Translations under genes and position numbers: made by a program | Assembly: GCA_903813345.2 (NCBI GenBank) | Contig: CAIIXF020000009.1 | Coordinates: 19,617,759 to 19,681,758, forward strand | Source: Owenia fusiformis | Lineage: Eukaryota > Annelida > Polychaeta > Sabellida > Oweniidae | Length of the DNA: 64,000 nt | Direction of reading: 5' to 3' | Part shown: one piece after another, positions 1-64,000 of the stretch | How the letters are laid out: each line of letters begins with the position of its first letter | Numbering within the stretch: the stretch's first letter is position 1 | The notes under the pieces: model-generated | Told to the model about the DNA's origin: nothing | The model's database searches: none | What the model saw: the letters and a program-made list of their open reading frames with translations, nothing else

Positions 1-3000
1 AAATAAACTTTTTAACAAGAACTGGTGGTAAAACTTTTAATATTTGAGTCATTTTGTTCATCTGTTCACAATCTGTTATGCTAGGAAGACCCCTTTTTCT
101 CAAAGAACAAATAGTATTAGACCTAATAGGTGAGAGTACCTCATAATCATGGAAGCCTTCCTCTAGGAGTTTGTGTGTAAACAGATCAGCATCAAAGTTA
201 CTATGGCAACGATGGTACCGCCCACTCGTTTCCGCAGCCAACAACTTCAAGAAACTATTTGCAGTGCTGAAAAAATGGATATCAAACTCAAAACAGGAAT
301 AATACAGCACAATTCAAATTAAATGATAACATGATTTTGCAGGTCCGAAATGATGCAATTAAATGTACCATTAGCATTTATTGAACAAGCTTACAAAAGT
401 CTGGTTGTTGCAAGGGTTGCATATGCCTTATTGACAGGGTTACATGAGCCTTATAATCAAGGATAAACTTGATAAAATCAATAACAACGAGGCATTAAAA
501 TGCAAAATTTCACCACCACAGAAGTGATAACGCCAGATACTGAACACCATCAGGTTAGAGGCCACATGTCGCTACTTTTTATGATGGCATAGTTTTCCTG
601 AGTTTGTAAACAATATGCACTAACTGACCTGTCATCACAGTTGAATGAGATAGTGTTAACAGGAATGTGTCTGTCAATATTGTGTCTCGCCACTTCCTTA
701 AGCACCAGTGATGTGCTGGTATCCGGCTTCCCATCCGTTAACAGGTAAATACTATCCACACCACTCGGATCACCAAAGGCCATCTATAACAAAGATAAAC
801 ACTCCTTCTTATCAGATTGGTTACATCTTGGACGTTTCAAATCAGAAAGATGGAATAAATGTTTGAAGGTTGACACAAATGATCATTTTAAAATGAATCA
901 TTTCACCGAAGTTTTCTCTATTTTGGCCTTAAATGTGGAACCTTGGATAAACATTTTGTGTCAATAAATATTCTTACATCTAGTGCTTCCAAGGTGCATG
1001 TATTGCCGACACAGCGTAGTTCTGAGATCCATCGGATTGCGTCATGGCAGTTTTCTTCATTGGCTGGAACCATTGTTGCCTGCCATTTTGTGCATGTCCG
1101 TGAAAATGCAATCAAATTGAAACTGAAAAAACAAGAAAAAAATCCTCGTGAAATAAATTGAGAAAATAGTTCAGGTCCATGATTATACAATGTACCATAA
1201 AACGTCTTTCATTGACAAGAATATAGCTACAAACCTGTATGACCCCCTCCCTCTTCTTGACTACACACTTTCTCACTTGCTGGGATATGAAGTTAGGGGG
1301 GGGGGGTTATAAGGCCTTATAGCTAAATTAACAAGAACATTTTTCCTCCAACCTCTTATAATAATCTGACAGATCACTACTGTACAAACTCGACCCCTAT
1401 ATACTGTTAATCTCATATATAACATGTATAATGTACATACCATGTATTCCCCTTGTACAACTGGTCCCATATAAGAGATGCTAGTTCTCTCTTCAGTTCT
1501 TCCAAATGTTGGTCCATAGAGCCTGAGATATCGATCAACAATATCATCCTCTTGTGGCACACTGTGCCAAACACCCTACGACTTCCTAAAACAAAATAGT
1601 ATACTTCATTAGTCAGAAAAAATAAGATAAGAAAAACATTAGTTATGCCACGGGCTTTCAATAGAAGGATACGCTACTCTGTGTTACATGCACAATACCT
1701 CAAAATGAACACTTCCACGAATTTGATCATTTTTTTCAATAAGTATTGGATAAATAACCTTTAAAAAATTAATTTAGAATAAAGTTATTAGTTAAAGCAT
1801 AAAGATGCTTAAACTCAGTTAAAAGTACTGTAGTAAATATATGGCCAACTAAACAGCAACTCCCCAAAGTAGCAAATCCCATCGAACAAAACATATTTTA
1901 TCAAATCACCCATTTTGAGCATCTAACATTATAGAAATAACCAGGCAGTAGTATACTAGTGTCTCCTTTTAACAAAATCTACACCTATGAAGTGACAACT
2001 GATTTCATATCATGAATTCCTTTTTGGGTACAGGTCCTTAATGGCCATGATACATTAGCCTAAAAGATCTGACCAAAGAAGACTCTCCTGAAAAATGGTA
2101 GCATTTTGAATTCCGTAGCCTCCAGACAGTCTGAGCGTCGAACAAATGAACAAACGAACAGATGAGCGCCTTCTAAGAGGTATCAACATTTTCCATGTTG
2201 CATTACTATAAACAATGCAAATAAATTCCCATCAAAAGCACATGTTCCAAAACTTACCACAGAGCAGCCACTGTAACCTCTTCAGGTATCTCTTAAGTAC
2301 TTTAGCAACTATCTCCTCATAGTGTTCGAGCTCATGTGGCAGCAGCTGGAGGTGTTTGATTGTCCCTTTCACATTGATACTGGGGAACACATTGCACACT
2401 CTGAAAGACAATTAAATTATGAGTGTAAATTGTTTTGAAATGGACACTACATTATTGTGGAAAAGATAGAAGTTTACAAGTAAAAAGAGGCATTCAGTAT
2501 GCCAGAACATCAAATGGTTAAATCAAAATTTGATTAAATTAAATGCTCTTAGAGGTTTCTGGGAAACCTATGTTAGAAAATACAAGTACATGTAGTTGTT
2601 TAAGCTATATGTATAATGCTGAATATCAAAATGACAATTGAAAATATTTTGGAAATTATACACAGTTTTACTCACTTGGCAGATACATTTTTATTGATTG
2701 ACTTCACATGGTTGTCTACATGTTTACAATCTGGACCAGCTACCAGCTTGTTGAGGTCTAACTTCAGTTTACTCAGACTGTAGAGTTTCAACCACTGGAA
2801 GAACATTGGTAAAATAAAATATGAAGTGATATAAAAATATTGGATTCTTCAGTTCTACTGTATTCTGAAAAATCAATGATTTTATTTGTCCTAGAATGTC
2901 AGTTGTCGGTTAGATACTTACAGAAAATTAAATTGATCAGTTGTAAACCTTTATTTTTTTATTCACACACAAATATTGAGAGAGCATATTATGAAGCTGC

Positions 3001-3330
3001 TTGGCTTTAATTTGACATAGTTAAGGAGGGTTTCATTTGACTTAGGTAACAACTGACTTCAAGGGTATGAGCTTGGGTACAACCATACATACGTATGGGG
3101 CCAATAGAAAGATGACAGTACGATTTGTCTATGTATGTCTTCTGACACTGCCATCTTTCTATCATCTCAGTACCTACACGTATCACTTCAGCTTCCCCAT
3201 GAACTGCATGTTAAATGGAAATGATAACTTACATCTTTAGTTGTCATCTGTTCCTCTTTAGATGGCAAATTGGGGTCTCTGATCTCCTTTCTGACTGTCT
3301 TCAATTTAGGGTATTTGTTAATCACACCAC
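1..3330 (-). other. VWA3 gene, module 3 (canonical MIDAS VWA)
   Basis: Residues of about 947-1303. KDWLKLYSLSKLKLDL crosses exons 3330-3233 and 2794-2676. The linker KRLQWLLCGSRRVFG joins exons 2400-2258 and 1585-1441. The strand MILLIDISGSMD (D1085, S1087, S1089) is a full metal-ion-dependent adhesion site motif. It is followed by the Thr-containing loop CVGNTCTLEALD and by LLTDGKPD, which supplies the other metal-site Asp. The domain ends in TSGRYHRC. This is the only one of the three modules with every classical VWA metal ligand. Confidence 0.8.
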
Positions 3331-6300
3331 CTGGAATGTATGTACATGCCTGTAACTGAATTGAATTCATACCTCATGATCACATTCTTAGCAGGCCATT
3401 AGCCAGGTTTTGCCTTAGGGAACCCACTTTTCAAAAAAATATCAGGGGCGTTACCATTTGACAAATTTGTCCCAAAAACCACCTGAAACGTGCTTATGGT
3501 GAAAAACTGCATGATTTTGAAAGACTTGCCTTGAATTCCAAGCCCCCTGGCTACAAGCCTGAGCCTTCATCAGAAATTGACATATACAGTAATTTAAAGA
3601 ACACAATGTTGCACAATATGTGAGGATCACATTCTTATTTTTTAATACATACCAACATTATTTTTGTCTTCAGTATAGAAGACTTGTTCTTTGACCTTTG
3701 GTTTGGTGATTTTAACTTTCTGCATGGGATCTTTGGCTGACTGAGGTCTTGGGCGGACAACGCCACGCACAACAGCAACTGAAAATATAAACATAATGTG
3801 AAAGTTGGTTGGGTGATCCATGACACGGGTATCCATGGAAACATCAGGTAACCATTGTAACTTCCCCAAGTTAGCAGACAGATCTGACCCAAGTGTGACC
3901 ATTTATTCATTATATAATCCAAATGAATCTCCATTGGTTGAAAATAATTACTCAACTTAACATGACCCCAACTCCTAAGAATCCGGGGTTAGCTATCCCT
4001 TAATGACTTGGACCATAAAATGATAGATGATGCATACCTTTACTAGAGTCCTTTGCACTCTCAGGTCTCCAGCCAATAGCTTTAACTGTGGTTTCTTCCA
4101 CATCTCTAGTTTCATTCAGCTCCTGTAAAGTAATCAATGTTAATCTTCATGTTGCACATCCTTATAAAAGGTATCTCTAAACACAGTATGTAAATGAGTA
4201 TGCATAATAATAATAATTTCAAAAAAATATTGAATTGCGAGAAAAATTATGCCCGTAGCCAGGGGGGACATGGGGATGGGTAACGAAAAATTCTTTGAAA
4301 ATCATGCAGTTTTTCATAATTCTGAGCATTTTCCAAGTGATTTTGGGCCAAAGTTGTCAAATGAGAACCCCCCTTGAATTCTATGAAAAGTGAAACTCCT
4401 AGGGAAAAGCTGGCTATGGGGCTGACAATGTTACTTAGCAGAAAATGACATTAACAAACATTACAAAAATAAAAAAAACTTTGATACGTAAAAATATATG
4501 AGATAATTAAAATATAAGCATTGATTTTAACAGATTCAATTATAATCTACATGTATTTGTCAAATTCTTTATCCACACTGCCTTACCAGTCTTGCTATAG
4601 ACAAAGCTGTCTGCTTGGGAGGGGGTAGGGCTTTGATTTTGTTACTAACACGTGAACTAGGGAGTGGACGGAGTTCTTCAAAATAGCGGTCATCCTGAAA
4701 TAAATGTACAACATAACACAGTCCATGGTCAAAATAAAGCAGTAAAGCATAATAATATCTAAGATTTCCAAATCTAAGAAAAATAATATACTATTCTAGT
4801 AATCTACTGCTATAAAGATAAGCAAAAAGTCTTGCATCAAGGCCCGCATATTCCCTATTTTCCTTCTCAGGGTGAAGAAATCTGGGAATAAATAAGGTCT
4901 TATTATACAACACTTATAAGCAAATATTTATAGAATAAAATGATAATTAATTCCCAATGAATAAAACACATAAATGAGACAATGAGCGAAAAATGAGCTA
5001 CATTTCGAGATACAATAAAGTTACAATTCTATAAAACATATCAAATAAATCTCATGGCACATAAATACAACTACATGTTTGTGCATGGCCAGATATAGAC
5101 TCACTTTTGAATCAAATTAAAGAATACAATCACCCTGAAATATCTTCCATACATACAATTACAAAGATACATGTAGGTGGTTCGTGTCGAGAACACACAA
5201 GGGGGCTCAGTGGTGAAGATGGGAATGAGATGGAAAATGAAGAATTTCATTTCTCATAATATGATAAATACTGTGGGGTAATGACTACGAGCACATCTAA
5301 AGAAAAATGAACAAACTAAACATTTCTTACATAGCATTTCGGATATTTCTTCTTGACTTGTTCAACTAGCATAGAACATTTCCGGGAAAAGTTGATTGCT
5401 TTATCCACCTCATTGGTCAATGCTGTGATGTCATCACTTTCTATGATACCTGTAATGTACAAGTACGTTAACATTTCAAGTTTGTAGTTGTGTGTATTGA
5501 TATTATAGACTCATTAAAACACATGGAATACTGAAGGTATTTTAGTAATAGAAGGCATTCTAGTACTACTAAGTTATTACATTATAACATTTAAATACAA
5601 TGAATTTATTACATAGTTCATAGAGAGTTCATATAGTGTAAAACGTTGGATGCTATAATGCTTATGTTCACCTCATTATCATTGTTTATGACACAAACAC
5701 ACACAAATCACTATACAAGTATTTTACCTGTTTCTCTGAACCAATGGAACCTGCCACCAGTACAATGTGAAAGACTTCTCATCACTTCAGATGTCTTGGT
5801 GATGTTGGCATAGCGACCAGGGATGGCACCCTGAGCGTCATAGTCATCCACGTTGAACAGAACTGAGTGCACCTTGAGGGAGCGCCCGGCAGTGGCCTCC
5901 TCTACGTATGACACACATACGTCTGAAGGTTGGTCTGGGATTCCACTGGCAAACAGGTAGATTCCTTCAACCTCTGTAGTAAAATAAGTAATGAACTGAA
6001 CAAATGTAGTCCTCAGATATATACATGTACTGAACAATGGAAGCAGAATACAATGTATAAACTTGTAACTTAAGTTAAAATGTATATATTATTGAATACA
6101 AGGCACGATCAGAAATGTTTACATCATCTGTGAAACTCATATGGAGTGAACAGCAGCAAAATGTATCATATAAGAAGCATTAAGAACTGTTCATGCACTA
6201 GAATGAGGTCACCAGGGTTCTCACCTATACCATGCTTTGCTTCCTCATCATTCTCCACAGCCAGCCTCAAGGCATCCATAAAGTTCCTGCTTCCCTCGCA

Positions 6301-9300
6301 CTGCAGGTCAAGCACCCATCTGAAAACAGCAACAACATCGTTTCAAATGTTACATTTCCCATCTATAATAATCCTCAAATATAAATGCATTACTCATTTA
6401 TTTAGTTTAGACTCCAGAATTATCCCCTTGACTTACTCATATACAATACTGTACAAGTTTTTCTCATTTCCCAATTATCCAAATCAGTTATATGTACATA
6501 TCAATATAGACAGTACATCAATCTCAGCAATGTCTATTATGAGGTCATACGGTGTTGAGGTCTGAGTAATTACATATAGCTTCATTTACATATTAGTACA
6601 TTTTATTGACTCACTTCCATGCTTGCTGGAGGTTCTCTGGGGTAGGCTTCATCATAGTCTGTTTCCAGTACCTTGCTGTACTACCAAATCTAAAATATAA
6701 GCAAAATATGTGGATTATGCTTCCAATAACCTACTACCCACTATTCACAACAGCAACTTCATGAAGTTGGAATTCCTAAATCTGTTGTTGGATATAATGA
6801 TATCATAGTAGGAACATAATACTAGAAATCCATAACTTAATAGAGCAGTGATCTCCCCAGGATTTTTCCTCAAGTGGGTGCAAAATTTTCATTTTCACAA
6901 TTCAGACCAAAATTGGTTAAAATATGCCAATTTTTCATGATTTTTCTCATTTTCAAGCGGGAGCAAATGGATTTTCAGGTGGGTGCAAGCCTATTTTCAA
7001 AATCTCATGTGGGTGCTGCGCCCACTTGCTTTAATGGCCCCAGTTTCAAAGATATTTCACCACATATCACACTCAATTTAGAATTAGGCAAAAAAATAAG
7101 GAAATAAAATATAAGACCTTATTTCTTTATTTTTCAAGACAAACCCAAAAAGTTGCAAAGAAATGTATTTGTTCATGGGACATGGGATTGTATATCTCTT
7201 ACCCAATGAGATTAAAGTACTCTTTGTTGGCCAGCTGCTGCTCAAAGACAAGACGTAAAGAATGTTGGATGTGCACCAAGTAATTGAAGTTACTCTGAGA
7301 CAAGTCTATCAGGATTATGATGCTGCAATAGAAAAGTACCAAATTGGTTTATAAAAGTGTTAATTGAAATACAGTAAAACCTGTCTTAATGAACACTTTT
7401 CTCTAGTGAACACCTGTGTCTATAGATGAACACCTATTTTCAACAAACACTCCACTGACTTTTGAACAAAATCGCCTCTCTGTAGTGAACACCTACCTAC
7501 AGTGGACACATTTTTGTGGCTCCATGGATTCACTGTACACTGATTTAACTGTAATGTTTATTTGGTTGAATTTAGCTCCATAATGATTGGCAGTGTATGC
7601 TAAAGGTATATTATTGTCAATTCAATACTTATTTTGTATTTTACACTATATGACTGAAAAGGCAAACAGACTGAAGGTTCACTATACTACTGATCATAAA
7701 AGTTTTTATGCGTCTTACTTTTTCTCCGAAATAGTTCCAAATAGTTTCCTGCTATCAGTTGAGAGCCAATCAACGCGTCTCTCGTAGAGTTTCACAGTGG
7801 CACCTAGCTGTTTCTGGTACTCAAACAAACGAGCCATATCAACGTGAACATTGCGCACTGAGCCATCATGCCAAGTGAACTGAGCCATAGCTTTCTGAAA
7901 TAAAAGAAGAAATATCACTGCAATTGTATCATGATTAAGGTATGGCAGTTGCTAGATTTAAAAAATTTGGCCTTTGGAAATTGAAACTGATGTAACATCT
8001 TATAGATATCTGACGTACCTCATGGATCTTTGATTGCACTGTGCGCCTAATAACAGGAATGAATTCCTCCTTGTAGGAATAGGCGTCAGGAGATAAGACC
8101 TGATAGAGGTCAAGCTTTCGAGCTGAAATATTACAATCATTTTAAGGTTTGATACATGTAAATCTTTTATATGTAGCATTTTATTTCATGAAGCTATACT
8201 GTATTTAATCTTAACTTTTAAAATTACAGACCAACATAATTAGAGATTATGTCACTATCGTTGCATATATGCCCGAGGGTTTCAGTGATATATGGCCCGA
8301 CCTTGGGAGGGACATTGATCACTGGGAATCGAGGGCATATGTGCAACTATAGTTATATTGGCCCGCTCTCTTGTGAACAGTTTACACTATACTTCGTCAT
8401 AGGTATGTTATAATATCTGTTGTATTATATTTTAAAGAATATTGTTTTTTTTGTTTGTTTTAAAATAGCATTAATAATACAATCAATCACTATAGTAAAA
8501 TAAAACCAGTCTAAGTGAACACCTCACCCATAGTGAATTGGTTTCTGTATAAATAACCCTCTCTGTAGTGAACATCAACAACTCTGAACGCTTTTTTCAT
8601 GGCAAAAAATGTTCAATCTAAACACTTTTTAAGCTTCTACCTTTAAGTCCATGTTTGGCTAGCCAATCTTGTGATGCATCTGCATGGAACTTGGGCATCT
8701 CTAGTCTCAGGGGGTTCATGTGTCCAGGGGGCCTGGGGAGGAACCTAGAGGCAGGGAGCTTAGATACCTCAGTAGAAATCTAAAACAAAATGATTTACTT
8801 GATATATTGAAATGATTCTATACATGTAAAACATGAAACACATACACAGGGAGATATGCCGAGTAATAATATAGTACTCATGGCATACTAGCACTAATTG
8901 AGTACTCATTTCAGTAAATATTAGTACTAAATGAGCACTAATGAAATGAGTACTGATTTAGTGCATGTTTTAGTAATTGGCATATCTCCCTGTGTACAGT
9001 ATTGGGAGAATATTTCTGAGAACAAAATGATTCTCTAAGAAAAATAATATAAGTCTTTGTGTAAGAAAATGTTTCAAAAGTTTGCACGAAATGTTGGACG
9101 AATCTCACCTCATTCATGACGCTGATTAATGCATCTCCCAGCATGCCTTGCCTCATTTCTTTAATCTTATTGATGACTCCCTGAGCCTCAGAGATCTCCT
9201 TCAGGAGAAGGCTGATATCTGTCCCTGTATATATCTGCTCCTCACAGGTGGCTGTGTAGCAGTGGTAGCGACCATGAGATTCATCTGCTACATTTCTTAA

Positions 9301-12300
9301 TGTCATCTGAAATACATGATCAATGTTTTACTTAGAATGGTCAATGTTTTTCTTAGAATGGTCAATGTTTTACTTAGAATGGTCAATGTTTTGCTTAGAA
9401 TGGTCAATGTTTTCTTAGAATGGTCAATGTTTTTCTAAGAATGGTCAATGTTTTTCTTAAAATGGTCAGTGTTTTGCTTAGAATGGCCAATGTTTAGCTT
9501 AGAATGGTCAATGTTTGCTTAGACTGGTCAATGTTTTGCTTGGAATGGTCAATGTTTTGCTTAGAATAGTCAATGTTTTGCTTAGAATGGTCAATGTTTT
9601 CTAATGGTGGTCAAAGTTTTGTTAGAATGGTCAATGTTTGCTTAGAATGGTCAATTTTTTGCTCAGAATGGTCAATATTTTCTTTTGTTGGTCAAAGCTA
9701 TAATGTATCATCATAATTAGGAAAGTGTAGGCTTATATTATTAACTTCTGTCCAGAGGATGTCCTACTGCATATTTAATAATGATAATAACATGGAGAAT
9801 GGACATGTTTTCAAGAACACGCTATCATGTAATTGACTTTTGCACTAATTTTTGTATCAGCTGACATTCATATTTGGGATGACCAAATGCATAATGACTA
9901 CACACTAAGCACTTACATTTGTGAGATGATTGCTTTGGTCATATGCCACTGTATGTAGAGGTCGATTGAGACCAGCTCCCATCTGGGATACATAGTCACA
10001 TAAGATCTCAGAGCTCTGGTCTGGCCTAAAATCAACAACCAGGGTACACTTAAGTAATGCAGTAGAAATACTGATGATCAGGCATCAACACTCATATAAT
10101 TTACAGTGATATTCAATTAATCAGTGACATTCAATTTGATTCAATTCAAGAAATTTAGAGATTATACACTTACTTGATAATTTAATTTTGTTTGTTACTT
10201 TCTAAATGGCTCATTAATATTGTCATTGATATCAAGTTGAATCTAATCTAATGAAAAAATTAAATTCTTGCTTTCTTTACTTACACACTTCCAAGTATAA
10301 GCACAATAGAGTTGATGTCCTTCATCTTGTAGACCTGCTTCATAGCTTTCATCAGGTTGCAGCCCCCAGTTGGCTGTAGGCGAGATACAAAGTCCTTAGC
10401 TTCATCCAAACTATGAACAGAGTGTTATAATAAAGGCCTTGTTTAAAGCAAACACAGATGGTCAATAACAACATGTTTTACTGTAGCAAAACCTGTCTTA
10501 GTGAACACCTCCCTCTAGTGAATACCTGTCCCTAGTGAACATCCTTCCTCTGAACAACCTCTACTCTCTATACACCCTCTATAATGAACACCTACTTAGA
10601 GTGAATTCTTTTGTGGCTTCATAGGTGTTCACTGTACACAGGTTTTACTGTACATACAATTTTAAAATGTTACACTTATATTTAACAATGTTTTCTATAA
10701 ACAAAAATTCCCAGGGGTCATAATTGTACATGTTCAGATACAAGTTCTCTTAAATGTGTTATTTAATCTCCCTATAATTTGTCTATAAATATAATTCTAA
10801 ACAAACCCTAAACCTTCAATTGAGATTAAAAAGTTGAAATAAAAGATTCTGATGCAATTATTAACTTAAACAGTCAAAGTGACACTTACATTCGACAGTT
10901 GACATCCCTGACATGATTCCATAGACATTTGATGTCAGAACCAAATGACATCAGGTAGAGCTTGTCTTTAGATGATAACTGCTCATCTATCAAGTGCTGA
11001 AATATGATACAATAAGTCAATGAAGAGTGCCGCAGACTGATATTAAACTGTATATGATATAGATTATCTTAGAAGAATGTGAATATTAGGATTGTCCTGA
11101 TTATGTTTTACAAATACTGCCCAAGGACAGGTACACATTTGATAAGTATGCTGAGTAGAAAATTCTGCTACTGAAAATACAATGTTCCACTGTTTTGCAA
11201 TTTCAAACACATCCAAGTGTGTGACAAAATGATACACTCTAATAACATGATTTTTGTAGAATATTATGAATACATGTCCCTTACCAGTAAAGATTCTTGG
11301 AAGGCTGTCAACCTGCCAAATCCACAATTAGCGTCTGATGTGTCAATACACACTGCTACTCTAGAACCTTTCACAAGACCAAACACCCTCTTGCTCCCTG
11401 CTAGCAGCCATTTGATTCTCTTTGTATACATTTCTATTGCACTGGAAGTATACAAGCAAAAGCATCAGTATTTTCTTTGCAACTATTATTAGTTAATTGT
11501 ACATTTTTTATTAACTATTGTTGAAATTACTGTTTCTGTGTAAGCAACAGACATGGTAACAACTAAGTCATCCTTCAAATAAAGAACCAGGTACTACAAT
11601 GCACTTACATATTCAGCTTGTATTCAAATTCAGTGATGTCCCCAGCCTCAAACGATAAGTGCTGTTTGGTGCTGCCATCTTTATGACTTGGTCTGAAACA
11701 TAACAGTGCCAACTACTATAGAACCTGAAGCACAGAAGTACACCTGTACAAAAAAGCTTTCAGGAAGCAAATGTATTGACAAATGTATTTGATCTTAAAA
11801 ATTAAATTTCATGACAGTGCAGTTCCAAAGGGAAACAGATATTAAGAAATTGTGATCTTAAGTTTGATTCAATGAACCTAAGTCGATGACAGTTCAATTA
11901 TAACTACTTGTACTTACTTATGGACTTTGCTTTTGGCTATTAAATATCTGAGGGAAAGTTTCATGCCTTCTACACTGTGCTGGCCGAGCCATTCTGTAGA
12001 ACTCTGGCCCTCAGAGAATGCAGCCTCCAACCCCTGGGAAGCCTAGATAGAAACAACAAGATTAAGGAAATTGTTATCCAAATTCACAAGCAATATGTAA
12101 CTATATTTGAGGTAATTTTGAGCATTTTGTGATTTTGAGCATTAATGTTGAAAGAACATGGTTGTCTTTTAATTCCATCTCAAACATCACATTTGGTCAA
12201 TCAGAATGTAACATGATATATTGGATAACAGCATTTATTCCATAATGACAAATTTTCCATGGGAAATAAACAGGGAATAGAATTGGTATTGAAAAATGGT

Positions 12301-15300
12301 TGGAAATTTGAATATCTGAAAAACAAAAAACAATTTCAAAAGTTCAATTTTTTTCTCAAAAATCTCTAAAATAACTTTTAAAGTCATGACAAATAGAAAA
12401 TGAATGATAAAAACATATTTTCAAACTTCACATGGGGCTTTTAAGAAATATTATGAGTTCACTCACTGCCACAACAAAAACATGAGTGATGAAATGAAAC
12501 ATGCAATACTATAGACAAGTTGAAGGTAACTTTCTAACAAATGGTCACAATATTCTCTGACATGCCTTTTTCTGATCACACACATCCCTCTGATTCTATT
12601 ACTGTATAAGAATTATTCATGCAAGAACAGGGACAGGAACATGAGGGATAAGTATCTGAAGAGGGGTCTACTCTAAACTAAGGGCAATGTGTATGCAGGT
12701 ATGGCAAATCAAAAATAGTTCATGTACCTACCAATAGTCTATCGCTATATGGAGGCTTCTCGTAGACATTCTAATTTATCAAAAATATGAAAAATATCTT
12801 TATATATCCTCAAAGCAATGTACGTTGAACGAAAATCATATATAAATGAGAAATATGGTTGCAAACATAACAATAACAACCAATGTACATGTAGTAACTC
12901 ATGAAATCAACTTTTTTGTTCTGAGTTACAGTATTCATATTGTAGACCAAGCCTGGAGTAGCTAAGGGGGTGGGGTTCAAAAGGCTTGGGCGAATACCCC
13001 CTCCTGGCCAAAAATTCTTTCAAAATCATGCAGTTTTCACATTTCTGAGCATTTTTCATGCACTTTTGGGCCAATTTTGTCAAAGTAAACCTCCCCTGGA
13101 ATTTTTCTGAATAGTAAAGACCCCCTTGGCAGAAGTTGGGCCTGTAGACTGTCACTGTAAATGATGAACGGTTTGGTAATACTGACTTACCACAAGGGCC
13201 TTTGTTTGGTTTATGTGTGTTAATGTCATAGGATGTGGCACCTTAGAGTTGATTGTCTTAGGGTCCTGCCAGGCTGGCCTATCATCTATAGTGTTCCTAG
13301 ATCTCTGTTTTAACTTAACCCTGCAATTAATACAGTAAAATATGTATTTAAGAATATGAAGTGAATTGTGCACTTTTTTTATGTCACATTTAGTCTAGAT
13401 GGACTCAATGGCTCGTGTGTTAATGCATACTTATACTGTATGTGAGCCTTAAAAGAGCTGTCATCCTCAGTTAAAGCTCTACAAACAGGATTTTGTTCCA
13501 TAAATTCCTAACAAATCATTGAGTTTGGGCTTTAATCACCTATTGACTAATTGGCAACCAACTTTTTCAAGGTCATTGTCAAGGGAAAAATTGAGTGTTT
13601 ATCCATTAGAAGTTCCCTTTACCAATTCTGATTTTATAAATTATATATCAAATTATCTACTTTTTGATTATTTTCAACTTAAGTTAGAACAAAATAATTT
13701 TAATATGGGTAAAATTTTCCGTAATTTGTATGGGTCAACCAACCCTTTTGATTTAATGCAGAGAGGATCCTATATGTATATGCGCTATTAACTATTAGAA
13801 GAGATTAATAATTAGCCCGTTGTGAAGTGAAATGTTATCTCATTATGTATTCAGGGCATGCAATCTCTAGTGATTTTCTACAAATTAACAGAATTTATGA
13901 GATAAGTGAAACATAATAGAATTATCAGATCAAATGGTATTTGTTGCAATGGAGATGGGACAATTTCACAGTAATTCAATGCCATCAAATAAGAAATGTT
14001 TAAAACCTGGTCCTTGCCCAAATAATATATGCATAATTCAATTAAACCAGTACTCGCCAAAATAAAGTATGTATAATTTAATTTAACACTCTGAACTTAT
14101 AAACGGCAAAACATGGATGTGCATTACTAAAGTTCCTGGTTTATTATCCATTCAAAACTATGTGTATTTCAACAAATAAATCAATAATTTGGGTTCTTCA
14201 TTCACACATGACCTTATCTTCTTTTTAATTAATCATGTATGAATATATATGGGGTTAAGCATCAGTATCAAATGCAGCACCTGATAAGCTGTAAAATTAC
14301 TATACCAAGCTGTTTGCCAAAGTAGGAGTACATAAAGGCTTTAAATGCAACAAAAGTAAATACCTTTCAGTATCTGTATCTTCTTCTTCTTCTTCTTCAT
14401 CTTCATCCTCATCGTCATCTTCTTCACTCTCATCACCTGCTTGCATCTTCATCCTGCATTCATGGCATATAGGAAATAAAAACTACATGTAAGAGTCTAG
14501 ACAATAAGTTGGAAGAATTCTTATTCAAATACATGTAGTCAGAAAGGAATACAGTATCAAACATGTTTACTTCAAAATGTTCCAATTATGATATAATGGT
14601 TACCATAACAACACACACTTCATTAAGGGTACACTTTATCATACGATTTGATATATAGTGTCGTAGCCAGGATTTGGTGACCAGGGGTTCAATTTTTTAT
14701 ATTATCCACAAATCTCTACCTTCATTGGGGTCCCAATTTTCTTACATACAATTTACACCCCCTCCAAAAGTGTGTCAACCATAAACTCCCCCATGGAGTG
14801 TTTAAGCCTCCTTATGTTTGAAATATTATTTGTATAATATGTACAGTGTAAAGGAAAAAACTGTTTTTAGTGCTGGAGAAAATACATTGACATCATGTCC
14901 GATACCTCCATATTGTTTTCGCAAAATACAATTGAATTTGAAGTTAGACAATTTGATTTTCTATGTTAAAATAGTTTTTGGTGAATCTTTTACTGAATAG
15001 ATATCCTGAAATCTGAAGGCAAGGTCATGATTTTAATATTACATTTGTTTAATGAAATCCAAATCAAGAGTTAACATATACATGTATTGAGCTAAGTTTA
15101 AGGGCAAATCCTAACACATCTTTAAGGAGCATATGCATCTTTTTAAAACGAGCTACTTTAGGGAGAAATCCTCATTTCTAATTTATTGAAATAGACTTAA
15201 GAGTTCACACAAAGATATGTCAAATTCTGAAATATGCAATTCCCACAATTTAATAATGAGATTATGATTTTTCTAAGAAACTCCAAATCAAAAGATTTTA

Positions 15301-17549
15301 TTTGGTATTTCATTTTATAATAGAGGAGTGTCCAATCATAATGACCTTATAAACTTACATTTAGTTACCGAGTTGAAGAATAATTAATAGCAAATATAAA
15401 TGGAATATTTATTTAATCATGGCGCACAAAAAAGTCTTTATGGCTACGTGAATACTCTCTGACGATAGAAGTGACAAATGATAATTTTAGTAATGTAATA
15501 AAATGGAACATACGTAGGCTGAAATTAAATTCCAAAACGACCAAATTGAAATAACACAATACCTATTGTACTCCGTAGGCTCTAAAATTAAACCTTTTTC
15601 AAATTGCAATGCCTTACAACAAAGAACACCTACTGTACTGTAGTGCTGAAAATACCCATTAGTTCTTTCTTTGAATTGAAATTAAAATTCAAAATTTGAT
15701 TCCCAGTACAGGTGACCCCAAAAATGTCACCCCCTTAATTTGGGAATAACTATATCAACATTTTGAAGGACCTTTCATGATTTTTTGTGTAGATAAAGAG
15801 CTCGATGCTTAAATCATTGGGATTTACCTAATAAGCAGTCAGTGCATCATATTTGACAAGATTGTTGATTAAAGGGTAAATTTTACATACTATTGATAAT
15901 ATGTATGAAAGCAATCCAGAAATGGCTCAAATAATGGCGACAGAAATCCCAATTTCAGAAAATTGCATGCATTTTCTTCATTTTTGGACAATATCACCAG
16001 ACCATACCTGAATGGAAAGTGTGATCATTTTAAAACTTGGAATCTAAACAGTCTATCTACGCAGATAAATTAAAAAATCATATTTGAGTTTATACTAAAA
16101 TGAGAGGATAATTTTTCTGGGTCAACCTGTATATGGAGGGGTATACGTGAATTAGGAAGCACGCACATTACAAATGTTCATTGAAATTTAGCAAAAGTAG
16201 AACTCCTTTGAGAAATCTTGGCTACAGCCTGAGTATAGCAGTCACATCCGACTGTTTTTTAAAGGCTGATTGTAGACACTGAAGCTTGCATTTGTCTAAA
16301 CTGTAATCGTATAATATGTTTTAATATAATTTCGCATTTTAATTCCATCAAAGTTTTAATATAAAAGAAATCGAAGTGATGGATAATAAATGCTATACCC
16401 ATTCAAATGCTTGTGTTTATAAATGATACATACATGTGTGCTTTTTATAATAACTAATTTCAAAATGTTTCTATTATTTGATATTTACTCTTGGGGACTA
16501 ATCAGCTCCGGGCAAGAATTTTTTTGTTTGAAATAAAACAAAACGAAGGCGCACTGATTTGAAAGAAAATGTGTTTTCATCAGTATTAAGACAATAAGTA
16601 GCTGTTTTTATGTTAAAATAAAAAATAACAAATTTTATGTTAAATTGATTGAACAAATTTATTTATAATTATAGGAACAATTTTCAGTGGCTTGAAAAAG
16701 ATTTAAAGAATAAATCGAAATATTGCAAAATGTAAATCAATTTGTTAGTATTAAGACAGTTGGTTTATTTCACCGGATATGAAGCAGCTTTTAAGTTGTG
16801 TGAAATTATTGTAATTTCTTTGCATTATGTCATGATGATCTGGGGTCTTCCCAATATTAGACAATCCCAACCCGTGCCTAAGGTTGCCAAACTTTTGGAG
16901 AGAAGTGTACAACTTTATTATGTTTTTATTTACTGGTCATATAAATTGAATTTAATGTTTCTGGTTTTCCACAAATATTCTTTTGGGAAACCCTGACCGG
17001 GGGTTCGTTCGAACCCATCGAACCCCCGGTCCCTACGGCTATGTATTAAGGTCAGGATATTAGGAACACGAACACCCAGATCCCATTCTTTAATAAGTAC
17101 CAGCTTGGACATTGTAGAGAATGTACAATAAACTTGATGGGCCTTTTGTAAGTTCCCTATATTCTCTTCTATTACACATCAGCTCTTAGTGCAGAATTTC
17201 ATTCTGTGTTTTCATTAACCAATAGTCTTTACAATATAATATATACTGATACTGACCTGTTCATAGCTTCCGCTAGTCTTTTTTCTGAGGCTGCTCTGTT
17301 TCCTCCACTCCCATGCTGTGCATGCTTGCGCTGAATGCTCCCACTCCCCGTATGTCCTTGCTTTGGTTGGCGATTTTTAGATTGACTACTGGGATGGCCA
17401 CTTTTGGGTCGAACTAGGGATTGTTTACTGCCAGAGGATCTACTCCTAGTAAAACATAAAGGTAAATATGTTACTACAGAAAAGGACCCAACAGCTGCAT
17501 CATCTACATCTATTTGGGACTCAAAAGTTTCAGTCATCTTCTTTCGTTC
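1..17549 (-). CDS. VWA3A/VWA3B-like protein with three VWA modules (29 exons, C-terminus off the window)
   Basis: Exons in coding order (minus strand): 17549-17257 (ATG at 17537), 14453-14364, 13320-13191, 12770-12732, 12042-11918, 11692-11609, 11441-11285, 10996-10890, 10410-10285, 10025-9917, 9306-9109, 8779-8641, 8122-8019, 7894-7719, 7322-7203, 6689-6615, 6319-6225, 5973-5728, 5449-5331, 4694-4587, 4122-4038, 3778-3653, 3330-3233, 2794-2676, 2400-2258, 1585-1441, 1122-978, 783-629, 266-1. All junctions are GT-AG and all phases agree, giving 1303 residues so far; human VWA3 proteins are about 1200-1300. Residues 101-122 are a Glu/Asp tract. Three repeats follow, each with a WL motif, a KRVFG-type linker and a VWA fold. 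The family is cytoplasmic and linked to motile cilia; that role is taken from relatives. No signal peptide or membrane segment is seen. Uncertain points: an alternative weak donor inside the first exon, an upstream 5' exon, and whether the last exon really runs to base 1 (the frame is open throughout). Confidence 0.88.
3392..3561. mobile_element. Short 'GTAGCCAGG' inverted-repeat element, copy a
   Basis: Ends CAGGCCATTAGCCAGG and CCTGGCTACAAGCCTG are inverted. The internal block GAAAAACTGCATGATTTTGA is shared with the copies at 4251, 12950 and 61552. It lies in a VWA3 intron. Confidence 0.7.
4251..4423. mobile_element. Short 'GTAGCCAGG' inverted-repeat element, copy b
   Basis: Starts GCCCGTAGCCAGG; ends with a degraded inverse (GCTGGCTATGGGGC). 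Shares ATCATGCAGTTTTTCATAAT with the other copies, in the opposite orientation to copies a and d. VWA3 intron. Confidence 0.65.
6848..7030 (+). repeat. Dispersed repeat in a VWA3 intron (inverse copy at 21590)
   Basis: GTGATCTCCCCAGGATTTTT opens a block with GTGGGTGCAAAATTTTCATT and ATTTTCACAATTCAGACCAA. The inverse of the central part is found at 21590-21730. Confidence 0.55.
7370..7553. mobile_element. TA-flanked 'ACAGTAAAACC' MITE, copy 1
   Basis: Left TACAGTAAAACCTGTCTTA; right CACTGATTTAACTGTA (degraded inverse). Inside, the word AGTGAACACCT repeats. This end resembles the pogo/Tigger group. VWA3 intron. Confidence 0.65.
8251..8356. repeat. Imperfect hairpin of about 105 bp
   Basis: CACTATCGTTGCATATATGC and GCATATGTGCAACTATAGT pair across a loop that contains TATGGCCCGA. 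VWA3 intron. Confidence 0.6.
8492..8632. mobile_element. 'GTAAAACC' MITE, copy 2 (truncated)
   Basis: AAAACCAGTCTAAGTGAACA and further AGTGAAC words match copies at 7370 and 10483; the right end is not preserved. VWA3 intron. Confidence 0.5.
8843..8996. mobile_element. 154-bp hairpin MITE with TA ends
   Basis: TACACAGGGAGATATGCC at the left and GGCATATCTCCCTGTGTA at the right are perfect inverse complements of 18 bp. The interior, built of GAGTACTCAT-type words, is also largely self-complementary. VWA3 intron. Confidence 0.85.
9320..9695. repeat. Minisatellite of about 21-bp units in an intron of the VWA3 gene
   Basis: About 17 imperfect copies of TTAGAATGGTCAATGTTTTGC follow each other, with single-base indels. 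The array lies right beside the exon 9306-9109 acceptor, within about 15 bp. Confidence 0.9.
10483..10652. mobile_element. TA-flanked 'AAAACCTGTCTTAGTGAAC' MITE, copy 3
   Basis: Left TAGCAAAACCTGTCTTAGTG and right GTACACAGGTTTTACTGTA are inverted. Internal AGTGAACACCT words match copy 1. VWA3 intron. Confidence 0.7.
12950..13146. mobile_element. Short 'GTAGCCAGG' inverted-repeat element, copy c
   Basis: Degraded ends (CCTGGAGTAGCTAAGGG and its inverse near 13130) enclose AAAATCATGCAGTTTTCACA and GGGCCAATTTTGTCAAA, the family's internal blocks. VWA3 intron. Confidence 0.6.
14657..17043 (+). mobile_element. Copy 1 of the 2.4-kb 'CGTAGCCAGG' DNA element
   Basis: It starts TCGTAGCCAGGATTTGGTG and ends CCTGACCGGGGGTTCGTTCG followed by CCCTACGGCTATG. 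It lies in the intron between the exons 14453-14364 and 17549-17257 of the VWA3-like gene and explains most of that intron. Shared internal blocks with 45912-48422 are GTGAATCTTTTACTGAATA (14979), GCAGCTTTTAAGTTG (16783) and AAGGTTGCCAAACTTTTGG (16884). A separate small element (15707-16131) is nested in it. Confidence 0.75.
15707..16131. mobile_element. Small TA-flanked inverted-repeat element (MITE) nested in the 2.4-kb copy 1
   Basis: The ends are TACAGGTGACCCC and GGGTCAACCTGTA, inverted and starting and ending in TA as Tc1/mariner-type target duplications do. It is about 425 bp, AT-rich, without coding content. Confidence 0.6.
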
Positions 17550-18289
17550 CTAAAGAACATGTAATTGATAAACTTAATCAAGAGTAATAGTATACTGTTC
17601 TTAAAATTGCATCTTTCTTTCAAATTCAGATGTTTAAACCTAGATTAGGTTCAGTTCTTTGGTTAGGAGTATTTTGAACATATACAATGTTGAGCGAAGC
17701 AAAAAACGAGCGTTTAGGGGGTCTGGGAGGTTCTCCCCCAGGAAAATTTTGGAATTTGGTTGTATTTGGAGCGAATTTGCAACAATCTGATACGCCTATG
17801 TGCACATATGTTAGTCATTTCCAACTACATGTATATTAAGATGGTGTTGCAATCTATGATTATACGAGAATTCAAGTATATAACAAGGCCATCATGCCTG
17901 CCTTTATATACCGAATCATGACAGTTGATCTATGTGCATTAGAGGTCATTACGATCCTGTGATTCTAAAGTAGTTATTTACTGCTTTACTATCCGTGAAC
18001 GATAACCTTAAGAATTATGAGGTACATGTTAGACTGTATCCTTCGTCTGAATAAATATTCAGACTGTAAGTCACCTATTGTAAAATGTGGTGTTGTATAA
18101 ATGTTACAAATAAGTTTGTTTAATGATAGAATGATTACCTTATAAAGAACTCACAATATTATTTTTTCGTATATTGTCCTCTTACTGAAGATATTCATAA
18201 AATGTACAGACGCTTCTTGTAGCGAAGCCATTGATTAGGTCAAGCCATTTTGGCAATGCCAATTCTCACGATAAACGAGATTTAGCCAG

Positions 18290-18297
18290 TGACGTCA
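18290..18297. promoter_or_regulatory. Consensus CRE (TGACGTCA) upstream of the VWA3 gene
   Basis: A full CRE/ATF palindrome, about 740 bp upstream of the first identified VWA3 exon. The surrounding 18.2-18.4 kb is slightly richer in G+C than the neighbourhood. Whether it is in the promoter is unknown since the transcription start was not found. Confidence 0.3.
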
Positions 18298-18775
18298 GTC
18301 TATTTGTAAACAAATAACACGTGGAGCGGGAGCAACATTACGGAAGCGTATTGCTAAATTCCATTTGTGCGGGAATTTATTAGATCTAGTCATTTATTAT
18401 CATTATCCCGATTAATTTTCTTCATTTATAGTAAATAGAGCGGAAATATTCATGAAGAAGGCCGAGGTAATCAAGTGGTCATGTGTTGTCAAAGTTCAAA
18501 ATTTGCATATCTCGTTTGGATCTCGTGAACTCAAACGTCCTTGACATTGATTTCGCGATCTACTTATGAACACATCCTGAAGTTTCGGTGAGTCTGAACA
18601 TTTCATTATTTTATATCACCTTGTACCCGCCTTATACAAATATTTTTGCTTCTAGTTTAAGATGAACATCTCTTCAACATATTCACCAATTTTCAAGGTG
18701 AACATTCTTATAATAAACGAGAAATTAATGTGCAAAAAATATCACCGCGATTTCCACAGGAAATATATCAATCAT

Positions 18776-18804
18776 AACAGACCGAATATTATATTCGGTC
18801 TGTT
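18776..18804. repeat. Perfect 14-bp-arm palindrome
   Basis: AACAGACCGAATAT is followed, with at most one base between, by its inverse ATATTCGGTCTGTT. It is intergenic, 1.2 kb upstream of the VWA3 gene's first identified exon. Confidence 0.85.
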
Positions 18805-20397
18805 GGATACATACTAAGGTACATGTACCATGAAGTATTTTCTTGGTTTCTGAATCAGACTTTAATGAGAAAACCAATCTCTTTTGAACTTCCTAAACAA
18901 CCAAATATGGAAATTGAATGCTTGTACTTATCGTATATAAAAGCATGACATTGACAACCCACAAAAATGTGAACTAAATTAGTGAAATTAAAAATTAATG
19001 TCCGGTTGTTGGTAATTTCTATACCAGCCTGCTCAATTCTGTACCGAACTGGTATCACCTTACTTCCTACGAAAGGAGGAATAAAGCATTGATTAGAATG
19101 GTGAAATAGAACCGAAACTTTACATCATGATCATGTAAGACTTATCACAGAAAACCACCAAGATATTCACAGATCACGATGATGGTGTTGATGACATTGA
19201 TGATTGATCATCATTCATATTTTTGACATAAGAAGAAATACAAATTTGTCTTACTTAGTGCGCTCTTGCTCCTCTTCTTCTCCTACTTTATATTTGGACA
19301 GATACATTGTATACAACTAACGTTTCTTATACCTTTATGGATACATTTTTAAAGCAATATTGGAATGTGAATCAAGGAATAAATCAAGAAAAGTTTTCAA
19401 ATGTTTGTGTTGTCAATTATTACGGAGTGAATATTCTGACTATTTTCATTGGGGGAAGCTTTAAAATCATCATTTATCTTATGCTACGGACATTTACAGA
19501 TTTTTGAATTACATATTGAAAACAACGGTAAATTTTTCTATCGCTTCGTAAAGTTGTATAATCTACGTTATTTATAATATAGAAAAATCAATTAGTAACT
19601 ATATGTGGCGCGTCACGCTGAAATTGAAAAAAAATATTTGGACTTCTCCACAGCGTGTATTACAAAATAAGAGGTAAATATGAATAATATTCCAATTTAA
19701 AAGTGAAAAGAGAAATGAAGTTATGCTATATTATCGACCTGTTACTTTTTATCACGTTAACTGACACTAATGTTCATAGAAAAGCGAAAAAGACAAAATT
19801 CATTTCGAATTTATCATGGGTCTGGGTGATAATAGATATTATAAGGGTAACTTCATGACTCAAGATTGCAGTTAGAAATACCATTGAGGACCATTATAAC
19901 GTTTCATTTCATAATATATTCATGGGCACATATTTAGCTCAGCGAAACAGTGCCTAGTGTTCATCGCATCCTTGTCTAGCTTGCCGTTACCTGATAATGA
20001 TTCGGTGACCACACCATTTTTGAGATAACTGAATCTGGAGAGAGCTACCACTGAAAAGCTACCTGTTTCAGAAAATTATTCTGCTCTACATAGTCTTGAA
20101 AATCATTCCGCCATCTCTAAAAATTCAGTTTCTATCCAAACTTGTAAATCTTTCCTGATAAAGTACATATTGTACCCTATCGAGAATAAACCTTGATTCA
20201 TTTATCAAACACTAGATGGCGCTGGGCTGCTTTTTTATACAGGAAACCAAATAACCAATGGTAACCGCTAGTATCCCTACTCCGAACTATATTCATAGCC
20301 ATCTGTTTAAAATACTGAAGATTGTGATTGGCCAATTAAAAAGTATAGTAATTTGATTGGCCTGTTTATGTGACAGCCTCAGTGGTGCAGGGTTACT

Positions 20398-20530
20398 TAG
20401 GTCCAAAGCCTTTTCTATATTCTGGCTTTGAGTGATTGTTTACAGCCGCCCTGATATTTAATATTTGTAAATCATGGTGACACACGCACAGTTGTTATGG
20501 CACAGTTATATGAAACATACCTTTAATTAT
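20398..20530 (+). repeat. Dispersed repeat (second copy at 36474)
   Basis: GGTCCAAAGCCTTTTCTATA, TCTGGCTTTGAG, GTAAATCATGGTGACACACG and TATGAAACATACCTTTA appear in the same order at 36474-36610. No end structure was recognised; it may be a short interspersed element. Confidence 0.55.
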
Positions 20531-20555
20531 GTACACATTTGCAGAATATCAGCTG

Positions 20556-20965
20556 TACAGTAAAATTTTAAATGTTTTGAACAACTTTGAATCCAATAAA
20601 TAAGCAATTAAGGACCATATTGAAACAGAATACTAGTTTGTAAAAATAGAAACATTTATACATGTCCTAACTTTTGTATATTTTAGTTTGTTTTGTAGTT
20701 TAGCTATCATAACTGTGGCCTTTTATATTTTGATGCTTTTGTGCCATGTTATTTTCGAAAAAATTAACATGGCTGAAACTCCCTAAATTACAAAAGGACA
20801 CAGCTTTGCTGCACATTATATTTAATTATCTGAAATATACAAAAGTTAGGACTTGTACATACGTTTCCATTTTTTTCATGTACTGTTGCAATATAGTCAT
20901 TTGATTGCTTATTTTTTAAATTCAAAGTAGTTCCAAACATTTAAAATTTTACTGTAATCGATTGT
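20556..20965. mobile_element. 410-bp fold-back element, intergenic
   Basis: Arms ACAGTAAAATTTTAAATGTT (left) and AACATTTAAAATTTTACTGT (right) are perfect inverse complements, and the match continues, with changes, through the words TACATGTCCTAACTTTTGTA and their inverse. Confidence 0.75.
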
Positions 20966-23733
20966 TATTATCACGTGCAAGGACTATAGTTGAATTCAGG
21001 TCACCATATCGATACCTGTCCTTTAACATGGAAAAGTTTAAAAGGCCCTAAAAACAGGAGATTTTGTGAAAACAACTGGTGAAAATTGCCTGTTGCCTGC
21101 TGCTAGTGAAACCCCAGTCAGCGCCGAGGAATAAACCCTGGGAAGAAACATGAAATATGTCGCAATTTTCCTCAACTGCTCAAATTTATAATCTAGTAAA
21201 ACAAAATGTTCATTTATCCATTTATTCATGCATTTTTTATTTGGTATTTCCCCGAATTTTCATTTGGTATTTTAATCTGAGACTAACATAAAATTCATCT
21301 TCTGAGTCTGTTACATGAACCTAAAAATTAAGAAATCTAAAGACTATCGTGCAATAATATATAGAAAAATATATTCATATTGCACACAAATGACATTTGT
21401 ATATCTTGGATTGCTTGTGAATAGGCTTATAGTCTGTAACTTCTTATATTTTGATGTTTCTCTGCCATGTTAATTCTGAAAAAATGACATGGGAGATAAA
21501 CCTCAACTTACAAGAGGACATAGGCTTATAGCACTGAATACTAAACAATTTGAAATATATGAACAGTGATCTCCCCAGCATTAAAGCATTAACGATTTTG
21601 AGAATATGCTTGCAATCCCACTTAAAGATCCATTTGCACCCAATTGAAATTGAGAAAAATCATGAAAAATTAGCATATTTTGACCAATTTTAGTCTGAAT
21701 TGTGAAAATGAGAATTTTGCCCCAACCTGAGAAATGTCATTTGTGTACAGTATGAATATATATTTTCCATATATTATTGCACATTAATCTTTAGATTTCT
21801 TATTTTTTAGGTTCAGATCGCTGGACTTGACCGCTATGTACCCAATAATGTGAGCCTGATTTGCGTTTATTCTTAGAAAATCAGGATCCCAAATATTAAT
21901 GCTGTTCTAGTTTTGCATTTCCAACCAAGCTAGCATGAATCTAAGATGAAAATTTAAACTATATTGGCAGTTTCCTTTCAAATTTTGACTCCTCCTGCAC
22001 ATTGTCTACTCAGTTTTGCACTGTGAAAGAGTGCAATAATTAGAGGTGTCACGGATACTCGATTTTGTATTGTTCCGTAGAATTTGGCTCTCGGGTCGGA
22101 ACACGGAACGATTATTCAACACTTCGGTTCGGTTTCGGAACAAGAAAATCGTACCTTCACGAAAAATGAGATTTTATCCTCTGGATAGTTAGGAAAAGGA
22201 CTATTATAAAACATCAAGAGGTCCATTCGGAAAATACCCTTTAGCTCTTGGTTTCAATAATACTACCAGACTAAGTTATGATGAAATCATATGTAAATAT
22301 TATCGAGTCACCTTATTATGACATAAGAAAGTAAAAAAGAAAATGTATATTTTAGAATATATTTTTACCTTTACTCCTAGATTATTTATTGGTTACAATA
22401 AGATAGGAGTGAAGGTTACCTAGAAATTATATACCATTTCCATGGAGTAGGTTATTGTCCCACTGAACAAAGTGGGATAGGGAAAAAGCCTCTCGTCCAT
22501 TCGCCCAACCAACCATTCTTTCCTTTGTGTATCTAATACTGGTTGATGGATTATGTCCAAATTTCATAGGCTGCCCATGGCTCTTTGCTCAAGAAGGAAT
22601 TTTCAATATGTCCTCTCATTTCAAAATGGCAGACATTTTTCATGAAAAATGTAATGGTTGATATCTCAAATACCAGTTTAAATGTTGAGGTATTTCAGGG
22701 TCAGAAAAGGGTACTAAACCACTACCAAATATGGCATTCTAATATAATATCAATTTTTTTTATTTTCAGGATGTAAAACTACAGAATCTCATTACAAATC
22801 TCCTTCAAGAATCTCATTCATCAATAGATCTGACATCTACCGATAGATATGAAGCATGTAAAAGTAAACATCCGCTAAATGTATTGTTTATTGAATCTCA
22901 AACATAAGTTTTACTCCTTATAGTCATTTGGTGACTTACAATTTTTTTTATGAAAACTGCACTGGAATAATTGACTGATAAACTAGAACTCCCACCAAGA
23001 ATTAAGATAGGATAGAAAGTTGGGAGCATCATGGTATGACAAAAGAAAATAGCTGATATATTACACTCGATAAATAAGAACACTATACTGAGAAGCATAA
23101 CATACAAGAGTACTATATAATAGGAATGACAAAATAGAACAGGTTGGTGCTAGAGGATTGCCTTTAATGGGACAACAGCTGAAAGCAAAAAGTGAGTTTT
23201 GCTTCTTTTATTATAATTATTAATTAAAAGTTGTATATAGTTACATGGTAGGTACTATATTCCGATTACTGTAGGGCCATATCAGTGCACATATCAAAAT
23301 AATTTGTTTTAGAATGTATTACTTTCTCTTTTGTAGAACATTTAAGATTAGTGTTAAATTGATCCAATAGATGTTTTAATTATTAACAAATAACGATCAT
23401 TGACCTTTATTAGTTAGTTTGGAGCTGAGTAAAGGTTGAGATTCTAATGACAGTTTTTTGTTAACTAATTTTTGATTTTGGAGAAACTGCACGGATACCT
23501 AGACTGATATTTACCACATGAATAATTATTATCAAGCAGCACCCTACAGAGTGACCATATTTCACAACATATGTTTGAATCAGAATTGTTGGAATCTGTT
23601 ACCTTAGTCATTTGATTTACTCAACTTATATTAGGCCACCCTTCTATTATTAGAACACGTCTATACAATTAATTAGCAAGCACTTTCTCTGATCGATGAA
23701 ACCTCCACAACCTTTGAACCTGATTTTAAAAAG
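20966..23733. other. Intergenic, repeats only
   Basis: Apart from the fold-back at 21315-21812 and AT-rich filler, nothing is recognised. The 5' flank of the SLC43 gene lies at the right end. Confidence 0.5.
21315..21812. mobile_element. About 500-bp fold-back element, intergenic
   Basis: Arms run from AACCTAAAAATTAAGAAATC and end with GATTTCTTATTTTTTAGGTT. The left arm continues through GTGCAATAATATATAG, mirrored near 21765. A segment similar, in inverse, to 6870-7010 is inserted at about 21590-21730. Confidence 0.65.
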
Positions 23734-23803
23734 GTAAATTGTGAAATATTTAAATTGGTAAATTGTGAAATATTTAAATTGGTAAATTGTGAAATATTTA
23801 AAA
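23734..23803 (+). repeat. Three copies of a 24-bp unit upstream of the SLC43 gene
   Basis: The unit GGTAAATTGTGAAATATTTA-AATT is repeated three times, about 130 bp before the start codon. It may lie in the 5' flank or 5' untranslated region. Confidence 0.85.
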
Positions 23804-23934
23804 CATATACATACTCTATGAAATTTTCATATTGAACATGACATATGTTACAACGTGCATTACCCATTCAAGCATATTTTAAATTATAGGAACCAAACCA
23901 AGTGCAGTGTAGATGACCATAAACGAACTGAAAT

Positions 23935-26900
23935 ATGACAGAAATATCACGAGTTAAACGAATGCTGATCTTCACAGCTGGGTTTATTGAGGCTTTACTA
24001 TTCGCTGGTTGTATATTTGGCTGGTCATCTTTGCTGTTTGTCTTGAAGGAAGATGGGATTTACAGCAACCTCTGCAATGCAGTTGATGCAACAATAAACA
24101 ATGGCACACAGGTACAGTCAGGCAGACATCAAAGAGGATTGGTTCCCAGAGTGCAACATCGATATTCTGTCCCATATATGGAAATGTCGTGATTCAAAAT
24201 TTGAATTCAAACAGCCACCATTTTGTTCACTTCAACATTTGAATCATGAATTCTTTTCTTATTCCTAATCGAAAAATTCCAAAACTCACCAGAAATGATC
24301 GAGATATCGGTTCAAACCTTTTGGACTGTTTATTTTGAATTTATAGTCGGTAATAATTTCAGAGAATAATGACATTTCGACGTTTTCATTGTTGGAAAAT
24401 ATTGATAGTCGATCTTGGGAGCAAATCCTCCTTGCAGACATGAAATACACTATCATTTCAAACTCACTTTTGGGATTAGTTATTTGTTCATGTATGTTCA
24501 AGTTCAAACCATGCATTAACTTACTCACTTCGAGAGCCATGTTAGATTTTGAAACTTATGGCTCTCAAACGGAGAAGTGAACAGCTGATCAATAGTGACC
24601 TTTGAAATCGAATTAAGTCGATCCGCGGCTTACTTTTGGTCTCTAACTGTGTCTTACATCAGTATCATCAATCCGTGTAAGTATTGGAGCGCTGGGATAC
24701 TTCTTTTTCGATCAAGACTTGTAAATTGTTCATCGAGTGAAAGTTTTTTAGACCTGTTTCCAATATGGCGGTTTGCTAGGTGCGAGATACGCAACGAACG
24801 AAATGAATTTTGAGAATTAGTTAGGTTCGGACAACCTCCGGAGATTTACGAAAATGTCCGAGCAGAAACCGCCATATTGGAATTTGGCAGTAAAACGATT
24901 CACTCGACTAACAATTACAAGTCTTGATCGAAAAAGAAGTACTCCAGCGCTCCAATACTTACACGGATTGATGATACTGATGTAAGACACAGTTAGAGAC
25001 CAAAAGTAAGCCGCGGATCGACTTAATTCGATTTCAAAGGTCACGATCATTGAGCTGTCCAAATGCTCCGTTGGAAAGCTATTATATCAAAATCCAAATA
25101 GCTTTCGCAGGAAGTAAGCATTAACTATTCAATATTGAACATTCATGTATTTATTTGAGCCTCAAATCTTGCTAAATAAATTTTATTCAATTTTTAAAAT
25201 TAATATATTTTAAAATTATTTCTAGTCATTGATCTACAATGGGGAAATCCAACTATATGGATAACAAATATTCAATATTTAGCATTTTGATGATATACTC
25301 AATTCATCTACATGTATTAAACCTTATTATTGAAATCAAGCCAATATTCAGTTTTGAGCATGGTGAACATTTACATTTCACATGAGTAAACTGTATTTTT
25401 TAGTCATTGAACTACACTGAAGAAGTTGTAGTGGATGTTGGTGTAGTAGAGCTAAACCCTAACAGTACCATCCAAGTGGACATTCCACTGCCAGGGAGTA
25501 CTGCGGCAACTGAGGTGCTACAGCATGTGCCTCCACATCAACATAAGTACCCCACCTGTGCAGAGCAAGATTCTATGCTGGCCCTTGTGTTCACCATCGC
25601 CAACTTGTGTTTCACCCTCTATAACCCTTTAATCGGGACCATCTTTGACAAGTTTGGCACTAGACTGAGCAGACTCATGGCGAGGTAAACAATAATTGTG
25701 TTTTAATGTATTGATTCAAAGATGAAGGAGCAAAACAAAGGATGAGTGCTTTGAAAAACATTATAAATCCTTGAACAAAAGACCATAAAACAAAGCTGAC
25801 ATAATGTATGGCATTGTTATTCCTCTGTCACATTTGATCTACATTTGACAACCATACAGTGGCTGTAGCTTCCCAAAATTAAGATATATATGCAGCATAA
25901 AATATAGTGATAAGCAGTGCGATGTAGATTTTCTATATCGAGTTTCTGAGGCTATGGCCACCATAGAGCAAATGTGACTGAAACTTTAGTTAGCAGTGCC
26001 TGAACAATTTTGGTACCTTTTGATATTAACTATGCAAACCAACTGTCAGATTCTGTCATCTCGGTATTATGTGTCAGACATAATGAGTCATATGTGTATT
26101 GTGTGTCAAAGATGTATTATGTGATATCATGTATTATGTGTCAAATGTGTATTATGTGTCAAATATGTGCCATATGTCACATCAAACATGTATCATGTGT
26201 TCTTGCTTTTTAGCACATTGCTGATATCTGGTGGCATATTCTTGGCGTTCACAACTACAGGTCAGTGAATAAACTAAACTCACATGATTTATATGTATGA
26301 TTAAAATGGAAAGAGACACTTAGTATTTCCATATACATTTTATGGAATCATATTCGGAAAATAAGTTTTTTGTTTATTTACATTAGTGGATGGATTTATT
26401 TCATTCACCCATTTTTCATTGCTATATAAATTAATGTAATAAAATATGAGTCCATTTATGGGGGTCCACTTTTGTAACTTGACATATTTTCTAAAATGAC
26501 CACCAAAAATTGGCATTCACAACTACAGGTCAGTGAATAAATTAAACTCACATGATTTATATGTATGATTAAAATGGAAAGAGACACTTAGTATTTCCAT
26601 ATACATTTTATGGAATCATATTCGGAAAATAAGTTTTTTGTTTATTTACATTAGTGGATGGATTTATTTCATTCACCCATTTTTCATTGCTATATAAATT
26701 AATGTAATAAAATATGAGTCCATTTATGGGGGTCCACTTTTGTAACTTGACATATTTTCTAAAATGACCACCAAAAATTGGCATTCACAACTACAGGTCA
26801 GTGAATAAATTAAACTCACGTGATTTATATGTATGATTAAAATGGAAAGAGACACTTAGTATTTCCATATACATTTTATGGAATCATACTCGGAAAATAA

Positions 26901-29900
26901 GTTTTCGTTTAAAAAATTATAAAGACAAATTAAAAAATATGCATACCAATTTATTAGTATTTGAGCCCACTAAATGGTCAGGTGCCATGTTCTATTTGCA
27001 GATATACCTCATCTGATTTTCCCCGGCATGTCTCTGTTTGCTATGGGAGGTATGCAGTTGTATGTCTCAAATCTACAGGTATGTTTTCATTTATAGGGTA
27101 TGATGGTTTATTTTATTTTATTATTTGTTTATAAGGATAAAACTCACAATACAACAGAGAGAATACTAAAACAGTGGAGTACTAGTAACACCTAGATTCA
27201 ATCACTACCAGAGAATGAGTTATTTGTCCTATGATATTTATAGATGTTTTCATGAGATGTGATATTGTCAAGTGGTCAAGTTTATGTTTTGATAAATATC
27301 ACAAAAGGCAAAATTACAAGAGCACAATATTATGATCTATTAATTTTATAGAATAACTTTTTACAACATTTTACAATTTGGTAAGATATAAAGGTATAAT
27401 GATACACTGGTATACTACTCTGTAAAGTTCGTAGCTAAGGAATACCACTACAGCTGCAATAAGCTTATACGCCAATGATGATCACAATGGTAGCTGCACT
27501 TGACTATTGATGCCTGTCACGGTAAGCTTCATTCTGGTGATGGCGAACATCAATAAATCTGCACTCTGATAATGATCAATGTCTCGGTTCGCTGCACTTC
27601 GGTAATAACTATCACCACGATAGTTACACTCTGGTAATAACAATCACCACTATAGCTGCACTCTGATAATGGTGAATGTCAAGCTAAGCTGCACTCTATG
27701 GTGATACGATAACTACGATAGCTGTACTCTGATAAGGGTGAATGTCAGAATTATTGTACTAAGAAATAATGAATGTCACAATACAGTTACATTTGCACTT
27801 GTACTCAGGTATTACTGAACATCACGAGTAACACTTAGATAACGATGGACATCACACAATTGTACTTTTGGATGATGAACATCACACCACACCACGTGGA
27901 CGTTGTTAGTGACTTTACATTTGTAAGTCTATCCCACAAAAACTATAAATAAAACAAAGGACAATACTTCCAAGAAGTTGCTTTTCAGTTTACAAAATGA
28001 TTCAAAAATGATAGCAAGGAGAAGGAAAGTACGATCTTATACAAATTGGTAACTAAGATAAAAACGTCATGTTTACCAAGAAAATATGATGTGTCCAATT
28101 ATAATGTATAAATGATATTATAAATAAGATAAATAGATAATATAGAACTTGAAACAAAGATAAATATGTAAATACCTGGTATGTGTACCATTGTAGCAAT
28201 AGAAGGCCACATGTAAATCACTCCTTACAGAACATAACCTGTACGGAACATAACTAGACGACACATTTAGGACGCACAACAGATAAACGTGATAAATGAA
28301 TGCAAATGTATTTATATGAGTAAACAGTGAGTGAAACCGTGAATGAAATACTAAGGAAATGGAATGATGCCAAATGGTTTCTATACTAATGAATGCTACA
28401 TGTAGAGTACATTATATTGAATGATATAACTCGCGTTTGAGTAAACGCTAACCATACTTTAGTAACACCTAGATCCAATCACTACCAGAGAATAAGCTAT
28501 TTGTCCTATGATTATAGATGTTTTCATGAGATGTCATATCATGCGTGACCTTTCATGCAGTAACTATAATGTGTGCAGAATGATGATACAGATGTGATAA
28601 CTGACTTAGACATCTCTTTTCATTTTACTTTCAAGAAGGTTACTAGTACCATCATTTCTAGAAGTCCACTTGCAAATGTGACATATGTTTCAGATTGGCA
28701 GCATGTTTGGGAAGAGGCAGTCTACAGTTGTGACAATATATAGTGGTTCTTTTGATACATCATCTGTAGGATTTCTGCTTGTTAAGGTAATTGTGCATAA
28801 AGGATAAGAACTCATTAATGAATTCTAGCTGCCATGTAAATTTGACTTCAAAATTACTAATCCAGCAAGACTTCTTTTTATTTCAAAGTGTTATAACATG
28901 ATAAATCACAACCATTATTTTCCAATAGCCTATAATAGGGTATATTGCATAATACCAATTTACCTTTGTGCCAAAAGTTAAAATGCGATTGCACTTGTCA
29001 AATTGAATGGAAATTCCGGTAACTTATGTATTTTGTATAACACATTAAATCTGCGCATTAAATTTCTGTTTTTTGTCATTTACATCATTAATTTGTAGTA
29101 GCATTTGGATTTCGCGTTTTGTGCCCATCACAAATTATGCATGTATTAATTTAATTAATTTCCGCAGTTATTGTCTGATAACATATTGGACTCGGGCCAA
29201 TAAAAACTAATTTCTACGAATTGGGCTTTGTTAATAATAAGGTTACCTTTGTTTTTGTGTTTTACGCAAATTAATCATGCACGCAAATACATTGTGTTAT
29301 TCGGTAAATATTTATTTCCAGATTGCATATGACAATGGTATATCTCGTCAACATTCCATGTATTTCTACACTTCATTGGTTGCAATTGTTCTACTTAACA
29401 CATTCCTCTTGATGCCAAAGTTTAAAGTATTTACAGATGAGAAACAAACAAAGGGTAGGTCAGGTGTCTCATAAAAACAGACCGGGCAAAACGAACATTG
29501 TTTTGGAAAGATATAAAGTTGCTATATTTTTCCGCCATTTCTAATTTTAAGTCATCTTTAGGAGTGAAGGCTTATTGTTATAGTGTCCAACTTTTTTTGT
29601 GGTGGCAATTGTTGTTTGGCATGAGTGTAACAAATGGCAGGTGGTGGCATTTTTGCATGTTAATGCCTCATTTATCAGTGTTTTTATTTAGCATAATTTA
29701 GAATACAGGGTATCTACTACCAATCGCCATCATGCATTGTATGTAGCCTTCAAGGTAAATAAAGGAACAATATAAAACATTATTGATGGCTTTTGATTGT
29801 TATTTGGGAGGGCTTGGGTTTGTAGAGAGTGCTTGAAAATAAAGAGCCACCAAACTGTAGCCTGAATTCTCTTAGAAAGCATGTAGCTACATATTTTCAT

Positions 29901-32900
29901 TTTCAACTTTAGATTTGCACATCATTATCATCTATCAGACAAAAAGTATCCGAAATCTCATAATTTTGAAACAGGATTATTACTGGTGATATTTACAATA
30001 TCAAAATCTGAAATGATATGAATCTTTGTGTGTTGTAGTATTTATTTCTAAATTTCGATTTCAGGAGAGCAACTTGAGAATGGGGAGGAGATGAAAACAC
30101 TAAGATCTCAAAACACAATCGATGAAAAAAATGATGCAAAAACTGACATTCAAGCTGATAATGAAGATAAATCTGACCAAAACTCACACCTTGCGGCTGA
30201 TAATCATACAGATCTTCAAGAGGATCACATTGTGAAGGGAAATGAATCTATTAAACCGATAAAGAGATATGTGTTCAGTTTGCTATATATGTTTCACATT
30301 ATATGGATTACTATAGGCCAGTTAAGGTTTATATTTCTGGTTGGCAGCATGAATGCTTTGCTGAATGTCCGAGCCAATGGAGACCATGAGACAGGTAAGT
30401 GTTAAGGATGGCCCAGTGGGATCATTTTTAGGGCTGTCTTCGCAGGACTTATGTATGCAAGTCTGATTACTCATCTTACTTCAGGCTACCTTAACTCCAG
30501 TTTTAATATTAATTTGATATTTTTTAATATAAAGATACCAGTTAAATGTGTAGACCAATGGCATGGTGTCTATATGTGTAATTACAACCAGGTCTTAACT
30601 TGGATATGTCTCCCAGTTCAAAATTGAAAGAAGAAACGAGATATAAATAGAGATAATCTAACATTTTAAATGCTATTTGGAAATGCTATACTTCCAGTGA
30701 GCTTCCTAACAAATGTACTTAGCTACTTCATGATGTGCGGGTTGTTATGTGCGCCATTCGCTGGCATGATCATGGACAAGCATTCCAGAATTATACAGAG
30801 CAAGAAATGTATGTACAGTTAAGATTCTACCAAATTCATTTACTAGTATACCATTTAAAGTTAGCTTTCACTCAGCTTGTCATTTCAATGAAACATGTCT
30901 CTTAAATAATCAGCTTTGTATATGAACATCAACAGTTAGAATACAGTTAGATTCCAATTGTACTTTTGTCGATGTTTAAGAGTTTTTGCGAAACCCCCAT
31001 TCTTCATAATCTGATTTGTAAATAAAGCTAATAAAATTCTGATTAAGATAAAAATTGATTTTAATGAGTTCTTATATTGTTTAATTTTAGCAAACAGTGC
31101 AATGTCTCTTCTGGACAATGCCTTAAGTACATCAATAGCATTGACGATTACGTGTATAATGATGATCGGTGTCTCTGTCTTGGTACTCATCCCTGTTTTG
31201 GAATTACTCTACATCGCATTCCTGTTTGTTGTCGTCTTCCGTTCATTCCTCTATGGGACAGCTATATCATTTATAGGAAAAGTGTAAGTAAAATTTGCTT
31301 AAACGCCCCATATAATATGACTTGAAAAGTTATTTAAGAGATTTTTAAAAAAAGGGGAAATGCCAATAAGAAGCTTTTTCTGACTTAGTCATTCTTTCAA
31401 AAGTGTGAAATGAAAAACTCACAAATTCTTCTTTAAATATTCTTGCAGTAACAACACAATCAAAATCATTGACTATAAGAGGCTGAAAACTAAACATGAC
31501 ATAATTTTCCACTTTCAATTTAACAGCAGTGTCTAACTTAAGCAAAACAGCCTCTCAGAATCAGAATGTGTATGGAGTCTAGAGGATTCAATTTTCTAAG
31601 TTGAAGTCAATATTTCTGGTTTTAGCTAGTGAGGATATATAGGGATGCAGAAACATGCTAAGTTTACCTAGATCATAATCCTTACCCTGAATATAAAGTA
31701 TATAGGGAATAAGTTAATATGTGTGAAAATCTAAAACTTGTCATGTCGTTCAGGTTCTCATTTATGATCTATATGTATTTCTAACTTCTTCAAATGTGCA
31801 TGGAACTAAAATTGTGGCAGCCATCTTAGATTTGTGTGCATGGTTTTGGTTGTACTGAATCTGTTTCGAAATAACATATTTTGTATACCTTTGATAAGTA
31901 AGGTATGCATTTGAAGTGAAATTACAGATATTATACTTGATATATAATGCAGTTATGCATTACATGTCCAAGTAAGTAAGTAACCAATAATACAAAACAC
32001 AGTTACATAACAGACAAAAAGTGTACAACTTGACATTGTCTTAATTGCATTAGGCATAAATACACGCTCAATGGCTTTGGTTTTTTGATTGAATTTGGAC
32101 CAAATGTCATTGTACACATTCAGAAAAAGTGTACATTGTCCAATTTATTCCTTTCTTGTCAAAATCAGATTATTGAGTAAAATAATTTGGATCTTATGAA
32201 AAATAGCTCATATACAGTGCACATCAAAATGTTTATCATCTATCATTCATGGTATTATTTATCTCAAAAAAAAAACACATTTATAAACAGTATATGATAA
32301 ATAGCTTATATTGGCTGTGATTTAGTTTAGGTTTCACCTCTTGAAAAATATGATATTTCTAGAGAGTTTGTCCATTGCAATAAACTCCATATTTAATCCC
32401 TCTCAGTAAATATCATGATACATACATGTGATCTGGTGTTTGGGTGAGGTGTGACATGTGTTGTATTATTTCAATCTCATATTCAATATTCTTTCTCCAG
32501 ACCCTCTTTAATATTTTTTCAGGAGTGATATATTCAGTTATCTACATACGAACATGTCCCATACAGTGTATCTGTATTTTATCCAATATTTTAAACCAAT
32601 ATTTTATCCCATATCATGTATTACTGTATGCCAAATTTCTGTGTTGGAATGTAATTAGTTTTGATACTTGTTGAAACATAAAATCATGTTTTATTTGTTT
32701 ATTATCTATGCCGCAATACTTCTTTCTTTCCAATGTAAACAGCATAATCTGCAAATAAGGCTTAATATCTTTATAACCAGAAGGAGTTACTTCCATATTG
32801 GGTGCTGTAAAGATGGGAGATCATATGAAGAACAATCTTTAAGAAACCATTCATTGTTGATAGGGGCTACAGGGATTGTATGAAATTTTGTTAAACTTAG

Positions 32901-35224
32901 ACATCTACCCACATATCCTCATTAACTCCTGGTAGATCCTGGTAGATCAACCCAAAGAGAGACTAACTCAACTCGACTAATCACTAAGATACAGTAGGAT
33001 ATTGATAGCATGAATGCAAAAATGATGTCACATCACTTAATTCACGGGAACTATGGCAGATTGCCAATATGGCATGTATTGGAGTTAAATATCAGGAAGT
33101 GCTCTCAAGAAAGGACTTAAAACTGTACAACAAACGGAGAAAGATCGAATTCTAACAAATGTATTCGAAACGTCAACTTATTGAATCACGAAGACGTTTA
33201 CAGACTTTTACATGGAAATTCCAAATCTAGTTTTTTTATCTGTTATGACATGACAGAGATCACAAATTGCAAGAGCATAGAACTGTTGGCAAATGTGTTG
33301 AAGTACGTTGAAACAAAATGTCAACTTGTGGAAAATGGGGAAATAATAACTAATATTTAAAGGTAGAATCAGATATATGGGGGTGACAAAATTACAAGCA
33401 ACATGTACAATTGACCTACCAATCTGTTCCTTACAATCTCAAACACAATATCTCCCAAAAGATTCACTATATTTATAAATTGGTGAAGTTATAATGAATT
33501 AAAAGTGCAAAAATGGGTCAAAAATGTTTAAATTCTCCCAAATAATAAGAATGGTGACCATTATTATAGAAAATCAATACATTATTGTAAAAATCTTTAG
33601 TTTTCCTGAAATAAAGTGTGCACTTTGGGGATTTTTAGAAAATAAACATGAAAAGGAATGACATAAGCCAGAAATATTCTAAAATTGAAACAATTTTTTG
33701 TTAGGCTGCTCGCTAGATCTGATTCTCTCTTTAATGTGCTACTTAATGTGCTATTTTAAATATTGCTGTACCATTGGTTTCAATGAGAACTAAAAATTTA
33801 AAATGCATTTTTCTCTGAATCACTTTCATGCATGAATAAGTTCATTTCTCGCGTACCAATTTTTCTTAATTTTTTCGACAAAAGTTACTCGAGGTTGACT
33901 GCTATGCATTGATGTGACATATTAAACGATGAGTGTGGGCTTCAAATTTAGTTAAATAATAAATAATAATAACAAAAACAAAAAGTCCTTCAAAAACCAC
34001 CTTTGAAAATTAAAAAAGTTTCACATATCACATTTTGATAACATTGGGTAAGACTACCATTAAGCCAAAGTGGTTTAAACTAATTATGAGGCCTTTGAAG
34101 TTGTTTATACTATGCATTGCATTCATGATAATCACTGTATTCTGTTCACAGCTATATCATTTATAAAAATTGTGACATTTGGTTTGAATTATTCATACTA
34201 TACATTGCATTTGTGTTCCAACCCATTTATTGAATTTTAGGCTCTAAACCAGGATTAACAGTACAATATATTCTTACATGAAATTTATCAATAACTACAT
34301 GTACATTCAAACAATCTGGTCCTAGGGAGCAGTAGAATTCATACAATAAGTGAACCTAAGACTTTGGCTCTAGGCATATCATAATGCACTTGGTTTTTCC
34401 AATTTCCATTAAGTATTTTGGAAGCACACAAAGTAGAAATACATATATTTGTATATGTTTAGGTTCTATTGCAATATTGTGGCGGCAGTCACTCAACACT
34501 TAAATAATTTAGCAGATTACAAATTTACATTACCCTTTGTTTTTCTAGCTTCCCAATGCAGTATTTTGGAAGCCTGCTTGGCCTCATGTACTTCATCTCT
34601 GGTGCCATTGCCACCTTGCAGTTCCCACTGTTTATATGGGCAGAAGGACCACCAAAGGACCCTACCTATGTAAGTTACAACTTCAGTTGGCCAAAAACTT
34701 AAAATGTTCCTGGCTAGCATAAGAAATCAAATTTATTCAAATAACCAAGAATACTAAGGGCTGTGATCAATTGGCAACAAAAGCCAAATGAACAGCATTC
34801 AAAGAACAATAATAGTGAAAACTACAAAAGGCAACATAAAATGAATCTTTGTGGAAAGTACAATGTGCAATATTCAATAGAGTAAATGAAAGGCAGTGCA
34901 TTGGTTGGTTGGTAAATTGAAAGAAACATTCTCTCTTCTTTATTTCAAATTGTGTAGTTTAATTTATTATACTTTTTGAAATCATATTTAGTACTATGAA
35001 TCAGATGTTGCAACTCTGCATATTTGACAAGTGTGTTGGGAAGTATGTAAAAGCCCCAAAAATATAGTTTGTAATCTTATGAAATAAAACTTGATTAATG
35101 TTCCTATATCTGTATATTTCAGCCGAATGCATTACTTCTGGCCCTTGCAGTTGTCTCTACAATTCATCCGATATACATCATTTTTAAACATAAGCAAAGC
35201 AGTAAGCTCACTGGATTGGGATAA
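23935..35224 (+). CDS. SLC43-family major facilitator transporter (complete, 11 exons, 554 aa)
   Basis: Exons: 23935-24111, 25404-25684, 26214-26260, 27002-27078, 28694-28786, 29322-29454, 30065-30394, 30698-30808, 31091-31283, 34549-34669, 35123-35224. All splice sites are GT-AG and the joined frame is 1665 nt ending in TAA. SLC43 carriers move large neutral amino acids (A1, A2) or purine bases (A3) across the plasma membrane. Features supporting the call: an N-terminal first helix with FIEALLFAGCIFGWSSL, a long extracellular loop with N-glycosylation sequons between helices 1 and 2, the NPLIGTIFDKFGTR signature after helix 2, the GGMQLYVSNLQIGSMFG segment of helix 4-5, and a hydrophilic Asp/Glu/Lys-rich central loop (residues of about 263-335) followed by the second six-helix half with FAGMIMDKHSR. 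The length matches the family (about 490-570). Which paralogue (A1, A2 or A3) it follows cannot be decided by eye. ATTAAA at 35431 and AATAAA at 35814 are possible polyadenylation signals. Confidence 0.9.
24121..24442. mobile_element. Inverted-repeat element in intron 1 of the SLC43 gene (family shared with 56082)
   Basis: The left end GGCAGACATCAAAGAGGATT and the right end AATCCTCCTTGCAGACATG are inverted. The GAGGATTGG...CCCAGA...GATATTCT order is also seen at 56082-56289, so the two belong to one family. It begins about 10 bp after the donor of exon 1. Confidence 0.6.
24580..25060. mobile_element. 481-bp fold-back element in intron 1 of the SLC43 gene
   Basis: Arms 24580-24774 and 24866-25060 are inverted copies (for example AATTAAGTCGATCCGCGGCT and its complement), separated by a 91-bp loop. 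Both strands therefore show the same short translated peptide, which I treat as an artefact of the symmetry. Confidence 0.8.
26085..26185 (+). repeat. Degenerate short tandem repeat before SLC43 exon 3
   Basis: Units like ATGTGTATTATGTGTCAA recur several times just upstream of the exon 3 acceptor at 26213. Confidence 0.6.
26242..26905 (+). repeat. Tandem repeat of 268-bp units that contains a splice donor
   Basis: About 2.5 copies start at 26242, 26510 and 26778. The first begins inside exon 3 of the SLC43 gene; each repeat carries the last 19 exon bases plus the donor ACAACTACAG/GTCAGTG. The two extra donors are at about 26529 and 26797. The copies are almost identical. Confidence 0.9.
27180..28548. 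repeat. Direct repeats flanking a degenerate tandem array in SLC43 intron 4
   Basis: TAACACCTAGATTCAATCAC (27186) and TAACACCTAGATCCAATCAC (28462) begin two copies of a block of about 85 bp. Between them, 27420-27900 holds a degenerate array of units like GCACTCTGATAATGGTGAAT with varied spacing. Confidence 0.65.
31284..34548 (+). other. Intron 9 of the SLC43 gene (3.3 kb)
   Basis: Donor AGT/GTAAGT and acceptor TTTTTCTAG. The interior is AT-rich; I see no gene, no tandem array and no clear element in it. Confidence 0.7.
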
Positions 35225-35430
35225 TGCTGGATGAGTTAGATCTAAGAACCATCCAAAAAATTGAAATCATGTTAAAGAAGTTGGGATCAGAAGGTTCAAT
35301 GATTTCATTTGGGAATTTACTTTTGCATTGGACATTCTCCAAAATAGCCGAGATGATGAGGATTTGTGTTTTTTGAAAATAGTTTTGATCTGATTTTGTA
35401 TGTAATGTGCCAGTTTCATTGTGTAATTTT

Positions 35431-35819
35431 ATTAAAGTTTATATATTATGGTACATGTATGTAATCAAAACAGTGTTCATTATGTATAAGTACTATATTG
35501 GTCAATGTAATACTTAAAGAGTGTTCATAAGTATACATGAAAATTAGTATAATGTATTAGTACTGTACTGTTTTGTATATGTACTTACTATGTAAATTAA
35601 TTGTAACATTTTTCATGATCTGCCAAGTACACAAATACTGCCATAATAATGCATCAGTATTTATTGTTTTGCTAAATGTGCAAAATATATTAAATACTGT
35701 TCATTGTACTTAATGTAAATGTGTCCTAAGTCATAATACATACCCTGTTTATAATGTATCAATACAGGATTAGAAAATGTGCTGATACTCATAGCATGTA
35801 TCGAATAAATGCATTGTTG
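35431..35819 (+). terminator. Candidate polyadenylation signals of the SLC43 gene
   Basis: ATTAAA at 35431-35436 and AATAAA at 35814-35819 follow the stop at 35222. The AT-rich 3' region up to 36060, with many TGTA words (possible Pumilio-type sites), may be untranslated region. Confidence 0.45.
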
Positions 35820-36473
35820 TAATTATGTAGGTATCAATGTAGTAAACTTGATACATGTTATAAATATAGTGTTTATAATATATCTTTCCAAAAATGTATG
35901 AAACATAATGTACATTGTTAAGTTTTAACCTTAATATGAGTATGTAATTGTATGAATACTACATTTATGTATGTTGTTTAGTATGTACCCAGAATTATGT
36001 TATATGGATGTAATTTATATAGTTCAGTTTATTATTTTATGTATATAATTATGATAAAACAATGCCTTATATATTTATTTTATGAATCTCACTTCATTTA
36101 GTGTATTCAGTATAATGTCATCTCGATTCTTTTATGAAAAGTTGCAATGTGTTTACTCCAATGGTAGCTATTCTGGATCATATGGAGATCCTTTAAAATT
36201 GTCTTCTCGTTCACCCATCCAATTGTATGTTCTTCAACAGTATCAAACGAATGCAAACTGCCATTCGTCTGAACCATTGCTGCTCATATCAAAATATTCA
36301 AGATGTATACTATACCACCGTCATTGCAAACCAATCTTTTGGTAACTTGTGAATGAAGCAATTACGGTACTAGTACTGTGATTTTCCTTCATGTGAGTCC
36401 ACTGTTTGGTGCCATTATAGATTTATGAACTAAATGTTATTAAGTAGCATATTAAATATGTAATTGTTGCTTA

Positions 36474-36610
36474 CTTCGGTCCAAAGCCTTCTCTATATTC
36501 CGGCTTTGAGGAGGAAGATTGAGCTGCCTTAGTATTATAAATATTGTAAATCATTGTGTCACACGCACAGTAAATATGGCATAATAATATGAAATATACC
36601 TTTATGTATA
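36474..36610 (+). repeat. Dispersed repeat (second copy at 20398)
   Basis: GGTCCAAAGCCTTCTCTATA, CCGGCTTTGAGG, ATTGTAAATCATTGTGTCAC and GAAATATACCTTTATG match 20398-20530 in order. Confidence 0.55.
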
Positions 36611-37554
36611 GATTTGAAGAACACCAGCTCACATCCCCGTCTGAATCTATTGTTATATTTGATTTCTTTAAGCGAGAATAATTTCAAATGTTATTCACGT
36701 CCAGAACCGGAAGCCATTTTTAGCTACAGCGAGAAAATTTCACCATGTGTTGAAACTCCGAAATGAAATTTTGAAATATCTAAATCCAGACAAGCAACGC
36801 TTCATCCTAAATATGATTAATATTCATAAAAATATTTATAAAATTTATTAAAAATGAGTTCTAGGTGCGTGTAGGTGCGTGTAGCACAGTACATACGAAA
36901 TCAATGAAGTTTCGTCTAGCTGTAAGCTAGAGACTCGAGTAAATTGTTGCATACTAGAATTGAAAGGGTATAGAATTTGTTTGACAATTTGCAGTATTAA
37001 AAGCAAGTTGCATATGTGTGAATTCTTTAAAGTGTAAGACAAATTAAGAATAAATTTGATTTAGAAATGGCAAACTGTATTTGTTTGTTAAGAATAAGTG
37101 AAAACGTGTACAATTACACGACTTTGAAATAAAAAATGTTTGTATACTGTTTTCCAAGAAGTCTACAAATTACTGATCTATCATGTACATTATATAAAGA
37201 GACAATGACACGGGCTTCTAGTGCATCCGCGAATTTTGAGTATGAGCGGTCCTCAGGCTACGAATGTGACCTGTTTTGGAAAGTCATGGGGGACACCGTG
37301 CGGCTGTGTAAAAATGGAAAATAAAGGTGAATTTATATATTCTTCTTCTTGAAATCGTTAAATATAGTTTATGTTGTATTTAATAGTCCGGGGTCAAGAA
37401 AATGTTGAACATAAGCTATTTTAGAAATATAACTGTTTATAATAGAATATCAATCAGAAAATACAGATTCCTCGCCTTAGTGCCAAACATCCATTATCCC
37501 AGTAGAAAAAAAACAATCCAAAACCTTTTAACAGCGAACCTGGACAAGTTCTAC

Positions 37555-38815
37555 AAAGGAGGATGGAAAGTATCGTAACAGATTTCGGACAATTTTATGT
37601 TGGATTTTGGCTGTTTTATCAGGATTTAAACAGGTGCATATGTTAGGCCAATGCATTATCTCCAGGAAAAGCACTCATAGAGATGAAAAAATAATTTCGA
37701 CTTTGAGACAGGGAAGATGCAAACAACCCACCCACGTGTTTTTTCTGAACTGTTGTCCCAATTTTCAACCCCTTCCACCCCAGCTTTTTCAATTTTTGTT
37801 GCATAAATATGTTGCATTTTAAGACACAGTTAACCCCTTTAAAGGAATAAGTGATTCCTTTTCGATAATGTGGAGAACAATATTTCCCATGTTATTTTCC
37901 CATAGGGAGAACTCATGTGATCCATTGCTTTCAGCTAGTTTTGGTCACCCATAATGGATATCTTTAAAACCCCCGAAGGAATTACTTATTCCTTTAAAGG
38001 GTTTAAATGTGTGTCAAAACGCAACATATTGATGCAACAAAAATTGGAAAAGCAGAGGTGGAAGGGGTTGAAAAGCAGGACAACATTTCTTCCTCGGATC
38101 TGGAACACAAATGACCATATAAACTTTACTTAATGCCAAAACGACCACAATGGGATAACTGTGGAGAAGTTGTTGGATATGCTAGTATCCTGTACCGGAT
38201 AAATTCGTACCATGCGTCGCATACACTCGTATTCTACACCGTTCACATTCCGATCACATCAATCAGCAGACCGTGTTACAACCATTTCCACGACATTTTA
38301 CTTGCGTATCCTCTGGGAAAAGACGACAAATCCTTCTCTTGCTCACTCTGCAGGGTTCATATAAACTGAAAGGAAGAGGGAAAGTATCGCAACAGACTTT
38401 GGAAAGTCATACGTTGGATTTTGGCTATTTTCTGAGGATTTGAACAGGTTCATATGTTAGGCCAATGCATTACCTCCATAGAGATGATAAAATAATTTCG
38501 ACTTTGAAACAATGAAGATGCAAATAACCCACTCACATGTTTTTTCTGAAATGTTGTCCCGATTTTCAACCCCTTCCACCCCTGTTTTTTCAATTTTAGT
38601 TGCATTAATGTGTTGCGTTTTGATACACAGTTACCCCTTCAAAGGAATAAGTAATTTCTTTTAGATCAAGTGGAAAACAATACTTCCCATGTTATTTTCC
38701 CATAATAGGGAAACTCATGCGATCCATTGCTTTCAGCTTAATTTTGGTCCAAATTATGGATATCTTAAAAAAACACGAAGGAATTACTTATTCATTTAAA
38801 GGGGTTAACTGTGTC
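37555..38815. repeat. Direct duplication with a unit of about 813 bp
   Basis: The sequence from AAAGGAGGATGGAAAGTATC (37555) recurs from 38368, including GTTAGGCCAATGCATTA (37640 and 38456), ATAATTTCGACTTTGA and TTCAACCCCTTCCACCCC. The second unit stops at about 38815, 150 bp from the receptor's stop codon. No coding content. Confidence 0.75.
37748..38088. mobile_element. Palindrome (about 340 bp) inside an intergenic duplication
   Basis: The left arm runs from GTTGTCCCAATTTTCAACC through AACCCCTTTAAAGGAATAAG. The right arm runs from AATTACTTATTCCTTTAAAG to GGTTGAAAAGCAGGACAAC. The loop is about 110 bp. A partly degraded second copy is at 38550-38815. Confidence 0.75.
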
Positions 38816-38967
38816 AATCAGATTGCAATTGCTTTAATGAATCGATCAATGATCGCACGGAATGCAAATACCCAATACAACGTGTTGCCTTGTTAGTAAA
38901 AGCAATAAGAGCAATAAATTGAGAATAGAAAAAATAGTTTTTACCATTGTTTAATTCTTAAAATTGT

Positions 38968-41900
38968 CTAGTGCCTATCATGTTGACTCCAATGTGGGTG
39001 ACACAGTTGTCTCCACATATTACTAAACTCTCTCCGAAATTCTTTTGAATAATTTGCATACAATACTGGATGTAATGCTCTCGTTGAAAACATTAAACAA
39101 TAACCAATCGTCTCTAAATCGCCAAATAATTGAGAATATGCATCACTCGAATTTTGTGAAATCTTTTTTGCTATTATAACAATAGGTAGAGGGGCCCAAG
39201 AAAGAATGAACGCAGTCACTATGTACATGGATCGCCTAGCAGCTACTGATTGCATACTTTGGTCACGTGTAACAATGTCGGGTTCGTTCTTCGGCGTGAT
39301 TGGTGGAGTTATAGATTTGATGAATCCGTTCTTATTTTTCTCTTCTTTGTTTGGTATCGGCTTTGAAGTTGAATCGACTGTGTCCCTTTGATCTTCTAAG
39401 GTATTTGATAGAGAGGCGTACGATCGTTTCCTTACGAGCCCAAACTTTGAAGTTGATTGTGGTTTATCCATGCCGGAGGTTTCAGGATTGACTTTACTTT
39501 GCTTATCGTGTATCATTGAGACGCTCGTAAAGGACGAAAAGTCTTGCGTCTCTATTGGCGGACCACCTATTGTCCGTTTCATAGTTAAGATTGTATTCGT
39601 GTTAGCTTTTTCTAGAGCAAGTGCAGCGAGAGCAGCCCAACGTTTCCGGATCTTCAATTTGAACAATTCTGACGCATTACCTGCACTGGGTGTTGGTGAA
39701 TTTGGTCGATTCGATAAATCCCCGACTTTGTTAACTTGAGGATGGACGTGTTTTCTTACGATGAATATTATTCTGACGTAAACAACCGTAACCAGCAATA
39801 GAGAAATGACACCTAAAGGTACCAACGTGTACATTAAGAGAGGAACTGTGGCCTCATCCAGATGTTTCCTCATCAAACAGCGTTCAAAGAAAGTGGACGT
39901 TGTATTAGGAATTGCCACCTCGAGTGTTGCAATTAGTACCCCAACAATCCAAGATGTGAACGTAGCTAGCTTTCTCCGGGCATCAAAATATTGTAACCTA
40001 AAATAAAAATAAAAATGTGTGATTACATGTAGTCTCATCAAAGTTTGTCTGCAACGAATTGCACTGTTGTAACTTTTGAACTACCATTCTTCTGGTTTTG
40101 GGCAATTTCTTTTATATCTTCCTAAACTGACAGAGCAAGAACTCGTCAAATTATTGTTTTTATTCTAGAGCATGAAGTCATTGCTTGGAACTAGCCTAGT
40201 GTAAAAATTACTTTTACACTGTCTTATACGGTATCTAGCCAGATGGTGCCATTTTGTTATCTAATTGATGTGCTGTATATATATTTATTCAGGTATGCGG
40301 TTACTGAGTGTGTGCATGAATAATTACTATCTCTAGAAAAACAACATGGTGCATTAGCGATATGCATTAGTTAATAGCGATCTATTGTATTTGTATTTCA
40401 TTTGATAAGCAACTCTTACGTGAAAATATTATACACTGAAAAACGTTTCTGCGGAGATATGATATCATTGCATACAATCGTTTAATGGTTACCAGGTATG
40501 ACAGGCGGAGTGGCATTTACCAACTCCTCGATAATCAGAGTAATAAGTTGGAATACAGAGGCATTAATATAATAGCGGACCTGCGCAGGGGGAATAGACA
40601 GAAACATGGAAACGACGAGTGTTTCTAAGTAGGACGGATGTGATAAATGCTACTCTATTTGAACAATAATCACATTTGAGAATAATACTCTGAACTGAAT
40701 TCTTTTTTTTTCTAATTTATCAAACTTGAGTACGCTGCACTGGTCATATTATGAGCTGATATTGCAAGAAACACGAAACTTCAATTAAGAAGAGAGTTTG
40801 ATCAAATAGTTGTTAGTGAGTTCGATTCCATATACGTAAAGTGGAACATAGACTGGTATGACAATTTTGACTTTTACGATATAACGTGACTATATCTATT
40901 ACCTAGGACTTTAACTGGCAGGTTTTTGAATGCTTTAATGTATCAATTGTCAAGAATTACATTATTAAAGGATTTAAGTCCAAGACTCAATGCATTGTTT
41001 GCTGAATCATAGCATGAAGGTGCTGTTTCCAAACCTTTGCATGACCACGCAGCGGGAATGTTAAGTTTAGGAAACAACGCCTGAGTGGAATGAAGCGGCT
41101 TCAATGCATTGAGTCTTGGGCTTAAATTATTTTCACAAATGGCAATTTGTTTCTTTAAAATCATCTAAAAGGAACGAAATCACTAAAAGAACACATTTTC
41201 TCAAGTTGGCAAGTCATCAAATCCAATGTGAAAAATCCATTCATCACCATGACAACTGTTTAACTAGCGACCATGCATGTGTTATTGATATTTCACACAC
41301 TGTTCATTATGTGAATACTCTGTTCGAATTGGCTGGGATCGGACACACTTTGCCTATTGTGTGAATTACATTTCATCTTACATTTCGAACATATTTTGGA
41401 TACACACTAGCTGTAGTAAAGCTGAAAAACATTATAGGACTATCCTAAAAAATAAATAAATTATAAATGGATGGATGGATGGATGGATGGATGGATGAAA
41501 AGAAAAATAACATTATATCACCAATGTTACTCACACGAAAAGATATTCCGCATCAACCGACTAATCATCCAATTAGATAGTGTATAACATGCGCCAATTT
41601 TTTCAACTTCCTTGGATATTCCGTAATTTACAGTTAATGTTTATTACTTAAGTATGTTTATAATTATTGTTTTGGATTTCCTTCTGCATTGCTTGATTGA
41701 AGATCTTATAGAGTATTAGAGTCTCTATTCCATGACACAAAATTATTAATGAAATAGAAAGGACGGGTGATTAAACAATTAAAACGCGAGTTTAGCTAAT
41801 GTATAAAATAAGAAACAAAAACCAACGAATACAAAACAGTCAAAGGATATGCGATCACCTTACCTTGTCTGTGGTCCAACTATAATTTTATAACGTTCAA

Positions 41901-42372
41901 TACTTATTGCGATTAACGTTATTAATGTGACAAAATTGCACGAGGTTGATATAAACGTTTGCAACTTGCACCATGGCAATCCCAACACGTTCCCAGAGGT
42001 GTTTATAACTGTAACTGCAAACGCTAATGGGACAGCGAGCCCACAAGCGAATACATCAGAAACACTTAAGTTTGTGATGAGTGTATTGTTGCTCGTTCGT
42101 AAATGTTTATTTTTCACAAATGTGAAAATAACTAATACATTTCCTAGTAATCCGACCAGAAATGTAGGAATAAGTAATATTCCTGAAATTATATTGGCCG
42201 AAGTTGTAAGTGGATTTATCATTTGGAATTGTTTGATGGAATCCAAATCATATACGAGGCTGTTAGAGGTAAAGTTATTGTGGTTGTTGATAGCGCCATC
42301 TTGATTAAATCCATGTCTTCCCAATGTTCTGTGATGTTGTATGATCTCTTTAATATTTTTCAGAAGAGTCAT
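38968..42372 (-). CDS. Orphan class A (rhodopsin-type) G-protein-coupled receptor, two exons, 512 aa
   Basis: Exons 42372-41864 and 39997-38968 (minus strand), joined in phase 2 just after helix 3. Seen directly: GNVLVIF of helix 1 (N78), NLSVSD of helix 2 (D106), the disulfide cysteines C135 and C210, ERY at 159-161, W186 in helix 4, P230 in helix 5, SWAPLP with W437 in helix 6, and HPVLY at 479-483. Sequons N33 and N124 fit an extracellular N-terminus and first loop. The third intracellular loop is very long (of about 170 residues), basic and Ser/Thr-rich, as in receptors controlled by phosphorylation. Counting from C3.25, position 3.32 is Ser, so a classical amine receptor is unlikely. There is no retinal lysine at the helix-7 position, so it is not an opsin. 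The ligand is unknown; a peptide or melatonin-like group is possible. The NPxxY Asn is replaced by His. Confidence 0.88.
39998..41863 (-). other. Intron of the receptor gene (1.9 kb)
   Basis: On the minus strand, donor ACAAG/GTAAGG and acceptor TTTTATTTTAG. It contains the GGAT microsatellite at 41465 and a hairpin formed by AAGTCCAAGACTCAATGCAT (40976) and its inverse at 41100. No gene seen. Confidence 0.75.
41465..41498 (+). repeat. (GGAT)n microsatellite
   Basis: Seven or more perfect ATGG units, in the intron of the receptor gene. Confidence 0.95.
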
Positions 42373-42791
42373 TCTAACTGATTCTCGTCACCTGCTCCGT
42401 AGACTAACCTTATTATATCTTGTCATTTGATAACTCCCATTCAATATCATATGTAACTTCTTTGTCTACATCTTAATCAAAACATGCCACAATGCATGTA
42501 GGCATCTTAGCCTATGATTCAATGAGCTTGTGTTGCTTAAACCCGTTTACCATTTTATGTCGTAATTAATCGAAGCATCGTTTATAAGGTAGAATTCAAA
42601 GAATACATTTACTAATGATTATATGCTGATGTAATTAAGCAGCAGTATTATTATCCATTAGTCGCATTATATGAGCCTCCCTTCCTTATTGCTGCACTTA
42701 CAACAGGAAAGCAATTAAAAGGTCGATTTATAAAACCTCGTTAGCTTATTTCTCCAGATATAAATATTTACTTCCCAAATTCCAATTACGA

Positions 42792-42799
42792 TGACGTCA
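42792..42799. promoter_or_regulatory. Consensus CRE (TGACGTCA) upstream of the receptor gene
   Basis: A full CRE/ATF palindrome about 420 bp upstream of the receptor's start codon at 42372. Confidence 0.35.
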
Positions 42800-43323
42800 T
42801 ACCCATTAAAATAATAATGATTGTCGTTGAAAACATGTATTTCAAAAACAGACACTAATTTAGGAACGATTGGTCATTTTGAACACTTTATACACATTAC
42901 AATCTGGCAAAGATGTAAAAACGATTTTCGCACAACTTTGTTTTGAATTTCACAGCAAATGCGGCGTTTCTTTGCTCCAAATGCAACTGTGAACGAGAGC
43001 GACTCACTGATATCGGAGTTATTCTCAAGTACTTTCCACTCGATGGTATGTAAGGTTAGAATAGCCTAACCGTAATGTGCGATAAAACAGGCCTGGGACA
43101 TGTTGTTAAAGAGGGGTTGCCTGGACCACGGTCCATAAATTGTTTCTAGATTGATTATCACAATTTCTATATTGCCAAGTGATCTTTAAAAAAAGAAAAA
43201 TGTGTGCATTTTGAAAGTTTTTTTCACAAGGTTTCCGAATAGCAACAATTTCGGGTAGGATGCCCCACACGTGAGCTTCTTACAGCTGGAGACCCAAGCG
43301 CCTATACTCTGTATTGACCTAAC

Positions 43324-43350
43324 CATGGGCTTTCAACTTGAAAGCCCATG
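43324..43350. repeat. Short perfect hairpin flanked by GACCTAAC
   Basis: CATGGGCTTTCAA and TTGAAAGCCCATG are inverse complements with a one-base centre. GACCTAAC lies on both sides as a direct repeat, as a target duplication would. Confidence 0.75.
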
Positions 43351-44301
43351 ACCTAACATAATAATGTACCAACAGAAAGGCATTGTTGTTTTGCTTGGAA
43401 TGGAATGGAACAAGAAAAATGGAGAAGTATGACATTGTATGAGACTCACAATCCTCCAGTGTATTCGTACATGTACAGTATGTGTAAATATCCCTTCGTA
43501 AAGCTTCGGACGGCTTCGGAATCATGTGTAAAGATGCGCTTCGGTTCGCATGTTTACGTTCCTAATCGTCAGAATTGCAATTTATCCAATTCGCAAGACT
43601 GCGTTTAGGGGATCATTCATATGTGAGGGGGCCTTGAACGACCAAATCGGCCATAGGGATTCCCCGGGATATTCAAATCAGATTTTATTAGTTCCGGTGA
43701 AAGTATTTCGATCGGTTATATAAGTTCAACCTCAAAATTAGCACAGCGGAGGAGGTGGAACTTCTTCGTTGGTAGATAAATGAATATGTGATTCGACTCA
43801 ACAGGGGGGGGGGGGTCTTGAGGGTGCTCTCACTAAGTCTTAATGCATGTTTAATCTTCACAATGGAACAGATAAAATAAAAAATTCAAACCATTTAGCG
43901 TTTATTTGTTGAAACCAGGAAGCTAGAATTAAAACAAATGTTGAAAAACGCGTTTGCATATATTCGTCGATATAATTTTAGCTCCATCAAGAATTAAGGG
44001 CTATGGTTATGATTAAAACGTGCAAAATTACAAACACCTGCAAAGAACAAATACGGATGCGTGTATTTTTATTATTTGATTATAGTTTGAATTGCAATGG
44101 TTTATTTTTATTACAGCCATTAGCATTAGTCACCTGATATCGCATTGTGCATTGAAAACATCATTTTCAGTTCAATAGTAACTTCATTTCACGCATTTTA
44201 TCATATTCTAGAAGAAACGATCACTGATGGTTCCTCTTGTCCAGAGGTAAGCGTAATTATTTAATCAATTTGATAATTTGTACTGGATAAAGCATAAGAA
44301 T

Positions 44302-44366
44302 GAGATTTTATAAGAAATAATACACCGAAGGCCGAAGGCCTGAGGTTATTATTTCTTATCAAATCG
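44302..44366. repeat. Hairpin with CCGAAGGCCGAAGGCC loop
   Basis: TTTTATAAGAAATAATA pairs with TATTATTTCTTATCAAA. The loop contains CCGAAGGCCGAAGGCC. Function unknown. Confidence 0.65.
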
Positions 44367-45454
44367 AATTCGAATGCTTTATCTTACTTAAATCACACAC
44401 ATTCTTATTACAGGTAAATGGTATATTGCAGGTAAATGGTCAATGATCTAATCTGGAAAATTTTATTTCTTTTGTGTTGACTGTTCATGTAGGGGTAAGT
44501 GGTTTGATACATGTAAGTGAGTGAGTTCTTTTGAGTTGACTGTTCATGTAGTTATATAGCCAATTAATTGTAACAACAAAAAGAGTTGGTTGCATTGACC
44601 TCATGAGTGTGAGTTGATGTAAGTGACTGAGTGGGCTATAATTAGTCTAGCTTCAGTGCACTACAGGTGACTGTCCAGTCCAGAACATTGCATTTGAATA
44701 CAGCAGAATATTTGTAAGTAAGATAAGATCAATGATGAAGATAGCAACAAAAATTGATAAATTGTTTTATTCTAAAGAATGCACAGTAACAAGAGAAGGG
44801 TACATGTATTTTTGTATATTGTTTTTAGGGAATGAAAACTATCAAAAACTGTCAATGGTCATTTATGTCTCACTTGTTTTTGATAGCTTGCCAAGTGTAC
44901 ATTCTTTAAAAACAATAGAAAAATAATGCACTTTCCTTTTGATAAAACCATACATTCTTAAAAATAAACCACAGCAAATTCTATTGTGTTGCTACCCAAG
45001 TGGGATTTAAATAATCTTAATTACCAGTTAGGAACACAAATACAATGTACGACATATTACCTTCATGTTGATTAGAATTTTCTCACATCACAAAATTGAA
45101 ACGTTCGTTATTTTAACAAAAAATATATAAGTATTATGGATGGATTTTGCACTAAACTTGTAAAAGTCCTTTTTATTTATTTATTTCATCCACCATTATT
45201 GGTGTGTTAAGATGTGTGTTTTGTGTGTGATGGTGTGTGTTTTGAATGTGGCAAAATACAAAAGATTGGTATCGATATGGTGAACTTTTTGAACCAGTCA
45301 TAAAAAAATTCTGAAAATTTTACACATTGTCAATTTAATGGTCATCTTTTGAATGGTAATAATATAATTTGAAAAATGTATAGTACTATACTTTTCTCCA
45401 TATTGTTTTAGAAAACACATCAGACACTTCTTTTGTTCTTGGTATCATATGTTC

Positions 45455-45772
45455 GGAATGAAATGAAACAGCTATCCGAACCTCATTGGAACAAAACGAC
45501 ATAAACACAACGTGTTTAGATCTCCCAATATTGTATTGTACAAAGGAAAGCTAAGTTTGGTTGATTTTAAAAAAGTATCTTGTTAATGAAATAAAAAGGG
45601 TTATCTTAATTTTTATCTATTTTAGGGGGTTTGTTTTAATTTTTTGAATAGTTTTTGTGAAATCAACCGAAATTTCCTAATAAATTAATATAATATTGAG
45701 AGGTCTAAGAAAATCTTGTATACTATTTTGTTCCAACAAGGTTCGGAAAGACATTTTATTTCATTCTCAAGA
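45455..45772. mobile_element. Fold-back of about 320 bp, intergenic
   Basis: CCGAACCTCATTGGAACAAAA (left, ending near 45498) and TTTTGTTCCAACAAGGTTCGG (right) are near inverse complements, with the match extending into GAATGAAATGAAA and TTTATTTCATTCTC. Confidence 0.6.
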
Positions 45773-46127
45773 ATTGGTAGAAAGGAGCAAAAAACAATTA
45801 CACGAAAAACGTTAACAAAAACAGTTATATAAAATATACATAAATAATTTCCACATTAAAATGTTGTCAACCAGCCAACATTACATTAAGGACCGTGTTT
45901 TTTACAGAATGTTTTCAGTGGCGTAGCCAGGATTTGGTGACCGGGGGTTCTATTTTTATTTATTCACAAAATCCCCCCCCCCATTCAATAGGATACCTCA
46001 AATAATGCAATTTGTACAATTACACTCCATTCAAAAGTATGGCAATCCTAACTAACCCATTGGATTATGTATTGAAGCATCTTTAAGTTTGAATTCTTAT
46101 ATGCATAATTTGTTTTGGGAGGGGAAA

Positions 46128-47124
46128 TACAGGGTGACCGGAAAAAAAAGGAGACCATTGAAATAGGCAATATCTCCTAAAATAGACTAGTGACATCAAT
46201 GAAATTTTGCATACATCAGGACAGTTCTATGGAAATTTGTTCCTGAAAGTGTCAATACAAGCAGTCAACTGGTTCAGGAGCTATGATCATTTACATAACA
46301 TGCTCCAAATAGGCGCAATTGAGACCAACGCAGAGCTGGATACATTTGGCAAATACCCTTACATATTCCGACCTTGTTATGGCATTACATTTAGCATTTA
46401 TTGCCACCTTTAGGTCAGCAATTGTCTCAGGATTGTTTTGGTACACATTGTCTTTCAAATTGCCCCACAAAAAGAAATCAGGTGGATTCAAATTTGAGGT
46501 GTATGGAGACGAAGCTTATCTGACCTATGGCTTCTGACTCAGTGGTCCCACTCAGTTACAGTATCATCCTAAGGAGGTTTTGGGCAGCCCTTGGTTTCCA
46601 TATGGGATTTAATTGTGCCATATAGTGGTTTTAGTAACATGGCACTATGCCCAATACCTAAAGTGACTCTTAAGATTGGGTAAATCAGCACTTTGGCAAC
46701 AGGATGATGAACCACATGTCAGATAACCCTTCATTGCCATTACAGCCTAGACATGAATCCTGCTGATTAATTTTTGTATGGATATTTGAAAGACAATCTA
46801 TACCAAAACAATCCTCAGACTATTGTTGACCTAAAGAAGGCAATCACTGCTATATGTAATGCCATAATAATGCCATAGAGGGCAGAACATGTAAGGGTAG
46901 TTTGCCATATGAATCCAACTCTGCGTTGGTCTCAATTGTGCCTATTTGGAGCATGTTATGTAAATGATCATAGCTCCTGAACCAGTTGAATGCTTGTATT
47001 GAAACCTTCAGTAACAAATTTCCATATAACTGTTCCAGTGTATGCAAAATTTCATTGATGGCACTTGTCTAGTTTAGGAGAAATTGATTACTTCAATGGT
47101 CTCCTTTTTTCCGGTCACCCTGTA
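46128..47124. mobile_element. Tc1/mariner-type fold-back element carrying broken transposase pieces
   Basis: The ends TACAGGGTGACCGGAAAAAA and TTTTTTCCGGTCACCCTGTA are inverted and TA-flanked. The two arms mirror each other for some 200-400 bp. On the minus strand of the left arm (46491-46291) the translation has PPDFFLWGNLKDNVYQNNP, a transposase C-terminal signature of the Tc1/mariner superfamily. On the plus strand of the right arm (about 46731-46880) a stop-interrupted copy reads GYLKDNLYQNNPQTIVDLK. Neither is intact. Confidence 0.85.
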
Positions 47125-47419
47125 TAATTCATTTTAATACCTTCGCTAGCTTTAGTCGAAAATTGAATTTGAATTTTATTTAACAAAAATGATGTCTTTA
47201 TTTACATTAAGCAAAGTCTGAAAGTAATTGGCTTTATCAAGAAACCTCTCCCATTGGAATAGCACAGGACGTAAAAATGATTTTCAAAAATGATCTTGTA
47301 GCCTTGCAAGGCAACGTGCAAAAAAGTCAGCCAACTTAGAATTAATTTTCTGCATCAAAATATATTTCGGTGAATCTTTTACTGAATAAATATCCTGAAA
47401 TCTGATTTTCCCCAAATCT

Positions 47420-47665
47420 ACCATTTTTTGCGGTAGATTTTTTCAAAATGTGGTAGTTTTTGCGGTATTCTTCGACAAAAATGCGGTAGTTTTACGGTAG
47501 ATTTTGAAAAAATGCGGATATTTTTGCGGTAGATGTTTGAAAACAAACTGTAGTTTTGCGGAAGATTTTGGAAAATGCGGTAGTTTTACGGTAGATTAAA
47601 AAATGCGGTAGTTTTTGCGGAACATTTTGAAAAAATGCGGTACTTTTTGCGGTAGATTAAAAACT
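47420..47665 (+). repeat. Minisatellite with TGCGGTAG units
   Basis: Irregular copies of AATGCGGTAGTTTTTGCGG and GTAGATTTTGAAAAA alternate. The array lies in the 2.4-kb element copy 2 and is absent from copy 1. Confidence 0.85.
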
Positions 47666-49001
47666 AATTTTGCGTATATTTTGACACACTTCAATGAATA
47701 AGTAGGCTTAATGAAGTATGTTTTTCTAACGCAGCATTCATGGAACTCTTTCATAAACAGACTAACAATTTGAACACTTCAGTGTTTTTATAACTACAGT
47801 AGAACATGTGGTAGTTGAACACTTCGTCCCAAGAAATATTTTAAATTTTAATTGAAATAAAACAAAATAGAGATGTACACATTTGAAAGAACATGTGTTT
47901 CATCAATATTACGACTATTCCAGATATTTATTCGTCAATGTTGTAAAAATCATTCAGAGTATGGGACGTCTGCATTGTTTTCAATAACTTTCAATAACTT
48001 CGTATTGGACCAGAACTGGCTTAAAACAAAATTCCTGCAAAGGACTGATTTAGCCATTGCCCAAGATGGGTTATTTTGTCTGAGAAGAAGCAGCCTTTAA
48101 GTTAATTGTGCGAAATTATTGTTTTTCTAAATGTAAAATCTCATGCTCTGGGGTCTTGCCAAATTGATTCTCAGCCCCCGTGCCTAAGATTGCCAAACGT
48201 TTTGAGGGAAGTGTAACTTCACTATGACATGTTTTAACAAAATAAGGCTCTCGTGTTCACCAGAACAAATATCAATTAATTTACTGCTCATATAAGCAGT
48301 TTTCAAATAGCACAGTAATTTAATGTTTCTGGTTATATGCATTTTTCCGCAAAATGATATTTTGGGAAATCCTGACCGGGGGTTCGTTCGAACCCACCGA
48401 AACCCCGCTGCCTACGGCTATGGTTTTCAATAATTGGTTTAAAAGAAAAACATTGTTGAATTCAGTTCACCATATCGATACATATCCTTTTATTTTTGAA
48501 ATTTGGACATTCGCAGTGAATATTTCTTGGTCGCTCATGGCACCCTTTTTAGCCCAGTTTTAGCCTCCAACTCCACAGGAAAACAAAAGATTTTCAACCG
48601 GATGGTGTCATATTGTTAGGAAATGATTTATTTTTATAATGATATATAGTACATGGCATGACTAAACATACACTATGCTATTTATCTTTAAACGTGTGCA
48701 TTTTTTGGCCCACCCTGTATATTCCCGCTACGCTCGTTATGTACCGGGAACCTCAGTAGTCAGTAGTTATGTAGTTGCAGTGCAAGTGGAATATTTGATG
48801 ATTAAAAAATATTTCAACTTTTATTTAAGAAATGGCGGGAAATTCAAATATTTGAGAAATCTCTCAACTTACTTTTAAATGAATAACAAAATTTCAAACT
48901 TTACATGGGGACTTAATTAGATGATGTAAATCAAGATTATTTCTACTCGCATCTAATCTGTTGCATCCACGTCAGACGAGCTACCTCCATTTTTGTTGCA
49001 T

Positions 49002-51416
49002 GGGGGGTATCGTGATGCAACAACACCGTGTTGTTGCATCAAGATGGCCAGACTTCCGGTGATAGATTTTCGTACGATATTTTGTTTTCCCAATTTAAAC
49101 CCATTTCTAGGACGAGTTGCTCAATAATCATACACGTGCAGTTAGCTCATGATCTATATTTAAAAAAACTCTCATTAGTATGCATGTGGCATCATCAAGA
49201 AAAGAGAAATTCGCGGTTTTAATTCCTCAATATTGATGCAACAACACCACTCTGTTTATTATCGATGATGCAACAACACCAATGTGCTGATGCAAAAACG
49301 CCAATATAATGTATCATTGAATATCAAGAGAAACTGTTTTATGTTCTGGTTATAGGTGTTGGTCGGGACATGAATAAAACGCGTGAGTGCGTGGTTCATG
49401 AATGAAACGTATTTTGTTTGGTTCCTTAATGTATTTGTCTTTATCAAAGTTAAAAGGATATACAAGGTAATCTTAATACATAGGCTAAGCATTGAATCCC
49501 CGGGAGCCAACCTCATTGATATTGTATCTGAAAAGTAAAGATTATTCATTTTCTAAATTAAATCCCCTTGATTTACCGTATAGTATGGAAATTGTTTACA
49601 AAGAACTAATATAACTAGACTTTGGAAATTGAACAAGTTCAATTTCAGACTCCAGATCTAGATTTTTTTAAGCCGAGTCATCCAGAAAAAGATGGATGGA
49701 TGGATGGATGGATGAAATAGGAAGGAGGGATAGGACAGAATAGGATGGAACGATAGGAGAGAATAGAGAAGAAAGATAGGATAGAATAGCAAGGAAGGAT
49801 AAGATAGGAAGGAGAGGATAGGAAGGATATGAAGGATAGATAGGAAGGAACGGATAGGGATAAAAGGGATGGGATAGGAAGGATAGGATAGAATAAGAAG
49901 GAACGATGGGATAGAATAGTAGGATAGGATAGGAAGGATGGATGGAAGGATGGATGGATGTTTCAACATTTTCTTCGCTACTCTTGACTTTCTATCAGGA
50001 TACCATCAGATCGATTTTTATCGAAATTTCAAAAAGCCATAACTTCCGAACCGGAAGTCGGATCGAAATTTGGTTTGCAGATTCTGATTCCTAAGAAAAT
50101 TATATTCTTCATTCATAATTAAAACGTTAAATTTGGAGAATTTTTTATTTTGACCTACTTTTTGGACACCATATCTCAAAAGTGGGTTAAAATACTTTCT
50201 GACGGCAAAAGGCTAACACTATTAGTACACTCTTGGCTACATGTATACGCAATATCGAAGAATATAATTGAAGTGTAGTGTCAGAATCACAAAAATAAGG
50301 AAGACTTTGAATTTGACCTAGATTTTGACGTAGACATTTTTGTGTCCAAATTTTGAATCTAGATTGCTTTTGAGGTACCCTTCATTTAAAGGCTTTCATT
50401 AAATTAAGCTGTACTCGGTCGTATATATGTCGTATTTTACACTTTTTCCCATTGACTTAACATGGGGCACCAAATTTAGCGATTTTGAGTTTTCAAAACG
50501 CCATAACTTCCGATGAGTGTTGGTTTAATGATATTGCAGTTATACAATGCTATTATATAGAGGTTATTTACTGATTCAATATTGGTTTTATTCCGGGAGA
50601 CATTGTGATATTTCCCGAGGGGCCAGGGGGAATCTGGGATTACTGTACCCCTATCAATTTACCTTTTCGGGACCTAAATCCTATTACCTACCTTTTTACT
50701 CAATCGGGGAGAACGAATCCAAAGAGAACAATACTTCTACATGTGCGCCGTGCAAGATTTCCAATAGCTCGTCGTGTTTACCGAGAACGAAAGATGTTTG
50801 TCCACCATTTTGAATGATACTAACTGGTATCAGGGTCATCAAGCTATGGAACAGGGGTTTATGGAAATAGATTGGGTTACTATAGCTTGCAATGTTAAAG
50901 GCGATTGAACTATGTTATAAAACAACTTCCAGTAAATTATGATATTTAAAAGTATACATTTTTGAAAATACATATAAAGAATCTTCGCCCACAGGACGTG
51001 TATTTTGAATGCCTGAGAAGAACGCAAATGGGGTACTGGCCCGTTGTTGCAATAGTAGCATTTAAAAATCTGTTCCTCCCGAGATTTATGGTCTTCTGAA
51101 ATAATACTATTAATTGGTGTTGTTGCATCATTGCTCAAATCTAGAGGAGTGTTGTTGCATCTTCGGTTTGGTGTTGTTGCATCAATAGTGAGGAACTAAA
51201 ACCGTGAACTTCTTGCTTCTTGATGATGCTACATGTATACTAATGACAGTTTCTTTAAATATAGACCGTGCGCTAACTTCACGTGTATGGTTATTGAGAA
51301 ACTCGTCCTTGAAATGGGTTTAAATTGGGGAAACAACATATCGTACGAAAATCTATCACCGGAAGTCTGGCCATCTTGATGCAACAACACGGTGTTGTTG
51401 CATCACGATACTCCCC
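49002..51416. mobile_element. 2.4-kb element with long (about 250 bp) inverted ends
   Basis: The left end GGGGTATCGTGATGCAAC and the right end GTTGCATCACGATACTCCCC are inverted copies. The match continues inward through CTTCCGGTGATAGATTTTCG, TTTAAACCCATTT and further repeats of GATGCAACAACAC to about 49260 and 51165. The interior holds a GGATA-rich microsatellite and no recognisable transposase, so it is non-autonomous. The right end stops 84 bp before the ATG of the TTL-peptidase gene. Confidence 0.8.
49690..49962 (+). repeat. GGAT/GGATA-rich microsatellite block
   Basis: Starts and ends with GGATGGATGGATGGATG and has irregular GGATA, GGAAGGA and GATAGAATAG units between. It lies inside the 2.4-kb inverted-end element. 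Confidence 0.9.
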
Positions 51417-51500
51417 AGTGATATTGCTTTTGGATTATAATGGAAATCGACACGTCAATTCGGATATTGATTTAGGTGTCACACCTACCCTAGATTCCAG

Positions 51501-54500
51501 ATGTCAAGCTTACTCTTCTTGGCATTGTTCCTTGCGATGACATGTCATACCAATGGCTTCTTAAAGAAGGACCATGCCGTTACTATCACTGGCTGCTTTA
51601 AATGTGGAGGGTACCCAATAGCCAACTGCCGTGTGAAGCTTATGGATGAAGATTTGATATTTCACGACACTTTGGCCGAATCATGGACTGACAACAATGG
51701 TTGCTTTGCACTTTCTGGAAAGGGGCGGGATGGATTGTGGGGGAGGCCGGATATATTTGCAGAGCTTGAGTACAACTATTTAAGTGAGTGGCTACCCTGG
51801 GTTGCTACAGGTGTATGAACCCTAATAGCTTCATCATGAGAAACTATACCTCTCTATTAGTTCCATTCCACAAAGCCATAAGCTAGTTTGAGTCCGGCCC
51901 ATACAATTTTGATCCATCAAAGGACCATGCCAATCGAATCAATTATAGAGATCTACGATATCGCGTTATTTGCTATCTCGTTGAAATTCTTTTTATCTCA
52001 TATTAATCATAAGATTAATGAAGATGATAACACTTATGATACGAACTTAACTTATTGAAGAACTGATAAACAAAACAATGATATTTCAGATAAAATGCGT
52101 ATTCGAAACTTTTGGGGATTCACGAGAGATGCGAGATCTTCTGTAAAAGACAACCACTCTGGTTTTCACAACTTCGGCATGATCAACATCAATGACGAAC
52201 ATTGTCGAGCATACGTACGTTTCCGCGCTGCAATCATTGACTATATCTCACGATCCGGTAATAGTGCATTGCCCTATAGTTACCTTAAAGTCCAAACTAA
52301 ATCAGTGCTGACTGCTGGGAAACCTTGGGCGACGACGGATAAAATCAGACTACCATCGGGATATTCTTTGGATGCTGAAACAGCCAAGCATGAATTAGCC
52401 CACACCATAAGACACACGTTAGACGGCAGCATACTCCATGCTGCTTACGACGCTGTCAGGTAATGGAATGTTTTTCACCGTGAACGGAAAGTACATGAAT
52501 CAAAATAGCAATTATATAGCGCGCATATAAAACAAGCGCTAATTTTCTACTTCAGATACCCGTTCGTGAATAGAACGCGAAATTCCAAATTTCACGTTTA
52601 TGATAATGGGCAATGTATACGTGTACGTTGCCGTTTCAATTTTATATATTAGCTTAAACTCTCCAATATTTAAAGTACGCTACTAATGTTTCTTGCAACA
52701 TACACCGGTATGTCCTACTTTTATAAAGTAGAAGACACCCTTGGAACAGCTGGACAAAGCAAAAAGCCCTCCCCCAAGACCAGATTTTTTGGCATGGAAA
52801 GAAACTTTGCAGGATCCCTTTCTTTAGAAGCTATGGCTGTCTTATGAAGCGATATTTAAACTCCTTATGATTCCTTATATAGCCACGGGGAGGGAAAGAA
52901 GAGCCCCACGAGGCCACGTTGGGGTAAAGGAGAAACCGTTTGAATCTGCGCTTAAAATGATAATACTTTAAAGCGAATGAAATAAGCTTAGTGGCTTTTC
53001 TCGTCCTTATTGCCCCGCTGCTATTCCCTAGTCTTGCTTCAAACCAATTATATGGTCTTGAGATCATGTACAGGGTGGTCAAAAATGGAAACCCTTTCTC
53101 TATTTTCCTCGTATCTTTGGCATTCTAGAAGAACCCCTGATATTTTACACAATTGAACATCATACAATTTCCTACCAGTCTACTATCTTCCGTGACCATC
53201 AGTCTGACAGTCACGTGCACAATGTTACAGCACTTTAAAGAACACGTTCCGGTAGTCACTAATGCGCTGTTGGTAATATGTAGCGCATTAGTTATTTTTG
53301 TTATCCTGACACTACACTTTAATAGTTTTCGTTGAAGTTCAGCACACAGATAGAGAGAATGCTATTATTGTCAGTCTTTTGCTGTAAAAGCTTTTTTGAC
53401 TTTGACCCAGTTTTGAGATATGGTGTCCAGAAAATAGGTCAACAAAAAGGTTTTTCAAATTCAACGTTTGAGTTCTCAAAATATTGGGAATTTCCTCATG
53501 ATTCCGAATCTGAAATCAGAATTGAAATGTTTCGGTTTAGATTCTAAAACATTTTGAAATTTCGAAAAACCAGTATGTTGATATCTCAATGTTAAGTCAT
53601 GGGATAAGCGTTCAATTTACCATTCTAGCACTACTAGCACAACACATTTAGCGCTTTCCTAGATGTGCCGATAAAAAAGTTGGTATGAGAAAAAACGGTG
53701 AATTGTTACTGTCATAAATTAATAATGCCACGCTTCGTGTTTTTTAAAGGTTTTGCATATTTATGATAAAAGCCTACAATACGCTAAAAACAGAATTCAT
53801 ATTCAACATTTCGGAATTTTTGAAAATTTGCTGCCACGTACGGTGTTTCAGGTTAAAATATGTCCCAGAATTCATTTTAGTCATTGTTATGTTTGTTATG
53901 TTTTATTTATTTCCTAAATTCCAAATAATACAAGTACAATCACAATAGTGGAAGACACCCCAAGGGGCATATAATCCACGTTATGTTTAAACAAAAAATA
54001 TTTACAAGTAGCAAAACTCGTACAAGAAATCAGTGCTTATTAGAATTAAAGATCGACACTAAATATTTCACATTCGGTTGGTCCCATCCTCCATCCTCCT
54101 CTACCCACGCTATAAAAGTGAATTTTTTTACGCCAGAGATTTGTCTCCAGAAAAGTTAGACTTTGATTAACACCCTATGCAGACAGAGCCTGTGGGAAAT
54201 ATTGGGTGCGGCGCAAATGAGCGGAGGGTGCGGAGCTAACGGTCATTTTTGAATTTAAAATTGGGATATTTCTGAAACTAAGCCGTTTTGGGACTTCAAA
54301 TATACCAAGATATGTGTATTTGACACCAAATATCAATAAAATTGTGAAAATAGTAGTGCAATTCATTTTATAGCGACGCAGTATGCCTTAAACATTTCCC
54401 AGACCTATATATTTTGAGACTATCCTTTTAATACTGCGTCCCCAGCATTCATAAAAAAATGGTGTTCAAGATACACTACCCATGCAAATTATTTTTGCAT

Positions 54501-57500
54501 CTTGGAAGCCAGGCAGTATCTGTGTGATTTTATAAAAATTCGGAAATGTTCTTCAGATATGAGCCCCTCTAAATATTGGGTGCGGAGCTACGTTTATGGA
54601 GCTGCTCCGCACCCAATATTTAGAGGGGGCTCATATCTGAAAAAATTTCCGAATTTTTATAAAATCACACAGATACTGCCTGGCTTCCAAGATGCAAAAA
54701 TAATTTGTATAGATAGTGCACCTTGAACACCATTTTTTATGAATGCTGGGGACTCAGTATTAAAAGGATAATTTCAAAATATATAGGTCTGGGAAAGGTT
54801 TAAGGCATACTGCGTCGCTATAGAATGAATTGCGCTACTATTTTCACAATTGTATTGATATTTGGTGTCAAATACACATATCTTGGTATATTTGAAGTCC
54901 AAAAACGGCTTAGTTTCAGAAATATCCCAAATTTAAATTCAAAAATAACCGTTAGCTCCGCACCCTCCGCTCATTTGCTCCGCACCCAATATTTCCCACA
55001 GGCTCTGTCTGCATAGGGAGTAATGATGTTAATTGTTGAGCAAGTGTAATTTTAAATTCTTTTTGAAGGTGGAAAGAGTATTAGAATGAGCACGTTTATG
55101 AGGTAAAGTGTTCCACAGGTCTGGCCCTGTCTTAGTTATAGAGTATTTTCCCATGTTTGTTCTGAACGTACTTGATCTAAGATTGCATATTTGTCTGGTT
55201 TGATGAGCATGTACATCAGAATTAAGAGTGAAGTAGGATCTGAATTGCTGGGAATATGTTTTGTTTACGTCTTTAATGCATTTGAATAAATATGTAGCAA
55301 TATTGAAATGGACAATTTGAAATATGCTTAATATGCCAGCTTTTTTGAAAAAAGGATGTGTATGGTCACGCATCTGGCAATCTAAATCATACAATCTTAC
55401 AAATTGTTTTTGCAATCTGTGTAATTTCAATAAATTTGTATGTGGAACACTTCCCCAAATTAGGATGTTATAGTTTAAGTGTGAGTAAATTAATGAGTAG
55501 TATATTGTTTTAAGGCTTTTTTGATCTAAGTTATCCTCTATTCTGTGAAGAACGCCTAGTATCTTGGATATCTTAGTCTCAACATGTTTTATATGCGGCT
55601 TTCAAGATAAATTTTCGTCGACTAGAGTGCCAAGAAAATTACTAACATTGGTTCCCTCTAATATAGTGTGATTCATATTTAAGTTTATTTTGTTGTAATC
55701 TATTATTTTATTTGATGTTTTGAATATAATATAGTTAGTTTTTGGTGCATTTAGGGCAAGTTTATTGCATATGAACCATTGATTTTGACGAGTTCTGTTT
55801 TGACGGTGGTATTTAGTTGTTCCAGATTTTTGCCAGAAAATATAATATTGGTATCATCAGCATAAAGAAACATTTTTGCAATATCTGAGCACTTGTAAAT
55901 ATCATTAGTATATATTATAAACAGCAGGGGTCCTAAAATTGTGCCTTGTGGCACACCACAGCACAAATGAAGAACATCAGAATCAGCATCGCCTTCTATT
56001 TGAACAAATTGAGTGCGGTTACTTAGCAACTTTCAAAGATGTATCGCAAAAAGCTCGCGCACGCATTGTTACACATTTTGTGGCGTAATCCCAAGGAGGA
56101 TTGGAAGCCAGGGTTCCAACTCGATATTCTTTAATCTCCACGCATGCGTCATTTGCTATTCGTGTCTGTATAATTTGTACGACTGCATGGAGAATGACCC
56201 GATACTCTCCAACAAAGCTATCGCTAGGTGATTGTTTTGCAGAATATCGGTGTTGCATTCTGGGAGCCAATCCTCCTTGGCGTAATCCAGAGGATCCTCG
56301 CTTTTAACATGGTAGAATGTGACGTTTTTGAGAAAAATGTACACAAATGAAAATCCTTTCGTCCTCCACATTTACCTCTCTATCTCAAAACATTTTAGAC
56401 GAATAACTCTGATATCATATATATAATGTTAATGGGCTAGGAGCATCATAAAACACGAATCAATTGATATTTTAGGTGAAATAAATATACGTGTTGCTGT
56501 GCTTGAAAATAGGCGAATGGCGTAAATAAGCCCTATTTTGATGAATTTTGAAAACCTTTCGTCCTCCACTTTTCCACATACAACAGAAAACACATACTTT
56601 TGCGAACAAAATCAACTATTTATTAATAAACTAGAGTTTAGGAGCAAAATAATCATGTATGATTTATTAAAAATTGATCTCGTATTTTTTGTTTAATGTA
56701 CACCTGAAAAGTTGAAGGAACAAAAAAATGAGCAGAAAAGGTCGCTGTCAACAGATTCTATTTTTCAAACTCTATGACGTCACAATATGGGACGCTTACT
56801 AAAATTCATCCTTTGAAATAAAACTTCAATCTACCTTTATCAAGACGAAAAATAAGTATAAAAGTCAGATATTGTTTGAGTTATGAGCGTTTAAAGACGA
56901 AAAATAATTCAAAATGTAACGTGTCAACAGGGAATATTTGCCAGATGTTTTGGTAAAAAACTCTTTTTTTAAAAAGAACGCGCAAGAATTGTGAACGGAG
57001 TGTAGTTGATCTAAAAACTTCATCGAAACAGCTTTAAAATGATATACAACTTTAATTAGAATATTATTTTAGAATCCGGGGAATCAAAGTTACATTCACG
57101 CGATACCCCTAAAAAAACAAATGCGCCACCTTTTTACGACACGTCAAACCAGTCAGCTGCGAGACCTCTGATGCCATAATATTTCATTCATCTCCTTTAC
57201 TAAATTAGCTATACATTCGTTATATATCCATCATATTTTTAGACCTGATTATCATTTTAGGTTCAAATACGCCCAGTACCATACGTGTATTAAAATCACA
57301 AATTTTGGGTTTGCCTTCAACGAGGGCTGGGCGGAGTATTGGGAGGGCCAGTGTAGCTGCACATTGGGTGACGGCAAAGACATGCGTGTTGAAGGGAATG
57401 TTGCTGCAGCGTTGTGTGTCCTAGCAAATTGCACAGGTGACGAGAAAATGGTGAATACCCTGGAGACAAATGAAGGAGAAATTCATTCATACAATTCCTT

Positions 57501-57546
57501 CAAAAATGCACTGTGTGCGAAATACCCGGGAGGAAGTTGCTGTTAA
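51501..57546 (+). CDS. Secreted transthyretin-like plus HExxH zinc-peptidase-like protein (3 exons, 312 or 321 aa)
   Basis: Exons 51501-51810 (or 51783), 52090-52459, 57261-57546. Residues 1-19 are a signal peptide ending near HTNG. Residues of about 24-95 match the transthyretin-like (TTL) pattern: GCFKCGGYPIANCRVKLMDED, then a TD-x-x-G-x-F turn, an LSGKG loop and PDIFAELEY. The second part has HELAHTIRH (H204, E205, H208) and, across the last intron, NEGWAEYW (E248 or E252), the layout of a gluzincin zinc site with a downstream glutamate. Six or more cysteines fit an extracellular protein, and the chain ends GGSCC. Two donors for exon 1, GTGAGT after 51783 and GTGTAT after 51810, are in the same phase and differ by 27 nt. 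AATAAA lies at 57623. TTL proteins of nematodes are secreted and bind extracellular partners. I know no named family with this pairing; function is not assigned. Confidence 0.78.
54173..55018. mobile_element. 846-bp near-perfect palindromic fold-back element
   Basis: The ends read CCCTATGCAGACAGAGCC and its reverse complement. The two arms of about 420 bp mirror each other around about 54595, where CTCCGCACCCAATATTTAGAG meets its complement across a short spacer. Both arms contain an equivalent short open frame (54366-54175 minus, 54825-55016 plus) whose 63-residue translations are almost the same; I take this as a by-product of the symmetry, not a gene. It sits in intron 2 of the TTL-peptidase gene. 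The high arm identity indicates recent origin or gene conversion. A clear target duplication was not found. Confidence 0.85.
55022..56035 (-). pseudogene. 5'-truncated non-LTR retrotransposon (reverse transcriptase C-terminal half)
   Basis: On the minus strand, 56029-55751 encodes GVPQGTILGPLLFIIYTNDI and FLYADDTNIIFSG, the RT palm motifs around the catalytic YADD. After frame lesions and a stop near 55600 the frame resumes with SLIYSHLNYNILIWG and, at 55430-55029, a C-terminal region with LQKQFVRL, WNTLPH and a final Lys-rich FKKNLKLHLL segment. This order is typical of L2/CR1/Jockey-type elements. No endonuclease domain is present, so the copy is 5'-truncated and dead. It lies antisense inside intron 2 of the TTL-peptidase gene, with its 3' end about 10 bp from the palindrome at 54173-55018. 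Confidence 0.85.
56082..56289. mobile_element. 208-bp inverted-repeat element (family shared with 24121)
   Basis: Left GGCGTAATCCCAAGGAGGAT and right ATCCTCCTTGGCGTAATCC are inverted. It lies just upstream of the retrotransposon fragment in intron 2 of the TTL-peptidase gene. Confidence 0.65.
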
Positions 57547-57622
57547 AACAACCAGCAACATTAGTGATAAAGTTAGATTCATAACAGATGTTTAATTTGT
57601 AATTGAAAAATAGAAAAGTTGC

Positions 57623-57628
57623 AATAAA
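57623..57628 (+). terminator. Polyadenylation signal of the TTL-peptidase gene
   Basis: AATAAA lies 77 nt after the TAA stop, a usual distance. Confidence 0.6.
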
Positions 57629-58585
57629 ACTTGTAAATATATTTTATGACTCCGTAACAATAAATCATGCAAACATAATACAAAATGCTACACAATAGAC
57701 CAGAAGCCTTAAATTATTTTATCAAGTGTGAAGCATAACCCACGAAGCACGATTACTCTATTAACCCTTATATTATCGAGTGATTTATGTGATAAAGAGA
57801 TTTTAATGGTTTATGCATCATGTGTGTATATTATGTATGGTTTATTCTTTTTGATAGGTTTTACTGTCCTCTATATTTTACTTGTGTGGGGTGACGCGTA
57901 GCAACGCTGCTTGGCTTCAGAATGGTACTTGATTCCCTTGGGCAAATCATAATAATTCCATCAAATTATTGTTTTGATTTCTCGAAGCGATCTTCAAAAT
58001 TTGCAAATTATTCACTGAACAAACCATGACAATGTGAGGAACTACCCGTGTAACTGACTTTTCAAAACCACCATTTGAAAAATATTTCAACAAATCGTGA
58101 ATTTTCAATCGAATAAGCGCAGTTACAGTTACTTTTTTATGTTTTTGAAGATACAAGAAATAATCATGGTAACATCCCCGCCCCTAATGACACCATTAAA
58201 ACTCCGAGAGTCAAAGTCATTAGGGGCGGTGCAGCCACGGTGGCAATCTCAATGTTAGTCGCGATCGTTTTCTCAGCTCTTAATAGAATAGAAGATTAAG
58301 TATTCGAGTATGCCATCTTAATAACAAATCGAAAACGAACTGTTTCTTGCGAAATTCTTCACAGTTGTTAAATGTTGGGGATGATTTTTGGTAATTAAAT
58401 ATTTTGGTTAATGAGAAAGGTGAACAATAAATTTTTGATGTTTCCGGACTGATAATTTATGGGCACCTCTTGGTATAAAAGTGCTATATTCTTTGATATT
58501 TCCATAAATACTAGATATGGTAGTTTCGGTGTCCTTTATTCATTTGGTTCAACAAAAGGATTCTTAATTAGGCAGAGTAATACCA

Positions 58586-58591
58586 TTTATT
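58586..58591 (-). terminator. Polyadenylation signal of the Ly6-like gene
   Basis: AATAAA on the minus strand, 76 nt beyond the stop codon at 58667-58669. Confidence 0.6.
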
Positions 58592-58666
58592 TCAGATTAT
58601 TAACAATACAATGTGTTTGTCGACAGCGTTCTCTTTCGTCCATAGTTCCTTGAGTCGTTCACTTTT

Positions 58667-61600
58667 TTATCGACCCGCGTTCCATCCATGGATCCGCCAG
58701 TTGGCCGTTTGTTGACGAAGATATACAGGTTGTTTGTATGGTACACCATAGACTGGTACTTCGTATGCGGGAGCGACATACACTGCTTTCTTTGGTTTAT
58801 AAACTGGTCTCCTGTAAGTAGGGACAGGGTAGGCTGGTTCTTCAAAGTTTCGTTGGTATTTCGCATAGGCCGCTTTGCTACAAACCTTTGTGTATTCGTC
58901 GAAAGCTGTCCCTGAAACAAAACGTGGCTTTAACGATTAATGTCCATGCTAGTCGTACGAACATAGGATACCCTCCATAATTTTGGCAACCTTAGCTCCC
59001 TCATTGAGCTACGTGGTAAAACCTTTTTATGTTTGAATTCTTATTTACATAACCTGCGAGGAAAATACTTATAATGTTGATGGAAATGTAATTTGACTTC
59101 ATTTCCATTAACGCTTCCAATTTTTTACATTTTTTCCTCAATTACAATAGGTCGAAAATTGATAATAAATTTGATGAATTTTTGAAAATCTATACTCCAA
59201 TGTAAACCAATATAATGGGAAATGGTGGGTTCGGGGGAAATCTTATATTTAAGGATATTTAGGCCTATCCAGTAAAAGAATCACTAAAAATATTTTTGTA
59301 TAGAAAATTGAATTGTCTAACGTTTTTGTACGCTAAGTGTAATTTACTTTATGAATACTTAAGTTACATAGCTTCAAAGTCATTTTTGAAAATCATTTTT
59401 CGACTCCTGTGTTATTTCAATGGGAGGAGTTTTTTTAAAACAAATTTGACTTTTAAGACCTATAACTTTTTTAAACCTGAAGAAACGTATCAATTTTTAT
59501 TAAATAAAGTTAGCAAATTCAATTGACTACCTAACTTGTATTTTTTGCAAGAGCTCGGACGGATAAATATTATGTCATGTGACTTTCAAAAATTCATCAA
59601 ATTTATTATCAATTTTCGACCTATTGTAATTGAGGAAAAAATTGGGAAAACTTGGAGGCATTGGACATGAAGTCAAGTTACAATTCCATCAATGTTATTC
59701 TCGCAGGTTATGTAAATAAAGATTCAAACATAAAGAGGCTTTAACAGTTACGGAGTTCAATGAGGGAGCTAAGGTTGCCAAACTTATGGAGGGGAGTGTA
59801 TCACACGCTACTTGTCATGGGAATTCTGACTATGGCGAGTTTTCCCTTTATTATGCCAGATGAATGCATAGTATGTGTTTCTATTGATTCCTTTCTCTTC
59901 TATTTAAATGTCATTTCAAAAACCAGATTTGATTCATATGGTTAAGATATTCGAAGTTGATATTAAAAAATTCAGGAAATTTTAGAATGAAGGAATACAC
60001 CCCATGCAGACAGATCGTCTGAAAAAACATTCGTATGATGTGGGACTCGACATTCACCAGGAAACTTGAAATAATTTGTCACCCATGGAGCAAATTATTT
60101 AATAAATGGTGAATGACAGCCACATAAAGTTCTATAAGTATGAGAATAGCATGACGTCTTGATATTTCAAGGTAACGGCGTTTGAAAAGTGATGGCGGTG
60201 ATTGGAATTACGAATAATAAGAAATAGACATCACATATCGAATTTTCCGAAACACAAAAACACGTATAAATAGTAAAGCCTGTAGGTCCGATCCCCCCTG
60301 GTAGCATTAACATTGGTCTCCAGTCAATCGAATACTATTAGCAAAATCTCATTTGTGTCTTTCATCTCCGCGATGAAACCCGGCCGTCGCCCGGACGATG
60401 TCTAAAATCGGCCGATGGTGCTCGATCATATCAAGAATATGTTTACGTAATTAAAAGGTTAAATGTCTTGCCAAGAGCATGCCCATGCTATTAAACATGA
60501 CATACTCCATGTATTCCTCAGATGATTTTTAAAACACTTACCGTATGGGCAATTCAAATAGAAAGGTTTGCAAGATATACAAGTCTTCCTCTTGCCGGTG
60601 TAGGGACCAGTCCTATATTTACAGTCACATTTGATAAAACCATTCTTGTTGTTACTGTCCGGAAACAGGCCACTTGGGTTGTAATCGCATTTTGAGTCAC
60701 AAGGATCTAAATAGAGATGTGAACATTTTATGTATATTCCCTCTCGGGTGCGCCCTGAGCAGGGCAAGTAAAGGTAAGTAAAGCAAGTAAAGTAATCTTA
60801 TAAATACCAGACGTTAATTCTGGTGTCAGCGTAAATATAGACCATACTACATACAGTATCTGCAATGGAATGGCCAAAAAACCAAAGTCCAGCAACCGGT
60901 ACCAATATACTGTACATACAATGTACAAACCTTCTTAAGCATTTGTATACACAAGTCAATTTAAAACAAAAGGCTATAAATGCAGTCATAACCTCATACC
61001 AAGGCAGCAGTCTACATGATTTCGTAGGCCTATGGCATTTCTTAAATATTAACTTTCAACTGAGCATTCAAATCACAAAATATGCCGCCATTTTTGAAAT
61101 ATGAGACAAAATGGTGAATTATGTATTTGCGTCACTCATACTATGAACGCCTATAATATCAATTAATTAATAGATGTACCTTAAATATAAGTATCTATCG
61201 CAAATTTAAATATGTCCAGTAAAAGAAAATGTTATCTGTTCAATTAAAAAAATATATTTTACTTTTTGTGATTTTATTACAAAGGGTCTATGAGTAATCT
61301 CCCATAAATAGAAGTCACATTTTCAAAAAAATTACCTTTTGAAACTATATTTTAAGTTATATTTGATCGGACACAAATTATACCGATATGGTATACACAG
61401 ATTTGTGTCAAACATATTAATGGATTCAATTTATATCATATTTAAGTCGATTGAGCAAGATATTTAGCACTATAAATCCTTTACTGAACCACCTATCAGA
61501 CTTCTACGTTTATATGAACGTGAACCGGGGAACAAGTAGAACAATATGACGCAGGCCCGTAGCCAGGATTTGCCAAGGGGGGGGTTCATTTTTCAAAAAA

Positions 61601-62934
61601 TTCCAGGGGGGTTCACATTTGACAATTTTGGCCCAAATATGGCTAAAATCACTTGAGAAGTGCTCAAAATGGTGAAAAACTGCATGATTTTGAAAGAATT
61701 TTTGGCCAGGGGGGGGGGGGGGGGGGGCGAACCCCCCTGGCTACGGGCCTGTGACGTCACATCCTGAGAAAAACTTAGTACGCGAACATTCCCGTTGGCG
61801 GTTTGCGTTGTGAAAAGAAGTGATGCTTAACCTCTCTATTGAAATACCCGTGTTAGTCCATTTTTCCCAACAATTTTTAGACCTTAGAACAGTACATAAT
61901 ACACTCGTACACGTATTTGTATTTCCCATCTCAGATTTCTCCATTTTAATGATGAATAGGTCCAGTCATACACCCCCTGGGGTGTCATAGCCTGTATAAT
62001 GTTGTAATTTTTGTAATGAAAACTGAAATAAATTATTTTGAAATTGAATTGAATTGAAGAGTACATGTAGAGTATACTTACTGTAAGCAGCTTGTTCGTA
62101 TTTTGGCTTGTACCCACAGACTCCATAATCACCCAACTGTTTCTTGTTACAAAGGTCACCGTCGCAGAAGTACCAGAGGGAATCTCCTTGGTATGCACAT
62201 TGTTTGTTAGGATCAACACCAAGGGACAAGTTCTCCTTGTTGGCACAACCACGATACACAACTACAGCAGGAATGAAAGGTAAAATATCAAATTACAGAG
62301 AGATGATGGCATACTTATTGAAAGGGATATTCTGAGTACACAATCGACTAATGTTAATTAGTATTATAACATAAATTGAACAAGCACTTGGACAGAGGAA
62401 ATCATTAAATCAACTGAAACCATGTGGATGTAAAATTGCGTAAGTACACAAGAAAATTAAATATGGTAGATTGCCAAAATACTCATCCTTGGCCCAAGAG
62501 TAATTCATTGCATTGCATTATCTGCAATGAGAAAGCAGTGAAGGACAGATCTTGAAGGATAAAGGATGAAAATACTATGTTTTCACTGTTTGTGGTTTCG
62601 CTCCTCCACTAATATTGAAAGCAAAACACGTTAGCGGGGCTACCAGTTTGCGGTAATTCTTTTAGCTTCTTTATTTTTTCTTATTTGTTTTTGTCTTGCG
62701 TTATATCTCTAATTTTTGAATGGTGATTAAATAAAGCGTTTGACTTACGTCCATTTGGATCCTTTCTTATGAAACACTGCCCGGAACTACATGCCAGTTT
62801 GTTCAAAGAGGCGGCATTAGCAGAGTCGATGAGAGCACACGCCATATTACCAGCGTTAGGTGATACGACATCCAAGATCTTTGGGCGTTTGCTGACGTAA
62901 CCGGAGGGAGCATAGTTACAATCGTAGCAATGAG
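58667..62934 (-). CDS. Ly6/quiver-like cysteine-rich secreted protein with Tyr-rich tail (5' exon not found)
   Basis: Exons 62934-62749, 62261-62082, 60706-60542, 58911-58667 (minus strand), in phase throughout, 257 residues plus a partial codon. Exons 1-2 form a three-finger (Ly6) pattern: HCYDC at the start, a middle pair CSSGQC, then VYRGCANKENLSLG, QCAYQGD and a closing CDGDLCN. The RGC and CDxxLCN pieces resemble the quiver/sleepless subgroup. Unlike GPI-anchored Ly6 proteins, it continues. Exon 3 has eight further cysteines and the end of exon 3 plus start of exon 4 read NCPYGTAFDEYTKVC, like the last part of a peritrophin-type chitin-binding domain; that match is tentative. The last 60 residues are a repeat of Tyr-Pro-Val units (YPVPTY, PVYKP, YEVPVYGVPY). 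The signal peptide exon must lie upstream of 62934; I found no convincing one up to 64000. TTTATT at 58586 reads AATAAA on this strand. Likely an extracellular matrix or secreted adhesive protein. Confidence 0.72.
58969..59800. mobile_element. 832-bp element with about 220-bp inverted ends
   Basis: The left end TACCCTCCATAATTTTGGCA and the right end TGCCAAACTTATGGAGGGGA-GTGTA are inverted. The match continues through the block AATTTTCGACCTATTGTAAT (and its complement at about 59150). It lies in the intron between the third and last exons of the Ly6-like gene. The same terminus occurs at 16884 and 48190 inside the 2.4-kb elements. Confidence 0.75.
61552..61751. mobile_element. Short 'GTAGCCAGG' inverted-repeat element, copy d (best preserved)
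   Basis: The ends CAGGCCCGTAGCCAGG and CCTGGCTACGGGCCTG are perfect inverse complements. A run of 17 G lies just inside the right end. It is 200 bp, in an intron of the Ly6-like gene. Confidence 0.85.
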
Positions 62935-63554
62935 CTATAAGAAGGGAGATATTTGATTAATATAAGAATACAATTCTAACGGTATTTGCAAAGGTATATG
63001 TTCATATAAAATATACCCATGTTAATGAGGTTCTATATTTAAAATTAACATTTCGAAAACAAAAGTCGAAAATATTCAAACAGCATAGACATGTTACTAC
63101 TTATATGGATTACTTTGATAATAGTATGTGTAATTGCTTTTGTGTATACAGTGATCGGAGTTCCATATATACAATAAAAACATTCTATATACAGTGAACC
63201 CTATGTACAATATAACTGTTTTCACAAATATTCAAATACGTTTTAAAATTGTATTATAAGGGTTATTGTCCCATCCTTTTCATCGAAACAATTCTTCACA
63301 AGTTAGTCCAACGGGGCAAATTATACTGCGACCATATCTCACTGTGATCATACTAGTCGAAATTCGTGGATTCAGTCCTGCACATGTTAATACGTGTCAT
63401 AGGTCCAGGCCTCTGTACTTTTGAATGGAATAATAGTGCACATTTGTTTAAATAATCTATATTACCTCTTCCGTGTATATTATACTTCATTGATTTACCA
63501 ACTTGTAGCTACGATATAAACACACATTCGGTGATATTGTTACTGCGATATATA
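62935..63554. other. 5' flank or first intron of the Ly6-like gene
   Basis: The acceptor at 62935 requires an upstream exon ending in phase 1. I found no start codon followed by a hydrophobic signal peptide and donor here on the minus strand, so the first exon is likely further right than this window or very short. Confidence 0.5.
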
Positions 63555-63888
63555 CGAGGGGTGATCAAGAATTTCTGGACCGTTGGCTCTATTTTTGCCA
63601 TTTTTTTATCCTTTCTTACTGATTTTTTCACATAATATAACCCAAATAAATAGCATCACATCATGAAGATTTCATTGTTCTATGACATCATTATCCCATT
63701 ATTTTTGTTACCATGGTAATCGGTGACGCGACAAGGTGGAGCTCAGAAAAATACCAAATTTGAAAATCAACAGTAGTTTTATATTACATTTTTTGACACT
63801 GTATTCATTGCTGAATATGTTACAAACATCCTCAAATAGGTTGTACTATATCATTAAGTATATTCATTAATGTTCATAATAACTGGCA
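63555..63888 (-). mobile_element. Downstream part and terminal repeat of the mariner-type element
   Basis: ACGAGGGGTGATCAAGAATT near 63554 has the look of a mariner-type terminal repeat, preceded by TATAT. It and the transposase fragment at 63889-64000 bracket about 330 bp of non-coding element sequence. The other end is outside the window. Confidence 0.5.
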
Positions 63889-64000
63889 TTATTCTTCTAT
63901 CAATTCTAATCCTCCAAAGTAGTTACCAGCATTTTGTAAGCATTTGTTATGCCTTTTCACCTATTCCTGAAAGATGTGATACAGGCCGTCTTTGCCTACA
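63889..64000 (-). pseudogene. Mariner-type transposase C-terminal fragment
   Basis: Minus-strand translation ends with VKRHNKCLQNAGNYFGGLE and a stop at 63889-63891. The RHxKC...GxYF ending is typical of mariner transposases. A stop codon precedes VKRH, so the copy is inactive. It continues beyond the right edge of the window. Confidence 0.65.

Follow-up and report, generated by a model that had tools for sequence, protein, structure and literature searches.

The gene at positions 51501 to 57546 of the window, by which we mean the whole 64,000-nucleotide stretch of Owenia fusiformis DNA analysed here (G+C 34%), probably encodes a secreted zinc peptidase, a member of the gluzincin clan, that carries an N-terminal transthyretin-like (TTL) β-sandwich and belongs to an undescribed family. 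The gene lies on the plus strand, and splicing of its three exons gives a coding sequence of 939 nt and a product of 312 residues. Exon 1 (51501 to 51783) is an open frame that ends at the donor AA/GTGAGT and encodes a putative signal peptide (about residues 1 to 20) and the first part of the TTL domain; exon 2 (52090 to 52459; acceptor TTTCAG, donor GTAATG) encodes the end of the TTL domain and the first half of the peptidase-like domain, with the motif HELAHTIRH; and exon 3 (57261 to 57546; acceptor TTTTAG, stop codon TAA) encodes the second half of that domain. Two AATAAA signals lie 3′ of the stop, at 57623 and 57659. An earlier note on this DNA had placed both ends of the gene correctly, and the splice model works; the note's joined protein of 321 residues was too long, the product having 312, and the motif residues that it numbered H204, H208, E248 and E252 are H195, H199, E239 and E243. 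No paralogue of the gene was found within the 64-kb window by tblastn (other matches E 1.2 or worse). Elsewhere in the window, the minus strand carries exons of a rhodopsin-type G-protein-coupled receptor at 38971-40080 and 41863-42387 (PF00001, E 1.3e-11 and 4.1e-19), and short Cys-rich frames at 61969-62292 and 62684-62956 that look Ly6- or three-finger-like by eye and for which Pfam gave nothing at E up to 0.1.

We compared the joined protein with libraries of known families. The Pfam TTL family PF01060 matched residues 30 to 77 at E 3.5e-9, with 37.6 bits against a curated cut-off of 24.9, and the TTL pattern that had been read at the N-terminus is thus real; sequence comparison suggests that the domain extends into exon 2, to about residue 128. 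The protein begins with a hydrophobic run, LLFLALFLAMT, which we took by eye as a signal peptide and from which we infer that the protein is secreted. For residues 132 to 312, neither Pfam nor NCBIfam nor PHROG yielded a family at E up to 10, in searches where the HMMER filters discard most matches above about 0.1, and a single-sequence search of the PDB gave no match to the peptidase-like domain. The exon 2 piece alone drew DUF7366 at E 0.28, far under the cut-off of that family. The same domain in the relatives described below gave scattered weak matches to the family libraries, the best being SprT-like (E 0.046) and M43 (E 0.053), with MXAN_6640_HExxH at E 0.081 in one of the ten domain sequences. 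A PDB search with a profile of the family returned the TTL domain of 3uaf at E 1.6e-5, along with a lipoxygenase at E 0.0033 and a metzincin at E 0.87.

An artificial bait profile, run once against bacterial and archaeal genomes, matched 62 stretches, three of which encode relatives: L010, from a delta-proteobacterial MAG, and L011 and L012, both from Thermoleophilia MAGs. When the natural window protein was compared with each of these within its single locus, it matched L010 over residues 39 to 312 (E 4.7e-36), L011 over residues 27 to 307 (E 2.1e-31) and L012 over residues 189 to 307 (E 3.4e-20); by this measure, the similarity of the joined protein to all three exceeds chance. Profile searches added L018, L022, L019, L025, L031 and L033, which brought the bacterial relatives to nine, in eight distinct genomes. 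Since a few bacteria carry such intron-free relatives, the window protein looks like the member of a real family and not like an artefact of the gene model. As judged from these matches, the family occurs in a small number of environmental bacteria and in one eukaryote or more, apparently an animal. The peptidase domain was present in at least 2 of 249, 3 of 282, 3 of 144, 3 of 35, 1 of 246, 2 of 399 and 6 of 289 genomes in the individual samples, all of these counts being lower bounds from overlapping samples in which part of the first-look candidates was scored; the remaining matching genomes, few of which were read, gave partial profile matches only, mostly to the TTL part. Within the sampled groups the family is rare and its distribution patchy, and phyla beyond these were reached by one pattern-based scan only.

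The N-terminal domain can be followed in most of these relatives. PF01060 was seen in six of the ten family sequences at E up to 1: L018 passes the cut-off (36.3) and L010 falls below it (19.7), with L011 and L012 giving no match. Identities to the window TTL domain came to 30 to 35 of 103 to 104 positions in L010, L018, L022 and L031, to 20/98 in L011 and 19/97 in L012, and to 9 to 15 of 72 to 79 in L019, L025 and L033, whose N-terminal regions are β-like by eye only. According to these comparisons, the order of a TTL domain followed by a peptidase-like domain is no one-off fusion; it recurs clearly in L010, L018, L022 and L031 and less clearly in L011 and L012. Additions at the C-terminus vary, with a CARDB domain in L011, Cys-rich repeats in L019, L025 and L033, and charged tails in some others (the non-CARDB additions read by eye); the window protein has none. 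In a tree of the ten sequences, the fork that holds the window protein has support of 48/36 and the window protein forms a long branch, and it is therefore left unplaced.

The searches also brought up proteins beyond the nine relatives. Large bacterial frames of 539 to 1425 residues (L026-L029, L056-L059) match the TTL part of the family profile only, and in the bacteria that carry them TTL-like domains seem to be used in further settings as well. A decayed bacterial relative (L016/L017; G155:C320, about 1947 to 2430) has a TTL-like part with an internal TAG and a tail like that of L012, and no peptidase domain was seen in it. Two bacterial proteins of about 930 to 945 residues (L060, L061), with the motif HEFGHS[VI]H and a downstream SEG[LM]AD, matched the family profile at E 7.9e-4 and 8.8e-4 and are possibly members of another gluzincin family. 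In the viral collection, protein-based scans yielded no relative confirmed by tblastn at E <= 1e-3; pattern scans of viruses gave seven loci, of which the script's motif filter left out L005, L006 and L009, and the four that were read (L003, L004, L007 and L008) proved unrelated. Plasmids and phages gave weak matches only by tblastn (E 0.1 or worse), the best plasmid match running against the sense of the annotated gene, and a plasmid search with the relative L022 found nothing.

Beside the bacterial genes, we found no common partner among the eight neighbour frames tested, which flank relatives other than L011 and L012 and were selected with a GC3 filter; such a filter may overlook genes, and in L068 it picked out none. 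A TonB plug domain lies before L010; the G623 gene has a cellulase before it and an AMP-binding enzyme after it; a murein endopeptidase and a DUF6782 putative metallopeptidase lie near one G522 gene; DUF1152 follows the G659 gene and a SIR2/STAND protein the G330 gene. No named family was found beside the G635 gene.

The peptidase-like domain contains both motifs on which the earlier note had built its reading. HELAHTIRH (residues 195 to 203; 52389 to 52415, plus strand) supplies the proposed zinc ligands H195 and H199 and the proposed catalytic base E196, and NEGWAEYW (residues 238 to 245; 57319 to 57342, plus strand), which is encoded by the last exon, supplies the proposed third ligand E239 in an ExxA motif. 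In the alignment, H195, E196, H199, H203, D206, G207, H211, D215, Y221 and H225 are identical in all ten sequences, as are A236, N238, E239, G240, A242, D258, I292, H293 and F298. Of the two glutamates that had been put forward as the third ligand, E239 is preferred because it is identical in 10/10 sequences, whereas the position of E243 holds Glu in five, Gly in three and Asn in two; E239, which sits in the ExxA motif of gluzincins, is likely to be the third ligand of the zinc. With E239 from a later helix, H195 and H199 would hold the zinc and E196 would activate a water molecule, and the TTL domain would probably bind or position the substrate, or anchor the enzyme at a surface. H293, of an IHS motif (57484 to 57486, plus strand), is a candidate that may steady the transition state, a role that we guess by presumed analogy with H231 of thermolysin. 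Between H199 and E239 lie 39 residues, and 39 to 41 across the relatives; according to one source, known gluzincins have 24 to 64 residues between the second His and the Glu (PMC3267712), and another states that the ExxA motif places the third zinc ligand in gluzincins (PMC6414381).

The same conservation bears on whether the protein is an enzyme at all. The zincin fold might have been kept in a non-catalytic binder, in which the zinc or the TTL domain would be structural or would bind a ligand; bridging between molecules is a role of TTL proteins such as TTR-52. Many zincin families do include members with broken active sites, as one paper states (PMC3650047), but the window protein and all nine relatives keep every residue predicted to act in catalysis or as a ligand, among them E196, and we consider such a binder improbable.

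Two predicted models, of relatives and not of the window protein, bear on the fold of this putative peptidase; L010 and L011 share 67/174 and 70/173 identities with the window peptidase domain. The AlphaFold model of L010 (318 aa, pLDDT 83.4, pTM 0.85) has a β domain at residues 5 to 117 followed by a mainly helical domain, in which HEFGH (192 to 196) lies in helix 189-203 and NEGWAE in helix 230-246, the latter holding E236, the equivalent of window E239. Two hallmarks of gluzincins are found: the HExxH motif on the active-site helix, by the window motif and by helix 189-203 of the L010 model, and a glutamate helix with an ExxA motif, by E239-GW-A242 (Glu and Ala in 10/10 sequences) and helix 230-246. 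The PDB matches of the L010 model were led by the lipoxygenase 5ek8 (TM 0.25 by query length), and next the β domain matched TTR-52 of C. elegans (3uaf; TM 0.64 by target length); numerous transthyretins ranked lower, and there was no peptidase among the best 50 of 948 matches. For the L011 model (pLDDT 76.0, pTM 0.76), the best 30 PDB matches included the elastase of P. aeruginosa at ranks 2, 3, 8 and 12 (best E 4.1e-4), vibriolysin at rank 7 and M1 aminopeptidases at ranks 22, 23, 27, 29 and 30, all of them weak fold matches with large rmsd (query TM 0.29-0.39 for the M4 rows and 0.28-0.37 for the M1 rows); most of the other matches in the best 30 were of about the length of the β domain. 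In a viral structure library, too, most matches were of that length, and an M1-like aminopeptidase stood at rank 46.

We further compared the family with known peptidases by aligning profiles with hhalign. Fifteen of the same bacterial genomes supplied the rows for profiles of M1 (11 rows), M4 (5 rows) and M43 (11 rows), and these rows were picked by motif: 11 of 20 loci for M1, where HExxH plus [EN]EG at a spacing of 16-20 was required; 6 of 8 loci for M4, reduced to five when L096, read in a wrong frame, was dropped; and all 11 tried, of 12 loci, for M43. The family matched M1 at E 6.7e-4 over 90 columns in local mode and at 1.9e-5 in global mode, in an alignment that pairs HExxH with HELAH and NEGWAEY with NEGFATY. 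Against M4 the E value was 0.026 local and 0.76 global, and against M43, a metzincin family, 0.0017 over 22 columns around HExxH. As yardsticks between families, M1 versus M4 gave 5.5e-4, M1 versus M43 0.0035 and M4 versus M43 0.015. Reversed and three shuffled controls gave 0.067 or worse, and 0.17 or worse against M1; against the five-row M4 profile the reversed control reached 0.054, little worse than the 0.026 of the family. The hhalign probabilities were low throughout (27% for M1 local, 53% for M1 global and 30% for the M1-M4 yardstick). Because M1 versus M43, a pair of different kinds, gives 0.0035, the HExxH motif alone can reach a level of about 0.0017. The profiles put the M1 match at the level seen between families of one clan, a placement that depends on the co-alignment of the second motif; they do not show kinship with M4, the similarity being hardly above the reversed control.

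These comparisons also weigh on a metzincin-like zincin, in which the third ligand would follow soon after HExxH, as H203, D206 or H211. All three residues are identical in 10/10 sequences, the hhalign match with M43 at E 0.0017 spans 22 columns, and the sole PDB matches to the peptidase-domain profile were three chains, none significant (E 0.66-0.93), that we take to be metzincin-type. The metzincin motif is HExxHxxGxxH/D, however, and in the family the Gly at +7 is replaced by Arg (9/10) or Ala (1/10) and position +10 carries neither His nor Asp but Leu, Ala or Tyr; the M1 alignment, moreover, covers both metal motifs. We judge a metzincin-like arrangement somewhat less probable still than the non-catalytic binder.

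The gluzincin reading presupposes that the exons have been joined correctly. Intron 1 (51784 to 52089, 306 bp, phase 1) and intron 2 (52460 to 57260, 4801 bp, phase 2) both run GT...AG. Near the joint of intron 1 (residues 94/95), no more than one gap occurs in any of the six TTL-aligned relatives, and the three divergent relatives lack four residues at the end of the stretch. Residues 210 to 226, which span the exon 2-3 joint at residue 218, align without a gap in all nine intron-free bacterial relatives and support this join independently of RNA; the earlier observation that the metal motifs are split by a 4.8-kb intron and still in frame is thereby supported. Intron 2 contains mobile DNA: a nearly perfect fold-back (palindromic) element at 54170 to 55021, with arms of 289 and 97 nt that are 96% and 94% complementary, respectively, and that probably belong to a mobile element, and, antisense to the gene on the minus strand, a LINE-like reverse transcriptase fragment at 55029 to 56032. 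PF00078 matched the fragment at 55754-56032 only (E 3.2e-8), a part that probably derives from a LINE, and no reverse-transcriptase match was obtained for the 190-aa frame at 55032-55601. A TTL exon misjoined to an unrelated exon, or an unexpressed relic, might be suspected from so long an intron with mobile DNA, but is very unlikely given the ungapped bacterial proteins, the open frames, the canonical splice sites and the retained key residues.

Taken together, these data point to a gluzincin-type peptidase joined to a TTL domain. The protein type had been called undescribed, and neither Pfam, NCBIfam nor PHROG holds an entry for it; an undescribed family, most likely inside the gluzincin clan, is the better description. 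Neither a name for the family nor a combination of a TTL domain with an HExxH or gluzincin peptidase was found in the open-licence literature or the family libraries tried. The paper on zincins cited above holds that numerous HExxH motifs fall outside known domains, and it expects further zincin families that are as yet undescribed (PMC3650047). By the Pfam, NCBIfam and PHROG libraries, the window family looks like one of these, and its presence in a eukaryote and scattered bacteria, together with its absence from the libraries tried, would add a branch to the gluzincins; the same distribution would make the family a test case for the transfer of genes between bacteria and animals. A bolder proposal, which we offer tentatively as a possibility on the unlikely side, is that the TTL-plus-gluzincin unit moved complete between bacteria and animals and that the His/Asp-rich stretch between the metal motifs (H203, D206, H211, D215 and H225, all identical in 10/10 sequences) forms a second metal site or a regulatory site unseen in M1 and M4. 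Few activities are known for TTL proteins, which form a large family in animals, and a TTL domain joined to an apparently intact peptidase domain provides a testable enzymatic hypothesis for what TTL can steer.

Among known systems, the TTL family PF01060 resembles the protein in its N-terminal domain, which lies above the family cut-off, and the model of the L010 counterpart matches the structure of TTR-52. The solved TTR-52 chain has 117 residues, and to our knowledge no second domain, whereas the window protein adds a zinc-peptidase-like domain behind the TTL domain. The FP0506-type elastase of Flavobacterium psychrophilum shares HExxH plus ExxA and was proposed from these as a new gluzincin family; in the available part of its description it is a 296-residue surface lipoprotein of some Flavobacteriaceae only, with no mention there of a TTL domain, and this description sets it apart (PMC6414381). 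The M4 peptidases (thermolysin, LasB elastase and vibriolysin) resemble the family in the weak fold match of the L011 model and in an NE pair at the position of the third ligand in four of the five M4 rows kept, and no M4 Pfam match was found in the window protein or among the families listed for the ten domain sequences. The likeness to M1 (PF01433) lies in HELAH and NEG[WF]A, which co-align over 90 columns; PF01433 itself was absent from the matches of the window protein at E up to 10 and from the families listed for the ten domain sequences. In M1, the spacing is HExxH-x18-E, with about 18 residues from HExxH to the third glutamate, in contrast to 39 in the window protein and 39-41 in its relatives, and the window family further differs from M1 in carrying H203, D206, G207, H211, D215, Y221 and H225 after HExxH in all ten sequences.
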